From NCBI GenBank assembly GCA_013388855.1, contig JACAEM010000021.1, positions 1 through 51,268 of the forward strand: a stretch of DNA of 51,268 nt, in the 5' to 3' direction. Under the pieces are notes generated by a model. The model was not told where the DNA came from, made no database searches, and was given only the letters and a program-made list of their open reading frames with translations. Positions 1-51,268 of the stretch are shown piece after piece. Both the position numbers and the translations under genes were made by a program. Source of the stretch: Chloroflexota bacterium. GTDB lineage: Bacteria > Chloroflexota > Anaerolineae > Anaerolineales > Villigracilaceae. The number at the start of each line of letters is the position of its first letter. Positions within the stretch are counted from its first letter, which is position 1.

Positions 1-85
1 CCCCTACCCCCTCTCCCGATGGGAGAGGGGGTAGGGGTGAGGGAAAACGCCCACACCCCGCGGGAGAGGGCGGGGGTGAGGGCGA
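1..85. repeat. GC-rich palindromic repeat, two adjacent copies read in frame in metH
   Basis: Bases 1-17 and 21-37 are perfect 17-bp inverted arms around a GAT loop, followed by a TGAGGG tail. A second copy lacking the left arm follows at 53-85 (GGGAGAGGG then CGGGGGTGAGGG). The frame stays open, encoding GEGVGVRE and RERAGVRA. The same consensus recurs at 1058-1094, 21943-21976 and 28689-28733. Confidence 0.85.
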
Positions 86-1590
86 GTCGCCACGAAACCG
101 CTGTCCACATCCTCAACACCGTCCTCCTCCCCGCCATGAAAGAGGTCGGCGACAAATTTGGCGCGGGCGAACTCATCCTGCCTTTCGTCCTGCAATCCGC
201 CGAAGTGATGAAAAAAGCCGTCGCCCATCTCGAAAACTACCTCGAAAAGAAGGAAGGCGTGAGCAAGGGGCTGGTTGTTCTCGCCACCGTCTATGGCGAC
301 GTGCATGACATCGGCAAGAACCTCGTCAAAACGATCCTCGCCAACAATGGCTATGATGTGATTGACCTCGGTAAGCAGGTCCCCGCGGAGACAATCATCA
401 GCAAGGCAGTGGAAGTCAACGCCACCGCGATTGGGCTTTCGGCGCTTCTCGTCTCGACCTCGAAACAGATGCCGCTCATTGTCAACGAACTCCACCGCCG
501 CGGACTCCGCTTCCCCGTCCTCGTCGGCGGCGCGGCCATCAACCGCCGTTTCGGACGCCGCATCCTCCAAACCGAAAGCGGCGACCTCTACGAGCCCGGC
601 GTCTTCTACTGCAAAGACGCCTTCGAGGGATTGGAAACGATGGATACGCTCATTGACTCTGAGCGCAAACCTGCCTTGCTCGAACAGATCCGCAAAGAGT
701 CCGACATGGAACTTGGCCGCGCCCCCGTTCAACGTTCAAACGTTCAAACGTTACAACGTTCTAACGTTACCCCTGCCCCCCTCGTTCTCCCTCCCTCCAA
801 ATTCGGCGTGCGCGTTGTGAAGGACATGCCGCTCGAAATCGTCCTGACCCATCTCAACATCAACGAACTTTACCGTCTCTCGTGGGGCGCAAAGAATACA
901 CATGGCGAAGAATGGGAGAAGTTGAAAGCCGAATTCGACGCGCGCCTGCAACGGATGAAGAAAGAAGCGCTGCGCGACCGCGAAGCGTGGCTCAAGCCGC
1001 AGGGCGTCTACGGCATCTTCCCCTGCCAATCCGACGGCGACGACCTCGTCATTTACTCCCCTCTCCCCGCGGGAGAGGGGGCGGGGGTGAGGGAGGAACT
1101 CGCCCGTTTCCACTTCCCCCGCCAACCCTACGACGACCACCTCTGCCTCGCCGACTACTTCGCTTCTGTCGAATCGGGGCAAATGGATGTGGTCGCCTTC
1201 CAGGTCGTCACGGTTGGGCAGGAAGCCACCGAACGCTTCGACAAACTACAAGCGGCTCACGACTACACCGAAGCCTACTTCACGCATGGACTCGCCGTCC
1301 AGGCGGCGGAAGCCACTGCCAACTATCTGCACGAACACATCCGCCGCGAACTTGGCATTCCCGAAGGGCAGGGCAAACGCTACTCGTGGGGCTATCCCGC
1401 CATCCCCGAACTGGAAGACCATCGCAAAGTCTTCGACCTCCTGCCCGTCGAAAAAGAACTCGGCATGAGCCTCTCGCCCGCGTATCAACTCATTCCTGAA
1501 CAGTCCACCGCGGCGATTATTATCCATCATCCGCAGGCAAAGTATTACAGCGTCGGCGAGTCACGCGTCGAGCAGTTGATGAAGGTGTAA
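1..1590 (+). CDS. metH: Cobalamin-dependent methionine synthase, 5'-partial (B12-binding and activation domains)
   Basis: This is the C-terminal part of methionine synthase, which carries the methyl group on cobalamin from methyl-THF to homocysteine in the cytoplasm. The frame is open through the left window edge, so upstream domains are missing. From the first in-window ATG (base 19) the cap helices and B12 domain cover about residues 28-210, with the cobalt-ligand motif DVHDIGKN (His codon at 304-306), GLSALLVS and GGAAINRR. The AdoMet-dependent reactivation domain follows at about 265-523, including YSWGYPAIPE near the end, the position of the family's R-x-x-x-G-Y motif. Repeat-derived sequence sits in frame at three places: in the cap region, in the inter-domain linker, and in a loop of the activation domain (PLPAGEGAGVRE). 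The fusion gene at 1596 starts 5 bp after the stop. Identity is secure; the effect of the inserts is unknown. Confidence 0.93.
   Translation, partial: PLPPLPMGEGVGVRENAHTPRERAGVRASRHETAVHILNTVLLPAMKEVGDKFGAGELILPFVLQSAEVMKKAVAHLENYLEKKEGVSKGLVVLATVYGDVHDIGKNLVKTILANNGYDVIDLGKQVPAETIISKAVEVNATAIGLSALLVSTSKQMPLIVNELHRRGLRFPVLVGGAAINRRFGRRILQTESGDLYEPGVFYCKDAFEGLETMDTLIDSERKPALLEQIRKESDMELGRAPVQRSNVQTLQRSNVTPAPLVLPPSKFGVRVVKDMPLEIVLTHLNINELYRLSWGAKNTHGEEWEKLKAEFDARLQRMKKEALRDREAWLKPQGVYGIFPCQSDGDDLVIYSPLPAGEGAGVREELARFHFPRQPYDDHLCLADYFASVESGQMDVVAFQVVTVGQEATERFDKLQAAHDYTEAYFTHGLAVQAAEATANYLHEHIRRELGIPEGQGKRYSWGYPAIPELEDHRKVFDLLPVEKELGMSLSPAYQLIPEQSTAAIIIHHPQAKYYSVGESRVEQLMKV
727..769. repeat. 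Five AACGTT units at exact 8-bp period inside metH
   Basis: AACGTT begins at 731, 739, 747, 755 and 763, each separated by two variable bases. The block is in frame and encodes the Gln/Arg/Ser/Asn/Val-rich linker (VQRSNVQTLQRSNVT) between the B12 and activation domains. AACGTT is itself a palindrome, so the array can pair in several registers. Confidence 0.85.
1058..1094. repeat. GC-rich palindromic repeat read in frame in the metH activation domain
   Basis: Arms at 1058-1067 and 1071-1080 are perfect 10-bp inverted repeats with a 3-base loop, followed by the family tail GCGGGGGTGAGGGA. It encodes SPLPAGEGAGVRE between a strand ending in DDLVIY and the continuation RFHFPRQP, so it sits in a surface loop. 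Confidence 0.85.
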
Positions 1591-1595
1591 ATCAC

Positions 1596-3443
1596 ATGCC
1601 CAATATAAAATTTCTTGACTTAATTTCCACAGACACCCTCCTCGCCGACGGCGCGATGGGCACCATGCTCCATGCGCGCGGCGTCGGCTTCGATCAATGC
1701 TTCGACGAACTCAACCTAACAAATCCCTCTGCTGTGGCAGAGATTCACCGCGAGTACATCGAAGCGGGCGCGCAGTTGATCATCACCAATACGTTCGGCG
1801 CAAATCGCTTCAAACTCACCAAACACGGATTGCAAGACGATGTCGTTGAAATCAATAAAGCGAGCGTGGACCTCGCCAAGCGCGTCGTTGCCGCGTCGTT
1901 CAAGGAGGTGCTGGTGGCGGGGGACGTGGGTCCGCTGGGGGTGAGAATCGCTCCGTTTGGCAGAGTACAGCCTGAGCAGGCGCGCGAAGCGTTCGCGGAG
2001 CAGATCCAAGCGCTGAGCGAAGCGGGGGTTGATCTCATCGTCATCGAAACGTTCAGTGACCTCTACGAAATCCGCGAAGCGATCAACGCCGCGAAACAAA
2101 CGTGCAAGCTTCCCATCGTCGCGTCTGTTACCTTCACGCGCGATGACCGCACTTTGCTGGGCGATGAACCGATGAAAGTGGCGCGAACTCTGCGCGACGC
2201 GGGCGCGGATGTGATCGGCGTCAATTGCTCCGGCGGACCCGCGCAACTATTGCGGTTGCTTAAACAAATGAAACAAGCTGTGCCTGACGGGAAGTTTTGG
2301 GTCAAGCCGAACGCAGGTTGGCCTGAACAGGTCGGTGGGCGAATCATGTATCCCGCCGACGCGGAATACTTCGGCGATTACGCGCTGTCGTTCCGCGAAA
2401 GCGGCGCCTGTGTGGTTGGCGGGTGTTGCGGTACGACACCACAACACATTACAGTGATGAAAAAAGCGCTGGCAACTTCAGAATATTCTCCTGTGTTGAT
2501 CCAAACTCCGGACATTTTTGAAACCTCTGAAACGCCGGATGCGGAGCCGCCAACGCAATTCGCACAAAAACTGGGACGCGGCGAATTTGCGATCTCTGTT
2601 GAAATGGATCCGCCGCGCGGTCTCTCAACCCACAAACTGATTGCAGGCGCTTCGCTCCTCGCCGACGCGGGCGCGGACGTTATCAACGTCGCCGACTCTC
2701 CGATGGCGCGCATGAGGATGTCCGCCTGGGCGGTATGCGACGTGGTGCAGCGCAAGGTCGGCATTGAAACGACCCTGCACTTTCCCACCCGCGGACGCAA
2801 CCTCCTGCGGGTGCAGGGTGACCTGCTCGCCGCGCACGCGCTCGGCATCCGCAATATCTTTGTGGTGATGGGTGACCCAACCGCCATCGGTGATTATCCC
2901 GAAGCGATGGACAATTACGACCTCGTCCCCTCGGGCCTCATCAAACTCATCAAGCAGGGATTCAACGAAGGTGTGGATCATTCCGGCACGAGCATTGGTC
3001 AGCCGACTAATTTCTTCGTCGGCGCGGCGCTTAATCTTTGCCCGTCTGACTTGGAGAACGAAATCAAGAACCTGCACCGCAAAGTAAAGGCGGGCGCGGA
3101 TTTCTTCCTCACGCAGCCTGTCTATCGCCCTGAAGATGGACCGAGACTGCTCGAAGCCTACGAAGCCAGGCATGGCAAACTGGACAAGCCAATCCTTGTC
3201 GGTATCCTGCCATTGGTCAGCGTCAAACATGCCAATTTCCTGCATCATGAGGTGCCAGGCATCTTCATCCCGGACGAGGCGCGGAAACGGATCGAAGCCG
3301 CGGGCGAGGACGGACCCAAGGCCGGGGTGGAGATCGCGGTCGAGTTGATTGACCAACTCAAGGCGTGGGCGGGAGGCGTCTATATCATGCCTCAGTTTCA
3401 CAAGTTTGATATGGTCGCTGAAATCATCGAAGCGGTACAATAG
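1596..3443 (+). CDS. Bifunctional homocysteine S-methyltransferase / 5,10-methylenetetrahydrofolate reductase
   Basis: A 615-residue fusion. Residues 1-290 form a homocysteine methyltransferase barrel (LADGAMGTML, ITNTFGAN) with zinc-ligand cysteines Cys211 (GVNCSGG) and Cys277/278 (GGCCGTT). Residues about 325-615 form a MetF-type flavin reductase that makes 5-methyl-THF (ISVEMDPPRG, VVMGDPT, FFLTQPVY). The architecture is that of Bacillus YitJ. It starts 5 bp after metH and is surely co-transcribed. It therefore supplies the methyl donor for MetH and could also supply the homocysteine-binding domain if the MetH upstream of the window lacks one. That last point is inference. Confidence 0.93.
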   Translation: MPNIKFLDLISTDTLLADGAMGTMLHARGVGFDQCFDELNLTNPSAVAEIHREYIEAGAQLIITNTFGANRFKLTKHGLQDDVVEINKASVDLAKRVVAASFKEVLVAGDVGPLGVRIAPFGRVQPEQAREAFAEQIQALSEAGVDLIVIETFSDLYEIREAINAAKQTCKLPIVASVTFTRDDRTLLGDEPMKVARTLRDAGADVIGVNCSGGPAQLLRLLKQMKQAVPDGKFWVKPNAGWPEQVGGRIMYPADAEYFGDYALSFRESGACVVGGCCGTTPQHITVMKKALATSEYSPVLIQTPDIFETSETPDAEPPTQFAQKLGRGEFAISVEMDPPRGLSTHKLIAGASLLADAGADVINVADSPMARMRMSAWAVCDVVQRKVGIETTLHFPTRGRNLLRVQGDLLAAHALGIRNIFVVMGDPTAIGDYPEAMDNYDLVPSGLIKLIKQGFNEGVDHSGTSIGQPTNFFVGAALNLCPSDLENEIKNLHRKVKAGADFFLTQPVYRPEDGPRLLEAYEARHGKLDKPILVGILPLVSVKHANFLHHEVPGIFIPDEARKRIEAAGEDGPKAGVEIAVELIDQLKAWAGGVYIMPQFHKFDMVAEIIEAVQ

Positions 3444-3449
3444 CGGAGT

Positions 3450-3872
3450 ATGTATCCGCTTCTAAAAAAATTGGCACTCCTTTTTCTCGTATTGTTGTCG
3501 GCGTATTCGAGCGTCACATATTTGGTTGCCACCCTGCACGATTGGAATCCACGGCTCATTACGAACGATGGCGTCTATGACTGGGACGTACGCCTCGCCG
3601 ACCTGCGCGAGGATCTGCCGCTCGATGTGAAAGTGGTCGGTTATGTGGGCGAATGGGATGTGAAGTCGGAGTATGATTATCCCGATAACGAGACCGAGTA
3701 TGTCCTGACGCAATATTCCCTGGCGCCTGTGATCGTAGCGCGCGGTGGAGTCCATGAGTGGGTGGTCGTCAATCTGGGGGCAAAGGATTTTGAGATTTGG
3801 GCACAAACCCAGCCTGCCGACATGAAAGTGTTCAAATACAGGCAGGGGATCTATCTGGTGCATAAGCCATGA
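3450..3872 (+). CDS. Small membrane-anchored protein of unknown function
   Basis: A 140-residue protein that I do not recognise. Residues 5-27 are one hydrophobic segment (LKKLALLFLVLLSAYSSV), read as a membrane anchor or uncleaved signal. The rest is a soluble, Asp/Tyr/Val-rich domain probably outside the membrane. It begins 6 bp after the MTHFR fusion, and its stop overlaps the start of the next gene by 4 bp (ATGA), so the two are translationally coupled. It probably works with that multi-spanning GT-C-like protein. Confidence 0.75.
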   Translation: MYPLLKKLALLFLVLLSAYSSVTYLVATLHDWNPRLITNDGVYDWDVRLADLREDLPLDVKVVGYVGEWDVKSEYDYPDNETEYVLTQYSLAPVIVARGGVHEWVVVNLGAKDFEIWAQTQPADMKVFKYRQGIYLVHKP

Positions 3873-5272
3873 ACTTTTTGCTCGGCTATTTGGTATTTTT
3901 GCCGGCCATCCTGGCGGGTGGATTGCTCGTACATCAGCTCTGGGGTGGAAATCAACCTGCGCGTCTGTTGTTCAAGTTTGGACTAGGGGCGGGTCTTGGA
4001 TTAGGCATGACCTCGCTGGTCACGTTCATTCTCCTGCTGACGACAAATACAATATCGGGCTTTTTCCCGGTCCAGCTCCTCCTGCTCGGATGCGGACTCG
4101 CCCTGACGTGGCACAATTGGAAGACCAGCCCGCTCCTCCCTGTCAAATTTGCACTAACCCGGGAACAGAAAATCCTGCTGAGCGCGTTTGGTTTGATCCT
4201 GCTTGTCATGTTGAGCGCGTATATCCTTTATGCCCTCATGACCCCCTCCGGGCGTTTTGACGCATGGATGATCTACAACCGCGCAGCGCGCTTCATTTAC
4301 CGGGATCCCCCCAACTGGCGTGACCTGCTGTCATCTGAAATGTACTGGCTATTCCATGCCGATTATCCCCTGCTGATCCCTGTCAATGTGGCAGGCGCAT
4401 GGAACACGCTGGGCGGCGAGATCATGCGCGCCCCGCAGGCACAGAGCGCGTATTTTCTCCTCGGCATCTTTTGTATTTTGATGGGCGCGATTGCCTCCCT
4501 GCGGAGCACCGGGCAATCCCTGCTTGCCGGAATTGCCCTGCTATCGATGCCCGTCTTCTTTTACACAGCCGCCCGCGAGGAAGCCGACCTTACAGTCGCT
4601 TTCTTCATGTTGGCGGCTTTGGCATTGTTGTTTTTTTACAACAGGGAACGTACCGCCGTGCTTGCTGTCCTGGCTGGCTTGTGCGCGGGTCTTGCCGGTT
4701 GGACGAAGAACGAAGGGCTTCTTTTCCTGCTGACCGGCAGTTTCGCGTGGATGCTGACGTTTCACCAGCAACGCCAATGGCAAGACATGAAATGGTACCT
4801 ACTCGGGCTTGCACTCCCTCTGGCGGTCATCCTGTACTTCAAACTGTTCCTCGCCCCGCCCAATGACCTCTTTGAGCAGTCCTCTTCTGCCGGCCTAGGG
4901 GAAAAACTGACCAACCTGGAACGGTATCGGGTCATTGCCGAAAGTTTTTTCAAACAGATTTTTGCCTTTGGCAATGGGAAGGTCAGTATCCTCCTCCTTG
5001 CTGTGTACGGATTAATCGTTGGGATGGATCGAACGCAAAACAAGGGACAACCCATCCCCGCCGCCGCGTCCGCCATCCTCCTGCAACTGACCGGCTATTT
5101 CCTGATCTATGTCATCACACCGCACGACATTCACTGGCATCTCAACACATCGTTATACCGCCTGATGATCCATGTGTTCCCATCTATGCTCTTTGTCTTT
5201 TTTGTTTCGATTGCGGGGCCGGAAACAATCCTTGCGATTTCGCCAAATCCCTCAATTTCCCGCCGGTTCTGA
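3869..5272 (+). CDS. Multi-spanning membrane protein, GT-C glycosyltransferase-like
   Basis: A 467-residue protein with about ten or more hydrophobic helices throughout. After the fourth helix comes a polar loop (near residues 125-175) with FDAWMIYNRAARFI and a later FHADYPLLIPV. An early Asp in the first large outside loop is typical of GT-C enzymes that use polyprenyl-phosphate sugars (ArnT/PMT-like, GT39-related). Substrate and exact family cannot be told from sequence. It is coupled to the preceding small protein by the ATGA overlap. A purely transport or structural role is the main alternative. Confidence 0.65.
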   Translation: MNFLLGYLVFLPAILAGGLLVHQLWGGNQPARLLFKFGLGAGLGLGMTSLVTFILLLTTNTISGFFPVQLLLLGCGLALTWHNWKTSPLLPVKFALTREQKILLSAFGLILLVMLSAYILYALMTPSGRFDAWMIYNRAARFIYRDPPNWRDLLSSEMYWLFHADYPLLIPVNVAGAWNTLGGEIMRAPQAQSAYFLLGIFCILMGAIASLRSTGQSLLAGIALLSMPVFFYTAAREEADLTVAFFMLAALALLFFYNRERTAVLAVLAGLCAGLAGWTKNEGLLFLLTGSFAWMLTFHQQRQWQDMKWYLLGLALPLAVILYFKLFLAPPNDLFEQSSSAGLGEKLTNLERYRVIAESFFKQIFAFGNGKVSILLLAVYGLIVGMDRTQNKGQPIPAAASAILLQLTGYFLIYVITPHDIHWHLNTSLYRLMIHVFPSMLFVFFVSIAGPETILAISPNPSISRRF

Positions 5273-5273
5273 C

Positions 5274-5279
5274 TATAAT
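5274..5279 (+). promoter_or_regulatory. Candidate -10 box for coaX
   Basis: TATAAT lies just after the stop of the membrane protein and 53 bp before the coaX ATG. No good -35 hexamer is present at 16-18 bp, so this is only a candidate. Confidence 0.35.
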
Positions 5280-5332
5280 CAAGAGACTGAGCGTTTTTAC
5301 AAGTCATACCCCTGCGTTTTTGGAGACCGATC

Positions 5333-6103
5333 ATGCTCCTCACAATTGATCTCGGCAACACGAACCTGACCCTGGGTTTATACAACGGAAACAACCTCGT
5401 CGCACACTGGAGGCTTGCCACAGACCATGCCCGCATGCCCGACGAGTACGGACTGCAATTTCAGGGCTTGCTGAAAAATGTAAATCACACCACCAAGGAA
5501 TTGACGGGCATCTGCCTGGCGTCCGTCGTGCCGCAACTCACAGGGCGGGTCGTGCAAGCGTGCCGCGAATATCTCGACCAGGACCCTTTCATTGTTGACG
5601 TAGGCATCAAGACCGGCATCAAAGTTCGTTACGAGGACCCCAAAGCCGTCGGCGCAGACCGCATCGCGGACGCAGTGGCGGTCATGTACCTTTACGGCGG
5701 CCCGGCATGCGTCATCGACTTTGGCACTGCCACCACCTTCAACGCCATCACCAAGGACGGCGAATACCTCGGCGGTGCGATCACAGCCGGCATCAACCTT
5801 GCCACCGAAGCGCTCTTCCTGCACGCCGCCAAATTGCCGCGCATCGACCTGCAGAGACCTCCTTCGATCATCGGGCGCAACACCGTTCACGCCATGCAAT
5901 CGGGTTTGCTCTTCGGCTATGTCAGCATGGTCGAAGGCATGGTCGAACGCTTCCGCAAGGAACTGGGGCCCAGCATGAAAGTCATCGCCACAGGTGGACT
6001 CGCCGCTATCGTCGCACAGGAGACCGACGTAATCCAGATCATCGCCCCCTGGCTTACGCTCGACGGTCTGCGAATCCTCTGGGACTTAAACCACCCGATC
6101 TAG
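5333..6103 (+). CDS. coaX: Type III pantothenate kinase
   Basis: A 256-residue cytoplasmic enzyme, full length for the family, that phosphorylates pantothenate in the first step of coenzyme A synthesis. It has the ASKHA-fold motifs of CoaX: DLGNTN at residues 6-11 (phosphate loop), GADRIADAVA near 105, DFGTATT near 127 and ATGGLA near the C terminus. The start ATG is supported by a start-proximal DLGNTN, as in relatives. CoA supply is relevant to the HMG-CoA genes elsewhere in the window, though not linked to them. Confidence 0.95.
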   Translation: MLLTIDLGNTNLTLGLYNGNNLVAHWRLATDHARMPDEYGLQFQGLLKNVNHTTKELTGICLASVVPQLTGRVVQACREYLDQDPFIVDVGIKTGIKVRYEDPKAVGADRIADAVAVMYLYGGPACVIDFGTATTFNAITKDGEYLGGAITAGINLATEALFLHAAKLPRIDLQRPPSIIGRNTVHAMQSGLLFGYVSMVEGMVERFRKELGPSMKVIATGGLAAIVAQETDVIQIIAPWLTLDGLRILWDLNHPI

Positions 6104-6110
6104 GAATTGA

Positions 6111-7073
6111 ATGAAGAAAAACCTGATATTGACTCTGGGGATCATTTTGTTATTAACCGCCTGCGGAGGGACTCCCAGCACACCGACTCCGCTTCCGACA
6201 TTCACCGTCACGCCTCTTCCTCCAACGGTCACTGCCTCCGTTACCCCAACATCCTCCTCCACCCCTACTCTCATCCCCTCCCCCATTCCCACCGCAACGT
6301 GGGTCAAGCAGGGACCGGATGCCGTGAAGGTACCCATCCTGTTGTACCATCGCATCGACTACTCCGAAACGGACAACCGCTACTACATCACCCCCGAAAG
6401 ATTCGAAGACCAGATGAGGCTGCTGCGCGACTGGGAATATACGAGCATCACCACCGAAATGCTCGTCCGAGCAATCACCGATGGAGTCGAACTCCCGCCG
6501 CGCCCGGTGCTCATCACCATCGACGACGGGAATCTCGACAACTACACCCATGCCTTCCCCATTATGCAGAAATATGGGTTTACCGGTGTTCTGTATCTGG
6601 TCTATAACTATGTGGGCTATGAGGGGTACATGAACAAGGAACAGATCCTTGAAATGGTCGATGCAGGTTGGGAGGTGGGGAGTCACAGCATGAATCACTT
6701 CGACCTGAAGACCATCTCCCCTGCACAGCAACGCAACGAGATCGTCGAATCACGCGAGTTGCTGGAAAAATTGCTGGGCATTCCCGTAAAGACATTTGCC
6801 TATCCATTCGGATCAAGGAACGCCACCTCATACAACTACGTTCATTTTGCCAAGTACATCGCCGCGATGGGCGCTGACGGTTTTACCGCCGACCAGGGGC
6901 TTGGAAATCTTTTCTCCCTCCAACGCTCCGAAATCAAGGGGACGGAGGATGCAAAGACTTTCATCCGTTTTCTGCCGTGGCACGGTGATCCAGCCTACCT
7001 CCCCACAGACACCCCAACGCCGAGCGTCACCCCCACTTGGACTCCCAAACCCACGTGGACAGCCGGTCCATAA
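6111..7073 (+). CDS. Polysaccharide deacetylase (NodB-type) lipoprotein
   Basis: A 320-residue exported lipoprotein. Residues 1-17 are a lipoprotein signal with lipobox LLTAC (Cys18), followed by a Pro/Thr-rich linker to about 60. The NodB domain follows: VPILLYHRID, the metal-binding pair ITIDDG (Asp-Asp), then SHSMNHFDL (H-x3-H) and AYPFGSRN. Such enzymes (CE4 family) remove N- or O-acetyl groups from cell-surface or environmental polysaccharides. The C terminus is again Pro/Thr/Trp-rich (TPTPSVTPTWTPKPTW), perhaps a cell-wall spacer. The gene begins 7 bp after coaX and is probably co-transcribed with it. Confidence 0.9.
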   Translation: MKKNLILTLGIILLLTACGGTPSTPTPLPTFTVTPLPPTVTASVTPTSSSTPTLIPSPIPTATWVKQGPDAVKVPILLYHRIDYSETDNRYYITPERFEDQMRLLRDWEYTSITTEMLVRAITDGVELPPRPVLITIDDGNLDNYTHAFPIMQKYGFTGVLYLVYNYVGYEGYMNKEQILEMVDAGWEVGSHSMNHFDLKTISPAQQRNEIVESRELLEKLLGIPVKTFAYPFGSRNATSYNYVHFAKYIAAMGADGFTADQGLGNLFSLQRSEIKGTEDAKTFIRFLPWHGDPAYLPTDTPTPSVTPTWTPKPTWTAGP

Positions 7074-7095
7074 GGTACTTTCAACCCTGTGACAG

Positions 7096-7115
7096 GCTGT
7101 CATGAACATGACAGC
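7096..7115. repeat. 9-bp perfect inverted repeat upstream of the fmdB-like promoter
   Basis: Arms 7096-7104 (GCTGTCATG) and 7107-7115 flank only AA. No T-run follows, so it looks more like a dimeric operator than a terminator. It lies 34 bp before the -35 box of the downstream gene. Confidence 0.5.
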
Positions 7116-7149
7116 AGTATCCGTTAACAGAACTCTTATTCAAATTCCC

Positions 7150-7178
7150 TTGTCACGCGTTTTAGGGCGCGCTATAAT
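7150..7178 (+). promoter_or_regulatory. Sigma-70-type promoter of the zinc-ribbon gene
   Basis: TTGTCA (7150-7155), a 17-bp spacer and TATAAT (7173-7178). This is one of the two best consensus promoters in the window and lies 34 bp before the start codon. Confidence 0.8.
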
Positions 7179-7211
7179 GCCACACGCTGTTGAGAAGTAA
7201 GGAGAAAGACT

Positions 7212-7481
7212 ATGCCAGTTTATACCTATCGTTGTGATTCGTGCGGCGTGCAGTTCGAGCGACATCAATCCTTTCACGATGCACCGCTGAAAACCTGCCC
7301 TGAATGCCGCAAAAAATCGTTGAAAAAAGTCATCACCCCAACCAAGATCATTTTCAAAGGTTCGGGGTTCTATGCCACCGACCACAAGTCTCCATCGGGT
7401 GGTGTTTCCCGTGAGAGCAAGCCTGAGAAAAAAGAAACGAGCAAAGCAAGCGAATCGAAGAGCAGTGACAAGAGCGAATGA
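7212..7481 (+). CDS. FmdB-family zinc ribbon protein
   Basis: An 89-residue protein of the FmdB/CxxC_CXXC_SSSS family. Two CxxC pairs (Cys8/Cys11 and Cys29/Cys32) form a zinc ribbon. The motif IIFKGSGFYATD follows, and the C-terminal tail is low-complexity and Lys/Ser/Glu-rich. The family was named for a putative regulator of formamidase, but its general role is unresolved. A ribosome-binding site (AAGGAGAAAG) precedes the ATG, and the gene has its own strong promoter and terminator, so it is monocistronic. Confidence 0.9.
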   Translation: MPVYTYRCDSCGVQFERHQSFHDAPLKTCPECRKKSLKKVITPTKIIFKGSGFYATDHKSPSGGVSRESKPEKKETSKASESKSSDKSE

Positions 7482-7521
7482 ATCAAAAAGAGAAGGCAAC
7501 TGACCTTCTCTTTTTGATTCA
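7479..7521. terminator. Bidirectional intrinsic terminator between convergent genes
   Basis: A perfect 18-bp stem (7479-7496 with 7504-7521) and a 7-base loop. The left arm contains the stop codon of the zinc-ribbon gene. A-rich and T-rich stretches inside the stem give U-runs in both directions, which suits the convergent minus-strand gene ending at 7534. Confidence 0.85.
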
Positions 7522-7533
7522 TGTCAAAGATAA

Positions 7534-7881
7534 TCAGCAGGTGGAGGGAATCCACGAGCTGATGATCACGTCCATGGTGATACCATAGGCAACGGCATTC
7601 CAAAAGCGCATGCTGGCAGGCTGATCCTTCACTTTCTGCCAATAGCCGGAGAAAACGAAGAAGGTGGTAACGAGGGCAACCGCAAGGCGGAGCAGAATCG
7701 CCCACCATGTTCCGAAACACCAGGGGGCATTGTTCCTGATCACATCCACTGCCACGGCATAAACCCAGCGAAGAAGTACCCCAAAAAACACACCGATAAA
7801 CACCTGCGCTTTCGCGCTGGTATCCTCCTGTTGGGTTGCCAGCCGAAAGCGAATCGCGTCACCGAAAATGAATGAGTTCAT
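7534..7881 (-). CDS. Small membrane protein, tandem paralogue B
   Basis: A 115-residue protein with three or four hydrophobic segments. It is clearly homologous to the next gene upstream (7891-8226), sharing the start (SFI-DAIRF-L-TQQEDT-AK-QVF-GVF), FVFSGYW-KVKDQPA-MRF and the spacing between helices. I do not recognise the family. The two genes are 9 bp apart and probably form one transcript. No catalytic motif is visible. Confidence 0.75.
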   Translation of the reverse strand: MNSFIFGDAIRFRLATQQEDTSAKAQVFIGVFFGVLLRWVYAVAVDVIRNNAPWCFGTWWAILLRLAVALVTTFFVFSGYWQKVKDQPASMRFWNAVAYGITMDVIISSWIPSTC

Positions 7882-7890
7882 GGCATCCTC

Positions 7891-8226
7891 CTAGTACATC
7901 CACGGACCAACGAGCGCGTCGATCGAAACACCGTAGACCAGTGAATTCAGGAAGCGCATTCCGGCAGGCTGGTCCTTTACTTTGCCCCAATACCCGGAGA
8001 AGACAAAGACAGTCGCGATCAGAGCGACCACGATCCGGGCAATGATCACTGACAGGCTTCCGAAATTCCAGGAACCACCCTGGATCACTACTACGACAAC
8101 ACCATACAACCAGCGCAACATCACGCCAAGAAACACACCGAGGAACACCTGGACCTTGGCACCGGTATCCTCCTGCTGGGTCACCAGTTTGAAACGGATC
8201 GCATCATTTAAAATAAAGGACTGCAT
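7891..8226 (-). CDS. Small membrane protein, tandem paralogue A
   Basis: A 111-residue protein with three or four hydrophobic segments, and a tandem duplicate of the following minus-strand gene. The conserved N-terminal polar block (DAIRFKLVTQQEDTGAKVQVF) and the cytoplasmic-looking loop KVKDQPAGMRF are the most constrained parts between the copies. A Shine-Dalgarno-like GGAGGATTCCC lies upstream. Function unknown. Confidence 0.75.
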   Translation of the reverse strand: MQSFILNDAIRFKLVTQQEDTGAKVQVFLGVFLGVMLRWLYGVVVVVIQGGSWNFGSLSVIIARIVVALIATVFVFSGYWGKVKDQPAGMRFLNSLVYGVSIDALVGPWMY

Positions 8227-8280
8227 GGGAATCCTCCTTCCGCGACATCATTATAGCAAAGCAGATTGCCAACATGTTTC

Positions 8281-9531
8281 TTACGCGTCGGCAACGATGG
8301 GCCATTTCGAAATATCGGTGCGGCTCATAAAAATCATGATGGACATGAACACCAGGAAGATCAGAATCACGAACAATAACCCACGCAGGATCGGCATAAG
8401 GAAGATCAACGAAAAAACGACAGTCAACAGGAAGAGGTAGGAACCGACGATGCGGGTCGCAAACCGCCATCCAAACACGTTGGGACAGTACACGAGAAAC
8501 ATGATCGCCGTCAACAGAATCGCCACGCCGAACGTGATTCCCACTCCAAAGAAACGAATCAGATAGGCAACGAATAAATAGTAAAACACGTGGATCATAC
8601 CCAGGAATAAATAGTGAAAAGCATTAAACCGTACGGCATAGATCTGTGAGAAGAGAAAGACCAGCACCAGGAAGAACGCCAAAGACATGGGCGAATAACT
8701 CATCAGGGTCTGGATTTGATCCAAATATCGTTGCTTGGCAAGGAAGGTAACGCCCAGGTCCTGGGTGGTGACAAAGTTATCAGCATCGAACACGATATGA
8801 GCCCCGTCCTTCGCGATCTCGGTATCGTGTGGAAGACCAAAGCGATAGATGCCGAATTCATTTACATTCACATTGACATCGGCATGTACGTTCTCGATGA
8901 CGCTGTTCTCGTAATTCGACAGGTTATATTTGAAAACATCCATACCCTTGGTGGTGTAGGTAAGGACCACTTCCACGGAATCGCCAGGCGCAAACTCCGG
9001 CAGGATTGTCACCGACTGCCCCATGACCGGCAGGATACCCAGGTTGTTCTCGGATGGAATGACGATTTTGTAGTCATACAACAAATTCGCGTTCTCCGGC
9101 TTGGTCATCTTGACTTGCAATTCGCCGGAATAGTTGGTCTTGTTTTCGATCACGTGCGTTTCGGAGGTACTTGCTTCAAACGCGTTGAAGACCAGCAGGT
9201 CTAGTTCCTGTTCGCCATAATCCAACAGGGAATCAATCTTGATTGTCTTTGGGATGATCGCGATCCGCTCCGTTTTCACGACATCTTCATATTGCTTCGA
9301 ATCCTTGTTGTACTGGCTTTCTGTGTAGGTCCGCAAGAGACTAAACTCCGGCGGGACAATCCCGATCTCTCCGCCCCAGGAATTTTGAAACTGGACATAA
9401 GCATTGCCATAAGTGCTGGATTTGTGCTCTCCCACCCGGGCAGCGGTCAGCGCCAAAATGACCGCTCCCGCAACGGCAAGCATCCCCAGCCAAACCAGCA
9501 TACCAATGATTCGAGTTGTTGCATTATTCAT
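8281..9531 (-). CDS. Large membrane protein with CreD-like topology
   Basis: A 416-residue protein with an N-terminal transmembrane helix (residues 8-32), a soluble domain of about 230 residues that is probably extracytoplasmic and beta-rich, then about six helices packed in the last 150 residues. This is the layout of CreD inner-membrane proteins, and the segment SYSPMSLAFFLVLVFLFSQIYAVRFNAFHYLFLG resembles the CreD C-terminal core. Family assignment is by topology and weak similarity only. AGGAGGTCAAT before the ATG is a strong ribosome-binding site. It may be transcribed with the two small paralogues downstream. Confidence 0.6.
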   Translation of the reverse strand: MNNATTRIIGMLVWLGMLAVAGAVILALTAARVGEHKSSTYGNAYVQFQNSWGGEIGIVPPEFSLLRTYTESQYNKDSKQYEDVVKTERIAIIPKTIKIDSLLDYGEQELDLLVFNAFEASTSETHVIENKTNYSGELQVKMTKPENANLLYDYKIVIPSENNLGILPVMGQSVTILPEFAPGDSVEVVLTYTTKGMDVFKYNLSNYENSVIENVHADVNVNVNEFGIYRFGLPHDTEIAKDGAHIVFDADNFVTTQDLGVTFLAKQRYLDQIQTLMSYSPMSLAFFLVLVFLFSQIYAVRFNAFHYLFLGMIHVFYYLFVAYLIRFFGVGITFGVAILLTAIMFLVYCPNVFGWRFATRIVGSYLFLLTVVFSLIFLMPILRGLLFVILIFLVFMSIMIFMSRTDISKWPIVADA

Positions 9532-9709
9532 ATTGACCTCCTAAATTCTTCGCAGGAATGAAGAATTCCATTTCAGTATACAACAAATCCAGGGCAATGA
9601 CTCAAGTCCATGTAGAATCTGTAACTTACTCAAATCTTCGCAGGATACAGCAATTTACCGCTAAGGTGTTGAATATCATCCCCCACGGAGACTTCGACCC
9701 CAAAATAAA

Positions 9710-9731
9710 AAAGACCCCTTTTGGGGTCTTT
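9710..9731 (-). terminator. Intrinsic terminator after tRNA-Asn
   Basis: A 9-bp perfect stem (AAAGACCCC with GGGGTCTTT) and a TTTT loop on the plus strand. Read on the minus strand it is followed by a TTTTATTTTG tract, immediately after the tRNA 3' end. Confidence 0.8.
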
Positions 9732-9733
9732 AG

Positions 9734-9806
9734 CTCCTCGCCGAAGACTTGAACTTCGAACCTAGCGGTTAACAGCCGCCCGCTCTGCCGATTGAGCTAG
9801 CGAGGA
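9734..9806 (-). tRNA. tRNA-Asn (anticodon GTT)
   Basis: A 73-nt cloverleaf on the minus strand: acceptor TCCTCGC paired with GCGAGGA, D arm GCTCAATCGGCAGAGC, anticodon loop CTGTTAA, and T loop TTCAAGT in a CGAAG/CTTCG stem. The discriminator is G. CCA is not encoded. Confidence 0.95.
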
Positions 9807-9897
9807 AAGCGACCGACATTATACCCTAAGGACTAAAGGTGTCAAGCGTCAGCGTTACATGCCTGAACAAGAAAGACCGTCTTCACAACGGCAGAAA

Positions 9898-10887
9898 TCA
9901 ATATTTGATGGCGCTGAAATGGTGAAGCTTATCCATGCTGTGCGTGGCAAAGATCTGACGCACCGTGCCGGTCAGCCCGCGCACCACCAGCGAGTCGGTC
10001 TTCACGCCATCTCCAAAATACCGCACGCCTTTCAACAACTCACCATCGGTGATCCCGGTGGCGGCAAAGAAGACATCTTCGGATGATACAAGGTCATTCA
10101 TTGTCAGGACTTTATCGAAGTCGTATCCTGCCTCGCGCCCGCGGCGCAGTTCGTCTTCATCGCGCGCGTACAACTTTCCCTGGATCTCCCCGCCCATGGC
10201 GCGCAGGGCGCATGCCGCGATGACACCCTCCGGAGTGCCGCCGATGCCGATCAACACGTCCACGCCGGAATCGGGCCAAGCGGTCATCAATGCCGCGGCA
10301 ACGTCGCCATCGGGAATCAGCCGGATGCGCGCCCCCGCCCTGCGAATTTCTGCAATCATATCCTTGTGACGGTCGCGGTCAAGGATGATGGTTGTCAAAT
10401 CCTCGACCGAGCGTCCCTTGGCTTTGGCGATGGCATGGAGATTATCGGTAATCGAGGCTTCGATATCGATTTTGCCTTTCGCTTCCGGCCCGACGCATAG
10501 TTTATTCATATACACGAACGGACCAGGGTTGAACATCGTTCCGCGTGGGGCAAGCGCGACCGTCGAAAGAGAATTCGAGCGACCGAACGCCAAAGGGCGC
10601 GTCCCGTCGATGGGGTCCACCGCGACATCCACATCCGGAGGAGAACCGTTACCCACATTCTCCCCATTGTAGAGCATCGGAGCGTTATCCTTCTCACCCT
10701 CGCCGATGACGATGACGCCGTTCATCTCAATCGTTTGGAGGACGATCCGCATCGCGTTGACCGCGGCCTGGTCCGCCCCTTCCTTGTCGCCGCGCCCCAT
10801 GAAGCGACCCGCTGCCATTGCCGCGGCTTCAGTCACTCGCGCCAGTTCCAAAGCAAGATTACGGGTAGGATCGGTGTTATAGTCCAT
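9898..10887 (-). CDS. glpX: Class II fructose-1,6-bisphosphatase
   Basis: GlpX hydrolyses fructose-1,6-bisphosphate in gluconeogenesis. The metal and substrate motifs are present: [11 protein letters not shown] and [12 protein letters not shown], then [10 protein letters not shown] chose the ATG at 10887 ([11 protein letters not shown]) because GGAG sits 5 bases before it and the longer frame would run into the upstream cdsA. That gives 329 residues, normal for the family. It lies 11 bp downstream of cdsA and may be read through from that cluster. The C terminus ([12 protein letters not shown]) is at the expected place. Confidence 0.95.
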
Positions 10888-10898
10888 TTGCTCTCCGT

Positions 10899-11726
10899 TT
10901 ATAGAATGAAATATTGGATGATGAAATAACCCAGCGCCGCGCCCCACAACCAGGAATCGATGCGGTCAAGGAAACCTCCGTGACCTGGAAAAACATTACT
11001 CGAATCTTTCAGTCCGCTTTGACGCTTGAACATGCTCTCGCCAAGATCGCCCAGAGGGGTCAATATACCGATGACCAGTCCCAACGCGGCCCCTTGGATC
11101 GGATTAATCAAGCCATGCAACGGCTGGAGCCCGATGGAGGAAAAGGCATGCGAGAAAAACGCGCCAACCAGCACGGATGTAAATATTCCTGCAAAATACC
11201 CCTCCCAGCTCTTTTTAGGGCTGAGGCGGGGTGCCATTTTATGCTTTCCGTACACGGCGCCGATGGAATATGCGCCCGTATCCGCCGCCCATACCAGAGG
11301 CAAGGCGAGCATAAACCACCATAGACCGAAATCCGCACCGCCCAGGGAACGCAGGTCGAGGAGGTACGATCCAATCCAGCCAAGATACACGATTCCGGAC
11401 ACCGTAATGCCAAAATCCACCGCGGCCTGGGTCCGTCCACGTTCGAACGCGACCAAATGCACCGCCATCGCCAGGAGAATTATCAGGACGAACAGCGGGA
11501 CCGCATACTCGGCAAAAAAGAAGCGCGCTGTGGCTATCACAAGCACGCCTCCAATCGTGACGATTTCGTGTGGTTCGTACTGAACCGCCCGATACATGCG
11601 GACGTATTCCCACGCACCTCCCACCAGGAATACCCCCATCAGTAAAAAATAGAAAACTCCGCCCAAAATGACCGCCGGCAGACCGACCGCTGCCAACATC
11701 AATGCTGTCAATGTTCGCCTAAGCAT
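10899..11726 (-). CDS. cdsA: Phosphatidate cytidylyltransferase (CDP-diglyceride synthase)
   Basis: An integral membrane enzyme that makes CDP-diacylglycerol from CTP and phosphatidic acid. About eight helices are visible, with the C-terminal family signature S-x-F-K-R-x4-K-D-x3-x-F-P-G-H-G-G-x-x-D-R-x-D ([13 protein letters not shown], then [11 protein letters not shown]). SPKKSWEG precedes it. The start at 11726 is favoured by GAGG six bases upstream and leaves only an 8-bp overlap with uppS. ATGs at 11738 and 11798 would need longer overlaps. Confidence 0.93.
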
Positions 11727-12465
11727 TTGAAGCCTCATACTCCTTCGATGAGACTTTACCGTACCGGCGGTCACGTGCGGCAAAAGTTTCCAGCGCACGG
11801 CGGTATTCTTCCTTGTCGAAATCGGGCCAATAGGTGGGGGTCACATACCATTCCGAGTAGGCTGCCTGCCAGATTAGGAAGTTGCTGATACGCAATTCCC
11901 CCGACGTGCGGATGATGAGGTCGGGATCGGGCACACCTGCAGTGTACAGGTAACGGCTGACCAGTTCATCGGTCACATCCTCGGGCGGGATGCCGTCCTT
12001 CATGATATTCTGGATGGCATTGACGATTTCGTCGCGCCCGCCGTAGTTGAACGCCACGTTGAGGATGAGGCGGTCGTTGTTCTTCGTCAAGTCGATGGCA
12101 TCCAGCACTTTTTCCTGAAGTGTGGGAGCGAGACGTTCCAGCCGGCCGATATGACGCAACTGGACTCCTTCTTTGTTGAGTTCCGCCAATTCTCGGTCGA
12201 TGACATCCTCGAGGATGTACATCAATCCCTTCACCTCCTCAGGCGGGCGCCCCCAATTTTCAGTGGAAAAGGCATAGATAGTGAGGTATTTGACGCCGAA
12301 TTCCACGGTGGCGCGAATGACGCGGCGGAGGTTTTCCGTCCCGGCTTTGTGACCCGCCAGGCGCGGCAATCCACGGGAAAGCGCCCAACGACCATTGCCA
12401 TCCATGATCATGGCGACATGTCGAGGGAGCTTGTCGGTGGGAATATTAAGGGATGAGTTTGTCAT
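11719..12465 (-). CDS. uppS: Isoprenyl (undecaprenyl) diphosphate synthase
   Basis: A 248-residue cis-prenyltransferase that adds isopentenyl units to make the C55 lipid carrier of the cell wall. Motifs are [10 protein letters not shown] (catalytic Asp near residue 22), [23 protein letters not shown] and, near the end, the [15 protein letters not shown] substrate loop. The next step for this carrier in the window is the WecA-like transferase at 30 kb. The start codon has no clear ribosome-binding site and lies 37 bp after frr. Confidence 0.96.
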
Positions 12466-12501
12466 GAAGAATTCGAATCGAGAATGGCAAGCAGACCCCG
12501 C

Positions 12502-13062
12502 CTATACTTCCATGATCTCCGCTTCCTTGGTTTTCCCCTGCTGGGCAATCTCCTCGATGTATTTATCGGTCAATTTTTGCAGATCTTCCTCCCCGCGTTT
12601 CAGCTCATCCTCCGAGATCAGTTTTTCCTTTTCGAAGTCGCGCATGTCATTTTGTGAATCGCGGCGGATATTACGGACGGCGATTCGCGCCTCCTCCAGC
12701 CGGTGATGCACATGCTTGACCAGGTCGCGGCGGCGTTCCTCGGTTAACGGAGGCAGGTTGAGGTGGATGACTTTGCCATCGTTGTTGGGATTCAGCCCCA
12801 AATCTGAGGATTGAATCGCTTTTTCGATCGCTTTAAGCGTGGATGTGTCGAAAGGCTTGATCATCAACGTGCGCGGTTCAGGAACGCTGATCGAAGCCAG
12901 TTGCATAAGCGGTGTGAGAGTCCCGTAATACTCGATCGGCAGTTTTTCGACCAGAGCCGGGCTTGCGCGGCCTGTGCGGATGGCGGCCAGATCGTCGTGT
13001 AATACCTGGATGGCACTGCGCATGCGATGTTCAGCGTCGTTAAGGATGTCTTTTATCACCAC
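12502..13062 (-). CDS. frr: Ribosome recycling factor
   Basis: A 186-residue protein, full length for RRF, which splits post-termination ribosomes with EF-G. Conserved blocks are LRTGRASPALVEKLPIEYYG-like near residues 30-50 (here IRTGRASPAL), the hinge and IR-x-x-RRD near 133. The annotated start is GTG at 13062; a second GTG at 13059 has better spacing (six bases) from the AGGAG and may be the true start. Confidence 0.97.
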   Translation of the reverse strand: MVIKDILNDAEHRMRSAIQVLHDDLAAIRTGRASPALVEKLPIEYYGTLTPLMQLASISVPEPRTLMIKPFDTSTLKAIEKAIQSSDLGLNPNNDGKVIHLNLPPLTEERRRDLVKHVHHRLEEARIAVRNIRRDSQNDMRDFEKEKLISEDELKRGEEDLQKLTDKYIEEIAQQGKTKEAEIMEV

Positions 13063-13181
13063 GGTCTCCTGACAAGTGAAATTATCTTGGCATTAAGGAT
13101 ACACCAAAACGACAAAAAACGCTACAGGAATGCGAATCGGTGAGAGAATTTGAAAAAATGGGAGAGTCTCTCAAAAAGAAC

Positions 13182-13206
13182 AACAGGAGAGTTGCCCTCT
13201 CCTGTT
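13182..13206 (-). terminator. Intrinsic terminator after pyrH
   Basis: A 10-bp stem (AACAGGAGAG with CTCTCCTGTT, loop 13192-13196). Read on the minus strand it is followed by GTTCTTTTTGAG. It lies between pyrH and frr, so frr may need its own promoter or read-through. Confidence 0.7.
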
Positions 13207-13222
13207 TTCGGTCTCGATGGCT

Positions 13223-13939
<717 letters not shown>

Positions 13940-13965
13940 TCATCTCTCCTCTGTTGATATTATAA

Positions 13966-13993
13966 AAATGACCAACCCGAAGGTTGGTCATTT
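13966..13993 (-). terminator. Terminator-like hairpin between tsf and pyrH
   Basis: A perfect 12-bp stem (13966-13977 with 13982-13993) and a TTCG-type tetraloop on the minus strand, followed by TTATAATATC. It should end or attenuate rpsB-tsf transcription before pyrH. Confidence 0.75.
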
Positions 13994-13999
13994 CGACTT

Positions 14000-14605
14000 T
14001 TAACTATTGAGACTCTCGCCCAACTCCCAGCGCTGGAAGCGGCGGACGATCACGTTCTCACCGATGGCTGCCACCGTTTGGAGGATCAATTTCTCCACCG
14101 TGATGGACTCATCACGGATGTACGGCTGGCGGGAAAGAACCACTTCATCCTTGAATTTTTCGAGGCGTCCCTGCACGATCTTCTCAGCCACGTTTTCCGG
14201 CTTGCCTTCCTCCTTGGCGCGGGCACGGGCAATTTCGGCTTCGTGTTCCATCACCTCGGCGGGAATATCCTCCACTTTGAGGTAACGCGGCGCGGAAGCG
14301 GCGATCTGCAACGCCAGTTCGTGCGCCAGTTGGCGGAACTTGTCCGAACGGGCGACAAAATCGGTCTCGCAGTTCACTTCGACCATTACGCCCACGCGCC
14401 CGCCGCCGTGGGAGTACAGTTCCACCACGCCCTGCGAGGCTTCGCGGTCGGCGCGCTTGGCGGCGGTTGCCATGCCTTTTTCGCGCAGCCAATCCACAGC
14501 TTTGTTGAAGTCGCCGTTCGCTTCGATAAGCGCATTCCGACAATCCGAAATACCAGCATTGGTCGCGGCGCGCAATTCCTTGATCATTTCAGTCGTAATT
14601 TCCAT
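14000..14605 (-). CDS. tsf: Translation elongation factor Ts
   Basis: A 201-residue nucleotide-exchange factor for EF-Tu. It has the N-terminal UBA-like helix bundle (ELRAATNAGISDCRNAL), the AKRADREASQGVVE block and the EF-Tu-contacting TDFVARSD. It is the short form, with one C-terminal core subdomain reduced, as in many bacteria outside the Proteobacteria. AAGGAA precedes the ATG, and the gap to rpsB is 29 bp, so the two are co-transcribed. Confidence 0.97.
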   Translation of the reverse strand: MEITTEMIKELRAATNAGISDCRNALIEANGDFNKAVDWLREKGMATAAKRADREASQGVVELYSHGGGRVGVMVEVNCETDFVARSDKFRQLAHELALQIAASAPRYLKVEDIPAEVMEHEAEIARARAKEEGKPENVAEKIVQGRLEKFKDEVVLSRQPYIRDESITVEKLILQTVAAIGENVIVRRFQRWELGESLNS

Positions 14606-14634
14606 GTCTACATCGTTCCTTGTCTGTCTCTGAA

Positions 14635-15543
14635 TTACTCGGTTTCTTCTTTGGCTTCTTCTGCAGGTTTGACAGTTTCTTCAACAGGCTTGACGGCTTC
14701 CTGGGCGGCGCTCATCTTTGCAAGGGTCGACTCGCCGAGGAGGGCGTCATCCTCCAGTTCTTCATCGGTATCAACAACGCGCGGGATCTTGCGGGAGGGT
14801 CTATCAGCCTTGGTTTTCGCCTGCTCGGAGGGTTTTTCCTCCTCCGTCTCCTCTTCCTTGCGCATGGCTTTACCTTCCAGCACAGCATCGGCGACCTTGG
14901 CGACCAACAATTTAATGGCGCGGATGGCGTCATCGTTCGAGGGAATTACATAGTCCACGCCCTGCGGGTTGCAGTTCGTATCAACCATAGCCACGATGGG
15001 GATGTTGAGCAGGTTTGCTTCATGCACCGCAGCCACTTCGCGCCCAACATCGACGATGAACAACAGGTCAGGGCGGCGTTTCATGGAGCGGATGCCAGAC
15101 AGGCGGGTGGAAAGACGCGTGATCTCGCGTCCAATCAGCAAGCCTTCCTTCTTGGTCAGGCGGTCAAGCTCGCCGGTGTCGCGCATCTTCTCGAGACGTT
15201 CCATCTCCTGGATACGAGCGTGCATGGTGTTCCAGTTGGTGAGCGTACCGCCCATCCAGCGCTCGGTCACATAAGGCATGCCGCAGCGGGTCGCCTCCTC
15301 CGCCACGGTCTCCTGCGCCTGACGCTTGGTACCCACGAACAAAACAATTCCGCCGTTGGCGACCGTGTCACGAATGACATTGTACGCCGTGTTCAACAAC
15401 TTGGACGTTTGTTGCAGGTCGATGATATGAATCCCGTTGCGTTCCGTAAAAATATACGGTTTCATACGGGGGTCCCACTTGTTGGTACGATGCCCAAAAT
15501 GGACGCCGCTCTCCAAGAGGGCTTTCATGGAAATAACAGCCAT
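14635..15543 (-). CDS. rpsB: 30S ribosomal protein S2 with acidic C-terminal extension
   Basis: The first 230 residues are ordinary S2 ([61 protein letters not shown]). The last 70 or so form a Glu/Lys/Ala-rich, probably disordered tail (KRRRRRK-free on this strand: [16 protein letters not shown], then [13 protein letters not shown]). Extended S2 tails occur in several phyla, and the role of this one is unknown. TAAGGAGAAATCTAA before the ATG is a strong ribosome-binding site. Confidence 0.97.
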
Positions 15544-15742
15544 TTAGATTTCTCCTTACTTATCCACTCTCAGCACGCGGCCTTCCAGCCGATGCACAGT
15601 GGAAAGAGTTTAGCGGGGATTGGTGACCCGCTCAAGGACGCTTGATGCCCGTCCCAGGCAAAATGTGTGGCGCTTTATTCGATATGGGTTTTGCTGCGCT
15701 CAACCCAAACTCAACTACCAACGCCGGGGCGGGATTATAACA
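15544..15742 (-). promoter_or_regulatory. Promoter and long leader of rpsB-tsf
   Basis: On the minus strand TATAAT lies at 15740-15735, with a weak TTTTGC 16 bases upstream. This would give a 5' leader of about 185 bases that contains a GCGGG...CCCGC hairpin near 15615-15635. Such a leader could carry S2 autoregulation, but no known S2 leader consensus was recognised. Confidence 0.45.
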
Positions 15743-15821
15743 CAGGATTCGGGAGGCAAAACGACCGTTTCCTCCAAAGCCGAAAGTTGATTCCACCAAA
15801 ACACCCGAGTCTCCCCATTAA

Positions 15822-15880
15822 AAATGCTCTTTCGGAGCACCGGTCGGAATCCCACAACGACCTGCCCCGAAAGAGCATTT
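15822..15880 (-). terminator. Terminator after dnaA
   Basis: Perfect 14-bp arms (15822-15835 with 15867-15880) enclose 31 bases with a smaller GGTCG/CGACC stem. On the minus strand the structure ends in ATTTTTAATGG. Confidence 0.7.
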
Positions 15881-15899
15881 CCGCACAGTTGTTTTCAGG

Positions 15900-17252
15900 C
15901 TAGATCACAGCCGCCTGACCATATAACTGCTGTTTGATATTCACGACCCGCTTACGCAGGTCAGCTTTCGTCTCGATATCATTGGCAATCTTCTCGATGG
16001 CATACATAACCGTGGTGTGGTCGCGTCCGCCCAGCACTTCACCGATCTGCGGCAGAGACGCGTCCGTCTCCTTGCGCAGGAGGTACATGGCTACCTGCCG
16101 CGGTTGGGCGACCTTCTGGGAACGATCCCTGCCCATCAAGGCATCCACACTGGTCTGCCACTCCTTTGCCACCAATTCGATGATCTTCGCTGGGGCGATG
16201 TCACTGCGCTGCTGCAGGAGGTCCGCCAGCGCCACTTCGACGAGGTTCGGCGTGAGGGAGGAGCCGCTCAAATCGGCAAAAGCAAGGATGCGGTTGAGCG
16301 CGCCTTCCAACTCGCGGATGTTCGACTGCACGCGGCGGGCGATGCTTTCCAAAATTTCATCGGAGATCTGGCGTCCAGTCCGCTCGGCTTTGGAACGCAG
16401 GATGGCGAGGCGGGTTTCGAGGTCGGGCGGTTGGATGTCGGCGGTCAATCCCCACTCGAAGCGGGAACGCAGGCGTTCTTCGAGCGTGACCAGCGCCTTC
16501 GGAGGCCTATCCGAAGATACGATGATTTGCTTATCCTGCCCGTGCAGGGTATTGAAGGTGTGGAAAAACTCTTCCTGTGTAGATTCCTTCCCTGCAATGA
16601 ATTGAATGTCGTCGATCAGCAGCACATCAGCAGAACGATATTTTTCGCGGAATGCTTGTGTGGTGTGCGTACGGATGGCGGTAATCAGGTCGTTTGTGAA
16701 TTCTTCGGAGGAGACGTAAAGCACGTTCAGTCCCCGCGCCTGGCAGGAATTGCCGATGGCGTGCAGGAGGTGTGTTTTGCCCAACCCCACGCCTCCATAC
16801 AGGAATAATGGGTTGTAGGCGCGGGCGGGTTTCTCCGCCACAGCAAGACAGGCGGCATGCGCCAACCGGTTGCCCGAACCGACCACAAAGGTATCGAAGA
16901 CGTACCGCGGGTTCATCTTCGAGTTATGGGCGGGCTGTTCGTAAGCGGAGACAACCTCAGGTTGAGAGGGAAGCGCAGGCGTTTCCTCCGCCACAGGCTC
17001 GGTCTCATTCCCATTTACGACAAAGTTCACAGAAACACTGGCATTCATAATCCCAACAAGCAAACGGCTGACTGTACTGGCGAGGCGGTTTTCCAGCCAA
17101 TCCCGGGCATATGCGTTACGAACGCCGACGGTCAATGTTCCATCCTGATAGGAAACCGGTCGGGTGTCGCGCACCCAGGTATCGAAGGAAGCGCGCGGCA
17201 TCTCCATCTGGAGTTGCCCAAGTACTGATTGCCATGCCTGTTCTGCATTCAT
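15900..17252 (-). CDS. dnaA: Chromosomal replication initiator protein DnaA
   Basis: A 450-residue AAA+ initiator that opens the replication origin. Domain I is at residues 1-80, a variable linker runs to about 115, then the ATPase: NPLFLYGGVGLGKTHLL (Walker A), DVLLIDDIQF (Walker B), and the arginine-finger region LRSRFEWGL. The C-terminal DNA-binding domain has the signature GGRDHTTVMYAIEKI. It stands alone, with no dnaN next to it, and has a 478-bp non-coding region upstream. Confidence 0.97.
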   Translation of the reverse strand: MNAEQAWQSVLGQLQMEMPRASFDTWVRDTRPVSYQDGTLTVGVRNAYARDWLENRLASTVSRLLVGIMNASVSVNFVVNGNETEPVAEETPALPSQPEVVSAYEQPAHNSKMNPRYVFDTFVVGSGNRLAHAACLAVAEKPARAYNPLFLYGGVGLGKTHLLHAIGNSCQARGLNVLYVSSEEFTNDLITAIRTHTTQAFREKYRSADVLLIDDIQFIAGKESTQEEFFHTFNTLHGQDKQIIVSSDRPPKALVTLEERLRSRFEWGLTADIQPPDLETRLAILRSKAERTGRQISDEILESIARRVQSNIRELEGALNRILAFADLSGSSLTPNLVEVALADLLQQRSDIAPAKIIELVAKEWQTSVDALMGRDRSQKVAQPRQVAMYLLRKETDASLPQIGEVLGGRDHTTVMYAIEKIANDIETKADLRKRVVNIKQQLYGQAAVI

Positions 17253-17730
17253 AAATTGCTCCGTTGTGCCGCTTTGCGTGTGTCGAATTAACCCGCTTCG
17301 TCAGCGGCTTCTTTGTAATGTATGATTTTATTGTTTTGAATTCTTACAGGGACTTGCGATGGGTATAAATGACCGCATCCATAATATCAGCGTGAACCCA
17401 TTCTAGCAGATGTACGTTGAAAATAACAACACGCCAAGCCTACGCTACTTTTAAAACTTCCGTTTTTTTAAGGTCACTCAATGTTAAAGATTCGCCGCGT
17501 GGAGCATGAAAAGCCCATGTTTTCGTAGAACACATGTTTCAGCCATGTACATGTGGAGTCGGTTTTCAGGCCCCCATATGTGGGGCTTTATGACAATTTT
17601 TCGTCTGTATCCGCAGATATGGACAACCGTTTGTTAAAAAAACGCGTGAGAAATGAGTCAGGAATCGTTTTTGACGGAACGCACGTTTCTGTGATTCAAT
17701 CTTAAATAAACTTTCATTTCACGATTTAAA
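17253..17730. other. 478-bp intergenic region upstream of dnaA (possible origin, unproven)
   Basis: No gene is visible. The region has T- and A-runs (17463-17469, 17635-17642), a small hairpin CCGCT/AGCGG near 17293-17307 in the dnaA leader, and four CATGT pentamers within 39 bp (17516, 17533, 17544, 17550) plus CATATGTGG at 17576. No exact TTATCCACA DnaA box was found on either strand; the nearest look-alikes (TTGTCCATA, GTATCCGCA) match 7 of 9. An origin is suggested only by its position. Confidence 0.35.
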
Positions 17731-18879
17731 TCAGCGCGCGTAACGCGGTACCCATGCAAGTATGGTCGTTCCCTCGTCAATGGCGGAGGATATATCGATG
17801 TCGCCGCCCGCAGCGTGGGCGCGTGTTTGCATGTTTGCCAGCCCATGACCAATAGTGGTGCTCATCTTCTCGATTTCAAACCCCTTGCCATCATCATGAA
17901 TCTCCATCAGCACGCGATCGTCGGTCGACCAGATGGAGATATGCACGTTTTTTGCCTTGGCATGTTTTGCCACGTTCGCCAAAGCCTCCTGGCAAATACG
18001 GAACAACGCCAGAGAATTTGCCTGGGGCATCTCCAACAGCTCGTGATCGGGACCCGAAAGGCTGACCATTGCCAGCGAATTGGCTCGAAATTCACTGATC
18101 AGGCTTTTAATACCGCTTATCAAGCCATTATTCCCCAACTGGCGCGGCCTCAAATCCATAATGTAGGCGCGCAAATCACGGATCGCCTGGTTCAACCCAT
18201 TGATCGAATGTTTGACCTTCTCTTTTGCTTCGCTGGGATTCTCTTCGATGAGGTGGATGGTACTTTCAAGGGATAGCCCCACCCCGTAAATGGCTTGAAT
18301 GATACCATCGTGTAGATCCATACCGATGCGTTCCCGCTCTTCCAACACAGCCAATCGGCGCGTATTTTCGTGTAACTGTGCGTTTTGGATCGCCGCAACG
18401 GCATACGCGGCAAGCATTTGGATGATCTTCTCATCATCCGCGGTAAATTCAGGCGCACCGATCTTCTCCGTGAGATAGATCTGACCTAATTGACGGTTCG
18501 CCGCCAGGATCGGCACCCCCAAAAACGACACCATGTACGGGTGATTAGGGGGAAAACCCACAGAGCGCGGATGTTCCTGAATCACCGGCACCCTCAATGG
18601 GAAATCGGCATTCATCAATTCGCCAATCAATCCCTTCCCTACGGGAGGATGCGGGATCTTCTTGATCTCGCTGTCGGTCATGCCAACCGAAATGAATTTC
18701 ACCAGTTTGCCACGTTCATCCAATACCCCCAAAGCGGCATAACGCGCCTCAGCCTGTTCACAAGCCACCTGTGCAATCCGTTCCAGCAAATGATCCAGCG
18801 AGACATCCTTCACCAATTCCAAACTGGCTTGATGCAACGCAATCAGGCGTTCCTGCAATTGTTCACGAGTCAGGAGCAT
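17731..18879 (-). CDS. GAF-domain sensor histidine kinase (NarL/DegS type)
   Basis: A 382-residue cytoplasmic kinase. Residues about 20-175 form a GAF sensor domain (YAALGVLDERGKLVKF, FLGVPILAANRQLGQIYL). The HisKA_3 dimerisation helix carries the phospho-acceptor His in ERERIGMDLHDGIIQ (near 205). The HATPase domain has QEALANVAKHAKA (N box), DDGKGF and GHGLANMQTRA. No transmembrane helix is visible, so the signal is probably intracellular (redox, ligand or light). No response regulator is adjacent, so it is an orphan here. Confidence 0.92.
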   Translation of the reverse strand: MLLTREQLQERLIALHQASLELVKDVSLDHLLERIAQVACEQAEARYAALGVLDERGKLVKFISVGMTDSEIKKIPHPPVGKGLIGELMNADFPLRVPVIQEHPRSVGFPPNHPYMVSFLGVPILAANRQLGQIYLTEKIGAPEFTADDEKIIQMLAAYAVAAIQNAQLHENTRRLAVLEERERIGMDLHDGIIQAIYGVGLSLESTIHLIEENPSEAKEKVKHSINGLNQAIRDLRAYIMDLRPRQLGNNGLISGIKSLISEFRANSLAMVSLSGPDHELLEMPQANSLALFRICQEALANVAKHAKAKNVHISIWSTDDRVLMEIHDDGKGFEIEKMSTTIGHGLANMQTRAHAAGGDIDISSAIDEGTTILAWVPRYAR

Positions 18880-18924
18880 TCTAAAGACACCTCAACGTAT
18901 GCATTATATCCAATTTGATTAATT

Positions 18925-18952
18925 TTGATAGATTTTGGTAGCGGGGTACAAT
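18925..18952 (+). promoter_or_regulatory. Promoter of HMG-CoA reductase gene
   Basis: TTGATA (18925-18930), a 16-bp spacer and TACAAT (18947-18952), 22 bp before the ATG. A minus-strand TATAAT at 18908-18903 probably serves the divergent kinase, so the two promoters are close and may interfere. Confidence 0.6.
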
Positions 18953-18974
18953 AAAATCATACAAAGGTGTAAAC

Positions 18975-20255
<1,281 letters not shown>

Positions 20256-20320
20256 CAGGTTGAAGGTTTTCACGTCCGTCTACATCTGTGAGGCCTTGAC
20301 AGAGTCCGCTAGCAACCGTA

Positions 20321-20356
20321 GGCGGGCTTGACCTTAAAGTCTTGGTATGCATGAAG
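20321..20356. repeat. 36-bp dispersed repeat, copy 1
   Basis: Matches 21981-22016 in direct orientation at 28 of 36 positions (core GGC-GG-TTGAC--AAAGT-TTGG-ATGC). Both copies precede a gene start. It lies between mvaA and the EamA transporter. Confidence 0.7.
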
Positions 20357-20381
20357 AATTCAAGACAACAAACGGGCATTC

Positions 20382-21251
20382 ATGAATACAACCCTCATCA
20401 GCATTTTATTGGGCATCGGAGGCATGGTCGGCTGGGGGATTTATGACTTTCTGGGCGGCGTTTTTTCCAAACAGATTGGTTCTTTCAAGTCTGTGTTCTG
20501 GTCGCAGTCGGCGGGGTTGCTATCCGTTTTGCTGCTTGCCTTCGCATCCCAAGCGGAATTCGGCACGCCCGCGCACGCGGTCATTTTGTCCCTCCTTGCC
20601 GCCGTGGTCTATTCGGCGGGATATTTGTTCTTCTTCAAAGGGTTCGAGAAAGGGAATGTCTCGATCATTGCCGCGACCATGAACCTGTGGGCTGTGTTCA
20701 CCATGCTGTTCGCTTTTCTCTTTATAGGACAACGCCTGACCACCATCCAGACCATCGGCGTACTCGCAATCCTCTCCGGCGCGACGCTCGCCTCGCTCGA
20801 TTGGAGCAGTATTCGAGACCAGGGACTTCAACTTTCGTCGGGCGTAAAAGAGGCGGTTCTGGGCGCGTTTTTCTTCGGTATTTTCTGGAATATCAGTGAG
20901 GTCATCTCTGAAGAGGTTGGCTGGCTGTCAGCCACCCTGTTTATAAAATTCGGCATCGCCATATTTCTGCTGGTTTTCTCTTTTGCCGCGAAACAAGAAC
21001 TGACCTTGAGGCGCATCCCTGCGAAAACCAAATATGCCATCCTGTTGATGGGCATCATCGAGGTTGGCGCGGTGGCGCTCGTCAATTACGGCTTGACCAT
21101 CGGAGACGCCATCCTGATTACGCCAATTGCATCTGCGTTATCCATTGTGACCATTGGGCTGGCGGTTATTTTCCTGAAGGATAGGATCTCAAAACTTCAA
21201 GGACTTGGAATTGTTGCCGCCATCCTTGGCATTATCGCAACCGCATTTTAG
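20382..21251 (+). CDS. EamA/DMT-family transporter
   Basis: A 289-residue integral membrane protein with ten predicted helices in two EamA repeats (residues about 5-140 and 150-288). The start GIGGMVGWGIYDFLGG and the repeat ends (LAILSGATLASLDW, LGIVAAILGIIATAF) match the drug/metabolite transporter superfamily. The substrate cannot be told; such carriers export amino acids, sugars or other metabolites. The next gene follows after 15 bp. Confidence 0.88.
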   Translation: MNTTLISILLGIGGMVGWGIYDFLGGVFSKQIGSFKSVFWSQSAGLLSVLLLAFASQAEFGTPAHAVILSLLAAVVYSAGYLFFFKGFEKGNVSIIAATMNLWAVFTMLFAFLFIGQRLTTIQTIGVLAILSGATLASLDWSSIRDQGLQLSSGVKEAVLGAFFFGIFWNISEVISEEVGWLSATLFIKFGIAIFLLVFSFAAKQELTLRRIPAKTKYAILLMGIIEVGAVALVNYGLTIGDAILITPIASALSIVTIGLAVIFLKDRISKLQGLGIVAAILGIIATAF

Positions 21252-21266
21252 ATTGGGAAAATTTTC

Positions 21267-21893
21267 ATGGCATTGGTTATCTTCGATTATGACGGCGTCC
21301 TCGCAGACACCCTTGACGACCTGATTCAATTCGGACAGGAAGCCTGCAATCAATTGGGCATCAACCATACAGTGACAAAAGACGACTTGAGCAATCTTGA
21401 GATCATGTCTTTTGCCACCTACGGGCGAGCTTGCGAAGTGCCAGAGCACCTCATAGACGAATTTGTCAAGATCAGTTTGAGACTATTCGCAGAAAAAGAA
21501 ACTCCGCCTGCCATCTTCGATGGAATGAGCGAAGTAATCAAACATCTGTCATCAAAACACAAAATTGCTATCGTGACCATAAACTCATCGCAAAATGTGC
21601 GTGCCTTTCTCATCAAACACGGATTGGAAAGCCTCGTCCATGCTGTTTATGGCGTGGACACAGCCGGTACAAAGGCGCAGAAAATCTCCTTGGCACGGGA
21701 GCGTTTTGTGGAAAATGGGGAAGTGGTGTTTATGATCGGCGACTCGTTGAGCGACGTTCGCGCCGCAAAAGAGGCTGGTGTTATCAGCATTGCCGTGACG
21801 TGGGGGCATCAGAGTTTGGAAACAATGCTGCGGGGAAAGCCGGATTTTGTGGTGAATTCGCCGCACGAGTTGACTGAAGTTATTGAGCATTAA
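21267..21893 (+). CDS. HAD-superfamily hydrolase (phosphoglycolate phosphatase-like)
   Basis: A 208-residue cytoplasmic phosphatase. Motif I is FDYDGVLADT (nucleophile Asp7, acid/base Asp9), motif II the Thr-containing IAIVTINSS, motif III the Lys in the KAQKISL stretch, and motif IV GDSLSDVRAAKEAG. A helical cap lies at residues 15-80, placing it in subfamily IA beside Gph. It probably shares a transcript with the EamA gene. The pair is enclosed by copies of the 36-bp repeat. Confidence 0.88.
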   Translation: MALVIFDYDGVLADTLDDLIQFGQEACNQLGINHTVTKDDLSNLEIMSFATYGRACEVPEHLIDEFVKISLRLFAEKETPPAIFDGMSEVIKHLSSKHKIAIVTINSSQNVRAFLIKHGLESLVHAVYGVDTAGTKAQKISLARERFVENGEVVFMIGDSLSDVRAAKEAGVISIAVTWGHQSLETMLRGKPDFVVNSPHELTEVIEH

Positions 21894-21942
21894 AATGGAG
21901 TAAGATAGTTTTTGAAAGCCCGCGCCCGCTAAAATTTGTTTG

Positions 21943-21976
21943 CCTGCCCCTCTCTCTATAAGGGGCAGGGTGAGGG
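21943..21976. repeat. GC-rich palindromic repeat, intergenic copy
   Basis: Perfect 9-bp arms (21943-21951 with 21961-21969) followed by GTGAGGGCG, the same tail as the in-gene copies at 1-85 and 1058-1094. Confidence 0.75.
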
Positions 21977-21980
21977 CGCA

Positions 21981-22016
21981 GGCAGGTTTGACGTCAAAGT
22001 TTTGGCATGCGTAAAG
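21981..22016. repeat. 36-bp dispersed repeat, copy 2
   Basis: Direct partner of 20321-20356 (28 of 36 identical). It abuts the GC-rich palindromic repeat and ends just before the low-GC gene at 22030. Confidence 0.7.
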
Positions 22017-22029
22017 GCTGATATTGCAA

Positions 22030-22575
22030 ATGTGGAATTTAATCATGAATAACCCAGCATTGATAATTAGTATTCTTGCACTTCTTTTCACCATATTTAG
22101 TTTTTGGTGGATGAATTGGCGCAAAGGGAAACTACAAGTTGGGACACCTAGGAGTTACGCTGCTTTTGGATCGTTAGAAGGAAGAATGATTCTAGAGTTT
22201 CCTTTTGTCTTTTTCAATGATGGACCTACGCCAATTATTGTTCAGAATCTCAGGCTGGTTTTCTCTGATGAAAAACAATCTAAACCCTTAACCTTTATTG
22301 CTACTGTGAAAGAAATCGGCAATCATCAAAATCGTGCATTTGCGACACAATTCCCAGTACGTGGAAGGGAAGCATTATTATTGATTTGCGAATTTCAAAG
22401 GGAACCTGGTGGTATGATCTTTGAGGCACATAACTATCCGATGGAACTTCAAGCGAGGTTAGGCAACAGCAAAAAATGGAAGAAAATATGTGGATTCAAC
22501 CTTAATGTGGCGGAAAAGAGTTTACCAACAATCAACAAACAATTTATTGTCCATGACAATATCCTAGAAGGATAA
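22030..22575 (+). CDS. Low-GC membrane-anchored protein of unknown function
   Basis: About 181 residues from the ATG at 22030 (an ATG at 22045 is also possible; an upstream TTG is less likely). Residues 8-28 are a transmembrane helix (ALIISILALLFTIFSFWW), followed by a basic stretch and a beta-rich soluble domain. I do not recognise the family. Its base composition is visibly AT-richer than its GC-rich neighbours and its codons differ, which suggests acquisition by transfer. It lies directly after two repeat elements. Confidence 0.7.
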   Translation: MWNLIMNNPALIISILALLFTIFSFWWMNWRKGKLQVGTPRSYAAFGSLEGRMILEFPFVFFNDGPTPIIVQNLRLVFSDEKQSKPLTFIATVKEIGNHQNRAFATQFPVRGREALLLICEFQREPGGMIFEAHNYPMELQARLGNSKKWKKICGFNLNVAEKSLPTINKQFIVHDNILEG

Positions 22576-22584
22576 AGAAGAATA

Positions 22585-23664
22585 ATGACAACCCCTCACC
22601 CTCACTCCCCCACCCTTCTCAAACCTGCCAAACCCGTCGGCATTATCGGCTATGGCGCGTATGTGCCGCGATACCGCTTGCCTGCGAAGGAAGTCGCGCG
22701 CGTATGGACCGGCGGCAAAGGCGGACTCCCCATTAAAGAGAAAGCCGTCCCCGGGCTGGACGAAGACGTCATCACCATGTCCATTGAAGCGGCGCGCAAC
22801 GCCATGAAACGCGCCCAAATTGATCCGACGGAACTGCGGGCGGTCTGGGTCGGGTCGGAGTCCCACCCTTATGCGGTGAAACCAACTTCCACCTTAGTCG
22901 CTGAAGCGATTGGCGCCGTCCCCAACACACAAGCCGCCGACTGGGAGTTCGCCTGCAAGGCTGGCACCGAAGCGCTCGTCGCTGCGATGGGACTGGTCGG
23001 CTCGGGCATGGGCAAGTACGCCATGGCAATCGGCATGGACACCGCACAAGGCAAACCCGGCGACGCGCTCGAATACACCGCAGGCGCGGGCGGCGGCGCG
23101 TACATCGTCGGTCCCGCCGAAGAGTCGCTGGCGGTGATCAACGCCTCGTATTCGTACGTCACCGACACGCCCGATTTCTGGCGGCGTGAATATCAAAAAT
23201 ATCCTGAGCACGGCATGCGCTTTACCGGCGAGCCAGCCTACTTCAAGCACATCACCGAAGCCGCCACGCATCTGATGGAAGCAAGCGGCACCACCGCCAA
23301 GGACTACAAGTGGGCGGTCTTCCACCAGCCCAACACGAAATTCCCCCAACGCGTCGCGGCAGGGCTCGGCTTCAAGATGGAACAAATCGAACCTGGACTC
23401 TTAGTCCCTGTAATTGGGAACACCTATGCAGGTGCAGCAATCATTGGATTGACTGCGGTTCTCGACATCGCCCAGCCCGGAGATCGGATTCTCGTCGTCT
23501 CATTCGGAAGTGGGGCCGGCTCCGACGCCTTCGACATCACCGTCACGGACGCCGCTCCGCTCCGCGCGGGACTGGCGACGAAGACCCAGGAATACATCGC
23601 CCGCCGTACGGAGATTGATTACGCAACGTATGTGCGCTATCGCGGCAAGTTACAAATGAAATAG
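22585..23664 (+). CDS. Hydroxymethylglutaryl-CoA synthase (archaeal-type)
   Basis: A 359-residue thiolase-fold enzyme that condenses acetyl-CoA and acetoacetyl-CoA to HMG-CoA. Catalytic Cys124 lies in [10 protein letters not shown], the catalytic His in [12 protein letters not shown], and the C-terminal loop is [12 protein letters not shown]. Length and motifs match the archaeal branch (about 350 residues) rather than eukaryotic or Gram-positive HMGS. The first 14 residues ([14 protein letters not shown]) are unusual and Pro/His-rich; the conserved core begins at [15 protein letters not shown]. Confidence 0.95.
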
Positions 23665-23669
23665 AAACA

Positions 23670-23705
23670 GTAATTGGTAAATGGTAATTACCATTTACCA
23701 ATTAC
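23670..23705. repeat. 36-bp perfect palindrome just upstream of the esterase start
   Basis: Bases 23670-23687 are the exact reverse complement of 23688-23705 (GTAATTGGTAAATGGTAA then the complement), with no loop. It ends 11 bp before the chosen ATG at 23717, so the transcript would fold next to the ribosome-binding region. Confidence 0.9.
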
Positions 23706-23716
23706 CAGTTCCCACT

Positions 23717-24688
23717 ATGGCATTCTTCGACCTCCCTCTCGACCAACTCAAAACCTACCTTCCCGCCCGCGAGGAACCCGCCGACTTCGACTCTTTTTGG
23801 CAAGCCACCCTCGAGGAAGCGCGAACATTCCCACTCAATGCCACCTTCGAAAAAGTGGATTACGGTCTTGTCGCCCAGGAAACTTTCGATGTCACCTTCA
23901 ACGGATTCGGCGGACAACCCGTCAAAGGCTGGTTGATTCTTCCCAAGCAACGAAACGGCAAACTCCCGTGCGTTGTCGAATTCATCGGCTACGGCGGCGG
24001 ACGTCAATTCGGCTTCGACTGGCTCCTGTGGGCGAGCGCGGGCTACGCTCACTTCGTCATGGATACACGCGGACAAGGTAGCACCTGGTCTGCGGGCGAC
24101 ACGCCCGATTTATATGCAGATGGCGGCAACGCCCACTACCCTGGCAGTATGACCAAAGGTATTCTCGATCCGAAGCATTATTATTATCGCCGTGTGTTTA
24201 CAGATGCTGTCCGCGCTATCGAAGCGGCGCGCTCTCATGAAGCCGTGGACGCGACGCAGGTCGCCGTCACCGGAGGCTCGCAGGGCGGAGGCATCACCAT
24301 CGCCGCGGCGGGACTGGTCCCTGATGTGGTCGCCGCCATGCCCGATGTGCCGTTCCTTTGCCACTATCGTCGCGCCACTGAATTGGTAGACACCTATCCC
24401 TACAAAGAGATTGCCGAGTACTGTCACGTCCATCGCGATAAGGTCGATACAGTTTTCAACACGCTCTCGTACTTTGATGGCGTTAACTTCTCGGCAAGAG
24501 CCAAAGCCAATACCTTGTTCTCCGTTGGTTTAATGGATCAAGTCTGCCCGCCCTCGACCGTCTATGCCGCCTACAATCATTGGACTGGCAAAAAGGACAT
24601 CAAGGTCTATCCCTACAACGGTCACGAAGGCGGCGGAAGTTTTCAGACGCTGGAGAAGGTGAAGTTTTTGAAGAACATTTTTGGGTGA
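23717..24688 (+). CDS. Acetyl xylan esterase / cephalosporin-C deacetylase family (AXE1) hydrolase
   Basis: An alpha/beta-hydrolase of about 323 residues from the ATG at 23717 ([16 protein letters not shown]). The upstream ATG would place the palindrome inside the coding region. Family marks are [51 protein letters not shown], the nucleophile elbow TGGSQGGGI, and NGHEGGG with the catalytic His near the end. No signal peptide is seen, so it acts inside the cell on acetylated sugars or small esters. It separates HMGS from the thiolase-like gene. Confidence 0.93.
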
Positions 24689-24741
24689 ACCCGGAGGTGC
24701 GTTCACAAGTAAGCACGGAAGTGTGTATCGATATCTTCAAT

Positions 24742-25122
24742 ATGAGAAATTCCATCCTTGCTGCCATCTTATCCTTAATCATCGCTGGCTGTTCTGCAAA
24801 ACCGACAGAAGCGCCTGTCCTTGCTGATTCCACTTTCTCCGCTCAGGCACTGCTCGACACGAATAATAACGGGCAGATCGACTCAGAAGATACGCCCGTT
24901 GCGGATGCCATCTTCTATGTTGAAATCAACGGCGTCAAAGCTTTCGGCGATGCCACCGATGAGACAGGTAACGCCTTTATTCTCATCCCCGGCGGTGTGG
25001 AATATCCAGTACGGGTGGGCATGGAATCGCCGAAGGGTAGCACATTGAAATTGATCAATCCTTCACCGGTCACCGTGTCGGCAACGACAGGCACCGTACA
25101 ATTTCTTTTTTCATCAAAGTGA
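24742..25122 (+). CDS. Small lipoprotein with dockerin-like calcium loop
   Basis: About 126 residues from the ATG at 24742. Residues 1-16 are a lipoprotein signal ending in lipobox IIAGC. The mature protein begins with a short linker, then DTNNNGQIDSED, a D-x-N-x-N-G-x-I-D-x-x-D calcium loop as in dockerin and EF-hand repeats, inside a SdrD-B/Cna-B-like beta fold (GNAFILIPGG-x-YPVRVGM). Only one loop is present, so it is not a classic dockerin. A carrier or surface-matrix role is guesswork. The thiolase-like gene starts 6 bp later. Confidence 0.8.
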   Translation: MRNSILAAILSLIIAGCSAKPTEAPVLADSTFSAQALLDTNNNGQIDSEDTPVADAIFYVEINGVKAFGDATDETGNAFILIPGGVEYPVRVGMESPKGSTLKLINPSPVTVSATTGTVQFLFSSK

Positions 25123-25128
25123 GACAAC

Positions 25129-26289
25129 ATGGTAGAAGTCGTTATCGCAGGTATCGGACAAACAGAAGTCGGCGAGCATTGGGACATCGGTCTGCGCGAC
25201 CTGGCCTTTGCCGCCATTCAAGATGCAATCAAAGACGCGGGTGGATTGAAGCCGCAATCGTTATTCGTCGGCAACATGCTCGCGCCCAATCTTTCCAACC
25301 AGGCGCATCTCGGTGTCTTGCTCGCCGATTATGCCGGCCTGCTCGGCATCGAAGCCGTGACCGTCGAAGCCGCGGGCGCCTCGGGCGGCGCGGCGTTGCG
25401 GCAGGGTTATCTTGCCGTCAAAAGTGGCATGGTGGACGTGGCACTCGTCGTCGGCGTGGAAAAGTTCACAGACAAAGTTGGTCCCAATGTGGATGCGGCG
25501 CTCGCCACCACCGGTGACTCAGATTTCGAGTCCATTCACGGCACGACTCCCGCCGCACAAGCCGCCCTGCTCATGAAGCGCTACATGCATGAGTACCAGG
25601 TCCCTGCTGATGGATTCGCAGGGTTCGCGCTCACCGCCCACGCCAACGGGGTTGCCAACAAAGCCGCCATGTTCCGCAAAGCCATCAAACCTGAAACCTA
25701 CGCCAAAGCGGAAATGATCAGCGATCCGCTCAACATGTTCGACATGGCGCCCAATGCGGATGGCGCCGCGGCGCTCGTTCTGACCCGCCGCGACTTACTC
25801 CCGTCCGACTTTTCGCATCCTCTCGTGAAGATTGCCGGCTCCGCTGCCGCATCCGATACACTTGCCCTGCACGACCGCAAAGACATGCTCTACTTCGACA
25901 CCGCGCAACTCTCGGCGGGTAAAGCCATGAAACAGGCAGGCGTGATTCTGGATGACATTGACCTGTTCGAATATCACGATGTCTTCAGCATCTACGCCGC
26001 GCTGCAGCTGGAGGCGGTCGGGTTCGCGGTCAAGGGCAAAGGCTGGAAACTCGCCGCCGATGGTGAGATCGGACTCAAAGGGCGAATCCCCTGTGCAACG
26101 ATGGGAGGCATGAAAGCGCGCGGATTCCCCGGAGGCGCTGCCGGCGTGTATCAGGCCGTTGAAGCAACGCTCCAACTTCGGGGTGGCGCAGAGGCGAACC
26201 AGATCCCGAATGCGAAGACAGCGCTGATTCAGTGTCTTGGCGGTCCGGCATCCACGGCGGTCAGTCACATTTTGCAAAAGGTCGAATAG
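25129..26289 (+). CDS. SCP2/archaeal-type thiolase-like protein with altered active site
   Basis: A 386-residue thiolase-fold protein of the archaeal acetoacetyl-CoA thiolase type that partners HMGS and DUF35. The fold is complete: start VIAGIGQTEVG, LVVGVEKFTD, the HDVFSIYAALQLEAVG His motif, and the C-terminal QCLGGPAST. Two canonical catalytic positions are changed. The nucleophile in the AACASGG motif is Gly83 (codon GGC at 25375-25377), and the GHPxGATG motif reads GFPGGAAG. The NPSGG element reads ATMGG. The C-terminal Cys remains. As written it should not form the usual acyl-Cys intermediate; it may be a scaffold or a different acyltransferase. Confidence 0.88.
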   Translation: MVEVVIAGIGQTEVGEHWDIGLRDLAFAAIQDAIKDAGGLKPQSLFVGNMLAPNLSNQAHLGVLLADYAGLLGIEAVTVEAAGASGGAALRQGYLAVKSGMVDVALVVGVEKFTDKVGPNVDAALATTGDSDFESIHGTTPAAQAALLMKRYMHEYQVPADGFAGFALTAHANGVANKAAMFRKAIKPETYAKAEMISDPLNMFDMAPNADGAAALVLTRRDLLPSDFSHPLVKIAGSAAASDTLALHDRKDMLYFDTAQLSAGKAMKQAGVILDDIDLFEYHDVFSIYAALQLEAVGFAVKGKGWKLAADGEIGLKGRIPCATMGGMKARGFPGGAAGVYQAVEATLQLRGGAEANQIPNAKTALIQCLGGPASTAVSHILQKVE

Positions 26290-26411
26290 ATTTTTTACAA
26301 AAGTACGCCGCAGGGCACAATACGCCCTTGTGTAAGAGACGTTCACTAACGTCGGTTGACGTATGCAAGAGGTCAAATCACGCAAAATCGGGTACAATCA
26401 GGCAGGTTAAA

Positions 26412-26429
26412 AATTATATATAATTTTAG
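26412..26429. repeat. 18-bp AT-only palindrome before the MetV-MetF gene
   Basis: AAAATTATA followed by its exact complement, 15 bp before the ATG at 26444. It contains TATAAT at 26421-26426, so it may be a promoter element or an operator. A second TACAAT lies at 26393-26398. Confidence 0.5.
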
Positions 26430-26443
26430 CCTGAGGAGTCCGA

Positions 26444-27919
26444 ATGCCTGGCTTTACCCCCGGTCGAAGATGGCAGCCCGCTTACTCCCCTTTTCAAAAG
26501 GAGACCTTTGGCGACCGCGCCTTGCAGGTCCTTGAGTACAGCATAAAAGGTCCGTTGTTCGGGTGCCGCATGTGCGGGAATTGTCTTTTGCAGGAGACCG
26601 CGCTCATCTGCCCGATGGAATGCCCGAAAGGCCTGCGTAACGGTCCGTGCGGCGGTTCCACCGCCGAATACTGCTACGTGGATAAAAGCCGGCCCTGTAT
26701 TTGGTACAAAATCTACGAACGCTCATTTAAGTATGGGCGCGAGGAATTATTGCTGGAGGTCCTGCCGCCGCTCGACTGGGAACTGGTGGGACGCGATTCA
26801 TGGGGTGCAATTTTCAGGAACATCCAAAAAATGGGGGTGGGGAAAGTTTTGCGCGGACTGGTTTCTAAAGAAACACGAACTGAAACCTGGGACGGGATCT
26901 TTCGTCCGGTACGTCAGCCGGATTGGTGGAAAGGCGATTCGCTTTACCACCCGCCCGCCTATACTGAACCCGCCTCGGAACTGGAGCGGAGGCTGGCTGC
27001 CGGTGAATTCGTCGTTACAAGCGAGATCACGCCTCCGTTAAGCTCCGCCACCGACAGATTGATTCGCAACATCAAAGCGACCGCTCCCCTTGTAGCGGCG
27101 GTGAATTTTACGGATAACCAATCCGCCACACCGCGCATGACCTCGTGGGCATGCAGTACCGTGGCAATTCAGCAGGGAGCCGAGCCGGTTTTGCAGATGT
27201 CTGCACGCAATCGCTCGCGGGGAAGCCTGCAAAGCGAAATCATCGGTGCAACGGCATTGGGAGTTCGTAATGTATTATGCGTCACCGGCGACAGCGCCAA
27301 GCTCTCCCCCTCCCCGCGCGACAACATGCAGATCAACGACCTCGACGCCGTCCAAATGTTGTGGGTCCTGCGCCGTATGCGCGATGAGGGAAAATATCTC
27401 GATGGGCGTGAGATCAAGAATCCGCCCAAGTTCTTCCTCGGCGCGGCGGCATCACCATTTTCGTCCAACCCGAAGTTTCAGGCGCTGCGCGAGCAAAAAA
27501 AGGTCAATGCGGGAGCGCAATTCTTCCAAACCAACTTAATCTTCAATGTGGACGGTATGGAGGTGTGGCTAAACGAGCTTGCCAAGCGAAATATTCTGGA
27601 TAAGGTTTATATTCTGGCGGGCGTGACACCCATCAAGAGTTTCAAGATGGCGCAAAGGCTGGCGGAAGTGCCGGGCGTGCATCTCCCCCAAGAGGTTCTT
27701 CAACGCATGGAAATCGCGGATAAGTCAGGCAATGCGCAGGAGGAAGGCGTTCAGATTGCGCTGGAAATTATCGGTCGAATCAAGGCGTACAGAAATCAGG
27801 GAATCCACGGAATCCATCTCATGCCCGTCGGTTGGGATGAAATCGTGCCGCGAATCGTCACCGAGGCAGGGCTGATACCGGAGCAGAACGTTGTCCAAGA
27901 ACTGGTTCCTGCTCATTAG
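26444..27919 (+). CDS. MetV-MetF type methylenetetrahydrofolate reductase fusion
   Basis: A 491-residue protein. The N-terminal 170 residues are an MTHFR_C/MetV-type zinc or FeS domain with many Cys (GCRMCGNCLLQ, CPMECPKGLRNGPCGG, then CYV and CIWY). Residues about 190-490 are a MetF TIM barrel (VVTSEITPP, VLCVTGDS, FFQTNLIFNVDGM, HLMPVGWDE). In acetogens MetV and MetF are separate subunits of the Wood-Ljungdahl methylene-THF reductase; here they are one chain. It is the second MetF domain in the window, after 1596-3443. The electron donor is unknown. Confidence 0.92.
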   Translation: MPGFTPGRRWQPAYSPFQKETFGDRALQVLEYSIKGPLFGCRMCGNCLLQETALICPMECPKGLRNGPCGGSTAEYCYVDKSRPCIWYKIYERSFKYGREELLLEVLPPLDWELVGRDSWGAIFRNIQKMGVGKVLRGLVSKETRTETWDGIFRPVRQPDWWKGDSLYHPPAYTEPASELERRLAAGEFVVTSEITPPLSSATDRLIRNIKATAPLVAAVNFTDNQSATPRMTSWACSTVAIQQGAEPVLQMSARNRSRGSLQSEIIGATALGVRNVLCVTGDSAKLSPSPRDNMQINDLDAVQMLWVLRRMRDEGKYLDGREIKNPPKFFLGAAASPFSSNPKFQALREQKKVNAGAQFFQTNLIFNVDGMEVWLNELAKRNILDKVYILAGVTPIKSFKMAQRLAEVPGVHLPQEVLQRMEIADKSGNAQEEGVQIALEIIGRIKAYRNQGIHGIHLMPVGWDEIVPRIVTEAGLIPEQNVVQELVPAH

Positions 27920-27936
27920 CATGAGGGCTCCCTGCT

Positions 27937-29991
27937 CTATAATTTGATCGTTTCTGAATTCACTTTCAATAATTTCCCATCTTTCTCTACAACATCGTTC
28001 GCAAAACCAAAGAAACTCCAAAACGTGACCTGCGGCTGATGCGCCTCGAGCATTACGGAAATTGCCGGCTCTTTGTGACCGTAATACTTCGACCTCCAGC
28101 CGCGCGTGGAGTGGGCATCCGCGCGGACAATGGAGAACCTGCCACCGCCATTGGTCATTCCAACCTGTAGCTTGTATGCCATTTCGTTTAACCGCAGTAC
28201 AACTTCATTTCCCTGCTGCTCGAAGGGCAAATCCTCCAGCAGCCAATGGAGCGCGTAACGATGCGGCTGATCGGCATCGAGCGTGTCAATCACCAGCCAG
28301 CGGTCGCCTTCCAGCGCCATGACGGTTCGCTTGTGAGATACAGGTTTATAACCATCGTGTTCGCCCCGCCAAATACCTTTGTCATGCTTGATGACTTTCC
28401 CCTTTGACCAGTTCGTCCACGTGAAGCGGCTGACCAGGGTCATTTGGTCTTTGCCGTCCACAGTGACGGTATTGTGTGCAGAGGTGCGCGCCAAGCCGTT
28501 CCGCCAGATGCCATATCCACTATAGAGGTAGGTGCCTGCATCAATGGCGAGGTTATGGCCGTGCATCCACAAATCCACATGGAGTTGGTCAGCGTGGGAG
28601 GGGCGGGATGTGAAATCGGTGCAGCGGATAACGGCGCGGGAGTTCGCGTTGCAGAGGAGGTAAATCCCACCATAAGAGAAGGAAAGTTCTCCCTCCCCCC
28701 CGCCTCCCCTCCTGCTGGGAGAGAGAGACTCTGTTCCACACAACCAAAGTAGATCTTCATCCCAGGGTCCGGGGTCGAAGAGGCGCTCACCCATGGTAAT
28801 GTACCAGCCCAATTGCAACAGCGGACGGTAATCGGTGAAGTCGCAGTTGTTGAGCGGCAGGATGAGGGCGCCGTCGTTGGAACCGTAAACGGGCATCTCC
28901 CCTATTTTCGAGTTGAGGAGATGGGAGAGATAGCTAACAGACTTGGTAACTGATGTTCGGAATGGATCGGTAAATGGCGATTGGTAAATTTCGCTCAGGC
29001 GGATGGCATACAGATAAATATGCAAAATGAAACGATGGTAGTTGAGGGAATACATTGAGTAACTACCATCAGGGAAGATTTGATTTGCCGCTTCCTGCTC
29101 AAGGAGTCGTTTTCCCAGAGATAAATACTTTTCGGCATATTTGAGTTCGGGAAAGAGGAGACCAATCATCCATAAGCCGAAGGCCTCGCTGATGGTGTGG
29201 TTGCTTCGCGTGGAGATGGCGTAGTCAATGTTCTTGTGAATACGTTCGGCTTGGACAGCGACATAGAGAATGAAGTCTTCTTTTCGTTTGGGAGTTGTAG
29301 TTGGGGAGTTGAGAAAGGCATGATAACCGAATACCCATGCCATGAGGCGGAGGGCAATTTCTTGCCCGTCCATCCAATTGGGGCCAGTATTGGGAGGGTT
29401 GTGTTGCGCCCAGTCTTCGACGAGAGTCCAAAAGGCTTCAGGGTATTTTTCATCACCGCTGGCGGCGTAGGCGCGAACAAGGGTGTAAACAAAGGCGAAA
29501 CGATTGGGTTCCCAGATGAATTTGATGTCAGTGATGGAGTCATCGGGGATTTGGGACCAATGCCTGTTCATGTCGCTCGGAGTGGAGCGAAGGGTGTCTG
29601 CTTGCGGGAGGAGAGTTCTTTCGCCATCGCTCAGGATAAAATCACTATAGTAGTCTTTATGCCAATTGGGAGGAAAATCCGTTTTTAGCCATTCATGGGC
29701 AAAATATTTGATTTCGCCGTTGAGGAGGCGGTCGGCTTCTTCGACCGCGGTTTGGGGATTCCAGGGAACGTTGCTTAGGTCTGGTCCCGATACGAACGGG
29801 AAAAACACCCGTTTTGCTGGACTGGTGATTTTATTTGAGGTGAGGTTCTTATAATCACTCCACCTACCGATTGGCATCTGCCAGCGGATGAGTCTCGTGC
29901 GGAGGCGAAAAGCATAGGTGAGGCGAAAGATGGACCAACGGAGTCCAAGTTCTCGGTAGAGTGAAGCGAATGTCCGGAATTTAGTTAACAT
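27937..29991 (-). CDS. Heparinase II/III-like (alginate lyase family) protein of a polysaccharide cluster
   Basis: A 684-residue protein. Residues about 60-390 form the helical toroid (GPNWMDGQEIALRLMAWVFGYH, ISTRSNHTISEAFGLWMIG), and residues 450-684 the beta-sandwich with HADQLHVDLWMHGHNLAIDAGTYLYSGYG and SAHNTVTVDG, where the lyase His residues lie. Such genes are frequent in exopolysaccharide clusters, where they probably trim uronic-acid polymers. No signal peptide is visible, unlike secreted lyases. A GC-rich repeat is inserted in frame near the junction (ESLSPSRRGGGGEGE, 28689-28733). The start overlaps the WecA-like gene by 11 bp. Confidence 0.9.
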   Translation of the reverse strand: MLTKFRTFASLYRELGLRWSIFRLTYAFRLRTRLIRWQMPIGRWSDYKNLTSNKITSPAKRVFFPFVSGPDLSNVPWNPQTAVEEADRLLNGEIKYFAHEWLKTDFPPNWHKDYYSDFILSDGERTLLPQADTLRSTPSDMNRHWSQIPDDSITDIKFIWEPNRFAFVYTLVRAYAASGDEKYPEAFWTLVEDWAQHNPPNTGPNWMDGQEIALRLMAWVFGYHAFLNSPTTTPKRKEDFILYVAVQAERIHKNIDYAISTRSNHTISEAFGLWMIGLLFPELKYAEKYLSLGKRLLEQEAANQIFPDGSYSMYSLNYHRFILHIYLYAIRLSEIYQSPFTDPFRTSVTKSVSYLSHLLNSKIGEMPVYGSNDGALILPLNNCDFTDYRPLLQLGWYITMGERLFDPGPWDEDLLWLCGTESLSPSRRGGGGEGELSFSYGGIYLLCNANSRAVIRCTDFTSRPSHADQLHVDLWMHGHNLAIDAGTYLYSGYGIWRNGLARTSAHNTVTVDGKDQMTLVSRFTWTNWSKGKVIKHDKGIWRGEHDGYKPVSHKRTVMALEGDRWLVIDTLDADQPHRYALHWLLEDLPFEQQGNEVVLRLNEMAYKLQVGMTNGGGRFSIVRADAHSTRGWRSKYYGHKEPAISVMLEAHQPQVTFWSFFGFANDVVEKDGKLLKVNSETIKL
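28689..28733. repeat. GC-rich repeat read in frame in the heparinase-like gene
   Basis: On the minus strand CTCTCTCCC, a short loop and GAGGGGAGGCGGGG, then GGGAGGGAG, the order of elements in the metH copies but with weaker arms. It lies between the helical domain and the beta-sandwich and adds SPSRRGGGGEGE. Confidence 0.65.
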
Positions 29992-30997
29992 TCTTTAACC
30001 GGGAAACGTGCCGGGCAAGAAGAATCCAGATAAGCGGAAGTCCCAAAATGATCAAGGGGGGAGCGTAAGGTCGTCCCCATGACCAGGCATAGGAAAGAAT
30101 GCCTGCAAGCAGGGTCAGCAGGATGTATAGGAGGCTGACAGTGGAGTGTTTATATCCGCCAATGACGAGGCGTTGATAGAGGTGTGTGCGATGTGCGGCC
30201 AACAGTTTTTCGCGGCGAAGGGCGCGGCGAATGAACGTGACGCCCGCGTCCATGATGAACGTCCACATCAGGAGCGTGCCGAGCATGAGAGCGTCGCCGC
30301 CTTCCGTAGCAGAGAGCAACGGCAAGACGGCAAAGGTGTAGCCGAGGAAAGTGCTGGCAACATCGCCCATGAAAATTTTCGCGGGGTGCCAATTATGACC
30401 GAGAAATCCCAGGCTGCCTGCAGCAATGGCAAGGGCAATCCAGAACACAAAATTGTTGTTCATATTCGAGGCAAGCATCATCCAGCCGAGTGCGCCCGCG
30501 AACGCCACGCCGCCTGCAATGCCATCGATACCGTCCATGAAATTGTAGGCATTGGTAAGGCCGACGATCCACAGGAATGTAATGACGATGCCTACAATAC
30601 CCAAATGCAGTTCACCGAAGAGTGGGATGGTGACAACCTTGAAATATCCCAAACCATAAATTGAGACCGCCGCGACGAGTCCCTGCACGGCGAGACGGAT
30701 GCGCGTCGAGAGTGAATGGACGTCATCGCGCCAGCCGAGATATGCAATGACCGCGCCGCAGAAGAGGTAAATCAGCGCATGGCCGACTTCCGCTTCTCCC
30801 ATTGCCCATACGCCTGCTCCCGAGCCAAGCACGCCAAGCACGATCGCCAGCCCTCCACCACGCGGCGTGGGCAGGGAGTGTGAACTCCGTTCGTTGGGAT
30901 GATCAAGGATCTGGCGCTGTTCTGCATAACGACGGATAATCCATACCCCAAGATAGGAGAGGAGGGTAATGACAATGAAGAAAAGGATGGAAGTCAT
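29981..30997 (-). CDS. Undecaprenyl-phosphate glycosyl-1-phosphate transferase (WecA/MraY superfamily)
   Basis: A 338-residue membrane enzyme with about ten helices that loads the first sugar-1-phosphate onto undecaprenyl phosphate, starting a surface polysaccharide. Diagnostic motifs are HSLPTPRGGG (near residue 46), LGWRDDVHSL (Asp-Asp), NAYNFMDGIDG (Mg-binding), FMGDVAS and the C-terminal HRTHLYQRLVIGG. The last is typical of WecA/WbpL rather than MraY. With the GT4, epimerase and heparinase-like genes it defines a polysaccharide cluster. Confidence 0.94.
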   Translation of the reverse strand: MTSILFFIVITLLSYLGVWIIRRYAEQRQILDHPNERSSHSLPTPRGGGLAIVLGVLGSGAGVWAMGEAEVGHALIYLFCGAVIAYLGWRDDVHSLSTRIRLAVQGLVAAVSIYGLGYFKVVTIPLFGELHLGIVGIVITFLWIVGLTNAYNFMDGIDGIAGGVAFAGALGWMMLASNMNNNFVFWIALAIAAGSLGFLGHNWHPAKIFMGDVASTFLGYTFAVLPLLSATEGGDALMLGTLLMWTFIMDAGVTFIRRALRREKLLAAHRTHLYQRLVIGGYKHSTVSLLYILLTLLAGILSYAWSWGRPYAPPLIILGLPLIWILLARHVSRLKNVN

Positions 30998-31306
30998 TGG
31001 GATGATTTTAACGGAGAATTGGAGAATTACGCTTCACGCTTGATTGAGGCTGATACGGTTTCGACGGGCCTTTTCCCATACCATTCTGCAAATCTTGGGC
31101 TCCACAACCACGAACAATTTGCCCATCGGATAGCAATTGCGCCTAAAGGGGGTCGCGGGCGCTCCATTCAAGGAGATACAGACCCGATCCTCGTCCAAGA
31201 TCAGCGCAGGCGGTTGGTCACGGTCTTCCCTTTTCGCAGGGAGATGTGATACGTCCAGTTCATGAGTATTTTTCCTCAGCGTCTTCGACACCTGTCATCC
31301 ACAATA
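30998..31306. other. 309-bp gap without a convincing gene
   Basis: No supported gene or hairpin is seen. An 85-codon frame on the minus strand (31034-31291) has no recognisable domain or ribosome-binding site. GAGAATTGGAGAATTACG near 31014-31031 resembles short repeats seen elsewhere in the window. It may be the remnant of a lost cluster gene. Confidence 0.4.
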
Positions 31307-32164
31307 TCAAGTTTCACACTCAATGCTTATTCCCTCCTCAAACGAAAGCGGGGTAAATCCAAAATCCCTTTGCGCTTCAACGTAGTCGAAATTCTTGTCT
31401 TCGTTCAGACGCAAAACCTGCTCCAATTTAATAGGGATGGGAATATGAATCCGCTCGAAGAGTCTCAACAGGGAAATAACGAGACTCGAGGGAATATAGA
31501 ATTTCCAGATCTGCCTGTTCAGCGCTTTGGCAATTGTGTCAATGACTTCGTTGTAGGTCAGCGGATGCGCCCCTGCGATGTTGTAACTCTTGCCGATGGT
31601 GGACTCTGAATGCAGGCAACCGAGAACCGCCGCGGCAACATCGTCCACAAAAATAGGCTGCTGCAGATATTTTCCATCGCCGAAAACAGGGACAATCGGC
31701 GACAGGCGCATAAACCGGATCAACCTCCACATGTTGCGGTCGCGTGGACTACCGTAGATCATCGTTGGGCGCAGGATGGTATATTTCAGTTCACTCGTTT
31801 CGATTGCCAGTTCCGCCGCCACACGAACTTTCTTGCTCGAAGCATTCAACCGAGTGAAGATGGCGGTTGTGCTGATAAAAATGGCGCGCTTGATTCCAGC
31901 GTCTTTTGCGGCGCGGATGATCGAGTCCGCGTGACCGAAGCCAAGCGAGGCAATGTTGACAAGCGCGTCTGCACCTTGCATGGCGGAGGTCAGGGATTCA
32001 GTATCAGCGACATCGCCCAACGCCCAGTCGATCTTCAATCCGTTCAGTGGAGAACGGTCACTGGAAGCACGGTACAGACAACGGACTTCAAATCCGTTTT
32101 TGAGGAGGAGTGGGACGACGCGCGAGCCTGTGAATCCCGTTGCGCCTGTGACAAAGATTTTCAT
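31307..32164 (-). CDS. NAD(P)-dependent epimerase/dehydratase (extended SDR)
   Basis: About 285 residues from the ATG at 32164 (MKIFVTGATGFTGSRV); a start five codons further up is possible. The Rossmann motif TGATGFTG opens the protein. Ser/Tyr-region residues are AIFISTTAIF and TILRPTMIYGSPRDRN, where the usual YxxxK is not obvious, so catalysis may be non-canonical. It most likely makes or modifies a nucleotide sugar for the neighbouring glycosyltransferase. It ends 309 bp before the WecA-like gene. Confidence 0.88.
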   Translation of the reverse strand: MKIFVTGATGFTGSRVVPLLLKNGFEVRCLYRASSDRSPLNGLKIDWALGDVADTESLTSAMQGADALVNIASLGFGHADSIIRAAKDAGIKRAIFISTTAIFTRLNASSKKVRVAAELAIETSELKYTILRPTMIYGSPRDRNMWRLIRFMRLSPIVPVFGDGKYLQQPIFVDDVAAAVLGCLHSESTIGKSYNIAGAHPLTYNEVIDTIAKALNRQIWKFYIPSSLVISLLRLFERIHIPIPIKLEQVLRLNEDKNFDYVEAQRDFGFTPLSFEEGISIECET

Positions 32165-32212
32165 AAGAGTTTTTACCATGAAGTGTCACGATACCTAGCG
32201 TTCTTTTACCGT

Positions 32213-33436
32213 TTAGGGCTTCCCAACCAATGTCATGAGCAATTCAAACGTTTCATTCAACTTGTCGCGTCGGTCAAGGTGCTTGACCAGATATTTGCGG
32301 GCGTTTTGTCCCATTTGCCGTACACGACTGGAATCTTTCGAGAGTTCAAGAATTGTCTTCGCCAAGGACTCGTCATCTCCAGGCTGGACATACACTCCCC
32401 CGCCCGACGCCTCGATCAATTGCCGCGAGACCCCGTCAATGACCAGCACAGTCGCACGTCCCGCCGCCATGTAATCAAAAACCTTGTTCGGGTACGTGGT
32501 CCGGAACATCGGAATATCCTGCAAGATGGCCAGGCACACATCCGCAGAAGCGACGATGCCTGGCATCTCTTTTTTCGCGCGCGCGCCGGCAAAAATCACG
32601 TTTGACAGATTCATTTTCCCGGCATCGGCTTGGAGCCGCGCCCGTTCCTTCCCGTCGCCGAACAACACAAAACGGATTCTCCCCTCCTCGTTCAACCGCC
32701 GGGCTGCACGCAGGATCGTATCGATATCGTTCGCCTGCCCCAGCGCTCCCGCATATAACACGACGAATTTCTCCTGCATCCCCAATTCCGCCCGGATCAA
32801 TGAACCGTCCACGTGCGGATTAAACATATCCACGTCTGTCCCATAGGCAATGAACGTGACCTTCTTCTCTGACACGCCCTTTGCAATCATGTATTCCCGA
32901 TAGGCAGGCGAATTCACCAGAATGTGAGTAGCGTGCGCGTACAAAAACCGCTCCAGCCAGCGCGCGAGCGCGATCACTACTGGATTCTTCAATACCCCCA
33001 TGCTCACCCCGAACTCAGGCCACAGATCGCGCACCTCCAGCAGAAACGGCTTACGACGCACGAGCGCCACAAACCATGCCGAAACCGCCTGAAAGATCGG
33101 CGGCGTGGTACCCATTACAAGGTCCACGTTGCGCACCTGAAATGCAGTGTACACTGAACTAAGCATAAAACTGAAAAATGAAACGATACGCCAAAAATAA
33201 CTGCGATGCAGCGCCGGGACAATGTACGAACGCAGCACCCGTACGCCGTTGAAATTCTGCTCGGCAAAAAGCCCCTTGTGCGCTACTGTCCGTTGACCGG
33301 TCTGGTAGTTCAGGTCGCTGGCAACGATGACGAGTTCATGTCCGCGCGATTGCAGAAATTTCGCCATCTCGAAATGACGCGTGTGTCCCGGCTCATTGGG
33401 CGAGACGAAGGCTTGGTTGATTAATAGGATTTTCAT
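32213..33436 (-). CDS. GT4-family glycosyltransferase (WbuB-like)
   Basis: A 407-residue GT-B enzyme. The N-terminal domain carries an opening MKILLINQAFVSPNEPGHTRH, with GT4-type spacing. The C-terminal donor domain has KFVVLYAGALGQANDID, the E-x7-E-like region and PNKVFDYMAAGRATV. Relatives in O-antigen and exopolysaccharide clusters add L-fucosamine or similar sugars, but the substrate here cannot be told. It is the first gene of the minus-strand cluster and starts about 180 bp from the divergent DUF35 gene. Confidence 0.93.
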   Translation of the reverse strand: MKILLINQAFVSPNEPGHTRHFEMAKFLQSRGHELVIVASDLNYQTGQRTVAHKGLFAEQNFNGVRVLRSYIVPALHRSYFWRIVSFFSFMLSSVYTAFQVRNVDLVMGTTPPIFQAVSAWFVALVRRKPFLLEVRDLWPEFGVSMGVLKNPVVIALARWLERFLYAHATHILVNSPAYREYMIAKGVSEKKVTFIAYGTDVDMFNPHVDGSLIRAELGMQEKFVVLYAGALGQANDIDTILRAARRLNEEGRIRFVLFGDGKERARLQADAGKMNLSNVIFAGARAKKEMPGIVASADVCLAILQDIPMFRTTYPNKVFDYMAAGRATVLVIDGVSRQLIEASGGGVYVQPGDDESLAKTILELSKDSSRVRQMGQNARKYLVKHLDRRDKLNETFELLMTLVGKP

Positions 33437-33635
33437 CGGTTGGGATTATAGCATTGGGATGTGGATCCGCTTCAGGCGCAGCCGGAACCGGATTCGCTTC
33501 GAAAAACGTTTCATCCCCGGGAAAAATCCCGTTGGGGTGATTTCCCATCCGATTACACTTCCGAAAGGAAGCCATCTTGAGAGTCTTTGAGAGTCCCGTC
33601 AGATAGAATTACGGTTGCAGAAAGGAAACTTACCT

Positions 33636-34046
33636 ATGGAAATTCCACGACATTGGAGACTTCAGAAACAACGTTATGGGCTGGTTGGTGAAGTTTGCCC
33701 TCATTGCGATTATAAGATCTTCCCCCCGCGCGATGTCTGCCCAAATTGCGGCGACGAAGCCAAGGAACTCTACACTTTTAGCGGCAAAGGCGAGGTGTAT
33801 TCGTACACCACCGTGTATGAAGCCCCCAGCGGGTTCGATGCCACCGCACCCTATACTGTCGCCCTCGTCAAGCTCGAAGAGGGACCGATGGTCACCGCTC
33901 AGTTGACTGATGTGGACAACAGCGCGGTCGAGATCGGCATGCCCGTTGAGATGGTTACCCGCAAGATGAGGAATGATGGAGATGAGAGAGGCCTGATCGT
34001 CTACGGCTACAAATTCAGGCCTCAAAATTTTGTACCCGCCAAATAA
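33636..34046 (+). CDS. DUF35 zinc-ribbon/OB-fold protein, thiolase-HMGS partner type
   Basis: About 136 residues from the ATG at 33636, which has AAAGGAAA upstream (an ATG seven codons earlier is less likely). Rubredoxin-like zinc ribbon: Cys21, Cys24, Cys35, Cys38 (CPHC and CPNC); then an OB fold (GKGEVYSYTTVYEAP, VALVKLEEGPMVTAQL). In archaea this protein bridges thiolase and HMG-CoA synthase and channels acetoacetyl-CoA. Here it is 7-11 kb from those genes and has its own terminator, but it is the best candidate for the same role. Confidence 0.9.
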   Translation: MEIPRHWRLQKQRYGLVGEVCPHCDYKIFPPRDVCPNCGDEAKELYTFSGKGEVYSYTTVYEAPSGFDATAPYTVALVKLEEGPMVTAQLTDVDNSAVEIGMPVEMVTRKMRNDGDERGLIVYGYKFRPQNFVPAK

Positions 34047-34062
34047 AGAATAAAAAATCTAA

Positions 34063-34103
34063 AAACGAATGAACACCCCCACGTATAGGGGTGTTTTCGT
34101 TTA
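34063..34103 (+). terminator. Intrinsic terminator after the DUF35 gene
   Basis: Stem AACACCCC with GGGGTGTT around ACGTATA, extended by AAACGA/TCGTTT with a small bulge, followed by a T-containing tail. It lies 17 bp after the stop. Confidence 0.75.
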
Positions 34104-34164
34104 AAACATTCCCATATACAATCAATCCACTTTTTGCTATCTACCGACAGTCTGCCCGATCCCA

Positions 34165-34216
34165 GAACCTGCCTGCTTTATACTGATCCTGTCAATTCAT
34201 TACTTCAGGCAGGTTC
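34165..34216. promoter_or_regulatory. 11-bp inverted repeat reaching the start codon of the HTH gene
   Basis: GAACCTGCCTG (34165-34175) and CAGGCAGGTTC (34206-34216) are perfect inverted repeats 30 bp apart. The right arm ends 2 bp before the ATG at 34219 and includes its AGG. It could be an operator bound by the encoded HTH protein or an RNA hairpin that hides the start. Confidence 0.6.
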
Positions 34217-34218
34217 CT

Positions 34219-34956
34219 ATGCAGAATCATTCAACCATTCTAGATCAAATCACATGGGGAATCCATCTCAACTTTGAGGGGCACTCCGCCTCCCCACCAC
34301 CACCCCTCTCATGGCTTACTCAACTTCAGCAACAAGATTGGCAGCGGCGAGGAGTTGTCCTATGGGATGCAGACCTCCGCATCGTTGCTCATCTCTATGC
34401 AGGCTATGCGCTTGAACTTCTTGAACATCTGCAAGGGAATGATACATGGAAGACCGAAGGTCTAATCATCGGCTCACCGGCTTTTCAACTTTCATCCAAC
34501 AACACAAACACTCCATCGACAAAGTTAGGAGGAGAGTTGGTATTGAAAAACCAAATAGAACTTGGCACAGATCAAGCACAAACCCTTGTTGAATTTCTCT
34601 CAGCGCAGGAGAACTTGTTAAAACTTATTTCATCGTACGACAAAGAAGATGCGAAACAAGCCTTAAACAAGGTTTTTCGGCTTATCGCTGATTACGGCAG
34701 AAAAGTGCGGGAAAGAAAGGGAGACATAGAACTGATTGAGAATAAAGAACCGAAGGTAATACCCACCTCAATCCCACGCGGTAGTTATTTCACGGTTTAT
34801 CAAGCCGCACAGGTTTGCAAAGTCACGTCAAAACAGATCAGGGCATGGATCCGTATGGGAAAACTTGAAGCACTCGATTTACCTGGATTGGGGATCATTA
34901 TTGAGGCTGGGAAACTAAATGAATTCTTGGACAGGAGAATTTCGGAGTCCAATTGA
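34219..34956 (+). CDS. Protein with C-terminal excisionase-type HTH and unknown N-terminal domain
   Basis: A 245-residue protein. Residues about 192-243 are a MerR/excisionase-like winged helix (YFTVYQAAQVCKVTSKQIRAWIRMGKLEALDLPGLG, then KLNEFLDRR), as in helix-turn-helix domain proteins that bind DNA or recruit partners. The N-terminal 110 residues (WDADLRIVAHLYAGYALELLEHLQG) are not recognised, and the middle (110-185) is charged and probably helical. Base composition is lower in GC than the neighbouring polysaccharide genes. No integrase or phage gene is close, so an excision role is unsupported. Confidence 0.75.
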   Translation: MQNHSTILDQITWGIHLNFEGHSASPPPPLSWLTQLQQQDWQRRGVVLWDADLRIVAHLYAGYALELLEHLQGNDTWKTEGLIIGSPAFQLSSNNTNTPSTKLGGELVLKNQIELGTDQAQTLVEFLSAQENLLKLISSYDKEDAKQALNKVFRLIADYGRKVRERKGDIELIENKEPKVIPTSIPRGSYFTVYQAAQVCKVTSKQIRAWIRMGKLEALDLPGLGIIIEAGKLNEFLDRRISESN

Positions 34957-35102
34957 TCAATGCGATGAATCCTTGCCCATGCGGGTGGCACAATGACCCA
35001 CAAAAAGCCTGAGGGTGTACGAGGGTGTTGCATTATCAACCTAAGTCGGTGTTAGGATAATTTCACCTCATTATGTAGTGATTGAGCAGGGAAATTGAGC
35101 CA

Positions 35103-35131
35103 TTGACAAAACTTATTACGAGTATTAGAAT
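35103..35131 (+). promoter_or_regulatory. Consensus sigma-70 promoter of the ROK regulator
   Basis: TTGACA (35103-35108), exactly 17 bp, TAGAAT (35126-35131). It lies 26 bp before the ATG at 35157. This rules out an upstream ATG at 35082, because the promoter would be inside the coding region. Confidence 0.85.
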
Positions 35132-35135
35132 AAGT
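35111..35135. promoter_or_regulatory. Candidate operator inside the ROK promoter
   Basis: ACTTATT (35111-35117) and AATAAGT (35129-35135) are 7-bp inverted repeats separated by 11 bp. They cover the spacer and the -10 box. This is consistent with autoregulation by the dimeric ROK protein. Confidence 0.5.
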
Positions 35136-35156
35136 CAAATAATAACAGGGTCTCCT

Positions 35157-36410
35157 ATGCTTTCAAACTTCCCCATCGACAAATCTCAGCCAACAACCCG
35201 CGATATTCGCGAGGCGAATCGCCTGCAAATTTTGCATCAGTTGCTTTTGCGCAAAACCAGCACCCGCCAGGAGCTTACTCAATTAACGGGGTTGAGCAAT
35301 GCCACAGTTGCTAACCTGATTGCTAACATGCTGGAGGAAGGATTGGTTGTGGAAGCCGGAACTGTTGCTTCTCAAGGTGGGCGTCCAACAGCGATCCTTG
35401 CAGTTAATGCGTCTGCTGGGGCTTGTGTCGGGGTGGATGTAGCGGAAACCTATATTCGGTTTGAGTTGTATGATCTAACCCTCCAAAACCTTGCCGAACA
35501 TGAAATAGAACTCCCCTCCACGCAGAAAGAGCCGCAGGAGGTAGTGAACATGATCGTGTCCGGTTTTAATACGCTACTCGATCAGGTCGGATTGCCTAGC
35601 GACCAAGTGGTCGGTGTCGGTATCAGCATCCCGGGTCCCTTTGATCATTCCACAGGCGTTTCTGTCTTTGCCCCTTCCTGGGGCTGGCGGGATGTTCCTT
35701 TGCAGTCCGTCCTGGAAAAAGAACTACACATCCCCTTGTACATGGATAACCCGCTTAAATTCAATGCTCTTGCAGAAGCCTGGTTTGGTGCGGGACGAGG
35801 GGTGGAGACAATGGCGGCAGTCGTGCTGGGAACCGGTGTTGGAGTGGGATTGGTAATCAACGGACAGCTTTTCCGAGGCGCCAGTAATACGGCAGGGGAA
35901 TGGGGACATTCTGTGATCGTTGCTGGTGGGCGTCCCTGCCGATGTGGAAATCAGGGCTGTCTGGAAGCGTACGTTGGCGCCCCTGGCATCATACAAACCC
36001 TGACTGAGATCGATCCGAAAAGCCCGTTACTTTTTTCTGACGATCAAACACGCACCATTTCTGCTATTGCAACTGCCGCCGAAGATGGCGACACAACGGC
36101 TAAAGCAGTTGTGTATCAAACCGCTGTTTATTTGAGCGCCGGATTATCCAGCCTAATCAATATTCTCAACCCGGAACAGGTGATTCTTGGCTCCTGGGTG
36201 GCGGGAGCATTGGGATCTGTAATGTTGCCAGAACTGCTCGAATTAGTTGAAAAACAATCCCTCGCCCAACCCTATAAATCAGTTCAATTTACTCTCAGCC
36301 AGATGAAAAGAAACCCGGTCAGTTTGGGTGCGGCAACATTGGTGCTTGAGGAATTTCTTGCGAGCGCCGGACGACAGGCTAGTGCCATTCGTTCTGAAAG
36401 TTTTCGGTAA
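35157..36410 (+). CDS. ROK-family transcriptional repressor (XylR/NagC-like)
   Basis: About 417 residues. The N-terminal winged helix is at residues 18-75 (REANRLQILHQLLLRKTSTRQELTQLTGLSNATVANLIANMLEEGLV). The sugar-kinase-like ROK domain follows with VGVDVAETYIRFELYD, the sugar-binding GISIPGPFDHSTG and GTGVGVGLVINGQLFRGASNTAGEWGHS, and the zinc-binding CxCGxxGC pattern (RCGNQGCLEAY). It most likely senses a sugar, perhaps galactose or a galactoside, and controls the downstream ABC locus. Confidence 0.94.
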   Translation: MLSNFPIDKSQPTTRDIREANRLQILHQLLLRKTSTRQELTQLTGLSNATVANLIANMLEEGLVVEAGTVASQGGRPTAILAVNASAGACVGVDVAETYIRFELYDLTLQNLAEHEIELPSTQKEPQEVVNMIVSGFNTLLDQVGLPSDQVVGVGISIPGPFDHSTGVSVFAPSWGWRDVPLQSVLEKELHIPLYMDNPLKFNALAEAWFGAGRGVETMAAVVLGTGVGVGLVINGQLFRGASNTAGEWGHSVIVAGGRPCRCGNQGCLEAYVGAPGIIQTLTEIDPKSPLLFSDDQTRTISAIATAAEDGDTTAKAVVYQTAVYLSAGLSSLINILNPEQVILGSWVAGALGSVMLPELLELVEKQSLAQPYKSVQFTLSQMKRNPVSLGAATLVLEEFLASAGRQASAIRSESFR

Positions 36411-36458
36411 CAAAGCCTTAACGGCACATTGCTAAAAAACTAATGTACAGGAGGTGAA

Positions 36459-36478
36459 CGGAATTTAAACACATTCCG
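36459..36478. promoter_or_regulatory. Inverted repeat upstream of the ABC operon
   Basis: CGGAAT (36459-36464) and ATTCCG (36473-36478) flank eight bases. TATAAA follows at 36482-36487. The repeat differs from the one at the ROK promoter, so a common operator is not established. Confidence 0.4.
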
Positions 36479-36543
36479 GTCTATAAATGCGTCTATTTCA
36501 CGATCAAATCGATTTTCACATATACCAAGAAGGAGAAAAGATA

Positions 36544-37887
36544 ATGAAACTATCCAAGTTATTTGCTGTGCTCGTTGTGTTAAGTATGCTGTTGGCAGCT
36601 TGCGGTCAAGCTGCTCCTACCACTGCAGTGGAAGAGCCTACAGCAACCGATGCGCCTGCCGCAGAAGTCCCTGCCGCAACCGATGCCCCAGTGACCGAAC
36701 CGGTCAACCTGACATTGAGCTTCTGGGGTAGCGATCTGGATACCCAAGTCTACCAGGAACGTGTGAACATGTTCATGGAGAAGAATCCGGACATCAAGGT
36801 TGAACTGTTGTACATTCCCAGCGACTACAGCCAGAAGGTTCAGACCATGATCGCGGGCGGTACCGCCCCCGACGTGATCCAGTTGTCAGAAGATGTACAC
36901 TCCTATTCATCCAAGGGACAGATCATCTCTTTGAATGATTTCGTTGCCAAGGACAGCCTCGACCTCAAAGCCCGCTATGGCGAGACTGGCGGCTTGACCA
37001 CCGCCTATTCCCTGGACGGCAACTTGTATGCCATGCCCGACCGGGGCGGTGCGCTCATCCTTTATTACAACAAGGATATGTTCGATGCCGCTGGCGTTTC
37101 CTACCCAACCAAGGATTGGACCTGGGTCGAATTCCTGGATGCGACTCAAAAACTGACCGTCCGCGAGGGCGATGCAGTGACGCAATATGGCTTCGCCGCT
37201 GGCGGTTGGTGGCCCTGGTGGATGAGCTTCATCTATATGAACGGCGGCGCAGTTCTGGATGCCAGTGGACAACCCGTGGTCAATTCACCCGAAGCTGTGG
37301 AAGCCATCCAGTTCTACAATGATCTGGTCTACAAATACCGGGTAGCGCCCTCCCCCGAAGATTATGCCAACCTTGGCACCAACAGCCCGGATCCGCTCTT
37401 TGCGCAGGGCAAAGTTGCCATGAGCACCACCGGTTTCTGGGGCATCGGCGGATTGAAAGATGCCACCTTCAATTGGGACATTGCTCCGCTCTTCAAGAAC
37501 AAGCAGAATGCCACAGTCGTGTTCGGTTCCGGCTTGGCGATTTCCAAAGATTGCAAGAACCCCGAAGCCGCCTGGAAGTTAATCGAATTCCTGACGAGTG
37601 AAGAAGGACAGGCTCCGATCGTTGAGTTCAAGCAAGACGCGCCTGCCAACATTGCCAACCTGAGCAGTGATGCATTCCTCAACCAGAGTTGGAGCAATCA
37701 GCCAATCAACATGGCTGCGTTGGGCGAATCTGCCAATGCCGCCTTCGCTCTGCCCCTCTCCCCGAAGTGGAATGAAATGATGTCTATCTTCGACACCAAC
37801 CTCGGCGAAGTGTTTGCGAATCGCGCCGAAGTCCAGCCGACGATGGATGCCATTCAGGAGCAACTGGTCGACCTGTTCGCTCAATAA
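36544..37887 (+). CDS. Sugar ABC transporter substrate-binding lipoprotein (MalE/UgpB-like)
   Basis: About 447 residues from the ATG at 36544, preceded by AAGGAG. The lipoprotein signal ends in lipobox LLAAC, followed by an Ala/Pro/Thr/Glu linker. The mature protein is a type I bacterial extracellular solute-binding fold (LTLSFWGSDLDTQVYQERV, GTAPDVIQLSED, YYNKDMFDAAGVSYP, QGKVAMSTTGFWG). It binds oligosaccharides outside the membrane for the two permeases at 39431 and 40333. The ligand is inferred from the adjacent GH30 and GH42 enzymes. A 12-bp hairpin follows the stop. Confidence 0.95.
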   Translation: MKLSKLFAVLVVLSMLLAACGQAAPTTAVEEPTATDAPAAEVPAATDAPVTEPVNLTLSFWGSDLDTQVYQERVNMFMEKNPDIKVELLYIPSDYSQKVQTMIAGGTAPDVIQLSEDVHSYSSKGQIISLNDFVAKDSLDLKARYGETGGLTTAYSLDGNLYAMPDRGGALILYYNKDMFDAAGVSYPTKDWTWVEFLDATQKLTVREGDAVTQYGFAAGGWWPWWMSFIYMNGGAVLDASGQPVVNSPEAVEAIQFYNDLVYKYRVAPSPEDYANLGTNSPDPLFAQGKVAMSTTGFWGIGGLKDATFNWDIAPLFKNKQNATVVFGSGLAISKDCKNPEAAWKLIEFLTSEEGQAPIVEFKQDAPANIANLSSDAFLNQSWSNQPINMAALGESANAAFALPLSPKWNEMMSIFDTNLGEVFANRAEVQPTMDAIQEQLVDLFAQ

Positions 37888-37896
37888 ATTTTGAAG

Positions 37897-37928
37897 AACT
37901 GTGGGAGGTGCAAGCCTCCCACAGTTTT
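37897..37928 (+). terminator. Hairpin after the solute-binding protein gene
   Basis: AACTGTGGGAGG pairs perfectly with CCTCCCACAGTT (6-base loop), then TT. Such hairpins after binding-protein genes lower downstream transcription or stabilise the upstream message, giving more binding protein than permease. Confidence 0.7.
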
Positions 37929-37947
37929 CTCCCTGGATTGCCAAATC

Positions 37948-39426
37948 GTGAGAATTGCGTTCAAATGTCCAGCAGGCATTTTGTTATTATTCTTTTTGAT
38001 TTTCTTAAGCGCCTGTGCCACAATTAAATCGGATGCAGAAACCCATTCCCCCAGTGTGGATACGACTCCCATGACATCTATCTCTCAAGACACAAAAACA
38101 GTTGTAGTGACGATCAATAACCAATCCGAAGCGCAAACGCTGGAAGGATTCGGCGCGGCAGGAGCGTGGTGGGCGCAGGATGTCGGCGGCTGGGAGGATG
38201 AAAAACGGCGCCTCGTTGCGGACCTTTTGTTTGATCCTGCAAAAGGAATTGGTCTGTCCTTTTACCGCTACAACATCGGCGGCGGTAATGGCGAGAACAT
38301 TCAGGATGAATGGCGGCGGGCTGAGACATTTGAAATTGCACCGGGTCAATATGATTGGACTCGCGATGCCAATGCCATGTGGATGTTGCGGGCGGCACGT
38401 GATCGGGGTGTTGAACATTTTGTAGTTTTTGTCAACAGCCCTCCGGGACGTATGACCGTATCTGGATTAACTACCGGGGAAAAGGACGGCAAGTCGAACC
38501 TATCTCCTGAAATGTATGCAGAGTTTTCACAATACATGGTGGATGTAGTCCGTCACTTGCAGGATGAGGAAAATATTCCAGTTGATTGGCTCAGCCCGAT
38601 CAATGAGCCGCAGTGGAACTGGAGTTACAAAAACGGGCAGGAGGGGTGTCATTATGGTCCTGACGAAGTGCTTGCATTGACCCGTGTTTTGCTGGATACC
38701 CTCCAGCAAAACAAACTGGATGTAAAGTTATCTCTGTTCGAGTCGGGCGAGTGGAAGACCGCGGATGTCTACATCGAAAAACTTGCCAGCGATCCGCAGG
38801 TCTGGGATGCTTTGCCCCACCTCTCGATCCATTCGTATTGGTCCACGCGCGCCGATAAAGAACGCTTCATGAAATATATGCAGAAGAATCATCCGGGCAA
38901 ACCACTGTGGATGTCGGAGTGGATCGAGATGCAGGAGGGGCGCGACGCAGGCATGGAATCCGCGTTGATCATGGCGAATGTCATCCACGATGACCTGACG
39001 ATTGCCAACGTCACTTCGTGGCAATATTGGATCGCCGTCTCCAAATATCAGTATCGCGACGGTTTGATTTACGTCAACCCGCTCGGTCGGGATGTTCTGC
39101 AAACCAAACGCCTGTGGGCGCTGGGAAATTATTCGCGTTTCATCCGACCCGGATTTGTACGACTGGAAACGCAGGGCGGCGATGATACCCTGCGCGTGTC
39201 AGCATATCGCTCCGCTGATGATCAGCATTGGGTGGTGGTGGCGGTTAATTTGGCAAACGAATCAGTTGTCCTTAAGTTGGAAGCGTTGCAGGGTCAGTTG
39301 CCCGATTCCGTTCAGCAATTCGAAACTTCAGAGCAATTCGATTTGTCCTCGGTGGAATCGGGAACCGAGTCAAATACATGGACTCTTGCGCCCCTGAGTG
39401 TGACCACGCTCGTCATGGACAGGTAA
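37948..39426 (+). CDS. GH30-family glycoside hydrolase lipoprotein
   Basis: About 492 residues from a GTG at 37948. A TTG at 37891 would put the preceding hairpin inside the gene and lacks support, though the GTG has no clear Shine-Dalgarno either. Signal with lipobox FLSAC (Cys23). The TIM barrel begins TLEGFGAAGAWWAQDVGG and GLSFYRYNIGGGNG. Acid/base Glu220 lies in SPINEPQW and nucleophile Glu324 in WMSEWIEM, both as in GH30. The C-terminal beta-domain runs to WTLAPLSVTTLVM. Close kin in GH30 include endo-beta-1,6-galactanases, which fits the beta-galactosidase downstream. Exact specificity is inference. Confidence 0.88.
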   Translation: MRIAFKCPAGILLLFFLIFLSACATIKSDAETHSPSVDTTPMTSISQDTKTVVVTINNQSEAQTLEGFGAAGAWWAQDVGGWEDEKRRLVADLLFDPAKGIGLSFYRYNIGGGNGENIQDEWRRAETFEIAPGQYDWTRDANAMWMLRAARDRGVEHFVVFVNSPPGRMTVSGLTTGEKDGKSNLSPEMYAEFSQYMVDVVRHLQDEENIPVDWLSPINEPQWNWSYKNGQEGCHYGPDEVLALTRVLLDTLQQNKLDVKLSLFESGEWKTADVYIEKLASDPQVWDALPHLSIHSYWSTRADKERFMKYMQKNHPGKPLWMSEWIEMQEGRDAGMESALIMANVIHDDLTIANVTSWQYWIAVSKYQYRDGLIYVNPLGRDVLQTKRLWALGNYSRFIRPGFVRLETQGGDDTLRVSAYRSADDQHWVVVAVNLANESVVLKLEALQGQLPDSVQQFETSEQFDLSSVESGTESNTWTLAPLSVTTLVMDR

Positions 39427-39430
39427 CCAT

Positions 39431-40336
39431 ATGAGGAAGAAAGAAACGTTGTGGTTTTATCTACTGGTGTTTCCCTGGGTGTTTGGTTTTATCATCCTCA
39501 CTCTGGGACCGATGCTCTATTCATTTTTTCTCAGCCTGACCAATTGGGATCTGTTCACCTCACCGAAATTCCTTGGCTGGGATAATTACATCCGCCTATT
39601 CACCAAAGACAAGATATTCTGGAAAACGGTTTTTAACACTTTATATTACGCATTTATCTCTGTGCCGTTGGGCATGCTTTTCTCCCTCTTTATTACTTAT
39701 TTTCTGAATCGACCGATCAAAGGTTCGGCAATTTATCGTACCCTGTACTACATCCCAGCGACCGTCCCCGGAGTGGCTTCGGCGTTGCTGTTCAAATGGC
39801 TGCTCGCGCCTGATGCCGGGATGATCAATCGCTTCCTAGCGATCTTCGGTGTCGACGGACCCGCCTGGTTGTTGGAGCCTGACTGGGTCAAGCCTGCGTT
39901 GATTCTGATGTCCTTATGGACAGTGGGCGCCAACATCACTTTGCTCATGGCAGGGATGAAGAGCATCCCTGCGGAATTTTACGAAGCGGCTGAACTGGAC
40001 GGCGCATCTCCCATTGCCCAGTATTATCGAATCACCCTGCCACTGCTCACGCCGGTCATTTTTTTCAACTTGATCAATGGCTTGATCGGTGCACTGCAAG
40101 TCTTCACCCAGATATACATCATGACCGGTACCGGCGGCGCCACCATGGGTGGACCGAACAATGCCAGCATGATGATCGTGCCGTATCTCTTCAACAATGG
40201 CTTCCGATTCTACAAAATGGGCTATGCCTCCGCCATCGCCTGGATCCTGTTTGTGCTGGTAATGATTTTGACCCTGTTGGTGTTCCGCTCCTCAAGCGCC
40301 TGGGTCTATTATGAAACTGAGGTGCGTAGATCATGA
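39431..40336 (+). CDS. Sugar ABC transporter permease (MalF/UgpA-like)
   Basis: A 301-residue membrane subunit with six helices. The family EAA loop contacting the ATPase is FYEAAELDGASPIAQYYRITLPLLTP. The N terminus (LWFYLLVFPWVFGFIILTLGPMLYSFFLS) is typical of carbohydrate permeases. It begins 4 bp after GH30 and overlaps the next permease by 4 bp, so these are one operon. Confidence 0.95.
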   Translation: MRKKETLWFYLLVFPWVFGFIILTLGPMLYSFFLSLTNWDLFTSPKFLGWDNYIRLFTKDKIFWKTVFNTLYYAFISVPLGMLFSLFITYFLNRPIKGSAIYRTLYYIPATVPGVASALLFKWLLAPDAGMINRFLAIFGVDGPAWLLEPDWVKPALILMSLWTVGANITLLMAGMKSIPAEFYEAAELDGASPIAQYYRITLPLLTPVIFFNLINGLIGALQVFTQIYIMTGTGGATMGGPNNASMMIVPYLFNNGFRFYKMGYASAIAWILFVLVMILTLLVFRSSSAWVYYETEVRRS

Positions 40337-41184
40337 GCAAAATAAGCCGCATCGAAAAGTTTTTCACCCATCTCGTACTCACAGGATTGGGAGTGTTGCT
40401 GGCGGCGCCGTTTATGTACATGATTTCCATGTCGTTAGCTAGCGACGCCACCACATCCAAACTTACTTTCACTTTCATCCCAGGTGAATTCCATTTTAAA
40501 AACTTCATACGGGTATTTACCTCGAACTTAAACTTCGGTCAGTTTCTGCTCAACAGCCTGACGCTGGTATTCTTCTCGATGGTGGGGCAGGTTCTCGTCA
40601 GCAGTCTGGTAGCGTATGCATTTGCACGTTTGCGCGCTCCAGGCAAGGAGATTATCTTCATCGTTCTGCTCTCTACCATGATGATCCCCACCGAAGTGAC
40701 GCTCATCCCGCAGTTTGTCCTGTTCACCAAATTAGACTGGATCAACACCCTACTTCCTTTGATTGTGCCTAATTTTTTTGGCGGTGCATACAACATCTTC
40801 CTGTTGCGCCAGTTTATTACCCGGATTCCGGTTGAATTGGATGAAGCCGCGCAAATTGACGGCTTGAATTTCTTCGGTATCTACGTTTACATCATCCTGC
40901 CTTTGATCCGTCCCGCACTGGTGGCGGTGGCAATTTTTACCTTCGTTTGGAATTGGGGCGCATTCTTCGGTCCGTTGATCTATGTCAACGATGTGAGCAA
41001 AATGCCGCTGGCGTTGGGCGTGCAGATTTTGAGCGCCACCAACAGCGCCGGACAGATTCCGCCCTGGAACTTGGTCATGGTGGGTGCGCTGGTGTTGACC
41101 GTGCCTATGATCCTGGTCTATTTCTTCGGTCAGCGCTTTATGGATCAGTTAAGTCTCTCAGGCGGGAGCGCGGGAATCAAGTAA
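40333..41184 (+). CDS. Sugar ABC transporter permease (MalG/UgpE-like)
   Basis: A 283-residue partner permease with six helices. The EAA loop is ELDEAAQIDGLNFFGIYVYIILPLIRPA, and the opening LVLTGLGVLLAAPFMYMISMSL is typical of the MalG side. It overlaps the first permease by ATGA. No ATP-binding subunit is encoded in this locus, so a shared MsiK-like ATPase elsewhere is expected. Confidence 0.95.
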   Translation: MSKISRIEKFFTHLVLTGLGVLLAAPFMYMISMSLASDATTSKLTFTFIPGEFHFKNFIRVFTSNLNFGQFLLNSLTLVFFSMVGQVLVSSLVAYAFARLRAPGKEIIFIVLLSTMMIPTEVTLIPQFVLFTKLDWINTLLPLIVPNFFGGAYNIFLLRQFITRIPVELDEAAQIDGLNFFGIYVYIILPLIRPALVAVAIFTFVWNWGAFFGPLIYVNDVSKMPLALGVQILSATNSAGQIPPWNLVMVGALVLTVPMILVYFFGQRFMDQLSLSGGSAGIK

Positions 41185-41218
41185 CCTATTCTCTCATTGT
41201 TCTTTTCATGGCGGCGAA

Positions 41219-43222
41219 ATGTTGAATATCAATAAAATTTATTACGGCGGGGATTACAACCCCGAACAATGGAGCGAAGAAATTTGGCAGGAGGATATGC
41301 GCCTGATGCGCGAAGCAGGCGTCAACCTGGTCTCGCTTGGCATTTTTAGTTGGGCAAAACTGGAACCCAAGCCCGGTCAATATCAATTTGATTGGCTGGA
41401 TCGCATCTTGGATTTACTGCATACCAACGGCATTCAGGTTGCGCTGGCCACAGCGACCGCCTCCCCGCCGCCCTGGTTTTCGCGTCTTTATCCTGAAAGT
41501 TGGCCCGTGGCTGTAGATGGACTCTCCTACAAACCAGGTTCGCGCCAATTCTATTGCCCGAACAGCGCGGCATACCGTGAAGCTTCCTCCGAGTTAGCTG
41601 GCAAGATAGCACAGCGATATAGTCAACATCCGGCAGTTTTGATGTGGCATGTGAATAACGAGTACGGCTGCCACGTCAATGAGTGTTATTGTCCCGTCTG
41701 CACCAAAAACTTTCAGGACTGGCTGTGTGAAAGATATAAAAGAGTGGATGTATTGAATGAAGTTTGGGGAACGGCATTCTGGTCGTTGGGCATTAGTGAC
41801 TGGGCGGATATTCAACTGCCGAATCGCACCACCTCGTATCGCAATCCGGCACAGGTTTTAGATTATCGCCGGTTCATGAATCAATCTCTTTTGAACTTGT
41901 TCAAAGCAGAGATCAAAGCCATTCGTGACGCAGGTGCAAGTCAACCGCTCTTTACCAACTCCGTGTTTGGATTGAAAGCCCTGGATGGTTTTGAATGGGC
42001 AAAGTATCAAGATGTTACTGCCATTGACATGTACATTGATCCTGCCCACGGTGATCAAGCCTGGAAGAATGGCGCGTTCTGGCATGATCTCACCCGCAGT
42101 TGGGGGCGTGGAAAACCTTATTTGTTGGTGGAGCAGACCACCAGCCAGGTCAATTGGCGGGCAGTCAATTCTCTCAAGGCACCAGGCACGATCCGCACGT
42201 TTAGCTATCAGGCTTTGGCGCGCGGCGCATCCAGTGTGATGTTTTTCCAATGGCGTCAATCCAGAAGCGGCGCAGAGAAATATCATGCAGGAATGATTCC
42301 GCTTTATGGGGCAGAGGACAGTCGCATCTTTTCCGAAGTAAAACAAATGGGTGCTGAACTGAAGCGCCTGAATCGCCTGGCTTCCCAATCACTACCGGCA
42401 AAGGTAGGTATTCTGTTCAGTTATGAAAACGTCTGGGCATTGGAAATCGACTCCAAGCCGGCCCAATTGGAGGCTTGGAGCGCATTACGTCCCTGGCATC
42501 AGGCGCTCATCGAGCAAAACATCCCTGTAGACTTTGTCCATCCAGATGATGATGTCAACTCCTATAAAATTTTAATTGCTCCACTGTTCTATCAAATCTC
42601 CAAGGAACAGGCGGAAAAATTAAGGGTTTTTGTACAAACAGGCGGAACGTTCGTGATGACTTATTTCAGCGGTATCACTGACATGAATGAACGTATCTGG
42701 CTGGGAGGTTATCCGGGGTTTTTACAAGATGTGCTTGGAATAAAAGTGGAAGAGTGGCAACCCTTCCAGCCGGGAAAAACCAATCAGATGCTGGTAGCTG
42801 ATAATTCAATTAGTTGTTTCCACTGGGCAGATCTGTTACATACAACCACCGCAGAAACAATTGCAACGTATGTTGAAGATTTCTACGCCGGCAGACCCGC
42901 CCTCACCCGCAACCGCTACGGTGCAGGGACAGCCTATTATGCTGGCACCCTGCCCGATCAGGCTTGGCTTCGCAACTGGATCAAGATAATTTGTGCAGAA
43001 CAGGGAGTTGAACCGCTGGTCGAAGCCGACCCGGATGTAGAAGCCGGACTGCGAACCGGCGCAAATGGCGCATCAACCCTGATTTTGGTAAATCATGCCA
43101 ACCGGACCGCACAGGTCGATCTAATGGGAAAACGTGGACGCTCTCTGCTGGATGATCGTCCTGTTACAAACAACCTGACGTTGGACCCGTACGGTGTAAT
43201 GGTTTTGGAATTGGAACAATAG
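41219..43222 (+). CDS. Beta-galactosidase, GH42
   Basis: A 667-residue cytoplasmic enzyme that cleaves terminal beta-galactose. The opening YYGGDYNPEQW is diagnostic of GH42. Acid/base Glu148 is in HVNNEYG and nucleophile Glu305 in LLVEQTTSQVNW. The structural zinc site is kept: Cys113, Cys151, Cys156, Cys158, Cys161. The middle GATase-like trimerisation domain and the C-terminal beta-domain are present to LELEQ. Its stop codon directly abuts the insertion element that follows, so a few C-terminal residues could have been lost or replaced. Confidence 0.96.
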   Translation: MLNINKIYYGGDYNPEQWSEEIWQEDMRLMREAGVNLVSLGIFSWAKLEPKPGQYQFDWLDRILDLLHTNGIQVALATATASPPPWFSRLYPESWPVAVDGLSYKPGSRQFYCPNSAAYREASSELAGKIAQRYSQHPAVLMWHVNNEYGCHVNECYCPVCTKNFQDWLCERYKRVDVLNEVWGTAFWSLGISDWADIQLPNRTTSYRNPAQVLDYRRFMNQSLLNLFKAEIKAIRDAGASQPLFTNSVFGLKALDGFEWAKYQDVTAIDMYIDPAHGDQAWKNGAFWHDLTRSWGRGKPYLLVEQTTSQVNWRAVNSLKAPGTIRTFSYQALARGASSVMFFQWRQSRSGAEKYHAGMIPLYGAEDSRIFSEVKQMGAELKRLNRLASQSLPAKVGILFSYENVWALEIDSKPAQLEAWSALRPWHQALIEQNIPVDFVHPDDDVNSYKILIAPLFYQISKEQAEKLRVFVQTGGTFVMTYFSGITDMNERIWLGGYPGFLQDVLGIKVEEWQPFQPGKTNQMLVADNSISCFHWADLLHTTTAETIATYVEDFYAGRPALTRNRYGAGTAYYAGTLPDQAWLRNWIKIICAEQGVEPLVEADPDVEAGLRTGANGASTLILVNHANRTAQVDLMGKRGRSLLDDRPVTNNLTLDPYGVMVLELEQ

Positions 43223-44080
43223 ACCTCTTGCATAAGTGTGCCATAATAGGCACATGCGATACGAAACCGTACAACTTCTCAAGGTTGAAGATTTCAAGCG
43301 GTCAACCGGTGTTCAACGCAGCACCTTTGAAAAGATGCTGGAAGTAGTCGAAACCGGCTTACGGAATTTTGGCAGACCGACCAAACTGAGTCGAGCGGAC
43401 CAGTTGCTGATGACCTTGATGTATTGGCGTGAATAGCGGACAGAGTTTCATATTGAATTGACTTACGGCGTCAGCGAGTCAACTGTCTGCCGTACGATCA
43501 AGAAGGTAGAAAATGTACTGATCCGATCGAAACAATTTCACCTGCCAGGCAAAAAAGCACTCCAACTCAGTGAGACCGTGATCGAAATTGTGCTGGTGGA
43601 TGCCACGGAACAACCGATTGAGCGTCCAAAAAAAGACAATGCAGGCATTACAGTGGCAAAAAGAAGCGTCACACTCAAAAAGCGCAGTTGATGGCGGACC
43701 TACACACACAAAGAATTCTGGCGACCGACTTTTGTAACGGCAGCGAACATGATTTTCAGTTATTCCAGAACAGTCGTTGTATCCTGGCGCAAGAGACTTG
43801 TCTTTTAGCCGATGCTGGTTACCAAGGTGTGGTAGCCCTTCACACCAACAGCCAAACACCCGCCAAGAAAAGTAAACTTCATCCATTGAGCCATGAACAG
43901 AAAGCCGATAATCGAGACCTGTCACGAAAACGCATCTTCATCGAGAACATTATCCGTAGGCTCAAAGTCTTTCGGATTTTGAGCGAACGTTATCGTAATC
44001 GCCGTAAACGCTTTGGGTTGCGCTTCAACTTGATCGCGGCTATCCGCAATATGGAACTCTAACTTACTTTTGCAAGAGGT
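43223..44080 (+). mobile_element. IS5-family-like insertion sequence, decayed
   Basis: An element of about 858 bp bounded by 15-bp imperfect inverted ends, ACCTCTTGCATAAGT (43223-43237) and ACTTTTGCAAGAGGT (44066-44080), which differ at one position. It contains one transposase reading region with a stop and a frameshift. No clear target-site duplication is visible: flanks are TAG on the left and TTA on the right. Confidence 0.85.
43254..44062 (+). pseudogene. IS5-type transposase, disrupted by an in-frame TAG and a frameshift
   Basis: Read together, the fragments give a DDE transposase of about 270 residues: N-terminal helix-turn-helix (VQRSTFEKML), LMTLMYWRE-x-RTEFHIELTYGVSESTVCRTIKK, VLVDATEQPIERPKK, HYSGKKKRHTQKAQL, CLLADAGYQGV and RNRRKRFGLRFNLIAAI. 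A TAG at 43434-43436 replaces a Tyr expected from relatives. A run of seven A at 43628-43634 needs a -1 shift to continue. The -1 shift could be programmed, but the TAG makes the copy non-functional unless suppressed. Confidence 0.85.
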
Positions 44081-44150
44081 TTATTATACATCTTTGCCGC
44101 TGAGTCACCCTCGAACACAATCAGATGCGCGCAGATGCGGTCGAACAATT

Positions 44151-44810
44151 TCAATTCCCTTCGGATGTCATCCCAGACTTTACCGCCAGCAGCGCCGCCT
44201 GAGTGCGGTCATCCACCTGCAATTTCGTCAGGATGCGGCTGACCAGATTTTTGACCGTCCCTTCCGAAAGGTGAAGCGTCCTGGCAATTTCGGAATTGGT
44301 TTTGCCTTTGCCAATCAACCTCAGCACATCCCGTTCGCGGGGGTTGAGATTCTCCACAAGCGCGCTTTCCTGATAAATGCTTTTTCCTTGAATTTGCGAG
44401 AATAGTTTTCCCGCCACGCTCGGGTCAACGGGCGTTTTGCCGCTCATCGTCTCGTAAATTGCCTTAACCAATTCTTCGCGCGGCGTGTTCTTCAGCAAAT
44501 ATCCATGCGCGCACGCGCGGATGGCGTCGAAGACCCATTCATCATCATCGTAGGTCGTCAACACCAGCACGCGAATGTCGGGATACTGTTGTGTAATGCG
44601 AAGCGTCGCCTGAATGCCGTTCATGACGGGCATTTTCAAATCCATCAAAACTAGGTCGGGATGAACCTTTTCAATCCATTCAAGCGCTTGTTCGCCGTTG
44701 TACGCCGCCCCCACGACTTCAAGGTCTTTCACGGTGCTTAGAATGGCTTTGAAGCCTTCGCACACAACCTGTTGGTCATCGCAAATCAAGATGCGGATTG
44801 TTTTTTTCAT
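44151..44810 (-). CDS. LuxR/NarL-family response regulator
   Basis: About 219 residues from the ATG at 44810, which overlaps the kinase stop by ATGA. The receiver domain has acidic pair IRILICDDQQVV, phospho-acceptor Asp in PDLVLMDLKMPVMNG, and the Thr and Lys switch residues (VLTTYDDDEW, GYLLKNTPREEL). The C-terminal HTH is LNPRERDVLRLIGKGKTNSEIARTLHLSEGTVKNLVSRI. It is the partner of the adjacent kinase. Targets are unknown; it may control the lipoprotein and small membrane genes at 46-48 kb. Confidence 0.95.
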   Translation of the reverse strand: MKKTIRILICDDQQVVCEGFKAILSTVKDLEVVGAAYNGEQALEWIEKVHPDLVLMDLKMPVMNGIQATLRITQQYPDIRVLVLTTYDDDEWVFDAIRACAHGYLLKNTPREELVKAIYETMSGKTPVDPSVAGKLFSQIQGKSIYQESALVENLNPRERDVLRLIGKGKTNSEIARTLHLSEGTVKNLVSRILTKLQVDDRTQAALLAVKSGMTSEGN

Positions 44811-46087
44811 TTGACTCTTTCGGGCAGGCGCAGGCGGACGGTTGTTCCATCGCTGGGGCTGGAGAGAATCTCGCACGTTCCGCCGAGTTGTTTGGCGCGG
44901 TCTATCATCCCTTGCAAGCCAAAGCCATTGGCAAGCGCGGGCGCAGTTTCAAATCCAGCGCCGTCGTCTGTTATTTCCAGCACGACAAACCCATCCTGTC
45001 GTTGTAACGCCACGCCTAACTTTTTGGCGTTCGCATGTTGCAGGACATTGGAAATCGCCTCCTGCGCAACGCGATAGACACACTGCTCAATATCCTCAGG
45101 CAGGTCGCTGAAATCTCCATAGATATTCCTTGAATGAATCAAGTTGCCGCGCTTGGACGCATCCACAGCCAGCCGATGAATGGCGGCTGCCAGCCCAAAC
45201 GTCTCCAGCGGCTGAGCGCGGATGGCGCGCACGGCGCGGCGGGCTTCGTCCAATCCGCTATTGGCGGTTTTCAGGGCGCTATTCAGCATTTCATACGCGC
45301 GGTTTTGGTTTTGAAACCATAGACTCCGAACCGCTTCCAGTTCAACCGTCAGGGCGCTGAAGGAGTGCGCCAGCACATCGTGCAATTCGCCCGCCAGACG
45401 GTTTCTTTCCTGCGCCGCCGCAAGCTGCTCCCGAATCTGGGCTTGGTCCTTGAGTTCGGCGCGCTGCTGGCGCTGTGTTGCTACAAGACGGTTCACCACA
45501 AATCCGACAATGGCAAGGAAGACCACCGTCGAAAAGGCGGTGTAAAAGGCGATGCTCGCAGGCATCTGCCCAGACTGGAGGAGGGGCAGGCTCAAGAAAA
45601 ACAGGAGCGCCCCGCTCAAAACGCAATACGCCAGCATGGCGGATAACGAGTATTGCCACGCAATCAGTATCACAACCACCAGCAGGGTCATTACGGGGGC
45701 TTGCGCTTCGCCCGCGCCGCCGCGCAAAATAATTCCCTGATTGCGAACCAGCATTTCAAGAACGGGGAATGAGGTGAGGAACGCCAAACCTATCGGCAGA
45801 TAAAATCTCCCCAGCATCGCCGCTGCCCGATTGGAAAATAAATAAGTCAGCAGAAAAATCGTTTCGCCCAAAACGAGCAAAATCGAAACCATGAAGGCGT
45901 CAGACGCGCCGATGCCAAGCCGAAAGCCATGCGACAGGATGGTAAATAAAAGCCGAATGGCGGCAAACGCTTTGAATGTCTTCAGTAAACCAGGCTCCAG
46001 GTCAAATGAGGGAATATCTGTCCGCTTGTTCATGGCTTGCAAAATTGTAGCATCTCCGTCTCGCAATTTCATAGTGACTGCGGTCAC
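44807..46087 (-). CDS. Membrane sensor histidine kinase (NarL/DesK type)
   Basis: A 426-residue kinase. Residues about 35-205 contain five or six transmembrane helices with short loops, so the signal is sensed in the membrane. HisKA_3 has AQERNRLAGELHDVLAHSFSAL (phospho-acceptor His). The ATPase domain has AQEAISNVLQHANAKK, DDGAGFE and GFGLQGMIDRA. The start is uncertain: an ATG at 46033 (MNKRTDIPSF) fits the domain boundary, while the longer frame begins at 46087 within an inverted repeat. It resembles DesK-like kinases that report on membrane state. Confidence 0.92.
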   Translation of the reverse strand: MTAVTMKLRDGDATILQAMNKRTDIPSFDLEPGLLKTFKAFAAIRLLFTILSHGFRLGIGASDAFMVSILLVLGETIFLLTYLFSNRAAAMLGRFYLPIGLAFLTSFPVLEMLVRNQGIILRGGAGEAQAPVMTLLVVVILIAWQYSLSAMLAYCVLSGALLFFLSLPLLQSGQMPASIAFYTAFSTVVFLAIVGFVVNRLVATQRQQRAELKDQAQIREQLAAAQERNRLAGELHDVLAHSFSALTVELEAVRSLWFQNQNRAYEMLNSALKTANSGLDEARRAVRAIRAQPLETFGLAAAIHRLAVDASKRGNLIHSRNIYGDFSDLPEDIEQCVYRVAQEAISNVLQHANAKKLGVALQRQDGFVVLEITDDGAGFETAPALANGFGLQGMIDRAKQLGGTCEILSSPSDGTTVRLRLPERVK

Positions 46088-46089
46088 TC
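46074..46089. promoter_or_regulatory. Inverted repeat at the kinase gene start
   Basis: AGTGAC-TGCG-GTCACT with 6-bp arms. It lies between the divergent kinase and small membrane gene and may be an operator for both. If so, the kinase start is the downstream ATG at 46033. Confidence 0.4.
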
Positions 46090-46179
46090 GTTTTGATGAC
46101 TGCGGATACTATTCGAATTTTCTTGAATAAAGGATAATCGTCGTCATTCATGGAGAAAACCATAAGGAGCAGACAGGCG

Positions 46180-46371
46180 ATGAAAAGTAAATCACAAGCG
46201 GTCGGCGTTTGGATGGCGCTAGGCGCGTTGGCGGGGGCGTTAATCGGCGCGGTCATTGGCGTCTTTTCCCAAGATTGGTCATGGATGGCTTTCGGCGTTC
46301 CCGTTGGGTTGGCTGTCGGGTTTGGCATTGGCGCCGCGCTGACGCAAAACAAACCAGATAAACAGGATTAG
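46180..46371 (+). CDS. Small glycine-rich membrane protein
   Basis: About 63 residues from the ATG at 46180 (an ATG at 46150 would add ten residues). Two hydrophobic helices rich in small residues (ALGALAGALIGAVIGVF and VGLAVGFGIGAAL) form a glycine-zipper hairpin. AGGAG before 46180 supports this start. Function unknown. It lies divergent from the sensor kinase, so it may be a target of that system. Confidence 0.65.
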   Translation: MKSKSQAVGVWMALGALAGALIGAVIGVFSQDWSWMAFGVPVGLAVGFGIGAALTQNKPDKQD

Positions 46372-46415
46372 CAAGATAAAAACTTCTAAAACAGCCGCCA
46401 AACATCCTGTTTATC
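46357..46415. repeat. 12-bp inverted repeat over the end of the small membrane gene
   Basis: GATAAACAGGAT (46357-46368) and ATCCTGTTTATC (46404-46415) are perfect inverted repeats with a 35-base loop. The left arm overlaps the 3' end of the gene. It may act as a weak terminator or belong to a dispersed repeat. Confidence 0.55.
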
Positions 46416-46457
46416 CTGCCAATCTTGTTAAAGCGCATCCGCTGGAAAGGTTGAAAA

Positions 46458-47696
46458 ATGCACAAAACCATCGTTCCCATCCTCATCTTGACTCTGGCGG
46501 CTCTCGCCTGCGGAAGGTCAACTGCCCCGACGGAAACGCCGCCAACTGCCCCGACTGTTTCCATACCCGAAACCCTGCAAGCAGACTGCGGCGCTGGCGA
46601 GATTTGCAAAGAGCTCGTCATTCGCGGAGACAGCAAATCCACACTGCCAGACGTAAGCGAAAGTCCCTTTTCAGGCTATGCAGACCCAACCATCCGACAG
46701 GGCGATGACGGCGTGTTATGGCTGTCCTATTCGTGGCCCCACCTGAAGTTCGAAAATCGAAGACCCGTGCCAAGCGTGGATATTCATCTGGCGAAATCCG
46801 TAGATGAAGGAAACACCTGGGATTTTGTCACAACGCTATTTACGGCAACGCCCATTGCCAATCCCGCCACGCCGTCTCAGGAAGGTTATCTGGATTACGA
46901 GGTGGTCAATTTGCTCCCCGCAACCGTCAACGGACAAACGACGTGGTTTGGCGTGACGCTCAATTATTTTGTGCCTGAGCAGGGAGGCATGGCGCTGAGA
47001 CCGTCCGATTCGTTCCACATCAGGGTATATCAGGCGAACAGCCCCGCCGATTTGACTAACGCTCCCTACGCCATCCTGGGAGGCGGCGTCACCAACCCAG
47101 CCTGGAATCCAGTCCAATCGCTGATCCCCGACGACATGAGCGCCGCGGATAAACAATCCTTTTTTTGGAACGAACCCAGCCTTTACTTTGAAAACGGCGC
47201 GCTCTATCTGATTATGGTCGCGTTCAATCTTGGAAACAGGCAGGACATCAGCCGCGATGCGGTGTATGTCTTCGCCGCTGCGCCAGATGGAGAGCCAGAT
47301 TCGTGGCAATGGGAATATAAAGGAAAATTGTTAGGATATGAGGAAGCAAAAATGCTGGGCGCCACGCGCCTTACGCAGGTGGATGTTGTGCGCGGCAAAA
47401 ATGGCGATTTGCTCCTCATCGCTTCTCCAGACGATTGGAATACCGAGTTTGGCGACTACAATCACAAAGGGTGTGTGGCGCTGGAGATTGCCTCGCTCGA
47501 AGAACCGTCCCTCAAGAAAGATGCTTCGGGCAATCTATTGGTGCGCGCAAAAATTATTGATTCGCAGGCAAACGAACTGGGCTCCGCCGCGTGCAGTTAT
47601 GACCCCAACTCCGCCACTGGCATTCTCTTTACCCGCAGGAACAAAACGCAAGAGAGTTTAACTGCCAGCCTCTGGCAAACGTTTGTACAGCCTTGA
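46458..47696 (+). CDS. Asp-box (BNR) lipoprotein, sialidase-like fold
   Basis: A 412-residue lipoprotein. The signal ends in lipobox LAALAC, then a Thr/Pro linker. One clear Asp-box is present, S-x-D-x-G-x-T-W in KSVDEGNTWDF near residue 118, in a fold that alternates strands and loops like a five- or six-bladed propeller (DPTIRQGDDGVLWLSYSW, VDVVRGKNGDLLLIASPDDW). Other blades lack the box, so a sialidase activity is not shown; it may bind a glycan. The next gene overlaps its stop by one base. Confidence 0.7.
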   Translation: MHKTIVPILILTLAALACGRSTAPTETPPTAPTVSIPETLQADCGAGEICKELVIRGDSKSTLPDVSESPFSGYADPTIRQGDDGVLWLSYSWPHLKFENRRPVPSVDIHLAKSVDEGNTWDFVTTLFTATPIANPATPSQEGYLDYEVVNLLPATVNGQTTWFGVTLNYFVPEQGGMALRPSDSFHIRVYQANSPADLTNAPYAILGGGVTNPAWNPVQSLIPDDMSAADKQSFFWNEPSLYFENGALYLIMVAFNLGNRQDISRDAVYVFAAAPDGEPDSWQWEYKGKLLGYEEAKMLGATRLTQVDVVRGKNGDLLLIASPDDWNTEFGDYNHKGCVALEIASLEEPSLKKDASGNLLVRAKIIDSQANELGSAACSYDPNSATGILFTRRNKTQESLTASLWQTFVQP

Positions 47697-48088
47697 TGAA
47701 AAATTGGAGCGCCATGTCACATTGGAAAATCATCGGCGAAGTCATCCTCTTCCTCATTTACGCGTTGGCAGGATTATTCGCGGGATGGTCGCTGTCGCTC
47801 CGCGAATCTTCACTGGAGAAAACAGCATCCACGCTTTCCATGAGCATCGCCTTCATCCTACTTTGGGCGATAAACCGCTGGCGCAACATTTTAATCTGGA
47901 AAATTTACACGCCCCTTGACGGTGCAATCGCAGGCGCAGTTGTGAGCTCCGCCCGTGCTGTGACCTATTTCGCCATTGAAAGAACTATCGTAAGTATTTA
48001 CGTGGATTGGCTGATCATCATCATTATGGGGTTTGTTCTTGGATGGATATATGGCTGGCTGAATCGGAAGCGCGGGTCAAGAGGATAA
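47696..48088 (+). CDS. Membrane protein of unknown function
   Basis: About 130 residues from the ATG at 47696, which shares one base with the stop of the lipoprotein gene (TGATG), so they are translationally coupled. Four hydrophobic helices lie near residues 13-35, 46-62, 77-95 and 103-122, and the tail is basic. I do not recognise a family. The coupling suggests it anchors or regulates the lipoprotein's partner system. Confidence 0.7.
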   Translation: MKNWSAMSHWKIIGEVILFLIYALAGLFAGWSLSLRESSLEKTASTLSMSIAFILLWAINRWRNILIWKIYTPLDGAIAGAVVSSARAVTYFAIERTIVSIYVDWLIIIIMGFVLGWIYGWLNRKRGSRG

Positions 48089-48266
48089 CATGCTGTCAAT
48101 TTGAAGCATGGATTTACAGCCTTAACACCATACAGCAAGCGCGGCATATATCATGGATACGGGTATAAATTTCGGTTACGAACGTAGGCGGCACGTAGGC
48201 GGCGGAAATACATTGCTCCTCGCACGTTTTCCAGAAAAACTGTAGCAACTCAGTCAAAATCAAAGG

Positions 48267-48293
48267 CGGTGGAGAGTTACCTCTGCCGTTTTT
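48267..48293 (+). terminator. Intrinsic terminator downstream of the lipoprotein operon
   Basis: CGGTGGAG pairs with CTCTGCCG (two wobble pairs) around a 6-base loop, followed by TTTTT. It lies 180 bp after the membrane gene, and the intervening sequence shows no gene. Confidence 0.55.
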
Positions 48294-48478
48294 GTTTATT
48301 TCACCAACTTTCAGCCTTTGACGGTCACATTGAGGCGTAACAAGCGAAACATATCACATCCAAAAATCAACGCAGACGATTGCGGATATGGCGGGGTGTG
48401 AAGAGAGTCAATCCGCGCATATGACGGAGGCTTTGCAATATTGCCCAAAGTTGATGGCAGGATAGTGCAACTTCTTCC

Positions 48479-48790
48479 TCAATCCGAACCCAGTGCCAAC
48501 AAAATGTAGAGTACCACATCGCCCCACAGGTGCATGAAGACGGGCACTGCCAGTCCTTTTGTTTCAATCATCGCTTTGCCGAAGAGGACGGCGACAAGTG
48601 TGAGGTAGACCACCCCGCCGCCCCAAAGGAAACGCCGCCATAGTAATGTCCCAGCTCGAACCAGAGCGCCATCAGGTGCTGGGAAATGTACGCCTGCCGC
48701 CAACCCAGAGAGGCTTCCAGATGACAGACACAAGCTTCGCCTGTTCCAATCGCAAGCAGGATGGCAATGCGTTGTGGGGAAGCAATGGCA
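48479..48790 (-). pseudogene. Decayed CPBP-family intramembrane protease
   Basis: Two frames together give the C-terminal half of a CPBP (Abi) membrane protease. The first is LGWRQAYISQHLMALWFELGHYYGG, then after a frameshift in the G-rich stretch near 48625-48640 comes VVYLTLVAVLFGKAMIETKGLAVPVFMHLWGDVVLYI. The EExxxR motif region upstream reads GEACVC, so the first catalytic motif is also damaged. The N-terminal half is missing. It sits between the lipoprotein operon and the molybdoenzyme operon. Confidence 0.75.
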
Positions 48791-48840
48791 GATAACAGCG
48801 GGGAAATTTGTTCGGCGATTTAAGGGATGGGTTGGTTTTT

Positions 48841-48890
48841 ATATTCATAAACCTGAATATACGATAGCAACACATTCAATTTTTGAATGT
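48841..48890. promoter_or_regulatory. Two tandem ATTCA/TGAAT dyads upstream of the oxidoreductase operon
   Basis: ATATTCA-N6-TGAATAT (48841-48860) and ACATTCAA-N3-TTGAATGT (48872-48890) are both perfect and share the ATTCA/TGAAT core. Their centres are about 30.5 bp apart, close to three helical turns. They lie about 170-220 bp before the ATG at 49062 and suggest binding by a dimeric regulator. Confidence 0.5.
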
Positions 48891-49061
48891 AACGATTGTC
48901 ATTTTTGGCGGCGATGAACATCCTCCTGATGTAAGGATTTTCCCTACATTTTCCAGAAAACCATCCAACTTTTCCCGCTATGGAGGAATTGTCAATGGGG
49001 GGAAAATCAGGCTGGCATGATTGGATTTTCGTCCAAGTCTATTTCATGAAGGAGAAGCACA

Positions 49062-49901
49062 ATGTCAAATGAGTTGTTAGGCAAGTATGCTTCCGAGGTC
49101 TTTGCCGGGCTGGTTTCGGCGGTCGGCGAGGTGGAAATCTCCGCCGCGCCTGCCGCCGGGTTCGCCCCCAGCGAAGACGTTTTGGTTCGCATGGAACGCG
49201 AACTGAAACGCGCGCTAGAAAAGCCCGCCTCGGAACGACGCTGGGTGATGGTGATTGACCTGCGCCGTTGTATCGGCTGTCACGCCTGCACGATTGCCTG
49301 CGTGGCAGAAAACAAACTGCCGCCGGGCGTGGTCTATCGTCCCGTAATGACGGAGGAAATCGGCACGTATCCCAACGTGACGATGAAGTTCCTGCCGAGG
49401 CCGTGTATGCAGTGCGAGAAATCGCCCTGCACCGAAGTCTGCCCGGTGAACGCCACCTATCACAACGAAGAGGAAATTGTGGTGGTGGATTACGAGCAGT
49501 GCATTGGCTGCCGCGCCTGCATGGCGGCTTGCCCCTACGGCGCGCGCACGTTCGACTTCGGCTACAACTACGCCGAGCAACTGCCCGTCTTCGACGGAGC
49601 CATCATCGGCGGGGAGACAGCCGCCGGGTATGAGCATGCCAGCCAGGAGTATGGCGAAGCATGGAAGCGCGAGGGGCGGCATGAATCGCCGGTAGGCAAC
49701 GTCCGCAAGTGTCACTTCTGCCTGCACCGCATCAAGGACGGCATCCTGCCCGCCTGCACCACCACCTGCATCGGGCGCGCCACCTACTTCGGCGACGCCA
49801 ACGACCCCGAGTCGCTCGTGGCGGAACTCATCAGCAAACCCAACGTGGTTCGGCTTAAGGAAGAACTCGGCACCGAACCGCGCGTCTATTACATCGTGTA
49901 G
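49062..49901 (+). CDS. Four-cluster ferredoxin subunit of a molybdopterin oxidoreductase (PsrB/DmsB type)
   Basis: A 279-residue electron-transfer subunit. Four Cys groups are visible: [41 protein letters not shown], and the split CHFC...CTTTC. These hold four [4Fe-4S] clusters that link the catalytic subunit to the membrane subunit. The N-terminal 60 residues are an uncommon extension before the first cluster. GAAGGAG precedes the ATG. It is the first gene of a three-gene operon. Confidence 0.95.
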
Positions 49902-49910
49902 GAGGCGGAG

Positions 49911-51053
49911 ATGTTGAAGAAACTTTCTTACGCGGTCGGCGCGGCAGCCCTGCTGTTCGGTTTGTGGGGCGTCTATATCCGCCTGTTCGAGGGCGAACAA
50001 AGCGCCAATTATGGCTCCTACATCGGATGGGGTTTGTGGGTTGCCATGTATCTCTTCCTGGCGGGTCTCGCGGCGGGAGCGTATATGCTCGCCGCGTTCG
50101 ACTACCTGTTCAACGTGCCAGCCTTCAAAGGCACGGGCAAGACCATGCTGTGGGCGGCGCTGGTGACACTGCCCGCCGGTCTCGCCTCGATTGGCATGGA
50201 CCTTGGTCACATGGAGCGCATCTGGAAGGTCTATCTCCAGCCCAGTTTCACCTCCTTCCTGGCGTGGATGGTGTGGGGCTACACCATCTTCCTGATTTTG
50301 ATTGCGATTTCGCTTTACTTCGCCTTCACCGCCCCCGAAAAGAAAGCGATGAAAGCCGTGATGTGGATTGGCTTCATCACCGCGATTTTGGTGGCGGGCG
50401 GCGTGGGCTTTTTGCTGGGCGGCAACGCGGCGCGGCTCTACTGGCACGTCGGCTTGCTCCCCGTGCAGTTCCCGGTCTTTGCCATCGCTTCGGGCGCGGG
50501 GCTGATGCTGCTCATTGTGGGCTGGTTCATGCCCAACATGGATGAAAAACAACGCGGCGATTTGCTCTGGCTGCTTGCCATCATCTCGATTGCGACCAGC
50601 GTCGCCAAACTGTACTTCCTCGTTGCCGATTACACCCAATCGCTCTATGGCGGCGTGACCGATAACCTGATTGCTGTCAATTACGTGCTGAACGGGCCTC
50701 AGGCTTTCACGTTCTGGGGCGTGCAGATTGTCCTGGGACTGCTCATCCCGGTCATCGTGCTGGCGCAGCCCAAACTGGCAAAGAACGGATTCGTAGCTGG
50801 ACTGATGGGCTTGTTCCTGCTCATCGGTTACGCCGCTGCTCGCCTGCTGATTGTTGTCCCTGGTCAGGTGGCGGAGATGATGCCCGGTCAGGCGGAAGCC
50901 TTTGTCGGTCCCAAACTGACGCTCGAATACACCCCCAGCCTGATGGAATGGTCGGTGACCTCCGCCGTGATGGGCTTCGCCATCCTCGGCATTCTCATCG
51001 GTATGGATTATCTGATTAACCGTAAGCCGCGCTCTACGGAGGTGAAGAAATGA
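49911..51053 (+). CDS. NrfD/PsrC-family membrane quinone-linked subunit
   Basis: A 380-residue membrane protein with about ten helices. The family core is GLASIGMDLGHMERIWKVYLQPSFTSFLAWMVWGYTIF near residues 90-130, and charged residues facing the quinone site are kept. It exchanges electrons between quinol and the FeS subunit; some relatives pump protons. It begins 9 bp after the FeS gene (GGAGG upstream) and overlaps the next gene by 4 bp. Confidence 0.95.
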   Translation: MLKKLSYAVGAAALLFGLWGVYIRLFEGEQSANYGSYIGWGLWVAMYLFLAGLAAGAYMLAAFDYLFNVPAFKGTGKTMLWAALVTLPAGLASIGMDLGHMERIWKVYLQPSFTSFLAWMVWGYTIFLILIAISLYFAFTAPEKKAMKAVMWIGFITAILVAGGVGFLLGGNAARLYWHVGLLPVQFPVFAIASGAGLMLLIVGWFMPNMDEKQRGDLLWLLAIISIATSVAKLYFLVADYTQSLYGGVTDNLIAVNYVLNGPQAFTFWGVQIVLGLLIPVIVLAQPKLAKNGFVAGLMGLFLLIGYAAARLLIVVPGQVAEMMPGQAEAFVGPKLTLEYTPSLMEWSVTSAVMGFAILGILIGMDYLINRKPRSTEVKK

Positions 51054-51268
51054 AAACCAAAAATGCGAAACTTTCTCGCCGCGACTTTCTGAAGGTGGCA
51101 GGCGTCACCGGCGGCGCGGCAGCCTTCCTCGGCAGTTTGCCTGCCGCCAAAGAAGCGATTGCCAAAGTCAACCTGACGGCTGCTGACCAATCTTTTGAAG
51201 CCAAACCCGAAAATCAACTCTATACTGTCTGCCTGCAATGCAACACCGGTTGCGGCATCAAGGTCAAA
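51050..51268 (+). CDS. Tat-exported molybdopterin oxidoreductase catalytic subunit, 3'-partial
   Basis: The first 73 residues of a PsrA/TtrA/DMSO-reductase-type protein. The twin-arginine signal is SRRDFLKVAG near residue 9, followed by a hydrophobic Ala/Gly stretch, so the folded enzyme is exported by Tat. The first FeS-cluster motif CLQCNTGCGIKV (C-x2-C-x3-C) begins just before the window ends. Substrate (polysulfide, thiosulfate, tetrathionate, arsenate or other) cannot be told from this part. The ATG overlaps the NrfD stop (ATGA). Confidence 0.92.
   Translation, partial: MKTKNAKLSRRDFLKVAGVTGGAAAFLGSLPAAKEAIAKVNLTAADQSFEAKPENQLYTVCLQCNTGCGIKVK

Follow-up and report, generated by a model that had tools for sequence, protein, structure and literature searches.

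The archaeal-type complex of a thiolase, a DUF35 protein and an HMG-CoA synthase (HMGS) is a standard example of an uphill thiolase step that is coupled to a downhill HMGS step via a shared CoA site. Passages of PMC6392133 describe that all three proteins contribute residues to the interface at which CoA binds, DUF35 is presented as the scaffold of the complex in parts of PMC12329534 and PMC6996347, and a shared CoA site as well as transfer between the active sites are mentioned in sections of PMC6392133 and PMC12329534. The thiolase of this complex carries a nucleophilic Cys (Cys85, according to passages of PMC6392133) and a His of the GHP type. A three-part architecture is also found in PhlABC (PpATase) of Pseudomonas protegens where, as stated in parts of PMC6392133, the HMGS-like PhlA is retained with its Cys exchanged for Gly, while the thiolase-like PhlC is active. 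Thiolase folds without thiolase chemistry are represented by Ltp2-ChsH2(DUF35), Sal-Shy(DUF35) and TbSLP, and CtSal is an aldolase that is bound to DUF35 and has Gly at the nucleophile position (both from passages of PMC12329534). Ltp2 and Sal serve steroid side-chain cleavage and not the mevalonate pathway.

Here, we describe a locus of a Chloroflexota genome (4.03 Mb, 46 contigs, 99% complete) in which the thiolase-fold protein is devoid of both catalytic residues. The window, i.e., the whole stretch of 51,268 nucleotides that was analysed, contains the same three kinds of genes as the archaeal system (Table 1), and the linkage of HMGS, thiolase and DUF35 spans positions 22585-34046. Its named near relatives, as retrieved by the nearest-loci search, mostly belong to the Anaerolineales. 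An earlier note on this DNA, made from the sequence alone, had placed an HMGS and a DUF35 protein in the neighbourhood of the thiolase, and both could be located. In the HMGS, the motifs with Cys (FACKAGT), His (FHQPN) and Glu (VGSESHP) are intact, and the DUF35 ORF is the single match above the cut-off of its Pfam model in the entire genome.

Table 1. Position and annotation of the HMGS, thiolase and DUF35 genes and of further genes of the window.
Feature	Position	Strand	Remarks
HMG-CoA reductase (HMGR)	18975..20255	+	profile match; 5' of HMGS in relatives with compact operon
HMG-CoA synthase (HMGS), archaeal type	22585..23664	+	TIGR00748, 537.6 bits vs cut-off 353.35
AXE1-type esterase	23681..24688	+	between HMGS and thiolase in the window and some relatives
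Cys-less thiolase-fold protein, Thiolase_N + Thiolase_C_1, 386 aa	25129..26289	+	ATG start, no internal stop
DUF35 protein, zinc-ribbon Cys4 + OB fold	33615..34046	+	PF01796, 84.8 bits

The AXE1-type esterase, an insertion that is present in 17 of the 80 nearest loci, is not thought to belong to the HMGS/thiolase/DUF35 system. Directly 3' of the thiolase, positions 26444-27919 encode a single chain whose N-terminal part matches DUF5981 and whose C-terminal part matches MTHFR, and the ORF at 1596-3443 resembles, in a reading by eye, a homocysteine methyltransferase/MTHFR fusion.

In the window thiolase, Gly83 (codon 25375-25377, within VEAAGASGG) replaces the nucleophilic Cys, and Phe333 (codon 26125-26127, within KARGFPGGAAG) replaces the GHP His of GHPxGATG. 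Both exchanges had been pointed out in the earlier note and hold in the translation as well as in a phmmer alignment, where the two residues align with Cys and His of 7yvy (CASGG, GHPVGATG) and of 6esq (CASGS, GHALGATG). By this alignment, a misaligned motif is rejected. The note was also right about the clean frame and the HD motif, which is kept (FEYHDVFS, with His283 at codon 25975-25977, followed by Asp284). Its third loss, that of NPSGG, was reproduced for the window but means nothing for catalysis: the site reads NPSGG in 6esq, whereas it differs in the Cys-bearing 7yvy and in the Cys-bearing relatives from the Chloroflexota, which mostly have TMGG. Because Cys-bearing proteins also do without NPSGG, its absence was rejected as a sign of catalytic loss or decay. 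The thiolase fold spans the whole length of the protein in both the domain search and the predicted model, and the scores stay below the cut-offs of the NCBIfam thiolase models NF004720 (387.1 bits, cut-off 420) and NF053570 (316.6 bits, cut-off 600).

An AlphaFold model of the single chain, based on 75 aligned proteins of the window and the loci, reached a mean pLDDT of 96.4 and a pTM of 0.95. The best two of 1000 chains compared with it, 6et9 and 6esq, are thiolase chains of the archaeal thiolase/HMGS complex (Z 62, rmsd 1.4-1.5, 383-384 residues), followed by 7yvy (Z 59.6), the SCP2 thiolases of Trypanosoma and Leishmania (Z 56-57) and chains of the PhlC type and of MucABC (Z 54-56). Judging from the model, all matched chains share one fold, and the rank of a match should not be taken as proof of a complex. 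The likeness to the archaeal system thus comprises the kinds of genes, the thiolase fold, the archaeal type of the HMGS and the operon linkage in relatives, while the difference lies in Cys and the GHP-type His, both of which the window protein is without. Among solved sequences, the best score is obtained by the Pyrococcus furiosus thiolase PFC_04095 (7YVY), which shares 49% identity and the TMGG motif with the window protein, but differs in having Cys and the GHP His. In our judgement, the protein is probably a thiolase-fold subunit of the known thiolase/DUF35/HMGS complex that has lost the thiolase reaction, i.e., a pseudoenzyme.

Among the 80 nearest loci, HMGS was found in the retrieved flank of 76 and DUF35 in that of 30. 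A compact order HMGR-HMGS-thiolase-DUF35 on one strand is present in Cys-bearing loci (L112, L128, L138) as well as in Cys-less ones (L097, L109, L158), and this order also occurs in deeper members of the family, e.g., L097, L100, L102, L108 and L109. By gene order, the window thiolase is the positional ortholog of the Cys-bearing operon thiolase, and the common order indicates that it descends from it. The statement of the earlier note that a conserved but catalytically changed protein accompanies HMGS and DUF35 thereby gains support at the sequence level, both from this position in the operon and from the archaeal complex chains as top structural matches. In the window's family, the operon is often opened by other genes, in the window itself by the AXE1-type esterase and others. 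Moreover, 31 of 79 thiolases of this family (one of the 79 uncovered at position 83) are not located within 600 bp of an HMGS, which counts against a role as scaffold. In family f49, the Cys-less thiolase of locus L166 (genome G253, motif GADASGG; cf. L227) is encoded on another contig than HMGS and is still retained; its locus of 4.1 kb contains no HMGS or DUF35 match.

At position 83, the 80 nearest loci, which were found with patterns of the window protein and hence are near relatives, show Gly in 78 cases and Cys in one (L112, 53% identical), with one locus not covered. The GHP His position is occupied by Phe in 73, by Asn in four and by His in one of them, and is not covered in two. Counting all rows of the window's family including repeats, Gly83 is found in 109 of 109 and Phe333 in 103 of 107. 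As far as sequence comparison tells, the loss of Cys and GHP His is thus conserved in the family. The earlier note had left room for a mutation or an assembly error, which is refuted for the family by the 78 loci with Gly. The median dN/dS within the window's family amounts to 0.098 for the thiolase (1467 pairs) and 0.078 for HMGS (2015 pairs); this thiolase family is under purifying selection. Outside of it, dN/dS is 0.294 for Cys-less thiolases versus 0.232, i.e., the Cys-less ones evolve somewhat faster. That we are dealing with a decaying gene, or with an error of sequencing or assembly, is hardly conceivable: besides the residue loss itself nothing speaks in favour of it, internal stops are absent among the rows listed, and the shared Gly, the proximity of HMGS and the low dN/dS together indicate neither error nor decay. 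On the other hand, the near-fixed state of Gly83 and Phe333 is unlike free drift and counts against a pseudoenzyme that merely drifts. It may reflect a packing constraint or a function of its own.

Such a function would be at hand if the thiolase fold had been turned into another enzyme with a new reaction, in the manner of the Ltp2 and Sal aldolases with DUF35. Besides the near-fixed Gly83 and Phe333, this explanation can draw on CtSal with its Gly at the nucleophile position and its DUF35 partner, a partner that Ltp2 and Sal have in common with the window system (passages of PMC12329534), and on the fold, since Ltp2 and Sal chains (6ok1, 9myr) match the model at Z 48. Yet Ltp2, Sal and TbSLP carry the motif YD[HC][FY], while the window reads HDVF: the catalytic Tyr of YDHF/YDCY corresponds to His283, and the third motif position, which is His in Ltp2 and the catalytic Cys in Sal according to parts of PMC12329534, corresponds to Val285. 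Over the 80 nearest loci, the position of the catalytic Tyr is occupied by H in 73, F in 3, Y in 2 and D in 2 cases, and membership in the Ltp2/Sal aldolases was rejected because this Tyr is missing. Also, the gene has stayed near HMGS in nearly all of these loci (76 of 80). We therefore regard a new reaction as unlikely for the window protein.

HMGS was found in 306 of 346 genomes of the window's class and, in a sample of 400 genomes from across the phylum, in 99. In order to choose regions independently of the thiolase, a survey was anchored on HMGS and covered 80 regions among the matches listed, ordered by likeness to the window HMGS. A thiolase was found in 71 of these, 31 with Cys and 40 without, a share that is no class average because of the ordering by likeness to the window HMGS. 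The regions lie outside the window's family and mostly outside the genomes already sampled. The residue in place of Cys in these 40 thiolases, again among the matches listed, is most often D (26), followed by E (6), S (3), N (2) and single cases of G, A and Q. The nine HMGS regions from which a thiolase is absent are L207, L210, L216, L219, L222, L227, L236, L247 and L262. A further 20 regions yielded 18 thiolases, three of them without Cys, and none of 30 loci found with a Cys-type query is Cys-less. In 30 chosen genomes, 18 of 30 loci are Cys-less, a value that is biased upward since many genomes were picked for a weak match to the Cys-type query; this set includes second thiolases of their genomes (L185, L187) and some other loci without HMGS in the retrieved flank.

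Five families outside the window's class (20 regions, L271-L290) exhibit exclusively thiolases without Cys, 19 with Gly and one with Thr. In 16 of these 20, the HD motif is replaced by [ST]DPH, unlike in the window's family, which is a further point for a new reaction and may, from the motif, mark a separate specialisation or a new function in these distant families. When solved relatives of the distant-family type were looked for by sequence, the hits were archaeal and SCP2 chains, largely as in the corresponding search with the window protein. Over the surveyed Chloroflexota families, Cys-less thiolases (D, G, E, S, N, Q, A or T) occur in 26 and Cys-bearing ones in 33, with both states in f12.

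Trees were calculated after gappy and identical rows had been dropped (143 rows, 181 rows). On the 181-row tree, for which the motif columns were left out and two archaeal Cys-bearing thiolases served as outgroup, the label Cys or Cys-less needs at least 8 changes, three of which are forced by well-supported branches. A topology that holds all 35 Cys-less rows together was rejected (AU p 0.00227; 71 chosen rows, mixture model), and with it a single origin of the Cys-less state. The trees thus indicate that Cys was lost more than once, separately, in the phylum. Since both outgroups are Cys-bearing, repeated loss is the simpler direction, and a regain of Cys would be the less parsimonious alternative. 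Some thiolases show mixed states: L249 (G234) and L303 (G173) have kept Cys, while the GHP His is already Asn (AACCSGA, GNPVGATG), and L239 (G223) has kept Cys and GHP, with TDAS for HDAF. These three are possible intermediates in the loss, as judged from their motifs. In archaea, the thiolase-like ST0096 (4yzo) of Sulfolobus tokodaii apparently carries Ser in place of the nucleophile in the alignment, with GHP retained, and Cys loss may thus have occurred there as well.

A comparison of 73 Cys-bearing with 70 Cys-less rows, which include some genomes twice, revealed 27 columns that are nearly fixed in the former and variable in the latter. Apart from column 83, which belongs to this set by definition, these are 283, 285 and 286 of the HD-F motif, 333 of the GHP His together with 335 and 338, columns 369 and 374 near the C-terminus, and others without an assigned place, e.g., 2, 11, 50, 113, 125, 128, 141, 145 and 178. 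Nearly invariant in both sets are 53 columns, and only two, 84 and 351, are conserved in the Cys-less set but variable in the Cys-bearing one, from which we conclude that the Cys-less set has gained no common new catalytic residue. Position 83 itself varies over this set (D, G, E, N, S, Q and others). Both findings speak against a new reaction. The earlier note had suggested either a scaffold, serving the transfer of acetoacetyl-CoA, or a new reaction; the scaffold is the part that is best supported, whereas acetoacetyl-CoA transfer and a new reaction found no support of their own, given that position 83 is G, D, E, S, N, Q, A or T.

The same data bear on the question of whether thiolase chemistry persists in residual or altered form, by means of another nucleophile (Asp, Glu) or with the general base alone. 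Asp is indeed the commonest replacement in the HMGS-anchored survey, and 8 rows with Asp have retained the GHP His. However, the window's family combines the side-chain-less Gly with Phe or Asn in place of the GHP His, and position 83 switches among D, E, N and Q within one well-supported clade (L196, L192, L206, L211, L198), as is expected for a position that no longer takes part in chemistry. A remaining thiolase activity of this kind is highly improbable.

With respect to the partner proteins, the picture differs between HMGS and DUF35. Counting each genome once, HMGS proteins beside Cys-less thiolases have the catalytic Cys in 131 of 132 (one gapped), His in 132 of 132 and Glu in 130 of 132 cases (two gapped); beside Cys-bearing thiolases, all three residues are present in 67 of 67. 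The catalytic residues of HMGS have thus remained intact next to the changed thiolase. In five of the six listed genomes of family f81 (G574, G507, G546, G567, G723), one in-frame TGA lies within the HMGS match, perhaps because this match extends 5' beyond the true start.

The DUF35 gene is retained: it was found in 36 of 37 Cys-less genomes, the exception being G311, in a check of 40 genomes, three of which (G361, G379, G466) have a thiolase of unseen state, and most of the 37 were chosen either as members of the window's family or because no DUF35 had been noticed next to their thiolase. Two CxxC motifs were observed in the DUF35 proteins of 58 out of 70 Cys-less loci, one motif in a single locus and none in 11 (L259, L192, L263, L267, L170, L205, L268, L256, L214, L254, L186), while such a loss occurs in 0 of 64 Cys-bearing loci. 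Several of the ribbon-less proteins are reduced to the OB domain, the N-terminal ribbon being gone (L170, L214, L254, L268). In Sal, it is the zinc finger of DUF35 that gives the substrate cleft of the thiolase-like subunit its shape (passages of PMC12329534), and by this analogy a decay of the ribbon beside a dead thiolase would fit. The two losses are not strictly linked, since the ribbon is also missing in L207 and L210, where DUF35 lies beside HMGS without a thiolase in the region, and the unlinked thiolase of this lineage, seen in one of two genomes (L172), has Cys. The zinc-ribbon losses show that in some Cys-less lineages DUF35, too, is undergoing change, and this counts against a role of the thiolase-fold protein as scaffold.

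If the complex has lost its thiolase activity, acetoacetyl-CoA has to come from elsewhere. The earlier note had proposed to look for a second, intact thiolase, and the host genome indeed contains three complete classical thiolases plus, on contig 41, an SCP2-type paralog that is 48% identical to the window protein and has intact AACGSGA and GHPVGATG motifs; its locus of 4.1 kb contains no HMGS or DUF35 match. A classical thiolase (TIGR01930) is present in 98 of 99 Cys-less genomes, with G812 as the one without, versus 68 of 82 Cys-bearing genomes (Fisher p 1.4e-4, calculated over related genomes without correction for kinship). The link is weaker for families, labelled by database codes and with states compiled by hand: a genome without classical thiolase is included in 1 of 26 Cys-less versus 8 of 33 Cys-bearing families (p 0.064). 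At least two SCP2-type matches were found in 47 of 77 Cys-less versus 18 of 68 Cys-bearing genomes (p 5e-5), and in 29 of 59 Cys-less genomes outside the window's family (p 0.010), again without kinship correction. These distributions are consistent with Cys being dispensable only in genomes that have another enzyme for this step.

The additional SCP2-type thiolases also raise the question of a mixed thiolase dimer, in which the window protein would be the inactive half and the intact paralog would do the chemistry, comparable to the chain length factor beside a ketosynthase. The paralog of the host has the motifs required, and the excess of SCP2-type matches in Cys-less genomes points in the same direction, the Cys state of the extra match having been seen only in L002, L185 and L187. 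Against this stand the position of the host paralog on another contig, away from HMGS and DUF35, and the 30 of 77 Cys-less genomes that have a single SCP2-type match at E 1e-60, by which an obligatory SCP2-type partner was rejected. A mixed dimer is thus possible in the window's family, but not in general, and as an explanation of the window protein it is improbable.

We return to the preferred reading of the protein as a non-catalytic subunit of the complex. Such a protein would be unable to make acetoacetyl-CoA, presumably still assembles with DUF35 and HMGS, and would be kept because HMGS needs it. As in the archaeal complex, the thiolase-fold subunit would contribute to the shared CoA site at the HMGS interface. 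If this site is made by three proteins, as parts of PMC6392133 describe, removal of the thiolase subunit should damage HMGS, and if HMGS depends on the shared site, the subunit must stay even once its chemistry is gone. Acetoacetyl-CoA would then arrive as a free metabolite from the classical thiolases or the SCP2-type paralog, and the channelling between the thiolase and HMGS active sites would be given up. PhlABC shares with this system the retained subunit with an exchange of the catalytic Cys for Gly, but there the HMGS-like PhlA is dead and PhlC works, such that the window represents the mirror case.

Known already are a thiolase-fold subunit in a DUF35 complex and thiolase-fold aldolases without Cys. 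In a search over titles and abstract openings, with subscription papers mostly outside of it, no report of Cys-less thiolases in mevalonate operons was found, and within this scope a Cys-less thiolase inside a mevalonate operon, several times over, appears to be new. For the phylum, we consider it somewhat better than an even chance that the thiolase of the mevalonate complex has repeatedly turned into a pseudoenzyme, and is now an obligatory non-catalytic part of HMGS, needed for its CoA site or activity, in a large share of the HMGS-carrying Chloroflexota.

If this is true, a well-known complex of two coupled enzymes has lost the coupling on several occasions and preserved its architecture. 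The repeated loss of the chemistry with retention of the subunit would mean that the complex can do without the coupling, but not without the architecture. What the complex is for then becomes testable by means of natural Cys-bearing and Cys-less relatives. For many Chloroflexota, the annotation of such genes as acetyl-CoA acetyltransferase, and the pathway reconstructions that depend on it, are probably wrong.
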